Source: Blautia sp.
GTDB taxonomy: Bacteria; Bacillota; Clostridia; Lachnospirales; Lachnospiraceae
Direction of reading: 5' to 3'
NCBI GenBank assembly: GCA_022769545.1
Contig: JALEJS010000035.1
Coordinates: forward strand, 1-64,000
Length of the DNA: 64,000 bases
The number at the start of each line of letters is the position of its first letter. Within the stretch, counting starts at the first letter, position 1. Below, one piece after another: positions 1-64,000 of the stretch. The notes under the pieces were generated by a model. The model ran no database searches, had not been told where the DNA came from, and was given only the letters and a program-made list of their open reading frames with translations. A program made the translations under genes and the position numbers.

Positions 1-26
1 GCATATCCGGACGATTTCAGGATATT

Positions 27-302
27 ATGCATCTGATTGTGACAATGGCGGTGGTTATGCTGTCATGTGCTTCGCTGATGTTGATTGTATACGGAGGCTT
101 GATTCAAAAAGAATGTCCGCCACTGGGAAAATGGGCACTGGCAGCACTTGCTATGATGATAACAGGTGCAGTAGGTACAACTGTGTTGCCACATGATTAT
201 TTTGGAATACCAGAGAGATTCAGCGTATTTGCTGCAGCTGGCTTCACTGCAGTTTTAGGAGTATATCTTTATATGGGATGGAAGGGAAAAAATGAAAAAT
301 AA
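27..302 (+). CDS. small integral membrane protein, unknown function
   Basis: 91-aa ORF with three hydrophobic segments; overlaps the next small ORF. Confidence 0.5.
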   Translation: MHLIVTMAVVMLSCASLMLIVYGGLIQKECPPLGKWALAALAMMITGAVGTTVLPHDYFGIPERFSVFAAAGFTAVLGVYLYMGWKGKNEK

Positions 303-468
303 TCATAAAAGCAGGCTGGCACAATTTTGGGAGCTGGTCAAAGCCGATGCTAAAACTGACAACGCTATCAAAGCGAGGATAGCCGAGGAAACCGTTCAGG
401 ATGTCGTGACCGGACTCCGGAAAACATTGAATTTCTTCGAAAGCCCGGAGAAAAATTCCAGCATCTGA
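292..468 (+). CDS. small hypothetical protein (58 aa)
   Basis: ATG at 292 overlapping the end of the previous ORF; MKNNHKSRLAQFWELVKADAKTDN...; below the size cut-off of the ORF track. Confidence 0.35.
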   Translation: MKNNHKSRLAQFWELVKADAKTDNAIKARIAEETVQDVVTGLRKTLNFFESPEKNSSI

Positions 469-621
469 TATTTTATCGCTGGTATTAGCGGTTACTCTTT
501 AAATCAAAAAATCAAAGCAGATGGGAAATATCTTGTTATCGTAAGTCAGTCATTCCTTCAATGATTGCAATTGACAAGAAAAGCAACAAATGATAATAGA
601 TAATAAAAATGGTATTTGTAT

Positions 622-661
622 AAAAAGCTGTAAAAAGTCACATTGAATTTTACAGCTTTTT
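622..661 (+). terminator. rho-independent terminator-like hairpin
   Basis: AAAAAGCTGTAAAA - loop - TTTTACAGCTTTTT, 14-bp perfect stem with T-tract. Confidence 0.7.
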
Positions 662-879
662 GTGTATACTATAGAAAATAGATAGAATAGGTGCAGATCT
701 CTTTAGAAGAGTCAGTTTCCGGACAGATTACAAGTATGCGGTTTGGGAGAATGATAGCAGCGATTGACGAACAAAAACACCAGGTTTTCATGCAAAATAT
801 GTCGACCTCTGTATGAGGTAAAAATAAAGCATCTGCATTTGTTGGGAACGATATTGAGATATTTTGGAGAAGGAGAAGA

Positions 880-1563
880 ATGCTGGATAATACAGGTATA
901 AAGGAAAAGATAATATCTTCTTTAGTTAATTTAGCTGAATACTACTCAATAGAAAAACTGATATTATTTGGTTCCAGGGCACGGGGGGACTATTACAAAA
1001 CAAGTGACATTGATCTGGCAGTAACAGGTGGTAATATTATTGAATTTACTTTGGATGTTGAGGAAAAAGTTCCTACGTTGTTGAAATTCGATATTGTTAA
1101 TCTGGATGGTACCGTTCAGAGTGAACTGCGTGATTCTATAGAAAAGGAAGGCGTTGTAATCTATGAAAAAATTGGGATAAAATTTGACAACTTCTGCATG
1201 GCATTAAAAAATTTAGCTGATATTTACTCTTATGAAGAGCCTTATAATAATGTTATCATTACGGGCCTGGTAGGTTTATATGAAATTTGTTTCGAACAGT
1301 CATGGAAAGCGATGAAAGAAATACTGTCTGCCAATGGGGTTGCTGAAAGTCAAACAGGATCTCCAAGACAAATATTAAAATCCGCTTATCAAGTTGGAAT
1401 GATAAAGGATGAAGAGCTATGGCTTGCAGCTCTGGTTTCGAGAAACAATGTGGCGCATGCTTATAATCGTGAAATCGCTAAGGATATTGTGGAACAAACG
1501 AAAATAAAGTATTATCAGATGTTTATGGATTTAAAGAATGAAATTGAGAGCAACTGGAAGTAA
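880..1563 (+). CDS. MNT nucleotidyltransferase fused to HEPN (HI0074-like) domain; single-chain MntA-HepT type protein
   Basis: N-terminal GSRARGDYYKTSDID fits GSX10DXD; C-terminal RNNVAHAY fits RX4HXY of HepT-type HEPN RNases. Confidence 0.85.
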   Translation: MLDNTGIKEKIISSLVNLAEYYSIEKLILFGSRARGDYYKTSDIDLAVTGGNIIEFTLDVEEKVPTLLKFDIVNLDGTVQSELRDSIEKEGVVIYEKIGIKFDNFCMALKNLADIYSYEEPYNNVIITGLVGLYEICFEQSWKAMKEILSANGVAESQTGSPRQILKSAYQVGMIKDEELWLAALVSRNNVAHAYNREIAKDIVEQTKIKYYQMFMDLKNEIESNWK

Positions 1564-1618
1564 TCAGGAATGATGGAGTTTCCGGGATTATCAGGAAAAA
1601 GAAAGGAACCTACACCAA

Positions 1619-3094
1619 ATGGAACACTTTGATCCCATTCACGAGACATCCTATCTGTCTGTCCCGAATGCATACATATATCGTAAGATCATGCGGTGCT
1701 TTTTCCGGGAATATGAGAAGATGCATTTTCAATTGTATAAAGAGGATATCTTCCGGTTAATAAAGCAGGACGAGGCTTTTGCCGACTATTCTATGGAGCA
1801 GCTGGAGCCGGATCTGGAGGCGCTGGTGAAGTGGAAAAATCTTACCCCGATTCAGGATCCCGGGCGAGTTTATACCATAGCTGATTACAAAAATAAACAG
1901 TACCGGTATACCATGTCTGAATATGCGGTTGAAATCGAGCGGCTGACTGTGCGGCTGGAGAATATTTTTCTGGAATCGGGAAATCTGTCCACGAACTTTT
2001 TTGTGCGGCTGGAAAACAGTCTGGAAGACGCGGAGAGCATGGAGTATGCAGGGCTGAAAGCAGTCAATGAGTGGTGGAGCATGCTTCAGGAAGATTTTAA
2101 ACGGCTGAATCAGAATTATCAGGATTATCTGAGAGACTTTTATTCGACGAAAACAGATCATTTGATGAAAACCGTGGAATTTGTGATCCACAAGGATAAA
2201 TTTATCAAGTATCTGAATGAATTCATACAGGAGCTGCAGCATCATTCCAGGCGGATAGAACAAATCCTTGTGAGGATTATGCCCATTATGGAAAATAGTA
2301 TTCTGGAGAAAGTGGTACAGAGTGAACTGGATATTCCCCATGCGCTTCTTGAGATTCATGGGAATGCGGAACTGAGCATTCGTGAAAACGTCGTGGGTAA
2401 ATGGAATTCCCTGAAAAACTGGTTTATTGATTCGGAGGGACACGAGTGTGAGTGCAAAAAAGTTCTGAAAATTACAAACGATGTCATCAGAAGCATTATC
2501 CAGAATGCCGCGCTGATCGTACAGATTCAGAACTGGGGAATCAGCAGGAAGGATGATTACCGAAAGTTTATGGAACTGTTTTTGAAATGTGAGGATCTGG
2601 AGGAAGCTCACCGGCTGTCTGCGCATGTTTTTGGAATACAGAATATACAGCATTTCAAGACAAACGAACCGCGGGAGGAGGACGCAATCAACAGCAGCGT
2701 ATATGAGGAGGATCCCGCGGCATTTTTATTGAAGCCCCATACGAGAACCTACCGGGAGAAAAAGGACAGGCATGGATTTGCGGATAAGTCTCTGGAAAAA
2801 ATGATGCAGAGAGAAAGCTATCTGCGCAGTGCCAGACAGCAGAAAGAAATCGAGATGCGATATATAAAAAATAACCGGATTATCTTTTCCGAAATAGAAG
2901 AAGTCATCTCAGAATCCACAAGAAATACATTTCTGCAGTGGATCACTCAGGCAAATATGAATTCACAGAAGAAAGGAAGGACAGAGTATGGACAGGAGTA
3001 CCGGCTGATTCAGAAAAAGGGAAGCTGTGTATTGAAATGTGAAGACGGACTGCTGACCATGCCTGCTTATATACTGGAGTTTAAACAACGATGA
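1619..3094 (+). CDS. jetA: Wadjet JetA-like kleisin subunit (TIGR02677/DUF2397-type)
   Basis: first gene of an ATGA-overlapping four-gene operon with a TIGR02680-like SMC; 491 aa, helical; RBS AAAGGA. Confidence 0.8.
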   Translation: MEHFDPIHETSYLSVPNAYIYRKIMRCFFREYEKMHFQLYKEDIFRLIKQDEAFADYSMEQLEPDLEALVKWKNLTPIQDPGRVYTIADYKNKQYRYTMSEYAVEIERLTVRLENIFLESGNLSTNFFVRLENSLEDAESMEYAGLKAVNEWWSMLQEDFKRLNQNYQDYLRDFYSTKTDHLMKTVEFVIHKDKFIKYLNEFIQELQHHSRRIEQILVRIMPIMENSILEKVVQSELDIPHALLEIHGNAELSIRENVVGKWNSLKNWFIDSEGHECECKKVLKITNDVIRSIIQNAALIVQIQNWGISRKDDYRKFMELFLKCEDLEEAHRLSAHVFGIQNIQHFKTNEPREEDAINSSVYEEDPAAFLLKPHTRTYREKKDRHGFADKSLEKMMQRESYLRSARQQKEIEMRYIKNNRIIFSEIEEVISESTRNTFLQWITQANMNSQKKGRTEYGQEYRLIQKKGSCVLKCEDGLLTMPAYILEFKQR

Positions 3095-4227
3095 ACGAAG
3101 TCAGAACACTGTTTGAAAATTTCTGGATCTGTAAGGACAGAGAGAAAGAAACATATTATAAAGTGAAGAGGGATATTCCAAATTTCCAGAGATTTGTCAG
3201 GGAACAGTTGGGCTGGAAACTGATCCATACAGAAAATCTGTTAAAGTTGGAAAAACGTCCTGCACATGCAGAAGCGTTTATGGGAATTCAGGAATTCACA
3301 GATATCAGGGATTACTGCATTTTGTGTGTGGTTCTGATGTATCTGGAGGATAAAGAGGAACAGGAGCAGTTTCTTTTATCTGAGCTGATCGATTATGTTG
3401 AGACACAGCTGAAAGCCTATATGATCATTGACTGGACTTCTTTTACCCAGAGAAAATCCCTCGTGCGTGTTCTGCAGTATATGGAAAAGCTGCAGATGCT
3501 GCGGGTATATGAGGGCAGCAGTGAGGCATTTGGTATGGGAGCCGGACAGGAAGTTCTGTATGAAAATACAGGTTATTCCAGGTATTTTGCAACCAGTTTT
3601 CCAACGGACATTTCCCGGTATGAGTCATGGGAGGATTTTGAAAAAACAGATTTTGAAGAATTCCAGCAGGACAGAGGAACCATGCGTATTAACCGTGTGT
3701 ACAGGCATCTGGCCGTATGCCCGTCGTTTTACTGGGAAGGAAACGATGATGCAGACGCACTGTATCTGAAGAATCAGCGCCAGTGGGTTGCCAGATACCT
3801 GAATGAAAATCTGGGCGGACATCTGGATATTTACAGAAATACTGCATTTTTGACACTGGATGCGGATGACTGTTATGGAAACGTGCATCCCAGGGATGCC
3901 ATGCTTCCGGAAGCGGTGCTTCTGGTGTGCGCCAGAATTCAGGAAAATCTGGCGGCAGGAAAACTGAAAAAGCAGGAAAATGAGTGTATTTATATGACGA
4001 AGAAAGAATTTGCGGATCTTGTATCGGAATGCAGAACATCCTGGAAAAATGCATGGAGCAAGGAATTTCGTGAAATGGATGAAGATAAACTGCCCGGTAC
4101 GATTATAGAATATATGAAAAACTGGCTGATGATCCGGTGTGATGGTGACCGGATTACTGTGCTGCCGTCTGCAGGAAGGGCTGCAGGATATTATCCGGAT
4201 GATTTTAAGGGAGGAAAAGAGGAATGA
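3091..4227 (+). CDS. jetB: Wadjet JetB-like subunit (TIGR02678/DUF2398-type)
   Basis: 378 aa; 4-bp overlap with jetA and jetC; position and family resemblance. Confidence 0.8.
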   Translation: MNEVRTLFENFWICKDREKETYYKVKRDIPNFQRFVREQLGWKLIHTENLLKLEKRPAHAEAFMGIQEFTDIRDYCILCVVLMYLEDKEEQEQFLLSELIDYVETQLKAYMIIDWTSFTQRKSLVRVLQYMEKLQMLRVYEGSSEAFGMGAGQEVLYENTGYSRYFATSFPTDISRYESWEDFEKTDFEEFQQDRGTMRINRVYRHLAVCPSFYWEGNDDADALYLKNQRQWVARYLNENLGGHLDIYRNTAFLTLDADDCYGNVHPRDAMLPEAVLLVCARIQENLAAGKLKKQENECIYMTKKEFADLVSECRTSWKNAWSKEFREMDEDKLPGTIIEYMKNWLMIRCDGDRITVLPSAGRAAGYYPDDFKGGKEE

Positions 4228-7200
4228 TTGGCCGATGGAAAATGAACCGGATCGGGTTCGTGAATTTCTGGCTGTATGACGAAGAAGATTTTGAATTTGT
4301 GGATGGAAAGCTTCTTCTTCGCGGACAGAACGGATCCGGAAAATCAATTACGACACAGAGCTTTATTCCTTTTGTGCTGGATGGAGATCGCACCCCGAGC
4401 CGTCTGGATCCTTTTGGATCCAGTGACAGGAGAATGGAATATTACTTTTTGGGTGAGGAAGGAAAGGATGAGGCAACCGGATATCTTTTCCTTGAATTCC
4501 GGAAGGAGGAGACAGGAGAATATCTCACCATTGGAATCGGGCAGCGGGCAAAACGCGGAAAGCCCATGGATTTCTGGGGATTTATTATTCTGGACGGCCG
4601 GAGAATTGGGTATGATCTGTGGCTGTACAAAGAGGTCGGCTCCGCCAGGATCCCTTATGATAAACGGGAAATGAAGGCGAAACTGGGAGAGAACAATTTT
4701 TTTACGGATAGTCAGAGCGAGTATAAAAAACATGTCAATCAGTATATTTTCGGTTTCCGAAAAGCGGAGCAGTATGAACAGTTTATCAGGCTGCTTGTAA
4801 AAGTTCGTGCGCCGAAGCTTTCCAAGGAGTTCAAGCCTACAAAGGTATATGAAATCCTCAATGACTCTCTGCAGACCCTGACAGACGAGGATCTGCGCGC
4901 CATGGTTGATGCCATGGAAAAAATGGATGAAATTCAGGACAGTCTGGATATGCTGAAACGCGCCTTTGCAGATGTAAAGATCATACGGAATGAGTATACA
5001 CGCTATAATCAGTATATGCTTGCAAAAAAAGCCCAGGCATATCTTGTGAAAAAGCAGGAAGTGGAGACTGCCCGGCACAGGCTTGATGCAAAGGAACAGG
5101 AGAAATGTCAGATAGAGCTTGACCGGAAGTCTGATCAGCAGCGCCTGGAGGAACTGACAGAGAAAAAGAAGCTGGCAGAGACAGAGCGCAATGGATTGCT
5201 GGATACTGATCTGGAGGAAATGGACCGGAAGCTGGAGGCTGCAAAGAAGGAAAATGATCAGGCGCTGGAGAATGAAAATCGGTGGAACAATAAAATACAG
5301 GAATGCAAAGAACGGATCTGGCAGGGTGAGCAGCAGCTGAAAAATCTTCAGAGCTGTCTGGAGCAAAGGCAGGAGATATTGCTGGAAAAGAAGCGGGAGC
5401 TGGAGCAGCAGCAGGAAATCCTGCAGTGGGATCAGCATGAAAAGGCAATGCAGGTGATGGCAGAAGAGGAATGCGACAAGACGGATGAAATTGTGAAAAA
5501 TCTGGACATGCTGAAAAATCTCATTGAAGAATGCAAAAAAGCGATACGTCAGTACGAAGAGCTTGCGAAACAATATGATGAGGCAGCAAGAGAGCTGGAA
5601 GCGCTGGGGCGGCAGAAAGCAGAAGAGGAGCAAAGGCTTGATGCCGCAAAAGAACTGGCTGTGAATGCAGTTGACCAGTGGATCACAGATGTTTTTGAAC
5701 TGAAAAAAAGTTCTGAAGAGTGGAAACCTCGTGAAGAGGTTCTGAAGGAAGCAGAGCAGATGATTCGCCGGTATCAGTCGGCTGCGGATGCCGGAGCTGT
5801 GCAGGAGATTTTTCGTGCAGATTATGAGCGCCAGCGTCAGAAACTGACGGATGCGAGGAGTGACCGTGAGCATGAACGAAAGATCCGCAGAGAGGCTCTG
5901 GAACAGGCGAAAACAGAGCTTGCACTCGTTCAGAACCAGGAGGAACTGGAGCCGGAGCGGGACGAAAATGCAGAACAAACCAGAGCGGCCCTTCAGAATG
6001 CTGGAATCACGGCAGTGCCGTTTTATAAGACGGTGGAGTTTTCCGGTGAACTAAGCAGGACTGACTGTGCAGAAATAGAGGCTCAGCTTCAGAAAATGGG
6101 AATTTTGGATGCACTGGTAGTAGCTCCTGATGATTTTGGCAGGATCCGTGAGGAATGCCCGGAATTTCTGGATTGTGTTCTGTACGTGGAAAAAGAAGGA
6201 ACCTCCGGTTTTTCCGGACTGGTTTTAAGTGAAGAACTGGATGGCAGGCTGAAGGAAACGGTTGCTCGGATTCTGAGCAATCTTTATGAAGAGGAGACCG
6301 GACAGGGTGTTTTTCTTGGAAAAGACGGACGTTTTCGCCAGGGAATCCTTGCCGGAAAAGCCCGTAAAGACAGTGAGGCAGAGTTCGTCGGCCTTCTGGC
6401 GAGGAAAAAGAGAAAAGAACAGAAAATACAGGAGCTTGAGGAGAAAATCCGTGAGCTTTCGGCAGCAGTGTCAGAGGTGGAACAGGAGATCACTCAGATA
6501 CAGGAACAACTGGAAAAACTCAAGACGGAATACCGGAAACTGCCGGGATTTACGGAAATCAATACTGCCCTGGACATGGAAAAAGACTGTAATCTGAAGC
6601 TTCTCAGGATCAGTGAAGAGTATAAATTTAAAGAAGCGCAGGAGCAGAGCCTGGCACAGCAGAAAAATCAGAAATATCAGATAATGCTGCAGAAATGCAG
6701 ATCGTTCCCGTACGGAAGAACAGAAGAGGCGTATGAAGAAGTCAGTGATGCCATCGAGGAATACCGGAACATCTGGCAGGATGTACGCACGGAACTGTTT
6801 CAGCTCAGAGCAGAACGGATAAACTGTCTGGATAAAGAAGAACAGATTGCACGGGATGAACAGGCGCTGGACGATGCTTTTGTGGAAAAGCGGAATTACA
6901 GTACAAAAGTTAAAGAATGTGATATCCAAATCAGACAATATGAGGAGTATCTCAGCCGGCCGGAAATTGTAGAGAAGGCGAGGCGTCTGAAGCAGATCAG
7001 AGAAGAGCTGGACAGAATAAACGCGGAATGCGCAGAGAGGAATAATTCTCTTGTGCGTCTGGATGTAATGTTGAAAAATCTGCTGGATACGATACCGGAG
7101 CAGAAGGAACACCTGCAGCAGGCAATTGCGGAAGAAAACTGTCTGAGGAAATACTTCGAGGAGGAACTCTCTCTGAAGCTTGTCATTGACAGGGAAAGCC

Positions 7201-8288
7201 GTACACTGCCTGAATGTGCCCAGGAAGCGATGAAAATGCTTCGGGAAAGTGACAGGAACAGGGAACCGTCAGATATGCTTCAGTCTCTGTATCAGGTCTA
7301 TCAGCGTCATAACAGCAGCCTTACAAGCTATGGAACAGCTCTGGATGAATGTTTCGGCGCAGTGGATGAGATTCCGGGAGCCGGAGAAAATACTGTCGTG
7401 ACACGAAAGCGTGTGCGAGTCGTATCTGTGTGGAATGGTAAAAAAGTATACCTGGAGGAGTTTTACGGAATATTGAAATCCTCCATTGATGAAACAGAAC
7501 TGCTGATACAGAAAAAAGACAGGGAATTGTTTGAGGATATTTTGTCCAGAACCATCAGCCAGCAGCTGACGGACAGAATTGCAGAGAGCAGGAAATGGGT
7601 TTTGGACATGTCGCAGCTGATGAGGGAAATGGATACCTCCATGGGTTTAAGCTTTTCACTGGACTGGAAGCCAAGGAAGGCTGAGAATGACGCTGAGCTG
7701 GATACCGTTGAGCTGGAGCAGATCCTGCTCCGGGATCGTGCGCTTCTGACGATGGAGGATATCGAAAAAGTTGCGGGACATTTCAGGAGTAAGATTCGTA
7801 CGGAAAAGCTGAAACTGGAAGAAGACGGCGGTGTAATCAATTACATGGAACTGGTGCGCGATGCTCTGGACTACCGCAGGTGGTTTGCATTTCAGATGTA
7901 TTTCAGACGTGGGGAAGAACCGAGAAAACCTCTGACCAATGCTGCGTTTAATCGTTTCAGCGGAGGAGAAAAGGCAATGGCAATGTATGTCCCTCTTTTT
8001 GCGGCAGTCAATGCTCAGTATAATAAAGCGGAAAATAAAGACCATCCGCGGATGATTGCGCTGGACGAGGCGTTTGCCGGTGTGGATGATAAAAATATCA
8101 GCAGTATGTTTGAGCTTGTTCATAAGCTTGACTTCGATTATATTATGAATTCCCAGGCTCTCTGGGGCTGTTTTGATACCGTTAAGGGGCTTCGGATCGC
8201 AGAACTGTTCCGGCCCCAGAATTCGCAGACAGTTTCTGTGATTCGATATACATGGAACGGACATGAAAGGATATTGGATGTGCAATAG
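4224..8288 (+). CDS. jetC: Wadjet JetC-like SMC/SbcC-type ATPase (TIGR02680-type)
   Basis: 1354 aa; Walker A GQNGSGKS, long coiled coil, C-terminal FSGGEKAMAMY signature and Walker B MIALDEAFAGVD. Confidence 0.92.
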   Translation: MIGRWKMNRIGFVNFWLYDEEDFEFVDGKLLLRGQNGSGKSITTQSFIPFVLDGDRTPSRLDPFGSSDRRMEYYFLGEEGKDEATGYLFLEFRKEETGEYLTIGIGQRAKRGKPMDFWGFIILDGRRIGYDLWLYKEVGSARIPYDKREMKAKLGENNFFTDSQSEYKKHVNQYIFGFRKAEQYEQFIRLLVKVRAPKLSKEFKPTKVYEILNDSLQTLTDEDLRAMVDAMEKMDEIQDSLDMLKRAFADVKIIRNEYTRYNQYMLAKKAQAYLVKKQEVETARHRLDAKEQEKCQIELDRKSDQQRLEELTEKKKLAETERNGLLDTDLEEMDRKLEAAKKENDQALENENRWNNKIQECKERIWQGEQQLKNLQSCLEQRQEILLEKKRELEQQQEILQWDQHEKAMQVMAEEECDKTDEIVKNLDMLKNLIEECKKAIRQYEELAKQYDEAARELEALGRQKAEEEQRLDAAKELAVNAVDQWITDVFELKKSSEEWKPREEVLKEAEQMIRRYQSAADAGAVQEIFRADYERQRQKLTDARSDREHERKIRREALEQAKTELALVQNQEELEPERDENAEQTRAALQNAGITAVPFYKTVEFSGELSRTDCAEIEAQLQKMGILDALVVAPDDFGRIREECPEFLDCVLYVEKEGTSGFSGLVLSEELDGRLKETVARILSNLYEEETGQGVFLGKDGRFRQGILAGKARKDSEAEFVGLLARKKRKEQKIQELEEKIRELSAAVSEVEQEITQIQEQLEKLKTEYRKLPGFTEINTALDMEKDCNLKLLRISEEYKFKEAQEQSLAQQKNQKYQIMLQKCRSFPYGRTEEAYEEVSDAIEEYRNIWQDVRTELFQLRAERINCLDKEEQIARDEQALDDAFVEKRNYSTKVKECDIQIRQYEEYLSRPEIVEKARRLKQIREELDRINAECAERNNSLVRLDVMLKNLLDTIPEQKEHLQQAIAEENCLRKYFEEELSLKLVIDRESRTLPECAQEAMKMLRESDRNREPSDMLQSLYQVYQRHNSSLTSYGTALDECFGAVDEIPGAGENTVVTRKRVRVVSVWNGKKVYLEEFYGILKSSIDETELLIQKKDRELFEDILSRTISQQLTDRIAESRKWVLDMSQLMREMDTSMGLSFSLDWKPRKAENDAELDTVELEQILLRDRALLTMEDIEKVAGHFRSKIRTEKLKLEEDGGVINYMELVRDALDYRRWFAFQMYFRRGEEPRKPLTNAAFNRFSGGEKAMAMYVPLFAAVNAQYNKAENKDHPRMIALDEAFAGVDDKNISSMFELVHKLDFDYIMNSQALWGCFDTVKGLRIAELFRPQNSQTVSVIRYTWNGHERILDVQ

Positions 8289-9570
8289 TAAAGAATGTGC
8301 AGGTTATTTTAAAAGTCAGAAAGCGTATCACAGATGTTTTCTGGAGCTGCGCAGGAAGTGGAAATCCTATGGAAAAACAGCCGGATACATCACTCTGCGG
8401 GAGACATCGGAGGAAGAACGCCGTGCCATTGGGGGTATAGTGGGAAAAGTATTCTATGAAAAAGATATCCGGTTTTCTGTTACAGAATTTGAGCAGGGAT
8501 TACAGAAAACGAGGTTTGCGCCGGTGGAACTGAAAACCGTACTGGAAGAGTATTTTGAAGAAGTGCTTTTCACGAATCAGGGACAAAAACAGGAGCAGCA
8601 GAGAAAGAGAATAGAGTATCTGGAAGGAATCTGTGACTGTTTTGTGGAGCTGGGAGGCAGTGAGTCAGCTTCTGTATCCTGGATGAAGGAAGTAATTTCT
8701 GAAAGAAAATTCGGGTATCAGATACTGCTCAGAGAATTCGGGAAAGATCCTGCACAGGCGGAGAATCTGGCTGGGAATGTGGGGCGCGCACTTATGAAGC
8801 TTGGGTCTGTACAAATGACGGAAAGTGAATGTCCTCTGGCTGTGTTTGCTGCCGAAATATCCGGGAATCCACATTATTTTGACCGTGGTACTGCGGCCGG
8901 ACAGCTTTTGATTCATGCACTCTGTTACTGGAAAAAGACAGAATTGCCGGAGAATGCACATCAGTGGCGGGAACTGCTTCAGAGTGTCGGAATTGTGCCG
9001 GATAACGTGTCCAGTATGCTGCATGCTTATGGGCTGAGGATGAAGACAAAAGATGGATGGCATCCGGCTTATGATGCATTCTGTACATTAAAGGAACCAT
9101 ATGTGATTACAATGGAGAATTTAAGAGGAATTACCGGTATACAGGCCATGGGAAACAGCGTATATGTGGTGGAAAACGAGATGGTTTTCAGTTATCTGAT
9201 CAACCATGCAAAGGATGGGAATCTGACATTGCTGTGTACTTCAGGGCAGCTTCGTGCTGTGGCACTGGAACTGATCAAAATGATTCTTGATTCGGGAGTC
9301 GGAATTTATTACAGCGGGGATATTGATCCGGATGGGGTTGGAATTGCGGACAGACTGTGGCAGAAATTCGGAGATGGAATTCAGATGTGGAGGATGACAC
9401 CGGAAGATTACGAAAACAGTATTTCCGAGGAAAACATCGGAGATATCGGTATGGCGAAGCTTGGAAATATCAAAAATCCATTGCTGAGAGAGACGGCAGA
9501 GCATATGAAGGCAAAAAGAATTGCGGCATATCAGGAAAATATACTTGAGGACCTGCTGGGGGACTTATAG
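8263..9570 (+). CDS. jetD: Wadjet JetD-like nuclease (TIGR02679/DUF2399, Toprim-like)
   Basis: 435 aa; IYYSGDIDPDGVGIADRL Toprim-like motif; overlaps the jetC 3' end. Confidence 0.88.
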   Translation: MKGYWMCNSKECAGYFKSQKAYHRCFLELRRKWKSYGKTAGYITLRETSEEERRAIGGIVGKVFYEKDIRFSVTEFEQGLQKTRFAPVELKTVLEEYFEEVLFTNQGQKQEQQRKRIEYLEGICDCFVELGGSESASVSWMKEVISERKFGYQILLREFGKDPAQAENLAGNVGRALMKLGSVQMTESECPLAVFAAEISGNPHYFDRGTAAGQLLIHALCYWKKTELPENAHQWRELLQSVGIVPDNVSSMLHAYGLRMKTKDGWHPAYDAFCTLKEPYVITMENLRGITGIQAMGNSVYVVENEMVFSYLINHAKDGNLTLLCTSGQLRAVALELIKMILDSGVGIYYSGDIDPDGVGIADRLWQKFGDGIQMWRMTPEDYENSISEENIGDIGMAKLGNIKNPLLRETAEHMKAKRIAAYQENILEDLLGDL

Positions 9571-9625
9571 AAATTCATGATAATCTGAACTTTGTGATTC
9601 GAGGAAGGCTTTTATGCAAAAAGGC

Positions 9626-9656
9626 TTGACTGTAAACCTCATTTATACTTTATAGT
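9626..9656 (+). promoter_or_regulatory. MerR-type promoter with 19-bp spacer, followed by palindrome TTAAGACA-N6-TGTCTTAA (9659-9680)
   Basis: TTGACT (9626-9631), 19 nt, TATAGT (9651-9656). Confidence 0.55.
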
Positions 9657-9711
9657 GATTAAGACAACCATATGTCTTAAGGAATTTTGTATGTTTGGAG
9701 GTTCTTTGGAA

Positions 9712-10548
9712 ATGACAATAAAAGAAGCTGAGCAGATGACTGGCCTGACACGCTCGAACATTCGATTTTATGAAAAGGAACAACTGATCAGCCCTGATCG
9801 AAATGTAAAAAACGGGTATCGTGAATATTCAGAAGAAGATATTCAGACGATTAAGAAAATTGCATACCTCAGAACGTTGGGAATATCGGTGGAGGATATT
9901 CGCAGGCTTTCGAGAAGGGAGCTTAAGCTGTACGATGTAGTGAAAGCACAAAGTAAGAATCTGGAGAAACAGCTGGCTGAACTGGAAAATGCAAAAATGA
10001 TGTGCGAAAGAATGCTGTCATCTGCGGAAATAATTGATTATGAAAATTTAGATGTTGAACGGTATGTGGCTGATGTAAAAGACTATTGGAGTAAAAACAG
10101 TAATATTTTCAAATTAGATTCCATAAGCTTCTTTTATATGTGGGGAGGCATTCTTACGTGGGGAATATTGACAATTGTCTGTCTGCTGACCGCAGCAGTT
10201 TCATTCGGAGATCTGCCTGCTGAAATTCCCATTCAATGGAGCGGCGGTATGGTGAGTTCTTTTGTGAATAAAAAATTTATTTTTGCCTTTCCGGCTGCGT
10301 GTATCATCATCAAATTCATATTGCGCCCTTTTATCTGGCGGTGGCTCAGGATAAATATTGTGGACAGTGATTTGATAACCGATTACATTACGAATTATTT
10401 ATGTTTCGCAGCCTTATCCGTACAGATCTTTATTATTCTTTATGTAAAAGGAATTATAAAATATGTGACGATAATACTTTTTCTTGATACAGCTGTACTG
10501 ATCGGACTGCTCATAATTGCCATGTACAGAATGGCAGGGAAAAAGTAA
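9712..10548 (+). CDS. MerR-family regulator with C-terminal multi-TM, DUF1648-like segment
   Basis: MTIKEAEQMTGLTRSNIRFYEKEQLISP HTH; LPAEIPIQWSGGMVSSFVNKK resembles DUF1648; start moved to 9712 behind GGAGG. Confidence 0.85.
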   Translation: MTIKEAEQMTGLTRSNIRFYEKEQLISPDRNVKNGYREYSEEDIQTIKKIAYLRTLGISVEDIRRLSRRELKLYDVVKAQSKNLEKQLAELENAKMMCERMLSSAEIIDYENLDVERYVADVKDYWSKNSNIFKLDSISFFYMWGGILTWGILTIVCLLTAAVSFGDLPAEIPIQWSGGMVSSFVNKKFIFAFPAACIIIKFILRPFIWRWLRINIVDSDLITDYITNYLCFAALSVQIFIILYVKGIIKYVTIILFLDTAVLIGLLIIAMYRMAGKK

Positions 10549-10568
10549 CGCTGCTTTGTTTTGGAGTC

Positions 10569-10606
10569 AAAAAAGGGGAACGACTGAAAAAAATCGTTCC
10601 CTTTTG
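10569..10606 (+). terminator. rho-independent terminator
   Basis: AAAAGGGGAACGA - loop - TCGTTCCCTTTTG. Confidence 0.75.
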
Positions 10607-10730
10607 TATTGTTATATTACCACAAAATCGGCAAAAATACAAGTCTGGCAATGCATTCCGTTTGGCGTTATAATCAACTCCCTTAAATAGAAAACAGTAC
10701 AGATAATTTCTGCCATCGGGAGGGGTATGC

Positions 10731-11255
10731 ATGAGTCAGGATTGGATGATTTTATTACAGAAACAGAATCAGCTGGGCAAGATTATGGAAACAAATAGAA
10801 CCGCACAGCAGTATGGACTTACGTTGAGCGAACAGGATGCGCAGCTGATTCTGAAGGAATGCGGAAACAGTCTTCGGGAACAGAAAAGAGTGGAGTTTGG
10901 AGAGGGAATCACCCCGAAAATTATTTATGAATTCTGTGATTCAGAATATATTAATCAGAGCGATTATGCGGACACGATCATCCGCCTTCATGACATTTTT
11001 TATCTGTATAAAAATGAAATGCAGGATGAGATCACAGATGATGAACTGCTTCATCTGATGAAGGAACAGTTTGAGAAGGTATGCTTTGGAGATCTTGATT
11101 ATCTGGAGGGGACATGTCTTTCTGATTTTGCAAAGGCCATCCGGGCCGGATATGGAGAATATAAAAGGACAGATGGATATGGAGAGTACTCCAGATTTCA
11201 GGAAGGCAACGGATGGAATTATGAATGGTACCTTGAGGCGCTGAAGGAACTCTGA
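10731..11255 (+). CDS. uncharacterised protein, DUF6323-like
   Basis: 174 aa; LTLSEQDAQLILKECGNSLREQKRVEFGEGI; paired with the next ORF 15 bp downstream. Confidence 0.65.
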   Translation: MSQDWMILLQKQNQLGKIMETNRTAQQYGLTLSEQDAQLILKECGNSLREQKRVEFGEGITPKIIYEFCDSEYINQSDYADTIIRLHDIFYLYKNEMQDEITDDELLHLMKEQFEKVCFGDLDYLEGTCLSDFAKAIRAGYGEYKRTDGYGEYSRFQEGNGWNYEWYLEALKEL

Positions 11256-11270
11256 GGGAGGTGCTGGAAA

Positions 11271-12128
11271 ATGAATTATGAGATGGAAGAGCTGGTGCCT
11301 GTTGTGGGAAAGCTGGCAGAGAAATATACAGGACATGAAAGTACCTCTGTTACTTATGAAAAAGCGGAGCAGCTGATGGAAGCGGTGATATACTGCATCA
11401 GTGAGGGGGAACAGTCTGCCCGGAATTCGCTTTCCAATGTGCAGAAAGGATCTGCACAGCAGGCTTATGAAATTGGCCTTGCCTGCGTAAAGAAAAAAGT
11501 GAAAACTGCGCTGGGGCTTTATAATGAAATGCTGCCGGGACTGGATGCTTTTGAGAACCGATGCTTTTATGACACAGTGATAAAAGGCCTGCCGGAATTC
11601 TTCAAATGGTATGATCCGGTATTTGAACCGCAGAATACGCTTCTGACACTGGATTATCCGGTGCTGAAAGATCTTTCCGCGTATAAGGGAATTGACAGGA
11701 TTTACGAATATATCCGGTGTGTGGAACTGGAACAGCGTTTCCTGGGGATCTTTCCCAATGATCATGTTAGGAATATACTGTACAGATATGATAAAAAATA
11801 CCGGTTGATGATTGAAAATATCTGTGAGATTGTTCTGGCAGATACACTGGGGCATATTCTGGTCAGAAAATCGTTGCAGGAGCCGGTCTCCATGGAAGAC
11901 TGCCGCCGGATGCAGGAGATGCTGTGCCGGAAAGAGCTGGGTGAGATTACTGCACTGCTGCAGCAGATGCTGAAAGCTTTTCTGGAACAGTATTGCAAAT
12001 CCGGCGGCGGAGTGGCGGAGTATCTGGAATATGCCCTGCAGGATTTATCCATACGGCTTAAAAATGCGGCAGAGCATGGGAATGTTCAGGGAATATTCTT
12101 CCATCATTCTCACGTTCGTTCGACTTGA
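11271..12128 (+). CDS. uncharacterised protein, DUF6179-like
   Basis: 285 aa, same operon as the DUF6323-like gene; GGAGGTG RBS. Confidence 0.65.
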   Translation: MNYEMEELVPVVGKLAEKYTGHESTSVTYEKAEQLMEAVIYCISEGEQSARNSLSNVQKGSAQQAYEIGLACVKKKVKTALGLYNEMLPGLDAFENRCFYDTVIKGLPEFFKWYDPVFEPQNTLLTLDYPVLKDLSAYKGIDRIYEYIRCVELEQRFLGIFPNDHVRNILYRYDKKYRLMIENICEIVLADTLGHILVRKSLQEPVSMEDCRRMQEMLCRKELGEITALLQQMLKAFLEQYCKSGGGVAEYLEYALQDLSIRLKNAAEHGNVQGIFFHHSHVRST

Positions 12129-12892
12129 ATATCTATTTGAAGCAGGAACTTCCGGATTGCTTCTGTTACCAGTTCCAGATGGTGATCATAGCAATGGGTA
12201 TCTTCCGGGATGACGACAAGTGTGGCATTTTTGTATTTTTCGGCGGCTTTGTAAGAGTACCTGATAGGGATTGTCTCGTCTTTGGATCCGTGTATAAGTA
12301 AAACGGGACCGTTATATCGGTCGATTGCCCGGTCAACGTCAATGGTCTGGGCAATTCGGATATAATTTCCGTTAAGAGTTCTTCCGTTGTCCATTTTCAG
12401 AATCTCCGGTATATGTTCCGGATCAAAATGACAGCCGAGGAGCTCTCCGCTTCGGGCACATTCCGGAATGGAAATTGCAGGGGACATAGGAATGATTGCT
12501 CTGAACAGATCTTTTTCCATAGCAGCGACAAGGATTGTCAGAAGTCCGCCCTGGGAGTGCCCGCAGAGATATAAGCTTTCAACAAAATCCAGTGTTTTGG
12601 CGTAATCCACCACGGCTAATGCGCAGGTCACCCATTTATAAAGAGTATGGTCGCAGAAATGGCCGCCGGTTTTTCCGTGACCATACATTTCAGCTCGTAA
12701 AGTAGCGTATCCCACCTCATTCATTGCCTCTGCAGCAGCGATGATATGTCGTTCTTCCATGTGGCCTGTAAAACCGTGAATGATAATTACAAGGGGAAAG
12801 CGTTCAATGCTGCCGGCGGGCATTTTCGGAAAATCCAGTTTTGCATGAATGCGGATTCCATCATTCTGAATGTAAAATTCTTTATTATCCAA
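12110..12892 (-). CDS. alpha/beta hydrolase (cinnamoyl/feruloyl-esterase-like)
   Basis: IHGFTGH oxyanion region, GHSQGG nucleophile elbow, LLIHGSKDETIP and DTHCY for Asp/His. Confidence 0.88.
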   Translation of the reverse strand: MDNKEFYIQNDGIRIHAKLDFPKMPAGSIERFPLVIIIHGFTGHMEERHIIAAAEAMNEVGYATLRAEMYGHGKTGGHFCDHTLYKWVTCALAVVDYAKTLDFVESLYLCGHSQGGLLTILVAAMEKDLFRAIIPMSPAISIPECARSGELLGCHFDPEHIPEILKMDNGRTLNGNYIRIAQTIDVDRAIDRYNGPVLLIHGSKDETIPIRYSYKAAEKYKNATLVVIPEDTHCYDHHLELVTEAIRKFLLQIDIQVERT

Positions 12893-13027
12893 TGTTTTTC
12901 TCCTGTATTTTGACTGAAAGGTTTTGATGGTTTTTGTCTGTATATATGAGCTTAAACGATTTATGCGGCCTGGTCAATCGGTTTTTGGACAGAAAAAAGC
13001 AGGTGATGAGATTATGCTTTAACACAC

Positions 13028-13063
13028 ATCAGCGCTCGCCAATAGGGAGCGCTGATATTTTTT
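13028..13063 (+). terminator. terminator-like hairpin in the region upstream of GH51
   Basis: ATCAGCGCTC - loop - GAGCGCTGAT followed by ATTTTTTTG. Confidence 0.6.
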
Positions 13064-13359
13064 GTTTTCCGGGAAATGACTTCCATTTGTTCTGCAGATG
13101 AAACACCGGATTTCCTGAGAAACAAAAACGCTCCGCGAGGATTGAGGGATACAGGGAGTCCAAAGCGGACCTGGCCGCTTTATTCAGATTTTGAGAACCT
13201 GCTTCGTAGCAAAAAAAAGTTTACAAAAAATAATTTTTGTTGCAAAAAACAAAAAATATTGTACAAATGAATATAAATTTTAAAAGAAATAAGGAAAGGT
13301 GTTGAATAAAATTAGTATAAACAAAAGAGTAACGTATGCAAATTAAGGAGGATGGCAAA

Positions 13360-14886
13360 ATGAAAAAAGCGAAATGTTTCAGCGATAAGCATTATACAAT
13401 CGGAAAAATTGATGACAAGCTGTATTCTTCATTTACAGAGCATCTTGGAAGAAGCATATATTCCGGAATCTATGAACCCGGACATCCGACTGCAGATGAA
13501 AAAGGATACCGTCAGGATGTCATGGATCTTGTGAAAGAACTGGGTGTGCCTGTGATCCGTTATCCGGGCGGAAACTTCGTATCCTGCTATGACTGGCATG
13601 ACGGAATCGGTCCGAAGGAAAAGAGACCAAAGAGAATGGATTATGCGTGGGCAACTATTGAGACAAATGAATTTGGTATTGATGAATTTTGCCAGTGGGC
13701 GGAAAAAGCAGGTGTTGAGCCGATGATCGCTGTCAATCTGGGAACCGGCAATATTAAAGATGCCGGAGATCTGGTGGAATACTGTAATCATCCGGGCGGA
13801 ACATACTGGAGCGACCTCCGGGCACAGAATGGTCATCCGGAACCGTATAACATCAAATACTGGTGTCTGGGAAATGAGATGGAGGGCAGCTGGCAGGCAG
13901 GCCATCTTTCCGCAGAAGATTATACAAAGAAAGCGCTGGAAGCGGCCAAGATTATGAAATGGGTGGATCCATCCATCAAGCTGGTTGCGTGCGGAAGCAG
14001 CTATGAGATGCTGCCGACTTATATGGACTGGGATCGTGTGATGCTGACCGAGCTGTATGATCAGGTGGATTACATTTCCACACACAACTATACCATGAAT
14101 TCCGGACAGGGCACGACAAATTTCCTGGCAGCTTACAAACAGCTGGATGATCACATTAAAAACAGTGCCAGAGCTGTTGAATTTGTAAAAGCAAAGAACC
14201 ATTTTGATAAAGACATCAAGATCTGTCTGGATGAATGGAATGTGTGGAATTTCCAGGATATCAAGCTGGACTCCCTGGATGATCTGGCAGGACTGACCAC
14301 CTTTGAGATGACATCTGCCGAGAAATGGGAAATCGCGCCCAGCATTCTGCAGGAAAAATATTCTCTGCTGGATGCACTGGTTGTAGGCGGACTTGGCATT
14401 ACGCTGCTGAACAATGTGGATGTGGTTGAAATCGCATGTCTGGCACAGCTGATCAATGTCATTGCACCGATCACAACGGTTCGCGGAGGAGGCGTGTTTA
14501 CACAGACCATTTATCATCCGTTCCATATGCTCAGCAAATACGGGCACGGCACGACGATGAAAGCCATTGTGGATGCAGAGACATATTCCTGTGACTTTGG
14601 CGAACTGCCCATTGTGGAGCCGGCGGTTGTTTACAACGAGGAAACCGATGAGGTGCGGGTATTTGTGCTGAACTGCAGCCAGGAGGAAGATACGGAATTT
14701 GAGATGGAGCTGCAGGGCTATGGCGACAAAAAGCCGGTGAAACATCTCGTGCTGAACGGAGATGATCCGGAAGCCAGAAACACACTGGAGAATCCGGATA
14801 ATGTTGTTATGAAAGAACTGGAAGTATCCGGTGATAAGAATGTGATTTTGCCGAAGATGTCCTGGAATGTCATTATTTATGCATAA
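13360..14886 (+). CDS. alpha-L-arabinofuranosidase, GH51
   Basis: VIRYPGGNFVSCYDWHDGIGP, KYWCLGNEMEG, CLDEWNVWN; AAGGAGG RBS ahead of ATG 13360. Confidence 0.92.
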   Translation: MKKAKCFSDKHYTIGKIDDKLYSSFTEHLGRSIYSGIYEPGHPTADEKGYRQDVMDLVKELGVPVIRYPGGNFVSCYDWHDGIGPKEKRPKRMDYAWATIETNEFGIDEFCQWAEKAGVEPMIAVNLGTGNIKDAGDLVEYCNHPGGTYWSDLRAQNGHPEPYNIKYWCLGNEMEGSWQAGHLSAEDYTKKALEAAKIMKWVDPSIKLVACGSSYEMLPTYMDWDRVMLTELYDQVDYISTHNYTMNSGQGTTNFLAAYKQLDDHIKNSARAVEFVKAKNHFDKDIKICLDEWNVWNFQDIKLDSLDDLAGLTTFEMTSAEKWEIAPSILQEKYSLLDALVVGGLGITLLNNVDVVEIACLAQLINVIAPITTVRGGGVFTQTIYHPFHMLSKYGHGTTMKAIVDAETYSCDFGELPIVEPAVVYNEETDEVRVFVLNCSQEEDTEFEMELQGYGDKKPVKHLVLNGDDPEARNTLENPDNVVMKELEVSGDKNVILPKMSWNVIIYA

Positions 14887-14912
14887 CATCGCACGGTGAT
14901 AGAGGGGAAAAT

Positions 14913-16412
14913 ATGAAAAATGAAGTGATTTTGAGATCGAATCAGATCGTAAAACACTTTGGTCAGACACATGCACTGAATGGAATCTCCGTTGAAATCA
15001 AACGGGGAGAGGTAATTGGACTGATCGGTGAGAACGGATCTGGTAAATCAACATTTTCTTCCATCGTTTCGGGGGTATATCCTCCCACCTCCGGAACACT
15101 GGAATTAAATGGAAAGGCCTATAAACCTTCCAGTACGATTGATGCCCAGCAGCATGGAATCAGCATGGTTACGCAGGAAATGGGAACACTGCCAGGTACC
15201 CGTGTTGCAGACAATATTTTCCTTGGAAGAGAAGAACTGTTCTCTTCCAGAGGGATTATCAACCGGGAAAAAATGTACAGTGAGGCGAAGAAGGCACTTG
15301 AGAAGGCGGGAATCTCAGACATTGATCCGAAAGCACCCATCACAGATTATGGTCTGGAAGACCGAAAGCTGATCGAGGTAGTGCGTTCGATTTACAGTGA
15401 TCCGGAAATTTTTATCGTGGATGAAACAACGACTGCATTGTCGCAGAAGGGTCGTGATATTATTTATCGCCTGATCCGGAAATTTAAGGATGAGAATAAG
15501 GCGGTTATCTTTATTTCACATGATCTGGAAGAAATCATGGAGGTCTGCAGCCAGCTGATCGTCCTCAGGGACGGAGACTTTATTGCACAGCTGGAGAAAG
15601 ATGAGTTTGAAGAGGAACGGATCAAGGAACTGATGGTTGGAAGAAAACTGACCGGCAATTATTATCGAAGCGATTATGACGGCAGTTTCCAGCCGGATGT
15701 GGTTCTGAAGGCGGAGCGAATTTATAAAAGCGGTATTCTGGAGGACGTGAGCATTGAACTTCACAAGGGTGAGATCCTTGGAATCGGCGGGCTTACGGAC
15801 TGCGGGATGCACGATCTTGGAAGGATACTGTTTGGCATTGAGAAGCCTATGTTCGGAAAGGTGGTTTTCAGTGACGGAACAGAGGTGAAAAATGCAAAAA
15901 CAGCCATCCGGCATAAGGTCGGCTATGTATCGAAAAACAGGGATCAGGAGGCGCTGATCTTATCGGCAAGTATTATGGATAATACGGTTCTTCCTTCCCT
16001 GAATATGATCTCAAAGGCAGGACTTGTATTCAAACACGCGGAGAAAGCATTTACAAATGCGCAGGTTCAGAATATGAGCATCAAATGCAGAGAAATCTCG
16101 CAGGACGTCAGGGACCTGAGCGGAGGAAACAAACAGAAGGTCGTGTTCAGCAAGTGGCTTGGAAATCAGTCGGAAATCTTTATTCTGGACTGCCCTACCC
16201 GTGGAATTGATATCGGAGTAAAAGCGTTTATGTATGATCTGATGTACCGGCTGAAAAAAGAAGGAAAGGCTATTTTAATGATTTCAGAGGAATTGCCCGA
16301 ACTGATCGGTATGAGTGACCGGATCGTGATTATGAAAGACGGAAAAATTCAGAATACATTTGAGAGATCAGAGCAGCTGAGCGAATCGGTACTCATAAAA
16401 GAAATGGTATAA
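14913..16412 (+). CDS. sugar ABC transporter ATPase with two ABC domains (RbsA/MglA-like)
   Basis: GENGSGKST, LSGGNKQKVVFSKWL signature in the second half; 499 aa. Confidence 0.92.
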   Translation: MKNEVILRSNQIVKHFGQTHALNGISVEIKRGEVIGLIGENGSGKSTFSSIVSGVYPPTSGTLELNGKAYKPSSTIDAQQHGISMVTQEMGTLPGTRVADNIFLGREELFSSRGIINREKMYSEAKKALEKAGISDIDPKAPITDYGLEDRKLIEVVRSIYSDPEIFIVDETTTALSQKGRDIIYRLIRKFKDENKAVIFISHDLEEIMEVCSQLIVLRDGDFIAQLEKDEFEEERIKELMVGRKLTGNYYRSDYDGSFQPDVVLKAERIYKSGILEDVSIELHKGEILGIGGLTDCGMHDLGRILFGIEKPMFGKVVFSDGTEVKNAKTAIRHKVGYVSKNRDQEALILSASIMDNTVLPSLNMISKAGLVFKHAEKAFTNAQVQNMSIKCREISQDVRDLSGGNKQKVVFSKWLGNQSEIFILDCPTRGIDIGVKAFMYDLMYRLKKEGKAILMISEELPELIGMSDRIVIMKDGKIQNTFERSEQLSESVLIKEMV

Positions 16413-16426
16413 GGGAGGGAACAGTC

Positions 16427-17389
16427 TTGACGGATAAGATAAAAAGTGCAGAAAGAAATGTTTCTGTTTCAGAGATTTTAAACAAGATAGTACCATTCCT
16501 TGGACTGGCGATCATGATTGTAGTTTTTCAGTACTTCGGTGAGGGAAAGCTTCTGACCCAGGCAAATATCAAAAGTATCTTAAACCAGTCAGTATATGTG
16601 GCGATTATGGCCTTTGGTGCGATCTTTGTATATTCTCACGGCGGTATGGACCTTTCATACGGAAGTGTGATCGGCTTCAGTGTATTGTGCGGCATATTAA
16701 TCGGACGGGCAGGTGCTCCGCTTCCGGTGGTCATTATCACAAATATCCTTTCTGCTGTAATCTGGTTTGTGTTTAATGGCTTTGTGTCAGTTTACCTTAA
16801 AGTGTCTCCATTTATTACATCATTATGTATTATGTATATGTGTCGAGGTATCTTAAACACAGTATGTGCGAAGGAAAAGTACAGTGTTCCCGTATATATT
16901 TATGATTATGATAACTGGACCATAAAAATCGGCCTGTTGATTGCAACCTTTGTTGTCTGCTATTTTCTGTTTGAGAAGAGCTGGATCGGCAAGGCAAACA
17001 AGGCGATCGGAGGAAATGCTCTGGCAGCACAGCAGGCAGGAGTCAATGTGGAAGTTACAAGAATGGTTGCCTATATCATCAGCGGCATTACCGTAGGTAT
17101 AGGAGGATTTATTCTGATGGCCCGTGCCGGAAGTGTCAGCACTTCCACGGGACAGGGTCTGGAAATGAACGTAATTACCGCATTGGTTCTGGGAGGCGTT
17201 CCCCTGTCCGGTGGTTCTCGCGCCAAGATGGTTGGCGCGCTGATCGGCAGCCTTTCCGTTATCATTTTGCGTAATGGTCTGATAATTTTAGGAGTAAATG
17301 AACGAGTGATCGAGGGTGTCCAGGGTCTGGTTCTTCTCATAATTGTAATGCTGACTTATGTGAAGAATAAAGACGGTATCTGGAAATAA
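16427..17389 (+). CDS. sugar ABC transporter permease (RbsC-like)
   Basis: multi-TM, AFGAIFVYSHGGMDLSYGS, ALVLGGVPLSGGSRAKM. Confidence 0.9.
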   Translation: MTDKIKSAERNVSVSEILNKIVPFLGLAIMIVVFQYFGEGKLLTQANIKSILNQSVYVAIMAFGAIFVYSHGGMDLSYGSVIGFSVLCGILIGRAGAPLPVVIITNILSAVIWFVFNGFVSVYLKVSPFITSLCIMYMCRGILNTVCAKEKYSVPVYIYDYDNWTIKIGLLIATFVVCYFLFEKSWIGKANKAIGGNALAAQQAGVNVEVTRMVAYIISGITVGIGGFILMARAGSVSTSTGQGLEMNVITALVLGGVPLSGGSRAKMVGALIGSLSVIILRNGLIILGVNERVIEGVQGLVLLIIVMLTYVKNKDGIWK

Positions 17390-17407
17390 TGTCAGGAGGA
17401 AAAAACT

Positions 17408-18550
17408 ATGAAAAAAAGAATAATGTCGTTATTTTTAGCAGTGATTATGGTGTTTACACTGTGTACCTGTTCTGTATTCGCAGAGGATGAGACTACAGAG
17501 GCTGTATGGGGCGGTGAAAGCGGTGAAGTATGTGGTGATGAAAACGGTGAATATACAATCGGTGTCATTATCCACACAACAACCGACTATCTTTGCTCCA
17601 AGCTGAAAGCTTATACAGATTATCTTGGAAAAAATTTCGGTGTGAAATTTACATATTACATTATTGAGAACTTTGCGGATGAGACATACCTTGCAGGTAT
17701 CGAAAATCTCTGTGCACAGGGCGTGGATGGAATCATCACCACAAACTTCTCAGGAACTGCAGTTCTTCAGGGTCTGAAGATCTGTGAGGAAAACGGCGTG
17801 TACATGGGCGTTTCATGGGCTCCGATCGCAGAAGAAATTCAGGAACAGGTTTTTGCAAGTGACTATTTTGTAGGCTGCTCTTATGAATCCGATTATCAGG
17901 CTGGCTACGATATCATCGAAAGCCTGATCGATGCAGGATGTACAAACATTGCTCCGATCGGTTATGAACCTGGTATCACATGCCACGATCAGCGCTGGCT
18001 TGGTATGATGGCTGCATTTGAAGATCATCCGGAAATCAAAAAAGCAGGTGAGTACAGAGGTCTTGAATTTACACAGGCTGTTGAAGATTATCTTGCTTCC
18101 GATGAAACCATCGATGGTATCGCAATCACACTTCTGGGAATTGAGTACTGTACAGAACCGATCAAATCTGCCGGAAGAGAAGGCGAAGTGAAGATCGCAT
18201 TCGTAGACCTTTCCGAGACCTGCGGTGATGCTCTTGCAACAGGTGATACCGTTTGTGCTGTCGGCGGACAGTATGTGGATGTAGCATTCACATTTACTAT
18301 GCTGTATAATGCACTTCAGGGAAATCCTCTGGAGAAGGTTTCTGTACCGGTGAACTTCATTACCTGCAAATCTGCAGAAGAGTTTGAGAACTATGCAAAT
18401 TACCTTCATGCAGACGGTGTATACGCATGGACCGCAGAAGAGCTTCAGGATGTAATCGTATCCTTCAACCCGGATGCATCTGCAGATACACTGATTGAAA
18501 TGGGTGCAAATTACAGTACAGAAGATACAATGGCCCGTCATGGTAATTAA
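17408..18550 (+). CDS. sugar ABC transporter substrate-binding protein, periplasmic-binding fold
   Basis: signal peptide, TIGVIIHTTTDYLCSKLKAYTDYLG; between the permease genes. Confidence 0.88.
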   Translation: MKKRIMSLFLAVIMVFTLCTCSVFAEDETTEAVWGGESGEVCGDENGEYTIGVIIHTTTDYLCSKLKAYTDYLGKNFGVKFTYYIIENFADETYLAGIENLCAQGVDGIITTNFSGTAVLQGLKICEENGVYMGVSWAPIAEEIQEQVFASDYFVGCSYESDYQAGYDIIESLIDAGCTNIAPIGYEPGITCHDQRWLGMMAAFEDHPEIKKAGEYRGLEFTQAVEDYLASDETIDGIAITLLGIEYCTEPIKSAGREGEVKIAFVDLSETCGDALATGDTVCAVGGQYVDVAFTFTMLYNALQGNPLEKVSVPVNFITCKSAEEFENYANYLHADGVYAWTAEELQDVIVSFNPDASADTLIEMGANYSTEDTMARHGN

Positions 18551-18566
18551 TCATTGAGTTTTACAG

Positions 18567-18596
18567 TTCTGACAGAGCTTCCGGGCTCTGTCAGAA
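18567..18596 (+). other. intercistronic hairpin after the SBP gene
   Basis: TTCTGACAGAGC-TTCCGG-GCTCTGTCAGAA, perfect 12-bp stem, no T-tract. Confidence 0.7.
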
Positions 18597-18617
18597 AGAA
18601 CCAGAAAGGGGAACGAA

Positions 18618-19604
18618 ATGAAATTGTCAGCAAAAAAATTAAAAAATGCCGGAGTTGTAATACTTCTTCCAGTACTGGTATATCTTCTCTTTTTTATATT
18701 ATCTGGTGGGAAATATGGAAAACCGACAACTGTAATAATGAATTTTAAGCAGACACTTGTTCCGACTCTCATCTCCTATGCGATGTGCTGTAATGTGCTT
18801 TGTAACAGAATGGATCTGAGTGCCGGTTCCGTGGTCATGCTGTCCAGTATGATTGGAGCAAAAGCGGTATACGTATACCATATAGGTGTTGTTCCGTTCG
18901 CACTGCTTGTTATATTTTCTGGAATTGTCCTGGGTGTTATTTCAGGAGTTGCCTATATGCTGTTAAAGGTTCCTGCGATTGTGACGGCTCTTGGAGTGTG
19001 TATGATTTATGAGACCTTCTCAAATCTTACGAGTATCTCCTGGGTTACGGCAATCAGCGGAGACACAACACTGTTTGGAAGATATCCGTACTGTGTGATC
19101 ATCTTTGTGATTATGGCGGTTGCATTTTATCTGTTGTACAACAACACAAAATTCGGATATAATGTAAGAGCCTGTGCAAGTTCTCAGCAGATTGCGAAGA
19201 GTGCAGGTGTGGATACCAGAAAGACAGCGTTTCTGTGCTATGTTGTTTCGGCTGTATTCCTTGGAGTTGCATCTCTTCTGAGGATTTCGATCCAGGGCTC
19301 CATCGATACGCCGCAGTACATGTCCAGCACCAATATTATCTTTAATTGTCTGCTGGGAATCTACGTGGGAATTGCATTGGAAAGATACTGTAACATTGTA
19401 GTCGGAATCTTTGTGGGTAATCTGATACTGAACATGCTGACCAGCGGCCTGATGAATATGGGACTGTCCTCTTCTCTGCAGGATACTGCTTCGGGGGCAT
19501 TTCTGCTTCTGATTATGATCTATACATACAACAACGACCGTGTGCTGGATCATATCAAAGCGTCACGCGAGAAGAAAGAGCTTGAAAAGAGTATTATTGC
19601 CTGA
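18618..19604 (+). CDS. sugar ABC transporter permease (second)
   Basis: multi-TM, NRMDLSAGSVVMLSSMIGA; RbsC-like. Confidence 0.88.
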   Translation: MKLSAKKLKNAGVVILLPVLVYLLFFILSGGKYGKPTTVIMNFKQTLVPTLISYAMCCNVLCNRMDLSAGSVVMLSSMIGAKAVYVYHIGVVPFALLVIFSGIVLGVISGVAYMLLKVPAIVTALGVCMIYETFSNLTSISWVTAISGDTTLFGRYPYCVIIFVIMAVAFYLLYNNTKFGYNVRACASSQQIAKSAGVDTRKTAFLCYVVSAVFLGVASLLRISIQGSIDTPQYMSSTNIIFNCLLGIYVGIALERYCNIVVGIFVGNLILNMLTSGLMNMGLSSSLQDTASGAFLLLIMIYTYNNDRVLDHIKASREKKELEKSIIA

Positions 19605-19766
19605 CCATTTATTAATATCATCCGGATTAAGAACTGACAATTGATTGCTGTGTCATTTGTGAGGTTTGGTCTGGATGATATTTTGCTATATGATGAATCA
19701 CGGACAGTGGTCATGTGACGGAGGATGTCTGCGCGGGCAGACGATTCCGATTAGAGGAGAAACAGG

Positions 19767-21380
19767 ATGATAAAAGTGCTTTTACTGGACGATGAAAAGC
19801 TTGCATTAGAGTACCTTGAAAATATTATCAGCTGGGAAACCTATGGGTTTGAAATCGTGGGAGCTATGACGGATGCGGAGCAGGCGTTAAAGGTTTTTCG
19901 CAGAAACCGGCCGGATTTGATCATCAGTGATATCTGTATGTACGGAATGGACGGCCTTGATTTTGCTTCGGCGATACGCGAGACAGACCAGAATACCCAC
20001 ATTTTGTTTCTGAGCGGCTATAAAAATTTTGATTATGTGCGGGAAGCACTTCGTCTGGGAACCGATGATTATCTGCTGAAAAGCGATGTGGATGAAGAGG
20101 TTTTTCTGCAGAAAATCCTGAAGATCAAAGATAAGATTGAAAAGGAAAAACAGAAAAAACTGTATACGGAGAATGTGATTTTTAAGGAACTCTTCCTGAA
20201 CAGGACAGAGGAAAAAAAGTACAGAAATATTCTCTCAGAAGCAGAATATATCCGGCTTCATAAAAAATATTATTATCTTCTTGTGACGCAGAAGCAGGCG
20301 CCCAGATTCCTGAAAGAATTTTTCAACAACATACTGGAACCCTATTATCTGGATGAAGAGAGAATCTATGAACTCATTCAGGACAGCTGTATGCCGGAAG
20401 AAATGAAAATGGTGTCCGGTTTCAAGGTGAACGGCAACACACTGGTGATTATCTGTGAAATGTCTCAGAGCTATGTTTCCCAGAAAGAGATATACGAAAC
20501 TTTTTACCAGTTTGCCAGTCAGGTTTACACAGAGCTGAACCGGATGGACATGCATGGATATAATGTGCTTTTTTATCCTCACGGCTGTGCGGTCCGGCAG
20601 TTTCGCGATCTGTTTTATCTGAACCGGGCACAGCTGGACAAACAGGTCGTGAAGGCAAAACCCTATATTTTTGAGTTTGAAACGGGAAGAGCCGATCATC
20701 AGAATATCAGTTCCGGGACATCAAATTTCACATGGAAAGAAGTCTACCGGGCACTGTCTGAGCAGAAACAGGAGCTGATTACGGAATATGTGGAGACACT
20801 AAAGATCGCAATTGCACAGGAGGACTATATTACGTACCTCTGGTGTCTGAAAGAAATCCTGAAGGCGATGAACTATATTGAGCAGAAGAACCGGGAGATG
20901 TCCAATGGGGTAGCATTCTGTCTGGCAAGCTCATATATGAAATATGATATGAGCAATCCGTTAAGTGTAACCGAATTTATTGAAATGAAAATAGATGAAA
21001 TCGAGCTTGCTTATAACAGCCATAAAGCCGGGGAGTACTCGAAGCCGATCAAGGATACGCTGGATTATATTCATCAGCATTACGGGGACGAAGAGATGTC
21101 CATGACAGAGGTGTCCAAAAGCGTGGGCCTGAGCAGCTCCTGGCTGTCCACAAAATTCAAGGAAGAAGTGGGTATTGGTTTTATTGAATATCTGAACAAG
21201 GTCAGGGTCAACGAGGCGAAAAGACTGATTGACGAGGGGGAATATATGATCTATGAGGTTTCCGAGAAGACCGGATTTGCCTCCAGTCAGTACTTCAGTA
21301 AAATTTTCAAGCAGATCACAGGTCTGACACCGAATGAGTATAAAAGGCTGAGTAAAAAATCCGAGAGAGAACAGATATGA
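19767..21380 (+). CDS. response regulator with AraC-type DNA-binding domain (YesN-like)
   Basis: REC domain VLLLDDEKLA/ISDICMYGMDGL; C-terminal double HTH TGFASSQYFSKIFKQITGLTPNEYK. Confidence 0.93.
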   Translation: MIKVLLLDDEKLALEYLENIISWETYGFEIVGAMTDAEQALKVFRRNRPDLIISDICMYGMDGLDFASAIRETDQNTHILFLSGYKNFDYVREALRLGTDDYLLKSDVDEEVFLQKILKIKDKIEKEKQKKLYTENVIFKELFLNRTEEKKYRNILSEAEYIRLHKKYYYLLVTQKQAPRFLKEFFNNILEPYYLDEERIYELIQDSCMPEEMKMVSGFKVNGNTLVIICEMSQSYVSQKEIYETFYQFASQVYTELNRMDMHGYNVLFYPHGCAVRQFRDLFYLNRAQLDKQVVKAKPYIFEFETGRADHQNISSGTSNFTWKEVYRALSEQKQELITEYVETLKIAIAQEDYITYLWCLKEILKAMNYIEQKNREMSNGVAFCLASSYMKYDMSNPLSVTEFIEMKIDEIELAYNSHKAGEYSKPIKDTLDYIHQHYGDEEMSMTEVSKSVGLSSSWLSTKFKEEVGIGFIEYLNKVRVNEAKRLIDEGEYMIYEVSEKTGFASSQYFSKIFKQITGLTPNEYKRLSKKSEREQI

Positions 21381-23182
21381 AGAAGATACTTTTTTCCACA
21401 AAACTGCTTTTATCACAGATCGCAATATTTATCATTGTATATGGTGCGATTCTTCTGATCATTCCGGAGATCATGTACGATCTGGTGGATCAGACAGAAG
21501 CGACACGAATTATGCGGTACACAGAACAGGTCGCCATGCGAATCGAACAGCGGCTGAATGAGATTGAACGTTTTTCGGAATTTCTGTCCAATGATGAGGC
21601 GCTGTATCGGAAACTGAAAGCAGTGGAAGAAAGCAGGAATCCGGGAGAGGAGGCATCTCTCAGATTGTATCTGTCCAATCTGATTCAGAAGGACGCGGTT
21701 TCCTCCTATAAGGTCCTGGGGATTTATGTGGACATTGAGGGCAGCGGGTATTACACCAATACAGTGGGGCTGTCCGATGATCTGAAACGCTATATCGACG
21801 AAGAAATCAGTCCTGCGTATGAGGCGCAGGAAAGCGAAGCCCTGTATGTGACACCGTTCAATTACCGGGATAAGGAATCAAATTCGCTGTTTGGGAATAC
21901 CTTCACAAGAGCGTTTGGGTTTGTGCGCTCCTACAGCAGGGACGATCTCTCCGGAAAGATCATTATTATCTCTTCGTTTGATGAAATCCAGTATATTGCG
22001 GGAAATCTTTCGGATATCTGTGAGGATTATACACTGCTTTCTTCGGCACAGGAGGAGCTGATTTCCCCGAAGGATTCTGCGAAAATGGATTATACACACA
22101 CACTTCAAAAAACAAAATACGGGGATTCCTACTGGGAACGGTATGCCATTGAGTACGATGGAATCTATACGATCCGTTACCTGAAAAACGGCGGATGGAA
22201 ACTTCTGACCTATATGGGTAAAGATGAAGTGGTGGCAAACAATGTGGCAAGTCAGTATAATATTCTGATATTTGTGGCAGTGTTTGGTGTGATTGTGATC
22301 ATCGCAATGATTGTGATCGTAAAGCGGTTTACAAGACCCCTCAGTGATCTGGCGATACAGATGAAGGCCATTTCCACGGGGGATTTCAAGGCCCGGGTCC
22401 ACGTGATATCCGGTGATGAGATCGGAATGGTCGGGGACGCGTTTAACCTGATGGCGGAGCGCCTGGAAGATTCTATCGAAAAAATAGTGGAAAAAGAAAA
22501 ACTGGAACAGAGAATGCGATACGGACTGCTGATCTCACAGGTTGATCCGCATTTTATATATAATACGATGAATACGATTACTTATCTGGCACAGAAAAAC
22601 CGTGTGAATGATGTGATCGTTGTGAATAAGGCGATGATCGAAATTCTGAAGGATCGCTTACGAATTGAAGACTCAGACGTGTTTGACTCGCTGAAGCAGG
22701 AGATCAATGTGGTAAAACAGTATCTTACCATTCAGAAGTATCGGTATGAAGATATTTTCAAGGTGAAATATGAGATCGAAGAGGACTGCATGCAATGCTA
22801 CATTGCCAAAAACATGATACAGCCGCTGATTGAAAATGCATTGTCTCATGGACTTCTGCAGAATAAGGATGAAAACGGGGAGCCGCTGGGCGGATGTATA
22901 CGGATTCGGGTTTATAAAGATCAGAAGTTTATTCATATCAATATCACAGACAATGGAGTTGGGATGACACAGGAGGAGGTAGAGGAAATCAGCCGTCCGA
23001 TGAAGCACTGGGAGCGGGGGGTACATATCGGGATCCGGAATATACGTGAGAGAATGAAATATATTTATCATGAGAATGCCTCCATGGAGATCAGCTCCAG
23101 AAAAGGGTTTGGTACGACGGTTTCTTTGATCCTTCCGCTGCGCTTTGATGATTCGAACAGTATAAAAGAAATTCCGGACTGA
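21377..23182 (+). CDS. sensor histidine kinase (YesM-like)
   Basis: TM-HAMP, QVDPHFIYNTMNTITYL His_kinase box, HATPase ITDNGVGMTQ; ATGA overlap with the response regulator. Confidence 0.93.
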   Translation: MKKILFSTKLLLSQIAIFIIVYGAILLIIPEIMYDLVDQTEATRIMRYTEQVAMRIEQRLNEIERFSEFLSNDEALYRKLKAVEESRNPGEEASLRLYLSNLIQKDAVSSYKVLGIYVDIEGSGYYTNTVGLSDDLKRYIDEEISPAYEAQESEALYVTPFNYRDKESNSLFGNTFTRAFGFVRSYSRDDLSGKIIIISSFDEIQYIAGNLSDICEDYTLLSSAQEELISPKDSAKMDYTHTLQKTKYGDSYWERYAIEYDGIYTIRYLKNGGWKLLTYMGKDEVVANNVASQYNILIFVAVFGVIVIIAMIVIVKRFTRPLSDLAIQMKAISTGDFKARVHVISGDEIGMVGDAFNLMAERLEDSIEKIVEKEKLEQRMRYGLLISQVDPHFIYNTMNTITYLAQKNRVNDVIVVNKAMIEILKDRLRIEDSDVFDSLKQEINVVKQYLTIQKYRYEDIFKVKYEIEEDCMQCYIAKNMIQPLIENALSHGLLQNKDENGEPLGGCIRIRVYKDQKFIHINITDNGVGMTQEEVEEISRPMKHWERGVHIGIRNIRERMKYIYHENASMEISSRKGFGTTVSLILPLRFDDSNSIKEIPD

Positions 23183-23206
23183 CGGAGCTTGTATGGCTAA
23201 GCGGTC

Positions 23207-23235
23207 TTGAATTTGGGGAATAATAATAGTATAAT
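23207..23235 (+). promoter_or_regulatory. sigma-A-type promoter for pgi
   Basis: TTGAAT - 17 nt - TATAAT. Confidence 0.6.
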
Positions 23236-23289
23236 TAATTCATTAGTGAGATTTCACAGGTCAAAGAATGAATTAAGGAGGAAACTATT

Positions 23290-24870
23290 ATGGTTACCTG
23301 GAAAAACTTGGACACACTTGCTTCCTATCAGGATCTCTTCCAGACAGAGCGTGTCAACCTTGCGGGCGTAATGTCCGGCGAAAACGGTGCAGAGCGTGTG
23401 AAAAACTACAGCGTTCCGATGGCAGCAGGACTTTCCTACAATTATGCTGCAAAACAGGTGGATGATAAGGTGCTGGCAGCACTTGTGAAGCTGGCAGAGG
23501 AGGCACAGCTTACAGAGAAATTCAAGGCTCTTTATAATGGGGAAGTGATCAATACGGGAGAAAAACGTCTGGTTCTTCATCATATGACCCGTGGACAGCT
23601 GGGTGATGCAGTTGTGGCAGACGGTGTGGATAAACGCGCTTTTTATGTGGAACAGCAGGACAAGATTGCAGCATTTGCAAATAAAGTACATGCCGGAGAG
23701 ATCACAAATGCAGCCGGCGAGAAATTTACAACCGTAGTTCAGATCGGTATCGGCGGAAGCGATCTTGGTCCGCGTGCGATGTATCTGGCACTGGAGAACT
23801 GGGCAAAGAAAAACGGCCTGTTCAAAATGGAAGCAAAATTCATCAGCAACGTGGATCCGGACGATGCAGCCGGTGTCCTGAATTCCATTGATGTTGCACA
23901 TTCTCTTTTTGTTCTGGTTTCCAAATCCGGAACAACACTGGAAACGCTGACAAATGAGTCCTTTGTGAAGGATGCTCTGAAGAATGCAGGGCTGGATGCA
24001 TCCAGACATATGATCGCGGTTACCAGTGAGACTTCTCCTCTTGCCAAGAGTGACGATTATCTGGCAGCGTTCTTTATGGACGATTATATCGGCGGACGTT
24101 TCTCCTCGACTTCGGCAGTAGGCGGAGCGGTTCTGTCTCTGGCATTCGGACCGGAGGTGTTCGCACAGTTTCTGGAAGGTGCGGCAGAGGAAGATAAGCT
24201 GTCTGCAAATGAAGATGTATTAAAGAATCCGGAGATGCTGGATGCGCTGATCGGCGTTTATGAGCGTAATGTACTGGGATATCCGGCGACGACGGTTCTT
24301 CCGTATTCCCAGGCTCTGAGCCGTTTTCCGGCTCATCTGCAGCAGGCAGATATGGAATCCAACGGTAAATCTGTAAACCGTTTTGGCGAGCCGGTAAATT
24401 ATCCCACCGGACCGGTGCTCTTTGGAGAACCGGGAACAAACGGACAGCATTCCTTCTATCAGCTGCTTCATCAGGGAACGGATATTGTGCCGCTTCAGTT
24501 TGTCGGATTTAAGAACAGCCAGATCGGTACAGATGTAGACATCCAGGGCAGCACAAGCCAGCAGAAGCTCTGTGCGAATGTGGTTGCACAGATCGTGGCG
24601 TTTGCATGCGGCAAGGCAGATGAGAACCGCAACAAAAACTTCGAAGGCGGACGTCCTTCCAGCATTATTATCGGAGATCAGCTGGATCCGAAAGCGCTGG
24701 GTGCACTTCTGGCACACTTTGAGAATAAGATCATGTTCCAGGGATTCCTGTGGAATGTAAACAGCTTCGATCAGGAAGGTGTACAGCTTGGCAAAGTGCT
24801 GGCAAAGAGAGTGCTTGCCCATGAGACAGACGGTGCACTGAAGGAGTTCAGCGACCTGCTGAACATCTGA
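23290..24870 (+). CDS. pgi: glucose-6-phosphate isomerase
   Basis: VVQIGIGGSDLGPRAMYLAL, SKSGTTLETLTN, 526 aa; GGAGG RBS. Confidence 0.95.
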   Translation: MVTWKNLDTLASYQDLFQTERVNLAGVMSGENGAERVKNYSVPMAAGLSYNYAAKQVDDKVLAALVKLAEEAQLTEKFKALYNGEVINTGEKRLVLHHMTRGQLGDAVVADGVDKRAFYVEQQDKIAAFANKVHAGEITNAAGEKFTTVVQIGIGGSDLGPRAMYLALENWAKKNGLFKMEAKFISNVDPDDAAGVLNSIDVAHSLFVLVSKSGTTLETLTNESFVKDALKNAGLDASRHMIAVTSETSPLAKSDDYLAAFFMDDYIGGRFSSTSAVGGAVLSLAFGPEVFAQFLEGAAEEDKLSANEDVLKNPEMLDALIGVYERNVLGYPATTVLPYSQALSRFPAHLQQADMESNGKSVNRFGEPVNYPTGPVLFGEPGTNGQHSFYQLLHQGTDIVPLQFVGFKNSQIGTDVDIQGSTSQQKLCANVVAQIVAFACGKADENRNKNFEGGRPSSIIIGDQLDPKALGALLAHFENKIMFQGFLWNVNSFDQEGVQLGKVLAKRVLAHETDGALKEFSDLLNI

Positions 24871-24927
24871 TGTGAGATTCTGTAAAGAATATGAGATTCC
24901 GTAAAGAACATGAGATTCCATAAAGGA
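24871..24927 (+). repeat. 19-bp tandem repeat, 3 copies
   Basis: tGTGAGATTCTGTAAAGAA / tATGAGATTCCGTAAAGAA / cATGAGATTCCATAAAGGA directly after the pgi stop codon. Confidence 0.85.
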
Positions 24928-24959
24928 TAAGAGCCGCAGAATTTCTGCTGCAGGTAAAA

Positions 24960-25223
24960 ATGATATACTATCTGATTTTGATCAATATAGTGACATGTCT
25001 GCTCTTTGGATTGGATAAACACAGAGCGGTCCGCGGATAATGGAGAATCCGCGAGAGAACCCTTCTGCTTCTGGCTGCGGCCGGAGGTGCAGCCGGAGGA
25101 TGGGCGGGAATGTATCTTTTTCGCCATAAGACGAAGAAAGCACGCTTTTTCGTGGGAATTCCTGCGATGCTTGTGGTGCAGATTTTTCTGCTGGTCTTTC
25201 TGAGAGAAAAGGGGATATGCTGA
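24960..25223 (+). pseudogene. DUF1294 family small membrane protein with one internal stop codon
   Basis: in-frame: MIYYLILINIVTCLLFGLDKHRAVRG*WRIRERTLLLLAAAGGAAGGWAGMYLFRHKTKKARFFVGIPAMLVVQIFLLVFLREKGIC; TAA at 25038-25040. Confidence 0.85.
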
Positions 25224-25243
25224 GATAATCAGCAGGAATGATC

Positions 25244-25292
25244 AAAAAAAGAGGGAAGATACCCGAATGTGGGGATATCTTCTCTCTTTTTT
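25244..25292. terminator. bidirectional terminator between the DUF1294 remnant and cstA
   Basis: AAAAAAAGAGGGAAGATACCC ... GGGGATATCTTCTCTCTTTTTT. Confidence 0.75.
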
Positions 25293-25312
25293 GATGCATC
25301 ATTTTTGATGTA

Positions 25313-27004
25313 CTAGCAAGCCTTTTTCTGTGGCTTCTCCAGCAGCTTCCGGATACCTTGTACAGCTACCAGGACGCCAAGAATCAGGAGCAGAACAGCA
25401 AAGACAAGCTGGAGCGTGTTTCCGAGGCTCAGGCCGGAGGTCATGAATGCTTTGGAAAGCTTCACGATGGTCATGGAAAGAGCTGTGAAAGTGACAGCCA
25501 TCATGAATGCCATCGGGATCCAGAGCATGCAGCCCTGACGTTTTGTTTTTTTCAGGAACACGGCGCAGGCAACCAGGGCGAGTACCGACAGCAGCTGATT
25601 TGCGGAGCCGAACAGAGGCCAGATTTCCGCATAGCCGACCTTGGCCAGAAGGTATGCGAGCACCAGAGTGATAACCGTTGCAAAATATTTGTTGGTCATG
25701 ACTTTCAGGAACGGGCTCATGTTCTTCTCGTCCACATCATCGTCAAGGAAGAATTCCTGGAAGGAAAGGCGGCCCACACGGGCTACAGAGTCCAGGGAAG
25801 TCAGCGCAAATGCGGAAACCGCCAGGTTGATCAGTGTAAATACCAGATCATGAGGCAGTCCTGCGACGGTGAGAAAGTTTGCGATTGCACCGGCAAAAAT
25901 CTGCGGCTGTGTCGTCAGACCCTGCGCGGCAGCTTCTCCCTTTGCAAAGGAAGCCACGGCAATCAGCGCGATGATTGCCAGCATACTTTCCATAAGCATG
26001 GCGCCGAAGGAAACCGGAAGCATGCTCTTTTCACTCTTGATCTGTTTGGATGCAGTACCGGAGGATACCAGAGAATGGAATCCGGAAACAGCACCGCAGG
26101 CGATGGTGACAAATAAAATCGGGAACAGATACTGGCCGTCCACGTTAAAGCCGTTGAAGGCTTCCAGGTTGCAGGCAGGATTTGCCACAAAAATACCGAT
26201 GACTGCGCCTGCGATCATGAAGATCAGCAGATAGCTGTTCAGGTAATCACGCGGCTGAAGCAGTGCCCAGACCGGAACGACACAGGCAATCAGAACATAG
26301 GCAAAAATGATAAGATGCCAGGTTCCGCGCTCCAGATACAGCGGGCATTTCAGACCGATTGCCACAGCGACGATCAGCATGACAATGGCAATTGCTGTGT
26401 TTACCCATTTGTTCAGTTTTGCATATTTTAAAATCATACCGAGAGCGACAGCCTCCAGAATAAACAGCATGGAGGTGGTGGCTACGGCACCGTTTGCAAG
26501 GATTTTGGAGACATTTCCGGCTTCATCTGCAGCGAAACCGTTAAAGGTACCGGCTACGACATCTGCAAAAGCTGCGATAACCAGAATACAGAACAGCCAG
26601 CAGAACAGCAGGAAAAGCTTTTTGCCCAGTTTGCCGATATACTCTTCGATGATGTAACCAATGGTTCGTCCTTTGTTTTTTACCGATGCGTACATTGCGG
26701 CGAAGTCCTGAACCGCACCGAAAAATACGCCGCCGACAAGGATCCACAGCATAACCGGAAGCCAGCCGAACATGGCTGCCTGGATCGGTCCGTTGATCGG
26801 ACCTGCTCCGGCGATCGAGGCAAACTGATGACCAAATACCACATTGGTATCCGCCGGTACATAGTCGACTCCGTCTTCCAGTTCGTAAGCAGGGGTCTTT
26901 GCGCCTGGGTCAATTCCCCATTTGTTCTGAAGGTAACGCCCGTACAGGAGGTATGCTCCTCCGAGTACGACAAGGGCGATGACCATCATTAAAATTCCAC
27001 TCAT
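25313..27004 (-). CDS. cstA: carbon starvation protein CstA family transporter
   Basis: 563 aa multi-TM; GHQFASIAGAGPINGPIQAAMFGWLP, FHSLVSSGTASKQI. Confidence 0.93.
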   Translation of the reverse strand: MSGILMMVIALVVLGGAYLLYGRYLQNKWGIDPGAKTPAYELEDGVDYVPADTNVVFGHQFASIAGAGPINGPIQAAMFGWLPVMLWILVGGVFFGAVQDFAAMYASVKNKGRTIGYIIEEYIGKLGKKLFLLFCWLFCILVIAAFADVVAGTFNGFAADEAGNVSKILANGAVATTSMLFILEAVALGMILKYAKLNKWVNTAIAIVMLIVAVAIGLKCPLYLERGTWHLIIFAYVLIACVVPVWALLQPRDYLNSYLLIFMIAGAVIGIFVANPACNLEAFNGFNVDGQYLFPILFVTIACGAVSGFHSLVSSGTASKQIKSEKSMLPVSFGAMLMESMLAIIALIAVASFAKGEAAAQGLTTQPQIFAGAIANFLTVAGLPHDLVFTLINLAVSAFALTSLDSVARVGRLSFQEFFLDDDVDEKNMSPFLKVMTNKYFATVITLVLAYLLAKVGYAEIWPLFGSANQLLSVLALVACAVFLKKTKRQGCMLWIPMAFMMAVTFTALSMTIVKLSKAFMTSGLSLGNTLQLVFAVLLLILGVLVAVQGIRKLLEKPQKKAC

Positions 27005-27032
27005 GATTTCTCTTCCTTTCTTTTTCTATGTA

Positions 27033-27245
27033 TAATTATATGATGTTGGGGTCAAAAGCCCCCAACTATGATACCTGCGGATTGTTCCGTGCTTTGCACT
27101 CCCACAATCCTACCCATTATTCGCATATCGTGGGATTATCATCCCACTTTTATGCTCATATAGGGGCGGGTCCCAAGGTCTTTCACCTACTTATGAGCAA
27201 GCTTATGTGGGTGAAAGACCTTTTGACCCTGGTATCATAATATAT
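27033..27245. repeat. MITE-like structured interspersed repeat, copy 1
   Basis: ~205 bp closely matching 36719-36930; imperfect terminal inverted repeats around GGGTCAAAAG; several internal hairpins. Confidence 0.85.
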
Positions 27246-27246
27246 T

Positions 27247-27505
27247 AAAAACGCCTCTGCAGTCCTTCCGGACTGCAAAGGCGGATTTTTCCGTGGTACC
27301 ACTTTGCTTGCTGCAAAAAACTGCAGCCTCTCAGAGCCGTCATAAAAATAACAGCCTCTCCGGTAACGGGGAGAAATCGTCTCTTTTTACTGACAGAACT
27401 GCGTTCAAAAGAGATGCTCCGGGGTGATGTCATCAAAAAGTCTTTCTGCTGTTTTTCACCGGACAACAGCTCTCTGTAATCAAGAATCCTTTTGCGATGT
27501 GTCCC
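27247..27505 (-). ncRNA. T-box leader upstream of cstA
   Basis: minus strand carries AGAGAGCTG...GGTGAAAA (stem I), AAAGTGGTACCACGG (T-box motif) and terminator CGCCTTTGCAGTCC-GGAA-GGACTGCAGAGGCG-TTTTT. Confidence 0.9.
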
Positions 27506-27748
27506 CTTCAATGCATTAACATTTTAAAGGATGTAATTGTTTTACACCTTTTTTTGACAAAAAGCAAGCATTTTTTTTAGCTTTTCAGGAAATCCGGTCA
27601 GAACTTCCTGCGGGAAACCGGAAAAAAGCTTTCCTTTTCCTGGCAGATTTGGTAAAATCGGGAATATGAAACAAATGTTTGAAATGAATGTGTGAAATAG
27701 GAAAAGCGGCGAAAATGAACATCTGCCAGACTTTCGGAGGAAAATTTT

Positions 27749-28918
27749 TTGAATGGAGTGAATATTCCGGAAATTGTAATTGTAAACAGCATTGGTGTTC
27801 TGCTGATGATTTATCTCAGGATGACCAGGATCGATAATATGGAAAACCGCTATGCCGGCGAGAAATTGTTTGATATTCTGATCTGGATCACGATTGGCGG
27901 CTGTCTGACAGAGATGCTCACCTTTCTGATCGACGGGAGACTTTTTCCAGGCGGAAGAGTGATTTCTTATTTAACCAACAGTCTGTGTTTTCTCGGTACC
28001 TGCAGTGTTGGTTTTTTGTGGTGCCTGTATGTGGATTTCCGAATCTATAATAATATCCGGAGAATGCGGAAAATAGCAGTGCTTCTGGTGATGCCGCTGA
28101 TCGTGGAGAGTGTTATGCTTCTGATTAATTTAAGTGGAGCTGGATTGATCTTTACTGTATCAGAAAGCAATGTGTATCAGAGAGGCAGCATGACCTGGAT
28201 CGCATACCTGATTTTGTTTTTCTATTTTTTTTACAGCATTGCTACGGTGAAACGTTCCGGAAAAAACAGCCTGTATCTTCAGTTCTTTCCGGTATTCTAT
28301 TTTGTGGTCCCGTGTATGGTAGGAACGATCGTGCAGGGGATGCTGTATGGAATTTCTGTGGGCTGGACATCGGTTGCCATTGCATTTCTGTTTGTCCATA
28401 TCCAGATCCAGGCGAGAAATTCTTTTGTAGATTCCCTCTCCGGACTGTTTAACCGCCGATATCTCGACTGTATTTTGAGCCAGTTTAAGCGAAGTGCAAG
28501 ACGGCAGCTTTACGGAATTATGATCGATGTGAATGATTTTAAGAAGATAAATGATGCTTATGGACATTCCAATGGTGATGATGCGATTCGGAGTATCGGA
28601 AGGATCCTTTCAGATTCCGTGACGGAAAAGGCAATTGCAATCCGTTACGCAGGAGACGAATTTATGATACTGGTGCAGGCGGAACAGGAAGAAGCGGTTC
28701 TGGAAATTATGGAACGGGTGGAACGAAACCTGAAGATTTTCAATGTGTCCGGGGAGGCGCCGTATACGCTTTCCTTTGCCATGGGATACAGCAGATTTGA
28801 TGAATTGTCCGGAAATATGGAACGTTTTCTTGCGGAAATGGATGAAGCCATGTACACGGAAAAACAGAGATATTATGAACAGTCCGGCATGGACCGAAGG
28901 AGAAAAAGAGAAAAATAG
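27749..28918 (+). CDS. membrane-associated GGDEF-domain protein (AGDEF motif)
   Basis: multi-TM N-terminus; DSLSGLFNRRYLD, DVNDFKKINDAYGHSNGDDAI, RYAGDEFMIL; TTG start behind GGAGG. Confidence 0.88.
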   Translation: MNGVNIPEIVIVNSIGVLLMIYLRMTRIDNMENRYAGEKLFDILIWITIGGCLTEMLTFLIDGRLFPGGRVISYLTNSLCFLGTCSVGFLWCLYVDFRIYNNIRRMRKIAVLLVMPLIVESVMLLINLSGAGLIFTVSESNVYQRGSMTWIAYLILFFYFFYSIATVKRSGKNSLYLQFFPVFYFVVPCMVGTIVQGMLYGISVGWTSVAIAFLFVHIQIQARNSFVDSLSGLFNRRYLDCILSQFKRSARRQLYGIMIDVNDFKKINDAYGHSNGDDAIRSIGRILSDSVTEKAIAIRYAGDEFMILVQAEQEEAVLEIMERVERNLKIFNVSGEAPYTLSFAMGYSRFDELSGNMERFLAEMDEAMYTEKQRYYEQSGMDRRRKREK

Positions 28919-29008
28919 ATACAGAATCCGTATTTTTGTTGACGAAGGCAGAATTCGGCAATATAATGAAAATATAAGTCGGGATACTGTATATGTAAGG
29001 CAAAATTC

Positions 29009-29086
29009 ACAGCAGCATCGAAACAGCATGGAGTTGGCAGACATAGATGCCGATACTTATGTTTCGATGGATGCTGTTCTTTTTTT
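29009..29086 (+). terminator. branched terminator-like hairpin after the GGDEF gene
   Basis: ACAGCAGCATCGAAACA ... TGTTTCGATGGATGCTGT + TTCTTTTTTT; inner hairpin TTGGCA/TGCCGA. Confidence 0.65.
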
Positions 29087-29145
29087 ACCAATTTACAGGA
29101 AGGTATCATGGATGAAACAGAAAAAGGAGAGACAGGAGGAGACCT

Positions 29146-32100
29146 ATGAGGAGAAAACAACGGATGCGGCAGATGACTGCCTGGATGCTGTCTGTTGCCA
29201 TGGTAATCGGAAACGGTTCTGTTTCCGTGCTGGCAGAAGAGGCGCAGACAGAAGCAATGACAGAACAATATGCGGTGGAAGCATCTGCAGAGGATTACGA
29301 CACACTGGAAATGCCTGTGGAAACAGTGCCTTCGGAAGATATGCAGATTGCAGAAGAAACGGTACCGGAAGAAGCTTATCCGGAAGAAGAAATTCCGGAG
29401 GAAGAGGATATCTCTTCGGAGGAACCGCTTTTTGCAGAGGAGGATACCTGGACGGGGGCAGAAGAAATTGCGCCCGCGCAGGAGCAGGACGAGAATGCAG
29501 AGACGGATTCACAGGAAGCTGCATTCACAGATGACGGCTGGATCGACAAAGATGCTGCAGCAGAAGCGGCGGCTGTGCTGGCAGCAGATGAAGAATCCGG
29601 CTTCAATATTTCGTTCGGAGATTTGCGCGGCGGGGATCATACCTGGATCTTTCCGGATGAAAACCTGGAGATTCCGCTGGATCTGAGCAGTCTTTCAGAT
29701 ATCGAAAATGTCAGTGTGGATATTCAGGCCGGACGTTGGAATCATGAGGAAGGCATGCTTGGGGATATGATTCCGGAAGAAGAGGAAGGCACTTATTTTT
29801 CCTATGATCCGGATTCAGGTGTTATTACCCTTTACGGAGCGGCTCTGGCAGAGCGTTTCTGCGAAGACAATGGCGGAAACTGGTTCCACCTGGAAGTGCT
29901 TGTAACGGTGGGTGAGGATGTGGCAGCGCAAACCGTCACATATGTGGAGGAAAGGCCAATCGTGCGTGATTACTGGAGGCCTTCCTTCAAGGCACAGCTG
30001 CCGGACTGGAATATTGGTATTGACCGGTATCAGGAATGCTATGTGGAGGACGCAGAGCATCCCTGGGGCGGTTCCGTCGGTTATGAGATTACAGATGTGG
30101 AACTGGAAGTCGTTGCGGAAGACAGCGACGGAGAAGATGCCATTGTATGTGAGCCGTATGAGGATGGAAACGGCTGGAACATTCACATGAACCGCTATGG
30201 ACATGGTATCGTGACGATGACTTACCAGCTGATAGATGGCCAGGATGAAACGGATACATACAGCTTTGATGTGTGGGTGAGCGGAAGCTCCTACGATATG
30301 TATCTTTCTTCCAGTACCTATGCGTCACAGCTTCTGCCGGGAGCATCTCTGGAGCTTACGGCACATCCCTGGATGGACTGCTATGAGGAAGAACGGGGGC
30401 ACTATCAGGGTGACATCAGCAATCTGTGGGTGGAATGGAATGTGACAGATGAAGCGTATGAGGACGTACTTTCCTATTCCGCAGATCCGGAGGATCTGTT
30501 TACCATACACGTGGCGGCCAATCCGGACGGAGCGCGCAGGAGCGTTCAGTTCGAAGCAAGAGCATTTATTCCGGATGGGGACGATGAGGATTCGGAACCG
30601 GATGAAGTCGCTTGTGCGGATTTCTGGGTACATGTGCAGGACGGCTACTACAGACTGATGCCGGGAGATGACGAGGTAAAACAGGATCTGGCCGTTGGAG
30701 AAACCACCGTGTGGGAGCCGGAGCTTCAGTATTTTGAACTTGGTTCCGAGGATACGTATCGGGTGATCACGGAAAACGTGCGTTATCGCTGGGAGTGGGA
30801 TTCCAATGCGGTGGAGATTACCGACGCAGATGGTAAAGTTCTTACAAACAATACAGAGGACGGAAGCGGTGCAGTGGGAACGGCTCCCTTTACTGTGAAA
30901 AAGCTTCGGAACTGGGGAACAGACATTACACTGGTTGCAGAGCTCGTAGATGAGGAAGGAAACGGCGAGGAGGCAGACAGACGAAGCTGGAATCTGCAGG
31001 ATGTAGATTACGGTACATGGTTTGAGGAACAGCGCGGCGGAGATCATACATGGATCTTTTCAGAGGAAGATCTGACGCTGAACCTGAATCAGGAGAATCT
31101 GAGCAATAAGTCCGGGGATCCGGCTGTGGCAGAGTGGACGGTAGGAACGCAGGATGAGAACGGAAACTTTACACAGATTCTGACAAATCCTATGACAGAA
31201 GGGGCAGATGCATATTATGAAATTTCCGGGGATACCTACAGCATCACACTTCACGGCGGGGCGCTAAGAACGGTTTATGATCCGGAGACGGAAAACCGGT
31301 GGATCAGCGTTCGGGCAGTGGTGACGGCCGGAGAAGATGAGGTATCCCGGGCGGACACCAATGTAGAGATGGTGGACTCCTGGTATGATTATCAGTGGCC
31401 GGCAAACGGACCGGGAGAGGATCAGCTGTTCCCGGGAGACCGTTTGGATATTCCAAACGGCATGGAAGCGTTTGCCGTGGATAAAGAGCATCCCTGGGGA
31501 GAGAATATTCAGGTTGAGGTTACCGATGTACGTATTCTGAAGCAGGGAGAGGAATGGCAGGAGGACGAGCTGATCGATGATGGCCAGGAACGGCTCCGTC
31601 TGGAGGGTGATGTCCAGAATGGCTGGTCGCTGGAGGCAGGCGATCGCGGCGGATCTGCCCTGATTGAGATGACATATCGTTCCGCAGCAACCCAAGAGGA
31701 GGAAAGTCATACCTTCTATCTCCATATCTGTGATCAGAGATATCGTCTGGAATATTACTATCCCGATGACAGTGACTGTATGCTTCCAGGCAGTGGAATG
31801 GAAATTCATACAAGACTTTTCCGGGAATGGCATGACTGGGAAGGAAACCGGGAAGAGGAAGAAATCGAGGGCTATACGCTGGAGGTGTCCGATGAAAACG
31901 GACCATGCTATGATACAAATCTGCTTGAGGTGACGACAGAGAAAAATGAAGACGGAACCGTAAAGCTTTGTATCTCCTCCGGAGAAAATACATGGGATAC
32001 CAATATCCATACCCGCGTTATGGTGGATGATCAGGAAGTGATATCCTACGAAATTCATGTCAATGTGACAGACGAGTATTACAATATTCTTCCGGTGAGC

Positions 32101-35100
32101 TGGGAGGATACGGAAGTCGGAAATCCAAATCTGGGAGAAGAGCTGGATCTTAAGGGATTAGGACTTCATCTGATTCGGATTAATTCTGAGAATCCGGATG
32201 GAAAAGATGTGACGGATGATCCTGCATATCGGATCCGTCTGCCCAGGCCGGAAGAAGGCGGTTATGACAGCAATGCATGGACAACCGGGGAAGAAACCCA
32301 AGACGATCTGATCCCGGTTCTGCTCCGCAAAGGCGACTGGAATACCTGTGTGACACTGGTTGCAGAGCGGGCATGTGGGGAAGGCGATGAGGAAGGAAAT
32401 CAGAACTGGGAGGAACTGACGAAGCGCGACTATTGGTTCCAGGAACCGCAGTATGATGTGGAAATTCGTTCCTTCTATCAGGATCAGGAAACGGATCGTC
32501 TGTATACAGATGCATCCCTGACGGTGGAATTCCGGGACAATGGCCAAGGCAGTCATCCTCTGCCGGAGGGCTGTGAGATTCGCTGGAGTGTGCAGGAAGA
32601 GACCGAAGAAGGACGTGTGGACTGCACGTATGTAACGGCGCAGGTATCCGATGAAGACCCTGGTGTTCTGGAGCTTACCGCCTCCGGGGAGGTTGGAGAA
32701 GACAAACAGATCGTTGTGCAGGCAGCGGTATGGTATGGGGATCAGGAAGTCGGACAGGCATCCAGAAAGTGCTGGATCTGGGTATCGGATCCGGTCTGCG
32801 ACTACCATTATCCATGTCAGGAAGCGGGAGAAAACCAGCTGCTTTATGGCAGAGAATATACGATCGGAAACGAGCTGGGGTACTCTCTTCAGAATGCAGA
32901 TTATCCGGATGGAACAGAGGATGCGGTTTCGGTGATCGATGTTCGTCTGGGAGAGCAGAAGCGTCTGAATGAAAACGGAGAGTGGGAAGATGCTCCGGAG
33001 GAGGAGCCGGTCTGCGAAATCGAAGAACGGGACGGAGAATGGGTGATCCGCGCAGTCGGTGCGGGATATGCCGAAGTAATCCTTACCCATGAATCAGCGA
33101 AAAACCGGGAAGAGACAGAAGAATACTCTTTCCATATGAATTCTTCGGATGTAGTTTATGTTCTGAATACATATTATCCGGATGATTTTGACTTCCTTCT
33201 GGTGAACGGAGAAATACAGATTCAGACTTCTCTGACCCGGTGTTACGACGATGAAAACGGAAATTATACGGAAGAGGATATCGCCGATTACGAGCTTCAG
33301 GTTCTGACGGACGAAGAAGGGAATCCTCTTTACGATACCGGACTTGTGGATGTGGAATTTGTTCCCGGGGAGGAATCCGGCAAAGTGGTCAGGGTGACCT
33401 CTAAAGGAGAAACGGGCTCGACCGATATTTATATCGGTGCATATCTGGATGGGGAGTACCCGATGACCATCCGTCGTCTGCATGTAAATGTGGAAGAAGG
33501 CTATACGCTGATCGTTCCCGGACAGCTGACGGATGAAAACGGCGAGACGGTCAATCCTTATCTGAACAGCCTTCTGGATCTGAGTGCGTTTGACATCCGG
33601 GTTCTGGAACGGAACCTTACGGAAAACGGGCCGGAAGAGAGGGACAGAACATCGGAGGTTCGTTTCAGACTGGAGTATGGGCCGGACGACTGGGAAGCTG
33701 TGGAAGAGACAGAGGAAGGAACCATTCCGGTTCTGAGACGTTTGAACCGCTGGGATACCGGCTTTACGGTTATCGCAGAAGCAGACTGTGCGGAAGAGGA
33801 AGGCCGGGAGGACTGGCAGGAAATCGCCCGCAGAGATTACTGGTTCCCGGCTGCCCTGTATTATGATGCAGAGGAAATGGATCTGTTCTCGGAGCTTCGG
33901 GGAGGAGATTATGTATGGCTCTTCACCGATGAGACAGAAGTTTCTGTGAGACTGAACAGCGAGCAGGTAATGCTCCCGGAGGGTGCTGCGGCAGAATGGA
34001 GACTGGGGGATTACAACGAAGAAGGCGAATTTGAGGCATTTGCAGAGGAAGCCTCCGGCTGCTTCCGCGTGGACGAGGATCAGATGGGAATCGTCATCGA
34101 CGGTACGAAGATCCTGGATGCACTGGACGGACGGTACGGATGTCAGCTTCAGGTATCTTTCCGGCTGGGAGAGGCAGACCTGGGCGGCGGTGAGATCTGG
34201 TGTGAGATCCGCGAGCCGGAGTGTTACCTGTACTTCCCGAAAGAGAAAGATATGCTGCTGGGTGATCCCGGAATCCGTTTTTCCAGTGACGAGCCGAACC
34301 TCTGGGTGAGGAACGCCAGCTATCCGGACGGGGAAGACATCTATGCACCGATCACATCCATGGTAAGCACCGATGAGATGGTCATCCGGTGTGAACAGAC
34401 AGAAGACGGAACGTGGACGGCCGAGGCGGTTGGAGAAGGCTATGCAGAAATTACCGTCACCGTGGAGCATGAGTCGATCGGTAAAAAGCCTTTTACTTAT
34501 CCAAAAACTGTCCGGGACGAGATCTATGCCCTGCTGGTATATATGAAACAGGGACGAGGCGCTATGCTTCCGGGACAGTCACTGGATATGCTGCCCTATG
34601 TCATAAGGAAAAACTATTCCGCAGAAGGGGATCTGCAGGCAGAAAACGTGACGGCACAGTATCCGGCCAGCTTCTTTGGTTATGATGAAGAACTGATTAC
34701 CGTGGATGAGGATGGAACCATCACCGCAGGAGATCATACAGGAGATACATGTATCACGGTATCCATTTCGGTTCCGGATAAGAACGGAGACTTTTATCCG
34801 GTCGAAAGAGATGTGAATATCTGGGTGGGTTCTGGCTTCCGAACGACACTTGTGGACAGTAATTATCCGGCAGAGCGCGGAGGCACCATCTATGCTTCTG
34901 ATCTGGGTGCGAAGGCTGTATTCTACAGTGAGGAATGTCCGGAAGGAATGGAACTGCCGGGTCATGTGTTCCGATTCTGCGAGTCTCCAGAGTATATGAC
35001 AATCAGTGAAGACGGAAGCAGTATTACCATTTCGGAGGATATTCCGGATGGCGTTCATGTGCTGCCGGTAAGTCTTCAGACAATTGAGATCGTGGATGGA

Positions 35101-36150
35101 CAGGAAGAAATCAGATGCTATTCCGATGTGAGTTTCGTTCTCGGAGATCATGTCTGGGATAACGGCAGAGTGACAAAGGAAGCAACCTGTATTGCAGAGG
35201 GAGAAAAGCGCTTCCGTTGTGTGGAACCTGGCTGTGCGGCAGTGAAGACAGAAATTCTTCCGATCGATCCGGATCATCACAGCCCGGTGACGGATCCGCT
35301 GAAAAAAGCAACCCTGACAGCAGATGGTCTGACCGCAGGAAGCCACTGTGAACTGTGCCAGGAAACACTGGTAAAACAGAATAAGATTTATCGTGTGTCC
35401 TCCATCACGCTATCCAAAACGTCTTATACATACAACGGAAAGGTGCAGAAGCCTTCTGTGAAGGTGGTGGATTCCAAAGGCAAGACCGTATCCTCGTCCT
35501 ATTATACGGTAACATATCCGTCGGGATGCCAGAATGTGGGCTCTTATACGGTGAAGGTTACCCTGAAAGGAAATTATTCCGGAAGCAAGAGTCTGACGTA
35601 CAAGATCACAAAGGCAAATCAGACGATTACGGCTTCTGACAAGACAACGACGCTGGGTGCTGCCAGCTTCTCGCTGGGCGCGAAGACGACATCCGGCGGA
35701 GGAAAGCTGTCCTATACATCCGGCAACAAGGCTGCGGCAACGGTTTCCAGCAGCGGAAAGATTACGGTGAAGGGTGTGGGGGCTGCGACCATTACCATTA
35801 AGGCGGCAGCTACATCCAATTACAATGAGGCGACGAAGAAGATTACCGTGACTGTCCGCCCGAAAGGAACGACCATTTTAGGACTTGCAAACACTGTTTC
35901 CAGACGTCTGACTGTGGCATGGAAGCAGAATACGGCAGTGGATGGCTATCAGGTGCAGTACGGTACGTCCTCCGGCTTCTCGGGAGCAAAGCTTTATACC
36001 GTCTTTGGAAAATCGAAGGTGCTTGCATATTTCAGCAGTCTTACAAAAGGAAAGACTTATTACGTTCGCGTGAGAACCTTTAAGAAGGTTTCCGGAAAAT
36101 ACTACTATTCTTCCTGGAGTGCGGCGAAGAAGCTGAAAATCACGAAATAA
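29146..36150 (+). CDS. large acidic secreted repeat protein with Ig-like (Big-type) and FN3-like C-terminal domains
   Basis: 2334 aa, signal peptide, ~475-aa repeat units, C-terminal ITLSKTSYTYNGKVQKPSV..., KVSGKYYYSSWSAAKKLKITK; AGGAGG RBS. Confidence 0.9.
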   Translation: MRRKQRMRQMTAWMLSVAMVIGNGSVSVLAEEAQTEAMTEQYAVEASAEDYDTLEMPVETVPSEDMQIAEETVPEEAYPEEEIPEEEDISSEEPLFAEEDTWTGAEEIAPAQEQDENAETDSQEAAFTDDGWIDKDAAAEAAAVLAADEESGFNISFGDLRGGDHTWIFPDENLEIPLDLSSLSDIENVSVDIQAGRWNHEEGMLGDMIPEEEEGTYFSYDPDSGVITLYGAALAERFCEDNGGNWFHLEVLVTVGEDVAAQTVTYVEERPIVRDYWRPSFKAQLPDWNIGIDRYQECYVEDAEHPWGGSVGYEITDVELEVVAEDSDGEDAIVCEPYEDGNGWNIHMNRYGHGIVTMTYQLIDGQDETDTYSFDVWVSGSSYDMYLSSSTYASQLLPGASLELTAHPWMDCYEEERGHYQGDISNLWVEWNVTDEAYEDVLSYSADPEDLFTIHVAANPDGARRSVQFEARAFIPDGDDEDSEPDEVACADFWVHVQDGYYRLMPGDDEVKQDLAVGETTVWEPELQYFELGSEDTYRVITENVRYRWEWDSNAVEITDADGKVLTNNTEDGSGAVGTAPFTVKKLRNWGTDITLVAELVDEEGNGEEADRRSWNLQDVDYGTWFEEQRGGDHTWIFSEEDLTLNLNQENLSNKSGDPAVAEWTVGTQDENGNFTQILTNPMTEGADAYYEISGDTYSITLHGGALRTVYDPETENRWISVRAVVTAGEDEVSRADTNVEMVDSWYDYQWPANGPGEDQLFPGDRLDIPNGMEAFAVDKEHPWGENIQVEVTDVRILKQGEEWQEDELIDDGQERLRLEGDVQNGWSLEAGDRGGSALIEMTYRSAATQEEESHTFYLHICDQRYRLEYYYPDDSDCMLPGSGMEIHTRLFREWHDWEGNREEEEIEGYTLEVSDENGPCYDTNLLEVTTEKNEDGTVKLCISSGENTWDTNIHTRVMVDDQEVISYEIHVNVTDEYYNILPVSWEDTEVGNPNLGEELDLKGLGLHLIRINSENPDGKDVTDDPAYRIRLPRPEEGGYDSNAWTTGEETQDDLIPVLLRKGDWNTCVTLVAERACGEGDEEGNQNWEELTKRDYWFQEPQYDVEIRSFYQDQETDRLYTDASLTVEFRDNGQGSHPLPEGCEIRWSVQEETEEGRVDCTYVTAQVSDEDPGVLELTASGEVGEDKQIVVQAAVWYGDQEVGQASRKCWIWVSDPVCDYHYPCQEAGENQLLYGREYTIGNELGYSLQNADYPDGTEDAVSVIDVRLGEQKRLNENGEWEDAPEEEPVCEIEERDGEWVIRAVGAGYAEVILTHESAKNREETEEYSFHMNSSDVVYVLNTYYPDDFDFLLVNGEIQIQTSLTRCYDDENGNYTEEDIADYELQVLTDEEGNPLYDTGLVDVEFVPGEESGKVVRVTSKGETGSTDIYIGAYLDGEYPMTIRRLHVNVEEGYTLIVPGQLTDENGETVNPYLNSLLDLSAFDIRVLERNLTENGPEERDRTSEVRFRLEYGPDDWEAVEETEEGTIPVLRRLNRWDTGFTVIAEADCAEEEGREDWQEIARRDYWFPAALYYDAEEMDLFSELRGGDYVWLFTDETEVSVRLNSEQVMLPEGAAAEWRLGDYNEEGEFEAFAEEASGCFRVDEDQMGIVIDGTKILDALDGRYGCQLQVSFRLGEADLGGGEIWCEIREPECYLYFPKEKDMLLGDPGIRFSSDEPNLWVRNASYPDGEDIYAPITSMVSTDEMVIRCEQTEDGTWTAEAVGEGYAEITVTVEHESIGKKPFTYPKTVRDEIYALLVYMKQGRGAMLPGQSLDMLPYVIRKNYSAEGDLQAENVTAQYPASFFGYDEELITVDEDGTITAGDHTGDTCITVSISVPDKNGDFYPVERDVNIWVGSGFRTTLVDSNYPAERGGTIYASDLGAKAVFYSEECPEGMELPGHVFRFCESPEYMTISEDGSSITISEDIPDGVHVLPVSLQTIEIVDGQEEIRCYSDVSFVLGDHVWDNGRVTKEATCIAEGEKRFRCVEPGCAAVKTEILPIDPDHHSPVTDPLKKATLTADGLTAGSHCELCQETLVKQNKIYRVSSITLSKTSYTYNGKVQKPSVKVVDSKGKTVSSSYYTVTYPSGCQNVGSYTVKVTLKGNYSGSKSLTYKITKANQTITASDKTTTLGAASFSLGAKTTSGGGKLSYTSGNKAAATVSSSGKITVKGVGAATITIKAAATSNYNEATKKITVTVRPKGTTILGLANTVSRRLTVAWKQNTAVDGYQVQYGTSSGFSGAKLYTVFGKSKVLAYFSSLTKGKTYYVRVRTFKKVSGKYYYSSWSAAKKLKITK

Positions 36151-36158
36151 AAAAATGG

Positions 36159-36203
36159 AAAAAGGGTCTTTCCCGATGAGGGAGAGATCCTTTTTCCGTT
36201 TAG
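36159..36203 (+). terminator. rho-independent terminator after the surface protein
   Basis: GGAAAAAGGGTCTTTCCC-GATGAG-GGGAGAGATCCTTTTTCC; end coordinates approximate. Confidence 0.65.
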
Positions 36204-36223
36204 GAAAGAATTTCGTTATGTTC

Positions 36224-36631
36224 TCAGAATGTTCCGTTGATGAGATCTTCCAGTGTGATGTGAAAGAAAAAATCATGTGCCAGCTGATCAAATTTCTTCC
36301 ACAGCGGCAGAGTGACGCAGTGCTCTTTCCGGCTGCAGGGTTCGGCGTCGGGCATGAGACAGGCCACAGATACAAGAGGCCCTTCCGTCAGCTCGATAAT
36401 CTCACCGATGATGTATTCCTTTGGCGATTTTGTAAGCTGATAACCGCCTCCTTTTCCGCGAAGTCCCTTCAGCAGTTTGTTTTTTACCAGGATCTTCAGG
36501 ATGATTTCCAGATATTTTTCAGAAATTTCCTGGCGGGCGGCAATATCCTTCAGCGGTACATATTCGTCCTGGGGATGCTGGGCCAGATCAATCAGAACTC
36601 TGAGTGCATAGCGTGCTTTTGTTGAAATCAT
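36224..36631 (-). CDS. Rrf2-family transcriptional regulator
   Basis: MISTKARYALRVLIDLAQ, GLRGKGGGYQLTKSPKEYIIGEIIELTEG. Confidence 0.92.
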   Translation of the reverse strand: MISTKARYALRVLIDLAQHPQDEYVPLKDIAARQEISEKYLEIILKILVKNKLLKGLRGKGGGYQLTKSPKEYIIGEIIELTEGPLVSVACLMPDAEPCSRKEHCVTLPLWKKFDQLAHDFFFHITLEDLINGTF

Positions 36632-36666
36632 GAGATTACCTCCTGTTTTGGCGGGTTCCGGGGTCA

Positions 36667-36727
36667 TTCATCCACGATCGTGCAGGCACGATGTGGTGTC
36701 AGACCTTTTGCTCCTGGTATTATTATA
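36667..36727. repeat. diverged right end of a related repeat abutting copy 2
   Basis: CCACGATCGTGCAGGCACGATGTGG hairpin followed by CAGACCTTTTGCTCCTGGTATTATTATAT, matching the right terminus of copies 1 and 2. Confidence 0.6.
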
Positions 36728-36930
36728 TGATGTTGGGGTCAAAAGCCCCCAACTATGATACTTTCGGATTGTTCCGTGCTTTGCACTCCCACAATCCTAC
36801 CCATTATTCGCATATCGTGGGATTAGAATCCCACTTTTATGCTCATATTGGGGCGGGTCCCAAGGTCTTTCACCCACTTATGAGCAAGCTCATGTGGGCT
36901 TAGACCTTTTGACCCTGGTATCATTATATT
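36719..36930. repeat. MITE-like structured interspersed repeat, copy 2
   Basis: about a dozen differences from copy 1 over ~205 bp by hand alignment. Confidence 0.85.
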
Positions 36931-36969
36931 TCATACAGAAAAAAGTTTCAAGAAAAACCAATAAACCCA

Positions 36970-36999
36970 TTGACATACTAGGTTAATAGTGATAGTATG
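36970..36999 (+). promoter_or_regulatory. cysK promoter with overlapping palindromic operator
   Basis: TTGACA - 17 nt - TAGTAT; palindrome CATACTA-N12-TAGTATG (36974-36999). Confidence 0.7.
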
Positions 37000-37070
37000 C
37001 ATAACATAAGAAAAAGGAAAGAGGCCATATAAAGGGTCTTGCAAATAAGAAAGAAAAGAGGGAATCAATT

Positions 37071-38003
37071 ATGGCAAATTATTACAAAGGTACATTAGGA
37101 CTGATCGGAAATACCCCGCTGGTGGAAGTGACAAATATTGAGAAGGATCTGGGACTGGAAGCTACCATTCTGGTAAAACTGGAATATTTTAATCCGGCCG
37201 GAAGTGTGAAGGACCGAATTGCGAAAGCAATGATTGAGGACGCAGAGGAGCGAGGCCTTCTCAAAGAAGGATCGGTAATCATTGAACCGACTTCCGGAAA
37301 CACAGGAATTGGTCTGGCGTCCATCGCAGCGGCGAAAGGCTACCGTATCATTCTCACCATGCCGGAGACTATGAGTGTGGAGAGAAGAAATATTCTGAAA
37401 GCATATGGTGCAGAGCTGGTTCTGACCGAGGGTGCGAAAGGAATGAAGGGAGCCATTGCGAAGGCGGATGAGCTGGCAAAGGAAATTCCGGACAGCTTTA
37501 TTCCGGGACAGTTTGTAAATCCGGCAAATCCGGCAATTCATAAAGCTACAACAGGTCCTGAAATCTGGAGAGATACCGACGGAAATGTAGATATCTTTAT
37601 TGCAGGTGTGGGAACCGGCGGTACGGTTACCGGAACCGGAGAATATCTGAAGGAACAGAATCCCAATGTAAAAGTCGTTGCGCTGGAACCGGCAGCCTCT
37701 CCGGTATTGTCAGAAGGAAAAGCAGGTCCGCACAAAATTCAGGGAATCGGTGCCGGATTTGTGCCGGATGTATTAAACACAAAAATTTATGATGAAGTAT
37801 TTAAGGCAGAGAATGAAGATGCCTTCGCGGCAGCGAAACTCCTTGCCAGAAAAGAGGGAATCCTGGTGGGGATTTCGTCCGGAGCTGCTTTGCACGCAGC
37901 CATCGAACTGGCAAAACGCCCGGAAAACAAAGGAAAAACCATTGTGGCGCTGCTGCCGGATACCGGAGACAGATATTACTCCACCCCCATTTTTACGGAT
38001 TAA
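37071..38003 (+). CDS. cysK: cysteine synthase A
   Basis: [41 protein letters not shown]. Confidence 0.95.
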
Positions 38004-38017
38004 AAGGAATGTAAAGA

Positions 38018-38464
38018 ATGAATTTTTCAAAACGAAGCAGATACGGAATCCGGGCATTGATCGATTTGGCGCAGAATACAGAGGCGGGCTGTGTGCAGTT
38101 AAGTGATATTGCAGACAGAAACTGTATTTCCGTGAAATATCTGGAACAGATTTTTTCAGGCCTTCGAAAGGCCGGAATCCTGCGCAGCGTTAAGGGCCCT
38201 CAGGGGGGCTATCTGCTGGCAAAGGAACCCTCGAAGCTGAAAATTGCGGATGTGATTCTCGCGCTGGACGGAAGTTACTTTCTGGAGAAGGAAGAATGTC
38301 AGGATGATGAAAAAGGAAAAGCAGAAGCACTTGCAGTGCAGACAGATATTATTGATCCCATCAATCAGTATATCCATCAGTTCTTAAATACGCTGACCCT
38401 GCAGACTCTGGTGGAGAGCTCCGAAGGATATAAGGCGCTTACAGGAGATATGTATTATATCTGA
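38018..38464 (+). CDS. Rrf2-family regulator (CymR-like by context)
   Basis: MNFSKRSRYGIRALIDLAQ, SVKGPQGGYLLAKEPSKLKIADVILALDG. Confidence 0.92.
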   Translation: MNFSKRSRYGIRALIDLAQNTEAGCVQLSDIADRNCISVKYLEQIFSGLRKAGILRSVKGPQGGYLLAKEPSKLKIADVILALDGSYFLEKEECQDDEKGKAEALAVQTDIIDPINQYIHQFLNTLTLQTLVESSEGYKALTGDMYYI

Positions 38465-38479
38465 CAGGGAGAAGAAACA

Positions 38480-39139
38480 ATGAACTGGGAATTTATCATA
38501 AAATATTTGCCGCTCTATGAGAAAGCTGCATGGCTCACACTTCGTATCGGGCTTGCCGGTGTAATATGTGCCATCCTTCTCGGACTGTGCTGCGCAGTGA
38601 TCCAGTATTATAAAATCCCGATTCTTAGAAGAATCATTGCGGTATATATTGAACTCAGCAGAAACACACCGCTTCTGGTACAGCTGTTCTTTATCTATTA
38701 CGGGCTTCCAAAAATAGGCATACAGACAGATGCACAGACCTGCGGTGTGGCAGGGCTGGCATTTCTCGGCGGAAGCTATATGGCAGAGGCCTTTCGAAGC
38801 GGCCTGGAAGCAGTGGCGGTGATCCAGGAGGAGAGTGCGCTGAGTCTGGGCATGAACCATTATCAGGTGATGCGGTATGTGATTCTTCCGCAGGCGGTAT
38901 CGATCAGTGTCCCGGCATTTGTGGCAAATGTGATTTTCCTTTTGAAAGAGACAAGTGTGTTCAGTGCGATCAGTCTGATGGATCTGATGTTTACGGCAAA
39001 GGATCTGATCGGCCTGTACTATAAAACGGCAGAAAGTCTGTTTTTGCTGGTCGTATTTTATCTTCTGATCCTGCTGCCGGTATCCATATTGGGCAGTCTG
39101 CTGGAAAGGAGGCTGCGCTATGCCGGATTTGGGGCTTGA
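38480..39139 (+). CDS. amino-acid ABC transporter permease
   Basis: YIELSRNTPLLVQLFFIYYGLP, EAFRSGLEAV; His/Glu/Gln-type permease. Confidence 0.92.
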   Translation: MNWEFIIKYLPLYEKAAWLTLRIGLAGVICAILLGLCCAVIQYYKIPILRRIIAVYIELSRNTPLLVQLFFIYYGLPKIGIQTDAQTCGVAGLAFLGGSYMAEAFRSGLEAVAVIQEESALSLGMNHYQVMRYVILPQAVSISVPAFVANVIFLLKETSVFSAISLMDLMFTAKDLIGLYYKTAESLFLLVVFYLLILLPVSILGSLLERRLRYAGFGA

Positions 39140-39794
39140 GGTTCTGTTAAAAGGGAAAAATATGGCCCGCCTTCTGGGCGGGCTGGGAATTGCGATGAAA
39201 ATCAGTCTGATTTCCGTGGCCGTCAGCATTCCGCTGGGAATTCTGCTGGGAGTGCTGATGACCTGGAAAAATCCGCTGATTCGTGCCATACTGAAAATTT
39301 ATCTGGAATTCATCCGGATCATGCCGCAGATGGTTCTTCTGTTTCTGGTATATTTTGGGACGACGAGGGCGTTTGGCTGGGATCTGTCGGGAGAGACGGC
39401 ATCGGTGATCGTTTTTACTCTCTGGGGAACAGCGGAAATGAGTGATCTGGTACGGGGAGCGCTGATCAGTATTCCTGTACATCAGTATGAAAGCAGTGAG
39501 GCACTGGGACTGAATAAAATGCAGTCTTATATGTACATTATCATTCCGCAGACGGTCCGGAGACTGATTCCGCTATCCATCAACCTGATTACGAGAATGA
39601 TCAAGACGACCAGCCTGATTCTTATGATCGGTGTGGTGGAAGTTCTGAAGGTGGCGCAGCAGATTATTGAGGCAAACCGGATGGCCAGCCCCAATGCTGC
39701 GTTTGGAATTTATCTGATGGTATTTATGATGTATTTTCTGGCCTGCTGGCCCATCAGCCTGCTGGCAAAATATCTGGAAAAGAGATGGAGGTGA
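39120..39794 (+). CDS. amino-acid ABC transporter permease
   Basis: YLEFIRIMPQMVLLFLVYFG, IIPQTVRRLIPLSINLITRMIKTTSLI. Confidence 0.92.
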   Translation: MPDLGLEVLLKGKNMARLLGGLGIAMKISLISVAVSIPLGILLGVLMTWKNPLIRAILKIYLEFIRIMPQMVLLFLVYFGTTRAFGWDLSGETASVIVFTLWGTAEMSDLVRGALISIPVHQYESSEALGLNKMQSYMYIIIPQTVRRLIPLSINLITRMIKTTSLILMIGVVEVLKVAQQIIEANRMASPNAAFGIYLMVFMMYFLACWPISLLAKYLEKRWR

Positions 39795-39800
39795 GAATTC

Positions 39801-40568
39801 ATGTCAGAGGAATTGCTGAGAATTGAACATCTGAAAAAACAATTTGACGGGAATGTGGTTCTGGATGACCTGAATCTCACAGTACATAAAGGAGAAGTCG
39901 TTGTGATCGTCGGCCCAAGCGGCTGCGGAAAGAGTACGCTGCTTCGATGTATCAACGCCCTGGAGCAGATTCAGGGCGGCAAAATCACACTGGATGGGGA
40001 AGCCATCGACCGGAACGGCAAAAATCTTACCGGGCTTCGGCAGAAAATCGGGATGGTATTTCAGAGCTACGAGCTGTTTCCCCATCTTACGGTACTGGAC
40101 AATATTCTTCTGGCACCGTTAAAGGTACAGAAAAGAGAGAAAAAAGAAGTGACGCAGGAGGCACAGCGCCTTCTGGAAAGAGTTGGTCTGCGGGAAAAGG
40201 CAGACCGCTTTCCGAGACAGCTTTCCGGCGGGCAGAAACAGAGAGTGGCGATTGTGCGGGCTCTGTGCATGCATCCGGAAATCATGCTGTTTGATGAGGT
40301 GACAGCGGCACTTGATCCGGAAATGGTCCGGGAGGTTCTGGACGTGATGCTTGATCTGGCAGCACAGGGAAGAACCATGCTGATCGTCACGCATGAAATG
40401 CAGTTTGCCCGGGCGGTTGCGGACAGGATCCTGTTTCTGGAGAACGGGAAAATTGTGGAGGATTCCGATCCGGAAACTTTTTTTGAGCATCCGAAAACGG
40501 AACGGGCGCAGCAGTTTTTGAATGTATTTACTTTTAAAAATATAAAAAATTCCGCAGAAGCAGGATAA
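39801..40568 (+). CDS. amino-acid ABC transporter ATPase
   Basis: GPSGCGKSTLLRCINALE, LSGGQKQRVAIVRALCM, VTHEMQFARAVADRI. Confidence 0.95.
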   Translation: MSEELLRIEHLKKQFDGNVVLDDLNLTVHKGEVVVIVGPSGCGKSTLLRCINALEQIQGGKITLDGEAIDRNGKNLTGLRQKIGMVFQSYELFPHLTVLDNILLAPLKVQKREKKEVTQEAQRLLERVGLREKADRFPRQLSGGQKQRVAIVRALCMHPEIMLFDEVTAALDPEMVREVLDVMLDLAAQGRTMLIVTHEMQFARAVADRILFLENGKIVEDSDPETFFEHPKTERAQQFLNVFTFKNIKNSAEAG

Positions 40569-40597
40569 ACAGCGGAAAAGAAGAGGAGAACAGAATT

Positions 40598-41434
40598 ATG
40601 AAAAAATTACAGACAATTGCAGTAGCAGCAACCCTGGCACTTTCCACCGTATTTGCATCTGTCACCTATGCAGGGGATGACGTGTTCCGTACATTGGATG
40701 AGATCAAAGAGGATGGAACCATTCACATCGGCGTATTTTCCGATAAAAATCCATTTGGTTATGTGGATGAAAACGGAGAGTATCAGGGCTATGATGTTTA
40801 TTTTGCCAATCGCATCGGAGAAGATCTGGGCGTCGAAGTCGACTTTGTATCTACAGAGGCAGCCAACCGTATTGAATATCTGCAGACCGGCAAGGTGGAT
40901 CTGATCCTGGCAAACTTTACCGTGACAGAAGAGCGTGCGGAAGAAGTAGACTTTGCGCTTCCGTACATGAATGTGGCTCTGGGGGTGGTGTCTCCGGATG
41001 ACAAGGTGATTGAGAGTCTGGATAACTGGAAGGAAGACGATCAGATGATTGTCATTTCCGGAACGACAGCGGAGACATATCTGATTGAAAATTATCCGGA
41101 TATTCCACTGCAGAAATATGACTCCTATGCAACAGCCAAAAATGCACTGGAAAACGGAAACGGAGCAGCATGGGCAAACGATAACACAGAGGTTATCGCA
41201 TTTGCACTTCAGAATGAAGGCTACACCGTGGGAATTCCGTCTCTTGGCAGTCAGGATACCATTGCACCGGCAGTGTCCAAAGGAAACGAAACCCTTCTGA
41301 CATGGCTCAATGAAGAAATCGAAGCATTGGGAGAAGAACAGTTCTTCCATGCAGATTATGATGCAACACTTGTGGATACCTACGGCGAGGAATATAAAGA
41401 AGAACTGGTGGTAGAAGGCGGCGTGACGGAGTAA
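40598..41434 (+). CDS. amino-acid (cystine-type by context) substrate-binding protein
   Basis: signal peptide, GTIHIGVFSDKNPFGYVDENGEYQGYDVYFANRI. Confidence 0.92.
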   Translation: MKKLQTIAVAATLALSTVFASVTYAGDDVFRTLDEIKEDGTIHIGVFSDKNPFGYVDENGEYQGYDVYFANRIGEDLGVEVDFVSTEAANRIEYLQTGKVDLILANFTVTEERAEEVDFALPYMNVALGVVSPDDKVIESLDNWKEDDQMIVISGTTAETYLIENYPDIPLQKYDSYATAKNALENGNGAAWANDNTEVIAFALQNEGYTVGIPSLGSQDTIAPAVSKGNETLLTWLNEEIEALGEEQFFHADYDATLVDTYGEEYKEELVVEGGVTE

Positions 41435-41473
41435 TCCGGGGGAACGCGTCAGATGAATAAAAAAGAAAGAATT

Positions 41474-41506
41474 GAAAATGCGGGATCATGCAGACCCCGC
41501 ATTTTC
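41474..41506 (+). terminator. hairpin between SBP and mnmA
   Basis: GAAAATGCGGG ... CCCGCATTTTC. Confidence 0.65.
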
Positions 41507-41531
41507 TTCATTTCAGAGTGAGGGAATATTT

Positions 41532-42614
41532 ATGAGAAAAAAAGCATTGATTGCCATGAGCGGGGGTGTGGACAGCTCGGTGGCTGCCCTTCTCACGCAG
41601 CAGACGGGAGATACCTGTATCGGGATCAATCTGAAACTGTATCATAACGAGGATATCGGCGTGGATCGTCAGAAGACCTGCTGTTCTCTGGAGGATGTGG
41701 AAGCGGCCCGGACGGTTGCCTGGCGTCTGGGAATGCGGTTTTATGTGTTTAATTTCACCGGCTGCTTCCGGGAAGCCGTGATTGACCGCTTTACAGATGC
41801 GTATCAGCAGGGGTGGACACCCAATCCCTGTATTGACTGTAACCGTTATCTGAAATTCGGAAAGCTGATGGAGCGAATGAGGCAGCTGGAAATGGATTAT
41901 ATTGTGACCGGACATTATGCACGGACAGAGTATGAGACAGGCAGGAACCGGTATGTTCTGAAAAAGGGAAAGGACCCGAATAAAGATCAGTCTTATGTGC
42001 TGTATATGCTGACCCAGGAGCAGCTGGCGCATATCCGTTTTCCGCTGGGGGAATTCAGCAAGGATGAGGTCCGGAAGATGGCGGAAGAGCATGGATTTGT
42101 CAACGCGAAAAAAAGAGACAGCCAGGATATCTGTTTTGTTCCGGATGGAGATTATGCGAAAGTCATTGAGACAATTACCGGAGCGAGTGCCGTTCCCGGA
42201 TTGTTTACAGACAGCAGCGGAAACATACTGGGGCAGCATCGGGGAATCATTCATTACACCATCGGGCAGCGCAGGGGACTGCGCATTTCGGGAAAAGAAC
42301 GACTGTATGTGGTGGATATTCTGCCGGAAGAAAACCTGGTGATCCTCGGAACCGATCAGGAGCTGTTTCGAAGGGAACTTACAGCGGAGCAGGTGAATCT
42401 GATTTCCTGTGAAAAGCTCACGGAACCCATACGGGTAAAGGCAAAGGTCCGTTATCGACACACAGAGCAGCCTGCACTGGCGTGGCAGACGGAGGATGGA
42501 AAACTGCATGTCCGGTTTGATGAGCCGCAGCGAGCAATCACCAAAGGACAGGCGGTGGTACTGTATGATGATGATCTAGTGGTCGGGGGAGGTGTGATCA
42601 CGGAAATTCTGTAA
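41532..42614 (+). CDS. mnmA: tRNA-specific 2-thiouridylase MnmA
   Basis: AMSGGVDSSVAALL, NPCIDCNRYLKFG, GHYAR, KDQSYVLYML. Confidence 0.95.
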   Translation: MRKKALIAMSGGVDSSVAALLTQQTGDTCIGINLKLYHNEDIGVDRQKTCCSLEDVEAARTVAWRLGMRFYVFNFTGCFREAVIDRFTDAYQQGWTPNPCIDCNRYLKFGKLMERMRQLEMDYIVTGHYARTEYETGRNRYVLKKGKDPNKDQSYVLYMLTQEQLAHIRFPLGEFSKDEVRKMAEEHGFVNAKKRDSQDICFVPDGDYAKVIETITGASAVPGLFTDSSGNILGQHRGIIHYTIGQRRGLRISGKERLYVVDILPEENLVILGTDQELFRRELTAEQVNLISCEKLTEPIRVKAKVRYRHTEQPALAWQTEDGKLHVRFDEPQRAITKGQAVVLYDDDLVVGGGVITEIL

Positions 42615-42744
42615 AATTCAAGCCGAACGCAGCTGTGAAAATACTTGGCAGTGATAAAATACGAAGGTATAATGATAACAATCCGTCGGGGCGGGCATAT
42701 AATGAGAAAAGCGCAGCAATCGCCGGAACCTGAGAGAAAGAGAA

Positions 42745-43062
42745 GTGAGCAGAGTGCGGAGCCGGAGGCAGAGAACCGTTTATTTCATACTGGTATGGTT
42801 TATGATAGCGGCAGGAATGTGCCCGGACGATGCCCCGGCACATTCTTCTTATCTGCGCACACCTGTGAAACAGGTATGTCTTTCTGATATGGAAGCAGAG
42901 GAGGATCCGATATGTTCTGCAGAAATCATTCCGGAATATGTCGGAAATTTTTTCCTGCAGATGGATGGACGGTGCATCCGAAATGTACGGCTGACGTTCT
43001 GGCTTTTGGACAGAGACTGCTCTGCTGAAAATCTCCATTTGTCGGGCAATTTATGTTTATGA
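42745..43062 (+). CDS. small putative exported Cys-containing protein
   Basis: 105 aa, GTG start, N-terminal hydrophobic segment; weak RBS. Confidence 0.35.
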   Translation: MSRVRSRRQRTVYFILVWFMIAAGMCPDDAPAHSSYLRTPVKQVCLSDMEAEEDPICSAEIIPEYVGNFFLQMDGRCIRNVRLTFWLLDRDCSAENLHLSGNLCL

Positions 43063-43076
43063 AAGGGAGATAAAAT

Positions 43077-43997
43077 ATGATTTTCGTACAGATTTTATTA
43101 CTGGCACTGGGGTTTGGGATGCTGGTAAAGGGAGCGGACTGGTTTGTGGACGGAACGTCCGGAATTGCTGCAAAACTGGGAATCCCGCAGCTGGTGGTCG
43201 GGCTGACGATCGTTGCGATGGGAACCAGCGCACCGGAGGCTGCGGTGAGTATTACGGCAGCGCTGAGGAAAAATGCCGATATTGCTATCGGAAATGTGGT
43301 CGGAAGCAACATTCTGAATATTCTGATCATTCTTGGGCTGACAGCGCTGATTCGGTCCGTTGCGATTCAGAAATCCACGCTGCGGGTGGAAATCCCCTAT
43401 ATGATTGTGATTACTGTAGTTCTTGTCTTCATGGGAAAAAACGATGGCTGTGTGACCAGAACAGAGGGCCTGGTCCTCTGGGCATTGTTTCTTCTGTATC
43501 TGGGGTACCTGTTTCGTCTTGCGGGAAAAGGGACGGAGAAAGAAGCGCCGGTGGAGAAAAAGGTGTGGCTGCTTCTGCTGAGTGCAGTGGCCGGAGGCGT
43601 GATCGTGGTATGGGGCAGCGACATCACGGTGGATGCAGCCACGAAAATAGCAGCGGCGGCAGGACTGAGTGAGCGTTTTATTGGCCTGACGATCGTGGCT
43701 CTCGGAACATCTCTGCCGGAACTGTTCACCTCTGTGACGGCGGCGCGAAAGGGAAATGCAGACATTGCCATCGGAAATATTGTGGGAAGCAATATTTTTA
43801 ATATTCTGTTTGTGATTGGGACTTCCGCTCTGATTACGCCGGTTCCCTATGAAAAAGGATTTATTACAGATGGATGGATCGCAGTGGCGGCAGGGGTACT
43901 GCTGTGGATCGCTGTGTTCCGGACGAGGAAGCTGCAGAGAAAGTGGGGCATTTGCATGCTGCTATCCTATCTTGCATACTTCCTGTATCTTCTTTGA
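43077..43997 (+). CDS. calcium/sodium antiporter (CaCA family, YrbG-like)
   Basis: duplicated GTSAPEAAVSITAAL...GNVVGSNILNI and GTSLPELFTSVTAA...GNIVGSNIFNI alpha repeats. Confidence 0.95.
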   Translation: MIFVQILLLALGFGMLVKGADWFVDGTSGIAAKLGIPQLVVGLTIVAMGTSAPEAAVSITAALRKNADIAIGNVVGSNILNILIILGLTALIRSVAIQKSTLRVEIPYMIVITVVLVFMGKNDGCVTRTEGLVLWALFLLYLGYLFRLAGKGTEKEAPVEKKVWLLLLSAVAGGVIVVWGSDITVDAATKIAAAAGLSERFIGLTIVALGTSLPELFTSVTAARKGNADIAIGNIVGSNIFNILFVIGTSALITPVPYEKGFITDGWIAVAAGVLLWIAVFRTRKLQRKWGICMLLSYLAYFLYLL

Positions 43998-44028
43998 TCT
44001 CAACATCATTTCGTTCCTGTCATAAAGC

Positions 44029-44069
44029 CCCCTGCGTCGGCCGGAAACGGCTGCACGCAGGGGATGTTT
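44029..44069 (+). terminator. terminator-like hairpin after the antiporter
   Basis: CCCCTGCGT ... ACGCAGGGG. Confidence 0.55.
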
Positions 44070-44222
44070 CATTAATATTTTATTCTTCAGACAATACCCG
44101 CCAAGTCACACGTGCGTTCGATTTGAATTTCTTGAAAATAAATTGATTTTCCGTCTGAAATTCCCTATACTATAGATAAGTGCAGATGATATGATTTCTG
44201 CGCAGGGGAAGGAGAGACGGCT

Positions 44223-47216
44223 ATGCATGAATCGTTTCTGAATTGTTATATAGGAGTATCCATCCTGATTGCTCTGATGGATGTGATACTGGCTGTAAAA
44301 TCTGTTCAGAAAAACAGAACCACAGGAAGGTTTCTGGGATTTGCCTGTGCCGGGGCGGCTGTGGTGGATATCAGTTATCTGATCAGTATTCTGAATGACG
44401 GCTATATGTGCATGTCTGTTATGTCGAGTATCTATTTTGTCAGCATTGATTTTATGCTGCTGTGTCTTCTCATATTTACTGTGTATTTTACGAAAGGAAA
44501 ATTTACAAAAATCGGGAATACAGCCGTTGGTCTGGTTACGTTGTATGCGTTTTTTGAGCTGGTCGTTTTTTCCGTCAATCCGTTTTCTGAAATTGCGATC
44601 CGGTATGTCCGGCGGGATACCTTTATCGCAAAATACGCATATCAGATGCGCCCGCTGTACTGGATGCATCTGGTCTTTACCTATTCGCTGGTAGCGGTGA
44701 TACTGATTTTGCTGATACGAAAAATGTACAGGATCCCCGGAGAATACCGGGCACAGTATGGATATGTGATTCTGGGAATTCTGGCCATCGTTTCTGTGAA
44801 TGCGGTATTTCTGTTCTGGCCGGGAGTAAATGTCTATAATCTTCTGGATTATTCCATCTGCGGATACAGCCTTACGGCGTTTTTGCTGTACTGGAGCTGT
44901 TTCAACTATTCTACCCACGGAATGCTGAATCGTCTCAAAACCAGTATTTTTGAGAATATCGATCAGGGAATTGTTCTTTTTGACTATAATGACAATCTGA
45001 TTCTCCATAATGCAAAGGCAGACTACCTGCTGGGCGGAGATCTTTCGGAAAAATGTTCCGTTCTGGAGGAGTTCCTGAACTGTTACAACCTTTCACTGAA
45101 TTCGGAGACAGAGAGTGAAAGTATCTCACTGCAGTGTTATGTGAAAAACGGGGAGGAAGACAGACCTCTGCGCTGTGATATCCGAAGGCTGCAGAATGAA
45201 GAAGAGCAGCAGCTGGGACAGCTGTTTGTATTTTCTGATGCGGCACTGGAAACGGATCTGCTGACCGGTTTCCAGAACTGGGAGAGCTTCCGGCGTTTTG
45301 CCAGGGAAGGCGGAGAGCATTTTGCCTGTCCGACGGCAGTGGCGATCTGTGATATCAACAGCCTGTCGGTGATTAACAGCACCCATGGAAACAGCGTGGG
45401 GAATCAGAAAATCCGACTGCTTGCAGATACCATGCGGCAGTATTTTCCAAAACAGACTTACTATGTACGCGGCCTGGAAGCGAATCTGATTGCGCTGTGC
45501 AGACGCAGCACAGAAATGGAAATGCAGGAATATCTGACACAGGTAAAGAAGCATTTTGACGGCAATATCCAGTATGCGGTCAGCGTTACCACGGAGGAAA
45601 TGCCGAACGTTCTGCAGGCAGTTGAGGTGGCATCGAAGGCGATGCGTGCGAAGAAGCTTCTTGACCGGGAATCGATTCATTCCGAGATGCTCTCGTCTCT
45701 GATCCGGGCACTGCAGGAATGTGACAGTGATACGGAGAGCCATGTGCGCCGTACACAGCTGATGGGGGCGGAACTGGGAGAAAGAATTGAACTGACAGAT
45801 ATTCAGCAGAGCAAGCTGTCGCTGCTCTGTCTTCTGCATGATATCGGCAAGATTGGAATTCCGCTGGAGATATTGAACAAGCCGGGACAGCTTTCTGAGG
45901 AAGAATGGAATATTCTCCGTTCACATACGGAAAAAGGATATGAGATCGCAAACAGCAACAACGAATTGAGAGGGATTGCGGAAGAGATCCGTCATCACCA
46001 TGAACGATGGGATGGAAAAGGATATCCGGACGGGCTGAGCCGGGAAAGCATTCCACTTTTATCGAGAGTGATTGCGGTGGTAGATGCGTATGATGCCATG
46101 ACAAATAACCGTGCATACAGAGCATCCATGTCTCCGGCCAGTGCGATGAAGGAACTGAAACGGTGTGCGGGAAGCCAGTTTGACCCCTTTATTGTATCTG
46201 AGTTTCTCAGAATGCTGAAGGAAAAAAGGGTGGAAGGGAACGCCGAAATCACGGAGTCTGATGAAATGTCCGGAAATGAACGTGCTGAGCATTCCGGGGG
46301 CGATGACGATAAGGAAAAGGAAAAAGGAATCAGTGTCCATCCGGTTCCCTACAGCCGGTACCTGCTGGATGAATCCATGAGGATCATATCGGTGGATGAC
46401 AATTTTGAAAAGCTGACAGGATATACCATGGAGGATATTCGTCAGAATCATATGCTTCAGTCGGATCTGATTCCGGAGGAGGAGCGAACAGAGTATCTGT
46501 GTCAGACCAATGCCAGTCTTGCCATGAGTCCCCTGGTTTTTCAGGAACACAGGCTCCGCCGCAAGAATGGGACAGATATCTATGTGTTCTGTTTTGGCCG
46601 ATTGTATTTTGATTCCGCAGCCCGTGCGGAACGATCCGAAATTATCATTACCGATATCAGCAACACCTATTCCATGAGGATGCTGACAGATGCGGAACAG
46701 AGCAAGGCGCAGATGAGGCTGAGATACTGGGAACGCACGTATCGCAGGGATTCTCTTACAGGACTTTTAAATCATGCTGCTTTCCGCAGTGATGTGGAGT
46801 TGAAGCTTCTGGAAGGAAAATCAAAAATCATGATGCTGATGATGGATGTGGATAAGTTTAAGGAATACAATGACACCTTCGGACATCATAATGGAGATAA
46901 ATTTCTGATCCTGGTTGCGCAGACACTGATTATGTCTCTTCGGAAAGAGGACCGTGCCTGCCGTATGGGAGGGGACGAGTTTGCGGCAGTTCTTTTCTTT
47001 GATAAGGATGCGTCGGAAATGCAGATGCATGAGCGGGCACAGCAGATTTTTGACAAGGTAAATATGAGAGTAAAGGCCACAGAAGGCGGAACGGGTATTT
47101 CCATGGGCGCAGTGATCGCGGAGGCGGATGCGACATTTAATCAGCTGTATGAAGCATCGGACAAGGCGCTCTATCAGGCAAAGGACAGAGGGCGCGGGAG
47201 GATTGTTATTTTCTGA
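44223..47216 (+). CDS. multidomain 7TM-type sensor with degenerate GGDEF, HD-GYP, PAS and C-terminal GGDEF
   Basis: HDIGKIGIPLEILNKPGQL and HHERWDGKGYPDGL (HD-GYP); RMGGDEFAAVLF (GGDEF). Confidence 0.9.
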   Translation: MHESFLNCYIGVSILIALMDVILAVKSVQKNRTTGRFLGFACAGAAVVDISYLISILNDGYMCMSVMSSIYFVSIDFMLLCLLIFTVYFTKGKFTKIGNTAVGLVTLYAFFELVVFSVNPFSEIAIRYVRRDTFIAKYAYQMRPLYWMHLVFTYSLVAVILILLIRKMYRIPGEYRAQYGYVILGILAIVSVNAVFLFWPGVNVYNLLDYSICGYSLTAFLLYWSCFNYSTHGMLNRLKTSIFENIDQGIVLFDYNDNLILHNAKADYLLGGDLSEKCSVLEEFLNCYNLSLNSETESESISLQCYVKNGEEDRPLRCDIRRLQNEEEQQLGQLFVFSDAALETDLLTGFQNWESFRRFAREGGEHFACPTAVAICDINSLSVINSTHGNSVGNQKIRLLADTMRQYFPKQTYYVRGLEANLIALCRRSTEMEMQEYLTQVKKHFDGNIQYAVSVTTEEMPNVLQAVEVASKAMRAKKLLDRESIHSEMLSSLIRALQECDSDTESHVRRTQLMGAELGERIELTDIQQSKLSLLCLLHDIGKIGIPLEILNKPGQLSEEEWNILRSHTEKGYEIANSNNELRGIAEEIRHHHERWDGKGYPDGLSRESIPLLSRVIAVVDAYDAMTNNRAYRASMSPASAMKELKRCAGSQFDPFIVSEFLRMLKEKRVEGNAEITESDEMSGNERAEHSGGDDDKEKEKGISVHPVPYSRYLLDESMRIISVDDNFEKLTGYTMEDIRQNHMLQSDLIPEEERTEYLCQTNASLAMSPLVFQEHRLRRKNGTDIYVFCFGRLYFDSAARAERSEIIITDISNTYSMRMLTDAEQSKAQMRLRYWERTYRRDSLTGLLNHAAFRSDVELKLLEGKSKIMMLMMDVDKFKEYNDTFGHHNGDKFLILVAQTLIMSLRKEDRACRMGGDEFAAVLFFDKDASEMQMHERAQQIFDKVNMRVKATEGGTGISMGAVIAEADATFNQLYEASDKALYQAKDRGRGRIVIF

Positions 47217-47280
47217 AACAGGAAGAACAGAGTATTTAAGCCGAATGTATGTGAGACCTGGCGATAAAATAAGGATTGTT

Positions 47281-47352
47281 GAAGTGCTGCAAAGCAGAAG
47301 GAGACTTGCCGGTTTGGGTGAGGGAGTCCTGACTGCATGCAGCACTTTTTTC
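47281..47352 (+). terminator. long terminator hairpin
   Basis: AAGTGCTGC...GCAG / CTGC..GCAGCACTTTTTT. Confidence 0.65.
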
Positions 47353-47461
47353 ACACAATAAACACCATATGGTCACCGGATAATCACTTTATAATCACTG
47401 TATAAACACAGATCCGGATTATCATAGTATCTGTAAATCAAACAGAAAGGATGTGTAAATT

Positions 47462-48256
47462 ATGAAACGTAAATACGCGGTAATGACAATTGCTCTGATC
47501 ATGGCATTGAATCCGGTAAGCATATATGCTTCCGGGGATTCCACTGCGGATACAGATGCGGTATTTGATGATGTATCAGATTCGGAAGAGGATTCTGGTA
47601 CCGATGAAAATGAATCTTTCAATACATATGTAATCGGTCAGGTGACTGATATCACAGATACCACACTGGAAATCAAAGTCGGATGTCTGACGGATACAAC
47701 AGAAGACATTTCTGAATATACTGACATGTCAGGCGCAGAGGCGGCAGATGAAGACACGGCAGATGAAGACACGGCAGATGAGGATACAGCAGGTGAAACT
47801 GATTCAGGTGAAGATACTGTGGATATTGCTTCTGATCAGATATCCGGTAACTCTGGTATGACACTTCAATTGCAGGATACGACGACCGTTTATGATATTC
47901 CTTCAGGACTGACCGTATATGCAGTAACAAAACCCGAGTATCTGGAGGTGATAACATCGGAAGACAGCATGGAGGCTGCAGAAGACACAGAAGCAGAAAA
48001 CGCTGCGGGAGGTGACGCGGAAGACAACGCAGAGGAAAGTGCTGATATTCCGGAAAATAGTTCAGATTCATCAGGTATCTATTCAAAAATCGTGGATGAA
48101 AATGCATATCTCTATGACATGGAGATATCAGATGTCAATATAGATGATCTGGTGATTCTGGAATTGGATGACACAGATTCGCCGGTTTCCATCACTCTGC
48201 TTCTGACAGAAGAAGAGCTGGAAGATATTTCTGGAGATCTTTCTTCTGAATCATAA
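47462..48256 (+). CDS. acidic secreted low-complexity protein
   Basis: signal peptide MKRKYAVMTIALIMALNPVSIYAS; ADEDT repeats; RBS GAAAGGATG. Confidence 0.75.
   Translation: MKRKYAVMTIALIMALNPVSIYASGDSTADTDAVFDDVSDSEEDSGTDENESFNTYVIGQVTDITDTTLEIKVGCLTDTTEDISEYTDMSGAEAADEDTADEDTADEDTAGETDSGEDTVDIASDQISGNSGMTLQLQDTTTVYDIPSGLTVYAVTKPEYLEVITSEDSMEAAEDTEAENAAGGDAEDNAEESADIPENSSDSSGIYSKIVDENAYLYDMEISDVNIDDLVILELDDTDSPVSITLLLTEEELEDISGDLSSES
47744..47788 (+). repeat. 15-bp in-frame tandem repeat, 3 copies (ADEDT)
   Basis: gcagatgaagacacg x2 + gcagatgaggataca. Confidence 0.9.
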
Positions 48257-48321
48257 ACAAAAATCAGGTTTTGCAGCAGGAGCATATTTCATAACATATT
48301 TTTTCGCTTTTCCTTTTATGA

Positions 48322-48367
48322 TAAAAAACAGCCGGCGGTCTGGAGACTCAGACACTGGCTGTTTTTT
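48322..48367. terminator. bidirectional terminator
   Basis: AAAAAACAGCC ... GGCTGTTTTTT. Confidence 0.75.
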
Positions 48368-48389
48368 GATGATAAAATGTAAAATATAG

Positions 48390-48418
48390 TTGACAAGACG
48401 AGGTAAATGGGTTATGAT
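48390..48418 (+). promoter_or_regulatory. promoter flanked by TGTAAnATATA / TTTACA operator-like motifs
   Basis: TTGACA - 17 nt - TATGAT; ATGTAAAATATAG upstream and AATGTAAGATATATTTTACATAATGTAATGTAAAA downstream. Confidence 0.65.
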
Positions 48419-48495
48419 ACAAAATGTAAGATATATTTTACATAATGTAATGTAAAAACAAAGCCCGAAAGAATTCGGGACAGTAAAAGGAAAGG

Positions 48496-49047
48496 ATGGG
48501 AATGACTGTGAATGCATATCGTCTCGGGATTCTGACAGGAATCCTCGCCGGAGTGATTCTGGTAATTATTTTTCTGAAATATTCAAAAAAGGATGGAAGC
48601 CTTCGGTGCAAGTGGGATGAGCGCCAGCTTCTGATTCGCGGAAACGGATTTAAGTACGCTTTTTTCACTGTGCTGGTTCTTCTGTTTTTGTACTGTAGTC
48701 TGGGAGTATCGTTTGAGGGATTTCCTCTGGATGTGCAGGCTGCCGGTTTTCTGATTGCCATTTTGGGGGTTGCGGTAGACGTGGTTTACTGTATCTGGAA
48801 CGGAGCATATTTTTCGCTGAATGAGAACCGGAAACGTGTGCTGATCGGGTTTGCCCTGATCGGGGGATTTAATCTTTTTATTGGTGTTTCCGGGATTCTT
48901 CATGGCGCTTCCATTACCAATGGTGTGCTGAACGTGCGGAGTGCCAATCTGTTTTGCGGAGCACTTTTTATTGTAATTTTCCTCACATTGTTTCTCCGTA
49001 TGGCGGTTCCGGAAAAGGATGGAGAAGAGGAAGAGACAGGAGAATGA
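48496..49047 (+). CDS. predicted membrane protein
   Basis: 183 aa, several TM segments; RBS AAAGGAAAGG. Confidence 0.75.
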   Translation: MGMTVNAYRLGILTGILAGVILVIIFLKYSKKDGSLRCKWDERQLLIRGNGFKYAFFTVLVLLFLYCSLGVSFEGFPLDVQAAGFLIAILGVAVDVVYCIWNGAYFSLNENRKRVLIGFALIGGFNLFIGVSGILHGASITNGVLNVRSANLFCGALFIVIFLTLFLRMAVPEKDGEEEETGE

Positions 49048-49053
49048 TGGCAA

Positions 49054-49257
49054 ATGAAAAATCTCAGATTAAAATCTGCCAGAGCGGCACTGGATCTGTC
49101 GCAGCAGCAGCTGGCGGACGCGGTAGGGGTTTCGCGCCAGACCATAAATGCCATAGAAAAGGGCGATTACAATCCTACGATTAAACTGTGCAGAGCCATC
49201 TGCCGCATATTAGGAAAAACACTGGACGAACTGTTCTGGGAAGATGAGGAAGAATAG
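49054..49257 (+). CDS. XRE-family HTH regulator
   Basis: LRLKSARAALDLSQQQLADAVGVSRQTINAIEKGDYNPTIKLCRAICRILGKTLDELFW. Confidence 0.93.
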   Translation: MKNLRLKSARAALDLSQQQLADAVGVSRQTINAIEKGDYNPTIKLCRAICRILGKTLDELFWEDEEE

Positions 49258-49447
49258 GGTACTGCTCACCGCTGATATCGCGAAGTGCGTTATTGAACGG
49301 AGTGAACAGTAACCAGTGACAGAATCGAATCGGAATTCATCCTCCGCAGCAGTGGACGAACCGGCAGGATTTGTGATAGAATGCTTTCATAGATGACCCG
49401 GAAATATCCGGGATAAACGACAAAGAAAAGCAAAGGATGGAAGAAAG

Positions 49448-49852
49448 ATGGGAAAAGTGACGGATTATCTGGAAAAATATTACAAAGATACAAACTATAA
49501 CTGTGCGGAGGCTGTCTTCTGTGCGGCGATGGAAGCCTGGGACGTCGATATGCCAAAGGAGACCGTGAAGGCTATGGCCGGATTCGGCGGCGGTATGGGC
49601 TGCGGAAGCGTGTGCGGTGCTGTGACCGGCGGAATTGCGGCACTGAGCTGCAAGTTTGTGGAGGGTGACGGCGGGCACACCAGCCCGCTTCTGATGCAGA
49701 AAGCGCGGACTTATATTCGCCTGGTTCGCCAGACGTATGGCTCAGAGGAATGCAAGCATCTGAAACCGCAGTTTTTCAGCCAGGAGGAAAGATGCTTTCA
49801 GACAATCAGCCGCATAGCAGCCGTGCTGGATCAGGTATATGAAATGGAGTGA
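49448..49852 (+). CDS. C_GCAxxG_C_C family protein
   Basis: YNCAEAVFCA, GFGGGMGCGSVCGAVTGGIAAL, Cys-rich. Confidence 0.85.
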   Translation: MGKVTDYLEKYYKDTNYNCAEAVFCAAMEAWDVDMPKETVKAMAGFGGGMGCGSVCGAVTGGIAALSCKFVEGDGGHTSPLLMQKARTYIRLVRQTYGSEECKHLKPQFFSQEERCFQTISRIAAVLDQVYEME

Positions 49853-49859
49853 TTTCGAA

Positions 49860-50837
49860 ATGAAGACCAGTGAGATAACGATTATCGGTGCTGCGATTCT
49901 GGATGTGCTGGTATCTCCGGCAGATCCCGGTGTATTTCAGAGCGGATCATCGCCGGCGGACCGGATTTCCATGAGCTTTGGCGGAGATGCTCTGAATGAG
50001 GCGATGGTCCTTTCTCATCTGGGAAAAGGAGTGCAGCTGCAGACGGTGCTGGGAGATGATATGCAGGGGGAAATGATCCGAAGGAAATGCGAAGAACTGG
50101 GGATTTCCCTGCCGGAGTCCTGTGTGAGAGACGCACTGCGTACCGGTATCAATGTAGTGCTGGTTCAGCCGGGTGGGGAAAGATGCTTTCTCACAGACCG
50201 GGGCGGTTCTCTGCGAAGACTCACGATGGAAGATCTGGAACTGCAGTTTCCCCGAAGTACAAAGGTGGTGAGCTTTGCCAGTATTTTTGTTTTTCCGGAG
50301 CTTGGCAGCCATCAGCTGGCAGAAATTTTCTCTGCGGCAAAACAGCAGGGAAAAATTGTCTGTGCAGATATGACAAAAAGAAAAAATCAGGAACGGCCGG
50401 AAGACATGGCAGAAGCATTGAGATATGTGGATTATCTTCTGCCAAATGAGGAGGAAGCCTGTCTTTTTACCGGCTGTGCGGGCGCAGAAGAGGCTGCAGA
50501 AGCACTGCTGGCGGCAGGCGTGGGAACGGTTGTCATGAAGCTGGGAAGCAGGGGATGCCTGGTGGCTTCCAAAAAGGAAACATATCGGATCCCCGCAGTT
50601 CCGGATGTGAAATGTGTGGATACCACCGGAGCCGGAGACAGCTTTGCTGCAGGTTTCTTATTTGGACTGTCAGAGGACTGGGAGGTTCGCAGATGTGCAG
50701 AATTCGCAAATGTGTGCGGGGCCGGTGCGGTGACGCAGCTGGGAGCTGCCGCATGGTGTGAATCGGGAATGGATAAGATAACAGGAAAAGCCGGAGAACT
50801 GTTCCGGAAATTTATGGGAGTGTCGCAAATTAACTGA
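49860..50837 (+). CDS. PfkB-family carbohydrate kinase
   Basis: GGDALNEAMVLSHLG, VDTTGAGDSFAAGFLFGL. Confidence 0.93.
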   Translation: MKTSEITIIGAAILDVLVSPADPGVFQSGSSPADRISMSFGGDALNEAMVLSHLGKGVQLQTVLGDDMQGEMIRRKCEELGISLPESCVRDALRTGINVVLVQPGGERCFLTDRGGSLRRLTMEDLELQFPRSTKVVSFASIFVFPELGSHQLAEIFSAAKQQGKIVCADMTKRKNQERPEDMAEALRYVDYLLPNEEEACLFTGCAGAEEAAEALLAAGVGTVVMKLGSRGCLVASKKETYRIPAVPDVKCVDTTGAGDSFAAGFLFGLSEDWEVRRCAEFANVCGAGAVTQLGAAAWCESGMDKITGKAGELFRKFMGVSQIN

Positions 50838-50904
50838 TCAGGCAGTTATATCAGCGAGACTCCCTCGTTTTTCTATGAAATAAAAAGGACGCACAGGAAG
50901 ACGG

Positions 50905-51555
50905 TTACGGCAGGATGCTTTCCAGCTTTTCCAGAAGATCTGAGATCATGCAGCCGATGGTTTCCGTGTGGACAAAATCCGTGATATTTTTGTCTACAAG
51001 AATCTGGGTCTGTGCGGGAAAATCTTCATCGGCATCCCAGAAGATCATCTGCATGGAAATACGGGGGAAAATTTCAAACTGGTACGGCACATCTCCGCGG
51101 GAAAGGCGAATTCCCCCAAGCTTTTGGCAGGCAGCGTCCAGCTCACGGGTTTTTCCGGTGAACTTACGGGAAAAGGGGACCAGGAGAGGATCCGGTGTCT
51201 GCTGGCGGTATCCGTGACCCTCCAGAGATTCGAAAGGGACCCAGATCCCGGAAAGCTGCGCCTGTTCCCGGACATAGTGAAGCAGATGATAAACAGACAT
51301 GCATTCGTTAAAATACAGGTCTGACTGCCAACCGTCCGGAGCTTCTTTTTCCAGAAGGCCGTCGGCAAGTCTCAGACGGTACAATTCATAAAGGTAGGGA
51401 ATATACAGGTATTGAGAATCATATTTCAGATGAAGTGTTCCGGCGGCGGGGGCCGGGTCATAGCCGGTAAAGCTGGTCGTCCACTGTTCGGCCAGGGCTT
51501 CGTGTACGGAGAAACGATAGCCGCGGTTCAGGTAAGCGTGATAGCTGATGCTCAT
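50905..51555 (-). CDS. DUF3786-like protein
   Basis: MSISYHAYLNRGYRFSVHEALAEQWTTSF...; start at 51555 behind AAGAAGGAATT. Confidence 0.6.
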   Translation of the reverse strand: MSISYHAYLNRGYRFSVHEALAEQWTTSFTGYDPAPAAGTLHLKYDSQYLYIPYLYELYRLRLADGLLEKEAPDGWQSDLYFNECMSVYHLLHYVREQAQLSGIWVPFESLEGHGYRQQTPDPLLVPFSRKFTGKTRELDAACQKLGGIRLSRGDVPYQFEIFPRISMQMIFWDADEDFPAQTQILVDKNITDFVHTETIGCMISDLLEKLESILP

Positions 51556-51726
51556 GAGGAATTCCTTCTTTCGGTGATTTACATTCATATGTAATTTTAT
51601 TATACTATGAGCCAGGGGACAAATAAACATAAAATACATGCCTGCATATGTTTTTGTGTCTATCTTATTTGTCGGGCAACTCATACAATAAAAAGCAATG
51701 AAAGAAAAGCCGGGGGAGGAAGGATC

Positions 51727-52005
51727 ATGGAAATCGCAGAGATGCTGGATGAACTGAAAGGAAAAGCACATCAGGACGAAAAACTGCGCAGAGAGCTGCT
51801 GGAAACACGGCAGGAGAAAAATCCGCTGACGGCATTTTGCGCAAAGTGCCGTCAGCTGGGATATCCGGTGTATGAAATGGATCTGATCGGTGCGGGAGAA
51901 GAATTTTATGCGGCAATGAAACGCAGCACCAATGGCGGCGGAGAAAATTCTCCTATGCTGGAGGGAGAGGATGACTTTTATGAACTGTTTTTCGCAGGAC
52001 TGTGA
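51727..52005 (+). CDS. small uncharacterised protein with C-terminal NGGGENSP motif
   Basis: 92 aa from ATG 51727, RBS GGGGGAGGAAGG; 26-bp overlap with the next gene. Confidence 0.65.
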   Translation: MEIAEMLDELKGKAHQDEKLRRELLETRQEKNPLTAFCAKCRQLGYPVYEMDLIGAGEEFYAAMKRSTNGGGENSPMLEGEDDFYELFFAGL

Positions 52006-52975
52006 GAACGCAAAGCAGGACGTGGATCGGGAGGCAAATCAGCTGGAAGCGTTTTACCGCCTTTCCCTGCTTATTGAACAGAAGCAGTTTGAGCTGGTGT
52101 GTGAAGAAGGAAAATGTCGTCTGGTATATATGATGAACGATGCGGCGGAAAGCTTTCTCGTATTTCAGAACTTCCGCATAAAAGGAAGATATGAGCCGGA
52201 TTTTTCCGGGACACCGGAAATCTGGCTGGAGCTGGGAGAGAACCATTATATTCTGGCGGTGCGCCAGGGGCCGGATAATGTTTTTACCATCTGTTTTGAA
52301 AATCTGGAGGTGGAGGATCATTTCTATAATTATGGAGAAATCGGCCATTTCTGGGTAAAAGGGTATGAATATCTGCGGCAGCTGGAGTATCGTCTGGCGA
52401 TTCTTAGGGACAAGTGCTGCTATCTGGGGGAGGAGGCGGCTTCGGATGAGGAGCGCCGCCTGGCGAAAATGGCAGATTTTCCTCCGCTTCAATGCTATCC
52501 TGCGGTACCGGACCGATACCGGAACATTCCCGATGACCCGTGGTATGTAGAGCGGGATACGATTCTGGAATACCGGAGACTGGCGGCACAGGCGGGAGAC
52601 CGAAGCCTGGAGCGGATATTGAAACGATATGAGAAAAGGCCTTCTGCGGGAAGGGCGAAAAAGATTGCGCGGATGCTCAGAAGGAACGCGCATGGAAAAA
52701 CGGTGGATCTTCTGGCGGAAAAGCTGCGGCAGGCGGCAGCGATCTATCCGGATCGATCCTTCGGAACGGTGCAGGATACAGAATATCAGAAACTGTGGGA
52801 GATGGGAAAGGCCGAGCAGGAACGGCTTCAGAAGGCAGGCATTCATGCAGAGCTTTTGCGGGAGGAGCCGTTTGTCCGGGCAAGGGATTCTGTCACCTAC
52901 CAGGTCTATCTGATGATCTGGAAAAAAGGACCGGTGAACCGGAGGGTGACCGTGCTGCCTCTGAACAGATCGTAA
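51980..52975 (+). CDS. uncharacterised protein, DUF3878-like
   Basis: 331 aa from ATG 51980 (RBS GGAGGGAGAGGATGAC); family assignment tentative. Confidence 0.6.
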   Translation: MNCFSQDCENAKQDVDREANQLEAFYRLSLLIEQKQFELVCEEGKCRLVYMMNDAAESFLVFQNFRIKGRYEPDFSGTPEIWLELGENHYILAVRQGPDNVFTICFENLEVEDHFYNYGEIGHFWVKGYEYLRQLEYRLAILRDKCCYLGEEAASDEERRLAKMADFPPLQCYPAVPDRYRNIPDDPWYVERDTILEYRRLAAQAGDRSLERILKRYEKRPSAGRAKKIARMLRRNAHGKTVDLLAEKLRQAAAIYPDRSFGTVQDTEYQKLWEMGKAEQERLQKAGIHAELLREEPFVRARDSVTYQVYLMIWKKGPVNRRVTVLPLNRS

Positions 52976-53031
52976 AAGATGTCTGCCGTAAGACGGAGAG
53001 ACTGACAGAAAAGACAGAAAGGACAGAAAAA

Positions 53032-54156
53032 ATGCTGTATACATTTCCGGATTATTATAAAGAATTTCACTGCACGGCAGATCAGTGTGAGGATACCTGC
53101 TGCGCCGGATGGCAGATCGTGATCGATCCGGGGGCGCAGAAATACTACCGGGGAATGCTTCGGGAAAACAGAAGGCGGAGAAAGGAAAAGCGGATCACAC
53201 CGGATTTTGCCGGAAGACTGAAAAAGGGTATCGACTGGAAGAACGGGATATTTTGTCAGAATGAAGAGAAGCGCTGTGCGTTTTTGAATGACCGCAACCT
53301 CTGTGATCTGTACACGAATCTGGGAGAAAAGAGTCTGTGCAGGACCTGCCGGCGATATCCCCGCCATGTGGAGGAATTTGAGAATGTACGCGAGGTGACG
53401 CTGTCGGTATCCTGTCCGGAAGTGGCCGCTCTTTTGATGAACCGGCAGACACCGGTTACCTTTTTTTCGGTGGAGCGGGACGGGGAAGAGGAATTCGATG
53501 ACTTTGATCCGTTTTTGTATTCTCTGCTTGAGGACGGCAGAGAGGTCTTATATGAGATTCTGCAGGACCGGAGCCGCCCGGTGGACGTCAGGATATCCAG
53601 AGCACTGAACCTGGCAAAAGAACTTCAGCGGTGTGTGGATGAGGATGCGCTTTTTTCCGGACAGGAGGTACTGGCGGCCTATCGTACCGCGCAGGAAACG
53701 GCGCCTCTGCGTCATCTGAAATCGCCTTTTGATTTTTCGAGAAAGATGACAGGACTTGCGTATCGGCTGGAGCGTTTGCGGGATGACTGGGAAAATTTCC
53801 TGCGGGAAAGCATGTATCTTCTCTATGGAAAGGGAGAGACACAGTACCGGAGGAGCCGGACAGAATTTATCAGGTGGATGGAAGAATACAGGCCTGATTA
53901 CGAAATCTGCCGGGAACAGCTGCTGGTTTATTTTATTTCCGCCTATTTCTGCGGGGCCGTTTACGACGGGCGGATTGTGAAAAAAGTCCGGATGGCTGTG
54001 GCGAGTGTCTTTCTTCTGCAGGAATTCTGGATGGCCTGCTGGCTGAAAAACGGAAAAAACCTGAACATACAGGATATGACGGAAATTGTATACCGCTATT
54101 CCAGAGAACTGGAGCACTCCGACGAAAACCTGGAGCAGATGGAAAGGATGCTGTGA
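53032..54156 (+). CDS. fliB: flagellin lysine-N-methylase-like (FliB family) Cys-rich protein
   Basis: FHCTADQCEDTCCAGWQIVID, CAFLNDRNLCDLYTNLGEKSLCRTCRRYPRHVEEF. Confidence 0.8.
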   Translation: MLYTFPDYYKEFHCTADQCEDTCCAGWQIVIDPGAQKYYRGMLRENRRRRKEKRITPDFAGRLKKGIDWKNGIFCQNEEKRCAFLNDRNLCDLYTNLGEKSLCRTCRRYPRHVEEFENVREVTLSVSCPEVAALLMNRQTPVTFFSVERDGEEEFDDFDPFLYSLLEDGREVLYEILQDRSRPVDVRISRALNLAKELQRCVDEDALFSGQEVLAAYRTAQETAPLRHLKSPFDFSRKMTGLAYRLERLRDDWENFLRESMYLLYGKGETQYRRSRTEFIRWMEEYRPDYEICREQLLVYFISAYFCGAVYDGRIVKKVRMAVASVFLLQEFWMACWLKNGKNLNIQDMTEIVYRYSRELEHSDENLEQMERML

Positions 54157-54239
54157 CAATTTCCGGTGTTCCCGGGTTGCAAGATTGCAAAGAAACGATT
54201 AAAATAGAGCCTATAAGACAGGAACAAAGGAGAAGTTGG

Positions 54240-55016
54240 ATGAAGGTTGTTATTCTTGCCGGCGGTTTTGGCACAAGAATCAGTGAAGAAAGTCATCTGA
54301 AGCCGAAACCCATGATCGAAATCGGGGAAAAGCCGATACTGTGGCATATTATGAAAATCTATTCCCATTACGGATTCAATGAATTTGTGGTATGCTGCGG
54401 TTATAAGCAGCATGTCATAAAGGAATGGTTTGCGGATTACTATCTGCATAACAGTGATATCACCTTTGATTTTACACAGGAAGACAAAATGATCGTACAC
54501 AATACGGCGCTGGAGCCCTGGAAAGTCACACTGGTGGATACGGGTCTGAATACCATGACCGGCGGCCGCATCCGACGGGTGAGAAATTATCTGGGCGAGG
54601 AGCCGTTTATGCTTACCTATGGGGACGGTGTTGCGGATGTGGATATCCGGGCACTGCTGAAGTTCCACCGGGAACATGGACAGATGGCAACGATCACTTC
54701 CGTGCAGCCGGGGGGCCGTTTCGGAACACTGGATATTCTGGAGGACGGAACCATCACCAACTTCCGTGAGAAGAAAAAGGACGACGGCGGCTGGATCAAT
54801 GCCGGCTTCATGGTGCTGGAGCCGGAGATCATGGATCTGATTGACGGAGATGATACTGTGTTTGAGAAAAAACCGCTGGAGGAAGCGGCCAGAAGGGGCC
54901 AGCTGAATACATACAAGCACAGAGGATTCTGGCAGTGTATGGATACCCTGCGGGAAAAAGAACAGCTGGAAGCAATGTGGAACAGCGGAACAGCACCCTG
55001 GAAGATCTGGGACTGA
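54240..55016 (+). CDS. rfbF: glucose-1-phosphate cytidylyltransferase
   Basis: VVILAGGFGTRISEESHLKPKPMIEIGEKPILWHIMKIYSHYGF. Confidence 0.95.
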   Translation: MKVVILAGGFGTRISEESHLKPKPMIEIGEKPILWHIMKIYSHYGFNEFVVCCGYKQHVIKEWFADYYLHNSDITFDFTQEDKMIVHNTALEPWKVTLVDTGLNTMTGGRIRRVRNYLGEEPFMLTYGDGVADVDIRALLKFHREHGQMATITSVQPGGRFGTLDILEDGTITNFREKKKDDGGWINAGFMVLEPEIMDLIDGDDTVFEKKPLEEAARRGQLNTYKHRGFWQCMDTLREKEQLEAMWNSGTAPWKIWD

Positions 55017-55053
55017 AAAGACAGCAGCCGAAGAATATCGGGAGAAAAGAAGA

Positions 55054-56109
55054 ATGAATCTTGATTTTTATAAAGGAAAACGTGTTTTAATTACCGGGCA
55101 TACCGGATTTAAGGGGACCTGGCTGACGAAAATGCTGGTAATGGCAGGAGCCAAAGTGACCGGCTACAGCAGCGGTGTTCCCACAGATCCCAGCCTGTTT
55201 GTGCTTTCCGACATGGATAAGCAGATGGATTCTGTCGTGGGCGATGTGCGGGATCTGGCACATCTGCGGGAAGTGTTTGAGAAAGTAAGGCCGGAAATCG
55301 TCTTTCACCTGGCTGCGCAGCCCATCGTGAGAGACTCCTACAAGGATCCGGTCTATACATATGAGACCAATGTGATGGGAACGGTAAATGTTCTGGAATG
55401 CGTCCGTCAGACGGACTGTGTGAGATCTTTTCTGAATGTGACAACCGATAAGGTATACGAGAACCGCGAATGGGAGTGGGGATACCGGGAAACGGATCCT
55501 CTGGATGGTTTTGATCCGTACAGCAACAGCAAATCCTGTTCGGAGCTGGTGACCCACAGCTATAAAAACTCCTTTTTTGCGGACGGGAAAGTGGCGGTTT
55601 CCACGGCAAGAGCGGGAAATGTGATCGGGGGTGGCGATTTTGCCAACGACCGTATCATTCCGGACTGTGTCCGGGCAGCACAGGAGGGAATCCCCATTCC
55701 TGTGAGAAATCCTCATTCTACGAGGCCCTTCCAGCATGTTCTGGAACCGCTGGGGGCGTACCTGATGATCGCCGAAAAGCAGTACGAGGACGGAAAATAC
55801 GCCGGATATTACAATGTGGGACCGGATGAATGCGACTGTGTCACGACCGGTGAGCTGGTGGAACTGTTCTGCCGCATCTGGGGCGGAGGGCAGACCTGGG
55901 AAGATCATTTTGCAGGCGGTCCCCACGAAGCGAATTTTCTGAAGCTGGACTGCTCAAGGATGAAACATACATTTGGGTGGAGACCCACCTGGGGGATCAC
56001 GCAGGCGGTAGAAAAAACCATTCAGTGGTCCAGGGCATGGCTGGCCGGAGAGGACGTGAACCGGGTGATGGAGGAGCAGATCCGGGAGTATATGACCGAA
56101 GCCAGATAA
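55054..56109 (+). CDS. rfbG: CDP-glucose 4,6-dehydratase
   Basis: VLITGHTGFKGTWLTKML, NVTTDKVYENREWEWGYRETDPLDGFDPYSNSK. Confidence 0.95.
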   Translation: MNLDFYKGKRVLITGHTGFKGTWLTKMLVMAGAKVTGYSSGVPTDPSLFVLSDMDKQMDSVVGDVRDLAHLREVFEKVRPEIVFHLAAQPIVRDSYKDPVYTYETNVMGTVNVLECVRQTDCVRSFLNVTTDKVYENREWEWGYRETDPLDGFDPYSNSKSCSELVTHSYKNSFFADGKVAVSTARAGNVIGGGDFANDRIIPDCVRAAQEGIPIPVRNPHSTRPFQHVLEPLGAYLMIAEKQYEDGKYAGYYNVGPDECDCVTTGELVELFCRIWGGGQTWEDHFAGGPHEANFLKLDCSRMKHTFGWRPTWGITQAVEKTIQWSRAWLAGEDVNRVMEEQIREYMTEAR

Positions 56110-56143
56110 AAAGCAGAATAATGAAGAAACAAGGAGACAGGAA

Positions 56144-57484
56144 ATGTTTGAGAATATGACGGAGCAGCAGGTGAAGGAGCAGATCCTTCAGTCAGTGGCT
56201 GCTTATTGCGATAAATACCACAATCAGGAAAAACCGTTTCAGGAAGGGGACAGAATTCCGTATGCTTCCCGTGTTTACGACCATGAAGAGATGGTGAATC
56301 TGGTGGATTCCGCACTGGAATTCTGGCTGACGGCCGGAAGATATGCGGATCAGTTCGAAAAGGAATTTGCAAAGTATCTGGGAATCCGCTTCTGTTCCCT
56401 GGTTAATTCCGGTTCCTCCGCCAATCTGCTGGCGTTTATGACCCTGACCTCCCCGCTTCTGAAGGAACGTCAGATCCTTCCGGGGGATGAGGTGATCACC
56501 GTGGCGGCAGGATTTCCGACTACCGTGGCGCCTGCGATCCAGTATGGTGCGGTGCCTGTTTTTGTGGATGTGAGCATCCCGCAGTACAATATCGATCCGG
56601 AGAAGCTGGAAGCAGCCGTATCCGAAAAGACGAAAGCGGTAATGCTTGCACATACCCTGGGAAATCCGTTTGATCTGAAGACCGTAAAGGATTTCTGCAA
56701 AAAATATAATCTGTGGCTTGTGGAGGACAACTGCGATGCGCTGGGTTCCCGCTACATCATCGACGGTGAAGAAAAACTGACCGGAACCATAGGGGACATC
56801 GGAACCTCCAGCTTTTATCCGCCGCATCATATGACAATGGGAGAGGGCGGGGCTGTCTATACCGACAATCCCCTCCTTCATAAAATCATCCGTTCGCTGC
56901 GTGACTGGGGACGGGACTGTGTCTGCCCCTCCGGACGGGATAACCTGTGCGGTCACCGTTTTGACCGGCAGTATGGAGAGCTGCCACTGGGATATGATCA
57001 TAAATATGTATATTCCCATTTCGGCTACAATCTCAAGGCAACGGAAATGCAGGCGGCGGTGGGCTGTGCACAGCTGAAAAAGTTCCCGGGATTTGTACAG
57101 AAAAGACGCCATAATTTTGATCGGCTGAGAAAGGGTCTGGAGGGCTGTGAAAAGAGCTACATTCTTCCGGAGCCCTGTGAAAATTCCACGCCAAGCTGGT
57201 TCGGGTTCCTGATCACCTGCCGGGAGGGTGTGGACCGCAATCAGGTGGTGCAGTACATCGAGAGCAGAGGTGTTCAGACCAGGATGCTGTTTGCAGGAAA
57301 TCTCACGAAGCATCCCTGCTTTGACCAGATGCGGGAAAAGGGAACCGGCTACCGGGTTGCCGGAAGCCTTGAAAATACAGACCGGATCATGACAGATACC
57401 TTCTGGGTGGGCGTGTATCCGGGAATGACGGATGAGAAGATTGATTATATGGCGAAGGTGATCAGAGAAGCAGCGGCACTCTGA
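56144..57484 (+). CDS. rfbH: CDP-4-keto-6-deoxyglucose 3-dehydrase (RfbH/DdhC-like)
   Basis: CSLVNSGSSANLLA, EDNCDALGSRY, SFYPPHHMTMGEGGAVYT (catalytic His replacing Lys). Confidence 0.95.
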   Translation: MFENMTEQQVKEQILQSVAAYCDKYHNQEKPFQEGDRIPYASRVYDHEEMVNLVDSALEFWLTAGRYADQFEKEFAKYLGIRFCSLVNSGSSANLLAFMTLTSPLLKERQILPGDEVITVAAGFPTTVAPAIQYGAVPVFVDVSIPQYNIDPEKLEAAVSEKTKAVMLAHTLGNPFDLKTVKDFCKKYNLWLVEDNCDALGSRYIIDGEEKLTGTIGDIGTSSFYPPHHMTMGEGGAVYTDNPLLHKIIRSLRDWGRDCVCPSGRDNLCGHRFDRQYGELPLGYDHKYVYSHFGYNLKATEMQAAVGCAQLKKFPGFVQKRRHNFDRLRKGLEGCEKSYILPEPCENSTPSWFGFLITCREGVDRNQVVQYIESRGVQTRMLFAGNLTKHPCFDQMREKGTGYRVAGSLENTDRIMTDTFWVGVYPGMTDEKIDYMAKVIREAAAL

Positions 57485-57499
57485 GCCTGGAGGAAAGAC

Positions 57500-58852
57500 A
57501 TGATATTTGACGAAAAACTGCGCTGGTACGGATTCTGGACGGTGGACCGTCTGCAAAAAGGCGGAATCACCAGAAAATATTATGAGGAGATTCGCGAAAG
57601 CTTCCGGGAGGGAACCTCCGTGGAAAAGACGCAGGAAAAGCTGCAGAAGCTGATCGCACATGCAGTAAAAACGACGGAGTTCTATAAGGACTTTGATGAG
57701 AACACTCCTCTGGAGCAGCTTCCGGTGGTGAATAAGGATACCTTCCGCAGCAATTATGAGGCAATGACTTCCGCGGCATACCGGGATGCGAAGGACAACC
57801 GGATCATGTGCACCAGCGGCTCGACGGGCACGCCCCTTTCCATGGTTCAGAACCGGGATAAAATCGATCACAATACGGCAGCCAGCATTTTCCTTGGCGC
57901 GGTGGGCGGCTTTTACATCGGTATGAAGGAAGCCTTTATCCGCGTGTGGGTAAACAATGTGAAAAAAAGCAGGCTTCAGCTGCTGGCGGAAAACCTGATC
58001 ATGGTGGACAGCTCTTCCATGGATGATGAGGCTCTGGGGAAAATCTTTTCTATGATCGAAAAAAAGAAAGTGAAATGTCTTGTGGGATATTCCTCTGCAC
58101 TGGGAGAATTGAGCCGTTATATTTCCAGATATCAGATTGATACCTCGAAATGCAGGGTGCGTTCCATTCTGCCGATTTCCGAAGCCATGCCGGTCAGTGT
58201 CCGGAAGGCTCTGAAAGAGCAGTTCCGCTGTCCGGTGAGAGCCTGGTATTCCAATGAAGAAAACGGTATTATGGGAATTCAGAATCCGGATGACGAGGGA
58301 TATCATATCGACACCGAAAGCTATTATTACGAGATCCTGAAGCTGGACCGTGATGAGCCTGCGCAGCCGGGAGAGCTGGGAAGAATTGTGATCACCGATC
58401 TTTACAATTACGCATTTCCCATCCTGCGGTATGACAACGGGGATCTGGCAATTGCCCGGAAAAAGGAAAAAAACGGGCGTTACAAGCTGTATCTTACAGA
58501 ACTGTACGGCCGCAGGAGTGATATGATCTACGACTGCGACGGAAATGCACTCACTCCGTATATCATCACCAATAACCTGTGGGATGTGGAGGGTGTGGCA
58601 CAGTTCCGTTTTATTCAGGAGGATGTGACGAAATATACGCTCTGGCTCAACGGAGACCGGGAAAAGATGAATGTGGACAATATCCGGGAGCGGATTCTTC
58701 CTTATCTGGGGGACCGCGCGGAGCTGAGTATTGAATTTGTGGATGAAATTCCGGTCCTGAATTCGGGAAAGAGAAAATATATTGAAAACCGCTGTGCGAA
58801 GTATCGTGTTCCGACTGCATCGGACGGGGCAGAGATTGCCCGGAAGGTATGA
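57500..58852 (+). CDS. PaaK/CapK-like adenylate-forming family protein
   Basis: CTSGSTGTPLSMVQN P-loop motif; 450 aa. Confidence 0.85.
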   Translation: MIFDEKLRWYGFWTVDRLQKGGITRKYYEEIRESFREGTSVEKTQEKLQKLIAHAVKTTEFYKDFDENTPLEQLPVVNKDTFRSNYEAMTSAAYRDAKDNRIMCTSGSTGTPLSMVQNRDKIDHNTAASIFLGAVGGFYIGMKEAFIRVWVNNVKKSRLQLLAENLIMVDSSSMDDEALGKIFSMIEKKKVKCLVGYSSALGELSRYISRYQIDTSKCRVRSILPISEAMPVSVRKALKEQFRCPVRAWYSNEENGIMGIQNPDDEGYHIDTESYYYEILKLDRDEPAQPGELGRIVITDLYNYAFPILRYDNGDLAIARKKEKNGRYKLYLTELYGRRSDMIYDCDGNALTPYIITNNLWDVEGVAQFRFIQEDVTKYTLWLNGDREKMNVDNIRERILPYLGDRAELSIEFVDEIPVLNSGKRKYIENRCAKYRVPTASDGAEIARKV

Positions 58853-60096
58853 CCCGCATGACGGACAGAAAAGAAGGTGGAAATTTGGCGGCAAAGGAGC
58901 AGGAAAAGAAAATCGTGTCGAATATGGGGTATACCATTGGAGGAGCTCTTTTGATGAACGGAGTTCTTCAGGCATTGATTTATCCTCTTCTGAACAGGAT
59001 TATGGGTGGGGAGCAGCTGGGTGTGCTTCTGTATATTATGGGAGTGGCTGCCATTGTCTGCCCGTCTGTGGGACAGGCCCTGAACAACAGCCGTCTTGTG
59101 GTGCGCAGAGATTGTGAGGTCCGAAACGGGGACTATGATTTTCTGCTGCTTCTTTTTGGAGGGGCAGGCTGTATTGCGGCTCTGGTGATCTGTTCCGATT
59201 CTTTTGATTCGGCAGGAGAAGCATTGCTGACGATCGTTCTGCTGATACTGACTGTTTTCCGCTATTACGGAGACGTGGAATATCGTCTGAATCTGGATTA
59301 TCGGAAATACTTTATTTATTATGCAGTACTGACGGCCGGATATGTGGTCGGGTTCGGTGTATACCTGGTGACACATATCTGGTTTCTGATATTTATTCTG
59401 GGAGAAGGAGCGGCGATTCTGTATCTGGCGCTTACCGGAACGGTTCTGAAGAACTTTTTCGGACGCAGCTCCTGTTTCGGGACGGCCTTCCTGCGGGGAG
59501 GCTTTCTGACGGTGGCCTATCTGATCACAAACCTGACGCTGAACATCGACCGTCTGGTATTGAAAAATATGATAGGAGACCTGGCGGTGACACAATATTA
59601 TGTCACATCGCTGATCGGCAAGACGCTGGTGCTTCTCATTGCGCCGGTCAATACGATTATTATCTCGTATCTGACCAAACGCGAGGAGCGTCTGAACCGG
59701 AGACAGTTTTTAAAATTTGCCGGCATCGGCGGAGGGATGGCATTTGCCTTTTTCCTGTGTGCACAGATCGGTACGCCACTGTTTGTGTGGCTTTTTTACC
59801 GCGACCTGTATGCATCGGTAAAAGGGATGACAACCATTGTAAACCTGGCGCAGATTCTGGGACTGTTTTCCGCATATCTGTTTATTGTGGTTCTCACATT
59901 TACAGAGGAAAAATGGCAGCTGATCCTTCAGGTAGTGCATCTGGCAGTGATCATGGTACTGATTCTGTGGCGCACGCCGTCCGGCGGGATTACGGGCTTC
60001 TGCCAGGCAGTGCTGGCAGCGAATGCCCTGCGCGTGGCAGCAGTGATCTGCCTTGGATTGTGGAAGGCCGGTTGTGATACCGGGAGACAGAAGTGA
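58849..60096 (+). CDS. polysaccharide flippase-like multi-TM protein (Wzx/MATE type)
   Basis: ~12 TM, NMGYTIGGALLMNGVLQALIYPLLNRIMGGEQLG. Confidence 0.85.
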   Translation: MTRMTDRKEGGNLAAKEQEKKIVSNMGYTIGGALLMNGVLQALIYPLLNRIMGGEQLGVLLYIMGVAAIVCPSVGQALNNSRLVVRRDCEVRNGDYDFLLLLFGGAGCIAALVICSDSFDSAGEALLTIVLLILTVFRYYGDVEYRLNLDYRKYFIYYAVLTAGYVVGFGVYLVTHIWFLIFILGEGAAILYLALTGTVLKNFFGRSSCFGTAFLRGGFLTVAYLITNLTLNIDRLVLKNMIGDLAVTQYYVTSLIGKTLVLLIAPVNTIIISYLTKREERLNRRQFLKFAGIGGGMAFAFFLCAQIGTPLFVWLFYRDLYASVKGMTTIVNLAQILGLFSAYLFIVVLTFTEEKWQLILQVVHLAVIMVLILWRTPSGGITGFCQAVLAANALRVAAVICLGLWKAGCDTGRQK

Positions 60097-60114
60097 CAGA
60101 CGGAGGAAGAAAAA

Positions 60115-61440
60115 ATGCAGGCAGGAGAGGTTTTGAGAAGGGTTGCTTTCAATGCGCTGGATACCATACAGGGCGGAAGGCTGAAAAAATTAAAGGAAGC
60201 AAACAAACGGGAAATCGTGAATGGAATCACGCCGGAATACAGGGAGCGGCGCCTTCAGGCAATCATGGATTTTGCGAAGGAGCATTCGGCATTTTACCGG
60301 GAGGGATATGCACAGGCCGGATCGCTGAAAGAATTTCCGGTGATGACCAAGGCCTCCTATAATGAGAACAGAGAACGGATTCTGACGGATGCCTGGAAAG
60401 GCAAAGAAGATCAGCTGCACAGGCTCAGTACCAGCGGTTCTACGGGAACACCTTTCACCGTGCTCTGTGACGGGGACAAGATGAACCGTGTCAATATGAA
60501 TTTCATGTCGGTGATGGAGCTGAATGGGTTCCGCCTTGGCATGAAGCGTGCGGAATTTCGGGTATGGATCAAGGGGAAGAATGCACTGTCCCCGTTCCGT
60601 TCTTTTAAAAACAATCTGATGATGTATGATATTTCCAACATGGGAGATGAGGCTCTGGCGAATATCTGTGATCGAATTCGCCGGGAACGGATCCAGGTGC
60701 TGGTATGTTATTCCAGTGCGGTGACGGCAATCACGTCCTATATCCGGAAAACAGGATATGATATATCCAAATGGGCTGTGGAAATGGTGTTCACCATGGG
60801 TGAGGCGCTGCCGCAGGAAACGTATGATGCCGTAAAGGAAATTTTCGGCTTTGCGCCGGTGCGCTCTTACGGGAATAATGAAAATGGATTTATTGCCATA
60901 CAGCTGAACGAGGAAGAACGCTATACGGTGGATCTGTTCAATTTTTATATAGAGATCCTGAAGATGGACAGTGACGAGCCGGCACAGCCGGGAGAACTGG
61001 GAAGAATCGTGGTGACCGATTACTATAACCGGGCGTTTCCGATGATCCGGTATGACACCGGGGATACCGGAAAATTTGAGATCGTCGAGGATCATGCGGG
61101 AAGACTGCACGGCTATTTTACGGAGATTTACGGAAGAAGGGGCTCCATGCTCTACAACTGTAAGGGTGAGCCGCTGTCGATCCATGTGTTTATGAATGTG
61201 CTGCTGAATCTGGAGGGAATCGTTCATCAGGCGAAATGCATTCAGTGGGAAAAGAAACGCTATGAGCTGCTTCTCAATGCAGATCGTGACAAGGTGAACG
61301 AGGAGGAGGTCGTGGCCTCTTACCGCCGTTATCTGGGAGAAGAAGCCACGATCGACGTAACCTATGTGGATGAGATTCCGGTGCAGGCATCCGGAAAACG
61401 TATGGTATGTGAAAACCGCTGCCCGGATTATCTCAGTTGA
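60115..61440 (+). CDS. PaaK/CapK-like adenylate-forming family protein (second)
   Basis: STSGSTGTPFTVLCDG; paralogous to 57500-58852. Confidence 0.85.
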   Translation: MQAGEVLRRVAFNALDTIQGGRLKKLKEANKREIVNGITPEYRERRLQAIMDFAKEHSAFYREGYAQAGSLKEFPVMTKASYNENRERILTDAWKGKEDQLHRLSTSGSTGTPFTVLCDGDKMNRVNMNFMSVMELNGFRLGMKRAEFRVWIKGKNALSPFRSFKNNLMMYDISNMGDEALANICDRIRRERIQVLVCYSSAVTAITSYIRKTGYDISKWAVEMVFTMGEALPQETYDAVKEIFGFAPVRSYGNNENGFIAIQLNEEERYTVDLFNFYIEILKMDSDEPAQPGELGRIVVTDYYNRAFPMIRYDTGDTGKFEIVEDHAGRLHGYFTEIYGRRGSMLYNCKGEPLSIHVFMNVLLNLEGIVHQAKCIQWEKKRYELLLNADRDKVNEEEVVASYRRYLGEEATIDVTYVDEIPVQASGKRMVCENRCPDYLS

Positions 61441-61495
61441 AGAAGTCATTCAAAGAGGCAGGGAAAGGAAGCGCTGTCGCAGCGTGAACAGAACA

Positions 61496-63346
61496 ATGAA
61501 ACAGAAAGTATCGAATTATATTGCAGATTATATAGCAGAATGGGGAATCCGCGATGTGTTTACGGTGACCGGCGGAGGCGCCATGCACATGAACGATGCC
61601 TTTGGCCATCATGAAAAGCTGCACTGCACCTATCAGCATCACGAACAGGCCTGCGCCATGGCAGCGGAGGCGTATGCCCGTCTGGACAATCATATGGCAG
61701 CGGTGTGTGTGACGACGGGGCCGGGAGCAACCAACGCAGTGACCGGTGTGCTGGGGGGATGGATGGATTCCATTCCCATGATTGTTTTTTCCGGCCAGGC
61801 CAGATATGCAACGACGGTGCGCAGCACGGGTCTGAAGCTTCGCAGCATGGGAGTCCAGGAATGTGACATCGTGCCGGTGGTGACACCTCTGACCAAGTAT
61901 GCAGTGATGATTACGAATCCCCAGGAGATCCGTTATCATCTGGAGAAGGCACTGTATCTGGCGGTGAACGGACGTCCCGGTCCGGTCTGGCTGGATGTGC
62001 CGCTGGATGTTCAGGGCGCCATGGTGGAGACCGGGCAGCTAAGAGGCTATGACCCTTCAGAGGATCCGGAAGTGCAGCCGCGAACAATTGCGGATGATCT
62101 GATCCGACAGACGCTGGATCGTATCGCCGGCAGTCAGCGGCCGGTGCTGATGCCGGGAAACGGTGTGCGCCTGTCCGGAGCCTATGCGGCATTCCGGGAG
62201 CTTGTGGAGCTTTTGGGTGTTCCGGTGGTAACCGGGATGAGCAGTGTGGATGCCATAGAGTCGGACCATCCTCTGTATGCAGGAAGAAGCGGAGGAACGG
62301 GAAACCGTTCCGGAAATTTTGCTGTGCAGAACAGTGATGTGCTGCTGGCGGTGGGAAACCGCCTTGGGTTTTCCCAGACCGGATTTCAGTATGAGAGCTG
62401 GGCGAGGGAAGCCTACACGATCATCAATGACATTGACGAAAATGAACTGAAAAAACCGAACCTGCATGTCAGCCTTCCGGTGGTTGGCGACGCAGGGGAA
62501 TTTATGGAAAAGCTGATAAAGGAAGCGAAGCGGCGGGGCGCATCGCCGGAAAAACCGCTGTCCGGCAGAGAAGAATGGCGAAAGCAGTGCCTGATCTGGC
62601 GGGAAAAATATCCCGTGGTAACGGATGTGCATTACCGTGAGGCGGAAGAAGGCTGTACCAACATTTATGCGTTTTATGCGGAGCTGTCCAGGGCTCTTCC
62701 GGAGGATGCCCGTCTCATGGTCAGTGTGGGAACTTCAAGAGTGGCGGGAAGCCAGGCATTTCAGGTGAAAAAGGGACAGAGGTTTCTCACAAATCCCAAT
62801 ACGGCATCTATGGGATTCTGTCTTCCGGCGGTCACAGGCATCTGTGTGGCGGCACAGGGAGAGACGGTTGTGGGGGTGACCGGAGAGGGAAGTCTTCAGA
62901 TGAATATACAGGAATTGCAGACCATTCGTCAGAACCGGCTTCCGGTGAAATTGTTTGTGATCAACAACCAGGGCTATCATTCTATTCGGCAGACGCAGCA
63001 GAGCTACTTTGGCGAGCCGCTGATCGGAATCGGAGAGGAAAGTGGGGATCTGAGCTTTCCGGATCTCTCAAAGCTGGTGCCGGCGTATGGGTTTCCCTAT
63101 TACTGCTGTCATCATGCTGCACAGCTGTCTGAAATGATTCAGAAGGTACTCCGGGAGGAGGGGCCTGTGATCTGTGAGGTGTTTGTCACCAAATACCAGA
63201 AGACGGAGCCGAAAGCGGCGTCCAGACGTCTGGATGACGGCCGGATGGTATCTGCACCCCTGGAGGATCTGTATCCCTTCCTGCCCCGCGAGGAGCTGGA
63301 GGAAAATATGTATATTCCGCTTATGGAGGAATCATGGAAAAAATAA
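61496..63346 (+). CDS. thiamine-diphosphate-binding acetolactate-synthase-like enzyme
   Basis: HHEQACAMAAEAYARL, VTTGPGATNAVTGVLGGWMDS, VTGEGSLQMNIQELQTIRQNRLPVKLFVINNQGY. Confidence 0.93.
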   Translation: MKQKVSNYIADYIAEWGIRDVFTVTGGGAMHMNDAFGHHEKLHCTYQHHEQACAMAAEAYARLDNHMAAVCVTTGPGATNAVTGVLGGWMDSIPMIVFSGQARYATTVRSTGLKLRSMGVQECDIVPVVTPLTKYAVMITNPQEIRYHLEKALYLAVNGRPGPVWLDVPLDVQGAMVETGQLRGYDPSEDPEVQPRTIADDLIRQTLDRIAGSQRPVLMPGNGVRLSGAYAAFRELVELLGVPVVTGMSSVDAIESDHPLYAGRSGGTGNRSGNFAVQNSDVLLAVGNRLGFSQTGFQYESWAREAYTIINDIDENELKKPNLHVSLPVVGDAGEFMEKLIKEAKRRGASPEKPLSGREEWRKQCLIWREKYPVVTDVHYREAEEGCTNIYAFYAELSRALPEDARLMVSVGTSRVAGSQAFQVKKGQRFLTNPNTASMGFCLPAVTGICVAAQGETVVGVTGEGSLQMNIQELQTIRQNRLPVKLFVINNQGYHSIRQTQQSYFGEPLIGIGEESGDLSFPDLSKLVPAYGFPYYCCHHAAQLSEMIQKVLREEGPVICEVFVTKYQKTEPKAASRRLDDGRMVSAPLEDLYPFLPREELEENMYIPLMEESWKK

Positions 63347-64000
63347 TTGTGACAGGCGCCACCAGTATGATCGGGACGGCGCTGATCCGGGAATGTCTGA
63401 AAGAGAATGTGGAGGTTTACGCGGTGGTCCGTATGAATTCTCCAAAGCTTGGAAGGCTTCCCTGCAGCGACAAGCTGCACCTGGTAGACTGTGATCTGGA
63501 GCAGCTTTCACAGCTTCCGGAGAAAATTCCGGAGGGATGTGACACGTTTTATCACATTGCATGGGGAAACACCGGGGAAAACCGTAACCGCAGTACAGAG
63601 CTGCAGAGCCGCAACATCGCTTATACGATGGAAGCGGTAAAAGCGGCCGCCAGGCTGGGCTGCAGACGCTTTATCGGTGCGGGTTCACAGGCAGAATACG
63701 GACCGATGGAACCGGGGAAGACCGGACCGGATGCACCGGAAAGGCCTGCCACGCCCTATGGGGTGAGTAAGCTGGCAGCCGGCAGGCTGGCCATGCTTCT
63801 TTGCCGGGAGCTGGGCCTGGAATGCATCTGGCCCAGAATATTCAGCGTATACGGAATCAATGAAAAAGAGACAACAATGATCGCATCCGGGCTGCGGCAG
63901 ATGCTGAAAAAGGAGAAGACATCCTTCACACCGGCGGAGCAGCTCTGGGATTATCTGTTCAGCGAGGACGCGGGACGTGCCTATTATCTGATCGGGGAAA
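63334..64000 (+). CDS. NAD-dependent epimerase/dehydratase family protein, truncated by window end
   Basis: IIVTGATSMIGTALI Rossmann motif, YGVSKLAAGRLA active-site YxxxK; open at 64000. Confidence 0.9.
   Translation, partial: MEKIIVTGATSMIGTALIRECLKENVEVYAVVRMNSPKLGRLPCSDKLHLVDCDLEQLSQLPEKIPEGCDTFYHIAWGNTGENRNRSTELQSRNIAYTMEAVKAAARLGCRRFIGAGSQAEYGPMEPGKTGPDAPERPATPYGVSKLAAGRLAMLLCRELGLECIWPRIFSVYGINEKETTMIASGLRQMLKKEKTSFTPAEQLWDYLFSEDAGRAYYLIGE

Follow-up and report, generated by a model that had tools for sequence, protein, structure and literature searches.

A single-chain MNT-HEPN gene beside a type II Wadjet operon in Blautia sp., a probable fused derivative of the type VII toxin-antitoxin family

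The analysed window, a stretch of 64,000 nucleotides of Blautia sp. (contig JALEJS010000035.1, assembly GCA_022769545.1), carries one open reading frame that encodes both an MNT and a HEPN domain and, downstream of it on the same strand, a complete type II Wadjet operon with jetA, jetB, jetC and jetD in order at 1619-9570 (Table 1). The fused gene has a good Shine-Dalgarno sequence (ggagaaggag), its candidate promoter overlaps a hairpin (aaaaagctgtaaaa...ttttacagcttttt) just upstream, and an Rfam search over 1-12000 returned zero RNA element matches.

Table 1. Coordinates of the fused gene, its motifs and junction, and the adjoining Wadjet operon in the window
Feature	Coordinates	Strand	Basis
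Candidate promoter of the fused gene, TTGAAT-16-TATACT	643..670	+	9/12 matches; count of such sites in the region not above chance
Single-chain MNT-HEPN gene, 227 aa, type VII (MntA/HepT-like) toxin-antitoxin module	880..1563	+	ORF, profiles, AF2, structure matches
GSx10DxD adenylyltransferase motif, aa 32-46 region, GSRARGDYYKTSDID	973..1017	+	sequence
Fusion junction TATGAAAAAATTGGGATAAAATTTGACAAC with 11 extra bases	1162..1191	+	spacing versus relatives
Rx4HxY HEPN motif RNNVAHAY, aa 188-195	1441..1464	+	sequence
55-nt intergenic gap, jetA ribosome-binding site agaaagga	1564..1618	+	sequence
jetA (DUF2397), type II Wadjet	1619..3094	+	PADLOC JetX2 model
jetB (DUF2398)	3091..4227	+	PADLOC JetX2 model
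jetC (SMC/MukB-like)	4224..8288	+	PADLOC JetX2 model
jetD (DUF3323/DUF2399)	8263..9570	+	PADLOC JetX2 model

The N-terminal half of the chain (residues 18-97) is an MNT/Pol-beta domain (Pfam PF18765, E 4e-14), to which the NCBIfam model NF047752 (MntA_antitoxin) also matches at E 1.5e-11 with a score under its 60-bit cut-off, and the C-terminal half (residues 101-223) is a HI0074 HEPN domain, for which PF08780 (E 1e-25) and TIGR01987 (E 4e-28) both exceed their cut-offs. These profiles agree with the initial annotation, which had read the GSx10DxD and Rx4HxY signatures in this one frame. Among the relatives, the former motif occurs in 59 of 59 MNT proteins and the latter in 61 of 63 HEPN proteins. 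At the columns conserved to at least 90% in relatives (30 in the MNT and 41 in the HEPN half, 71 altogether) the fused chain shows no deviation, and R188, N189, H193 and Y195 of the HEPN half are all retained, Tyr195 being the predicted AMPylation acceptor. The AlphaFold2 model of the fused chain is confident (pLDDT 93.2, pTM 0.69), with no residue below pLDDT 50 and no low-confidence linker. In Foldseek comparisons the HEPN half resembles the Legionella HEPN protein 8xeh_D, with a target-length TM of 0.87, and the MNT half the Legionella MNT protein 8xeo_B (TM 0.81); the whole chain resembles none of the solved single-chain enzymes, the aminoglycoside nucleotidyltransferases reaching a TM of only about 0.24.

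Class I type VII HEPN/MNT toxin-antitoxin systems have a GSx10DxD MNT and an Rx4HxY HEPN, both of which are present here, and two adjacent genes for separate toxin and antitoxin, in place of which the window has one open reading frame; we therefore treat the gene as a derivative of this family that has undergone fusion, and not as a standard member. The Shewanella oneidensis HepT/MntA system (SO_3166/SO_3165; PMC7641770), of class I type VII, shares both motifs and both folds with the window, but it consists of two proteins, its MntA has a long C-terminal helix that is missing here, and its HepT belongs to the DUF86 (PF01934) family whereas the HEPN half of the window belongs to PF08780. Both halves find their best match, in sequence as well as in structure, in the Legionella pneumophila HEPN-MNT system (8xeh, 8xdj; PMC11586414), whose MNT is likewise short and without the long C-terminal helix, although it is made as two proteins. 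The nucleotidyltransferase HI0073/HI0074 (1no5, 1jog) has a PF08780/TIGR01987 HEPN like the window and matches both halves structurally, again as two proteins and not one chain.

How the fusion arose could be read from a comparison with 66 relatives sampled from a species-genome collection, together with a search of 397 genomes of the same family. In every relative of which both halves were read, mntA and hepT are separate genes, and the window alone is fused in its clade; a fusion inherited as a clade trait was rejected on this ground. In these relatives mntA terminates in ...TATGAAAAAATATGA, a stretch within which the ATG of hepT is located, and in most of them the two genes overlap by about 8 nt. 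Between the codons for Tyr95 and Asn104 lie 24 nt in the window, whereas all 52 relatives whose junction allows the comparison have 13 nt there. Five others fall outside this count, three Selenomonas loci (L058-L060) for want of a usable junction and two distant ones (L064, L066) because they are built differently. The junction of the window thus holds 11 additional bases, equivalent to GGGATAAAATT, and the MNT and HEPN frames are joined by this insertion. The ancestral hepT ATG, which begins at the second base of the Tyr95 codon, meets a TAA after 5 codons in the window, and close to the junction the HEPN frame offers a single ordinary start codon, an ATG some 7 codons into the HEPN domain; therefore, a complete HEPN domain is most likely produced only as part of the fused chain. 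In the HEPN tree the window falls within the clade of split genes, separate from other fusions (support 100/99), with its exact neighbour not settled and long branches flagged, and the HEPN half of the two-gene relatives is at most 79% identical to that of the window. In the three Selenomonas loci, the MNT start is preceded at about 410 nt by an ORF of some 136 aa that is HEPN-like, and gene order or copy number there seems to be unlike that of the other relatives.

No second copy of the junction sequence was found elsewhere in the genome itself, nor a strain-level second copy of the fused gene, and the fused state is known from one draft assembly. That the insertion is a sequencing or assembly error, and the true locus an ordinary overlapping two-gene module, would accord with a fusion unique in its clade and with its origin in one draft genome, split into 50 contigs, in which the window begins a contig; yet an 11-base non-homopolymer insertion that leaves the frame open is an atypical short-read error, and the remainder of the ORF is clean, so that we consider this explanation unlikely. 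Early decay is another reading of the insertion: it could have damaged the module, leaving an inactive fused protein whose frame stayed open by chance, since roughly a third of random insertion lengths would bring the two parts into frame. For it speak the destroyed hepT start and the fusion being a singleton in its clade. Against it stand the intact conserved positions of both halves and the absence from the confident model of any residue below pLDDT 50, arguments of limited weight because a very recent insertion would look alike; we judge decay rather improbable.

The initial annotation had also presented the union of modifier and toxin in one chain as a departure from the characterised two-protein systems, and while the conserved residues and the confident two-domain model uphold the union itself, the architecture is not new. 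Single-chain MNT-HEPN forms with 28-36% identity to the window were found on a conjugative Ilyobacter plasmid, on a Candidatus Bandiella plasmid, in Acetoanaerobium, on a phage contig and in four genomes of the phylum (G439, G587, G666, G756), most of them with both motifs retained. Fusions of this kind are in the literature from 2009 on: a HEPN-MNT fusion on plasmid pAgK84 is cited in PMC2701414, and PF08780/DUF86 HEPN domains are listed as occasionally fused to MNT in PMC3710099. The Ilyobacter polytropus (WP_013389278.1) and Candidatus Bandiella woodruffii (WP_323733487.1) proteins have, as in the window, an MNT followed by a HI0074-type HEPN in one chain, but the natural fusions, these two included, usually have a longer linker and lie in a separate clade of the HEPN tree, and the Ilyobacter protein lacks the GSx10DxD match that the window has; the pAgK84 fusion, also one chain, is known here from the paper only. 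Independent fusions that carry both motifs are thus present in Bacillota, on plasmids and on a phage contig. An Aeromonas match was rejected as a fusion on account of an internal stop, and plasmid or phage carriage was likewise rejected, the plasmid and phage collections having yielded only relatives below 60% identity; a PHROGs search gave one unnamed weak match only. Two loci have other arrangements. In one (L158, G587:C8:2000-17000) a fused MNT-HEPN gene (6830-7504) lies about 4.5 kb from a two-gene MNT/HEPN pair (1683-2350, minus strand), and in the other (L159, G130:C12; 7613-7335, minus strand) an MNT domain whose HEPN partner went undetected shares one 635-aa frame with a part that resembles, by eye, galactose-1-phosphate uridylyltransferase.

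According to PMC3710099, MNT-fused HEPN domains are typically without the RNase residues and usually serve as substrate-binding or regulatory domains, and this generalisation favours a domesticated nucleotidyltransferase, comparable to kanamycin nucleotidyltransferase, in which the HEPN part would merely present the substrate and no toxin would exist. However, R188, N189, H193 and Y195 are kept, the whole chain is unlike known single-chain nucleotidyltransferases, and the close relatives have a two-gene toxin-antitoxin layout, which together make domestication quite improbable. In retaining the RNase residues, the window and most of the other fusions found depart modestly from the published generalisation.

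The fused gene and jetA are, as first annotated, codirectional and 55 nt apart, the stop of the former ending at 1563 and the ATG of the latter lying at 1619, and a terminator-like site looked for between them (1563-1619) was not found. A recurrent neighbourhood was sought both ways, from the relatives for jet genes and from the jet loci for MNT/HEPN genes, and was not seen, an outcome that the initial annotation had listed among those that would refute its reading. In the available flanks of the 66 relatives, which extend at least 5 kb downstream in 53 of 63 loci, jetA-D occur in none (0/66), and neighbour clustering gave no specific recurrent neighbour; the commonest cluster, ABC ATPase-like (10/63 loci), was rejected as a conserved partner since it stands at varied distances and looks generic. 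From the other side, a JetA match occurs in 38 of the 397 family genomes, 30 of the other jet loci were taken with upstream genes read where sequence existed, and MNT domains were sought in 37 of the 38 genomes; no other case of a relative of the fused gene adjoining jetA was met among them. In two of the 36 other jet genomes searched, G067 (L125) and G209 (L133), an MNT/HEPN pair of a different class, more distant in the family, lies about 2 kb upstream of jetA, with the HEPN gene before the MNT gene in G209, and in a third (G027) an MNT lies about 10 kb from the jet locus. If some 63 MNT loci were spread uniformly over roughly 118 Mb, about 0.14 MNT neighbours would be expected within about 3 kb of jetA, and two besides the window have a rough P of about 0.009; the two pairs accord with the general tendency of defence and toxin-antitoxin genes to cluster, more than with a specific partnership. 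Upstream of jetA, the nearest Wadjet relatives (JetA 79-85% identical) carry unrelated genes, DNA homology to the nearest one starting only at 1599, about 20 bp before jetA, and the GC content of the fused gene is about 35% versus 42-50% across most of jet. At four other jet loci of the family (L119, L129, L136, L148) long ATPase-like ORFs, AAA-ATPase/PD-DExK-like by eye, stand upstream of jetA.

The initial annotation had suggested that the fused toxin-antitoxin guards the Wadjet module and is freed upon its inhibition, and although the codirectional 55-nt gap and the excess of nearby pairs in G067 and G209 speak for such a role, those pairs are more distant family members that do not adjoin jetA, no relative's locus is near jet genes, and the upstream genes of the closest Wadjet operons are unrelated, which renders it very improbable. 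The operon is a complete member of Wadjet type II (JetABCD), and the fused gene is neither one of its components nor a recurrent gene beside jetA. The best reading is that the fused gene stands beside Wadjet by chance.

Based on these findings, we propose, with a probability of roughly 0.65, that a mobile module of the type VII HEPN/MNT family, HI0074/PF08780 class, had its overlapping genes joined by 11 bases and came to lie near Wadjet through clustering. The insertion at the mntA/hepT junction keeps one frame open and disables the ancestral hepT start. The family mechanism, in which the MNT AMPylates the tyrosine of the HEPN motif, is established (PMC7641770, PMC11586414), and therefore the MNT domain here should AMPylate Tyr195 and silence the RNase. 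The tethered MNT domain would move AMP from ATP onto Tyr195 of the Rx4HxY motif, either in its own chain or to a partner within a HEPN dimer, and the AMPylated RNase would be silent, with the toxin:antitoxin ratio fixed at 1:1; the fused module is thus probably still self-silencing. The place upstream of jetA would reflect defence-gene clustering, perhaps with read-through transcription, and not a component of Wadjet.

The comparison with Legionella bears on two parts of this mechanism. In an alignment read by eye, Gln44 of the Legionella metal site, proposed as catalytic, corresponds to Gly132 of the fused chain and Glu47 to Glu135, so the RNase activity of the fused chain is not assured; catalysis may depend on the Rx4H residues, or may be altered. 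The short Legionella MNT associates with a HEPN tetramer in a 1:4 ratio (PMC11586414), and a 1:1 tether may fail to reproduce this geometry. In other systems a long C-terminal helix of the MNT makes binding stronger; the short MNT half here has no such helix, and tethering could compensate for it.

MNT-HEPN fusion as such is already known and a guard role on Wadjet is unsupported; what the locus may offer, and we entertain this only tentatively, is a type VII module that works as a single chain, seen shortly after the fusion event, with its toxin inseparable from the AMPylating antitoxin. If so, the module would be silent by self-modification, the usual differential loss of the antitoxin could not free the toxin, and release would require ATP depletion, de-AMPylation or interdomain proteolysis. 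If real and active, the fused module set against dozens of two-gene relatives would form a clean natural comparison, posing the question whether a HEPN/MNT toxin can be released when inseparable from its antitoxin. Elsewhere in the window, a 2334-aa open reading frame occupies 29146-36150.
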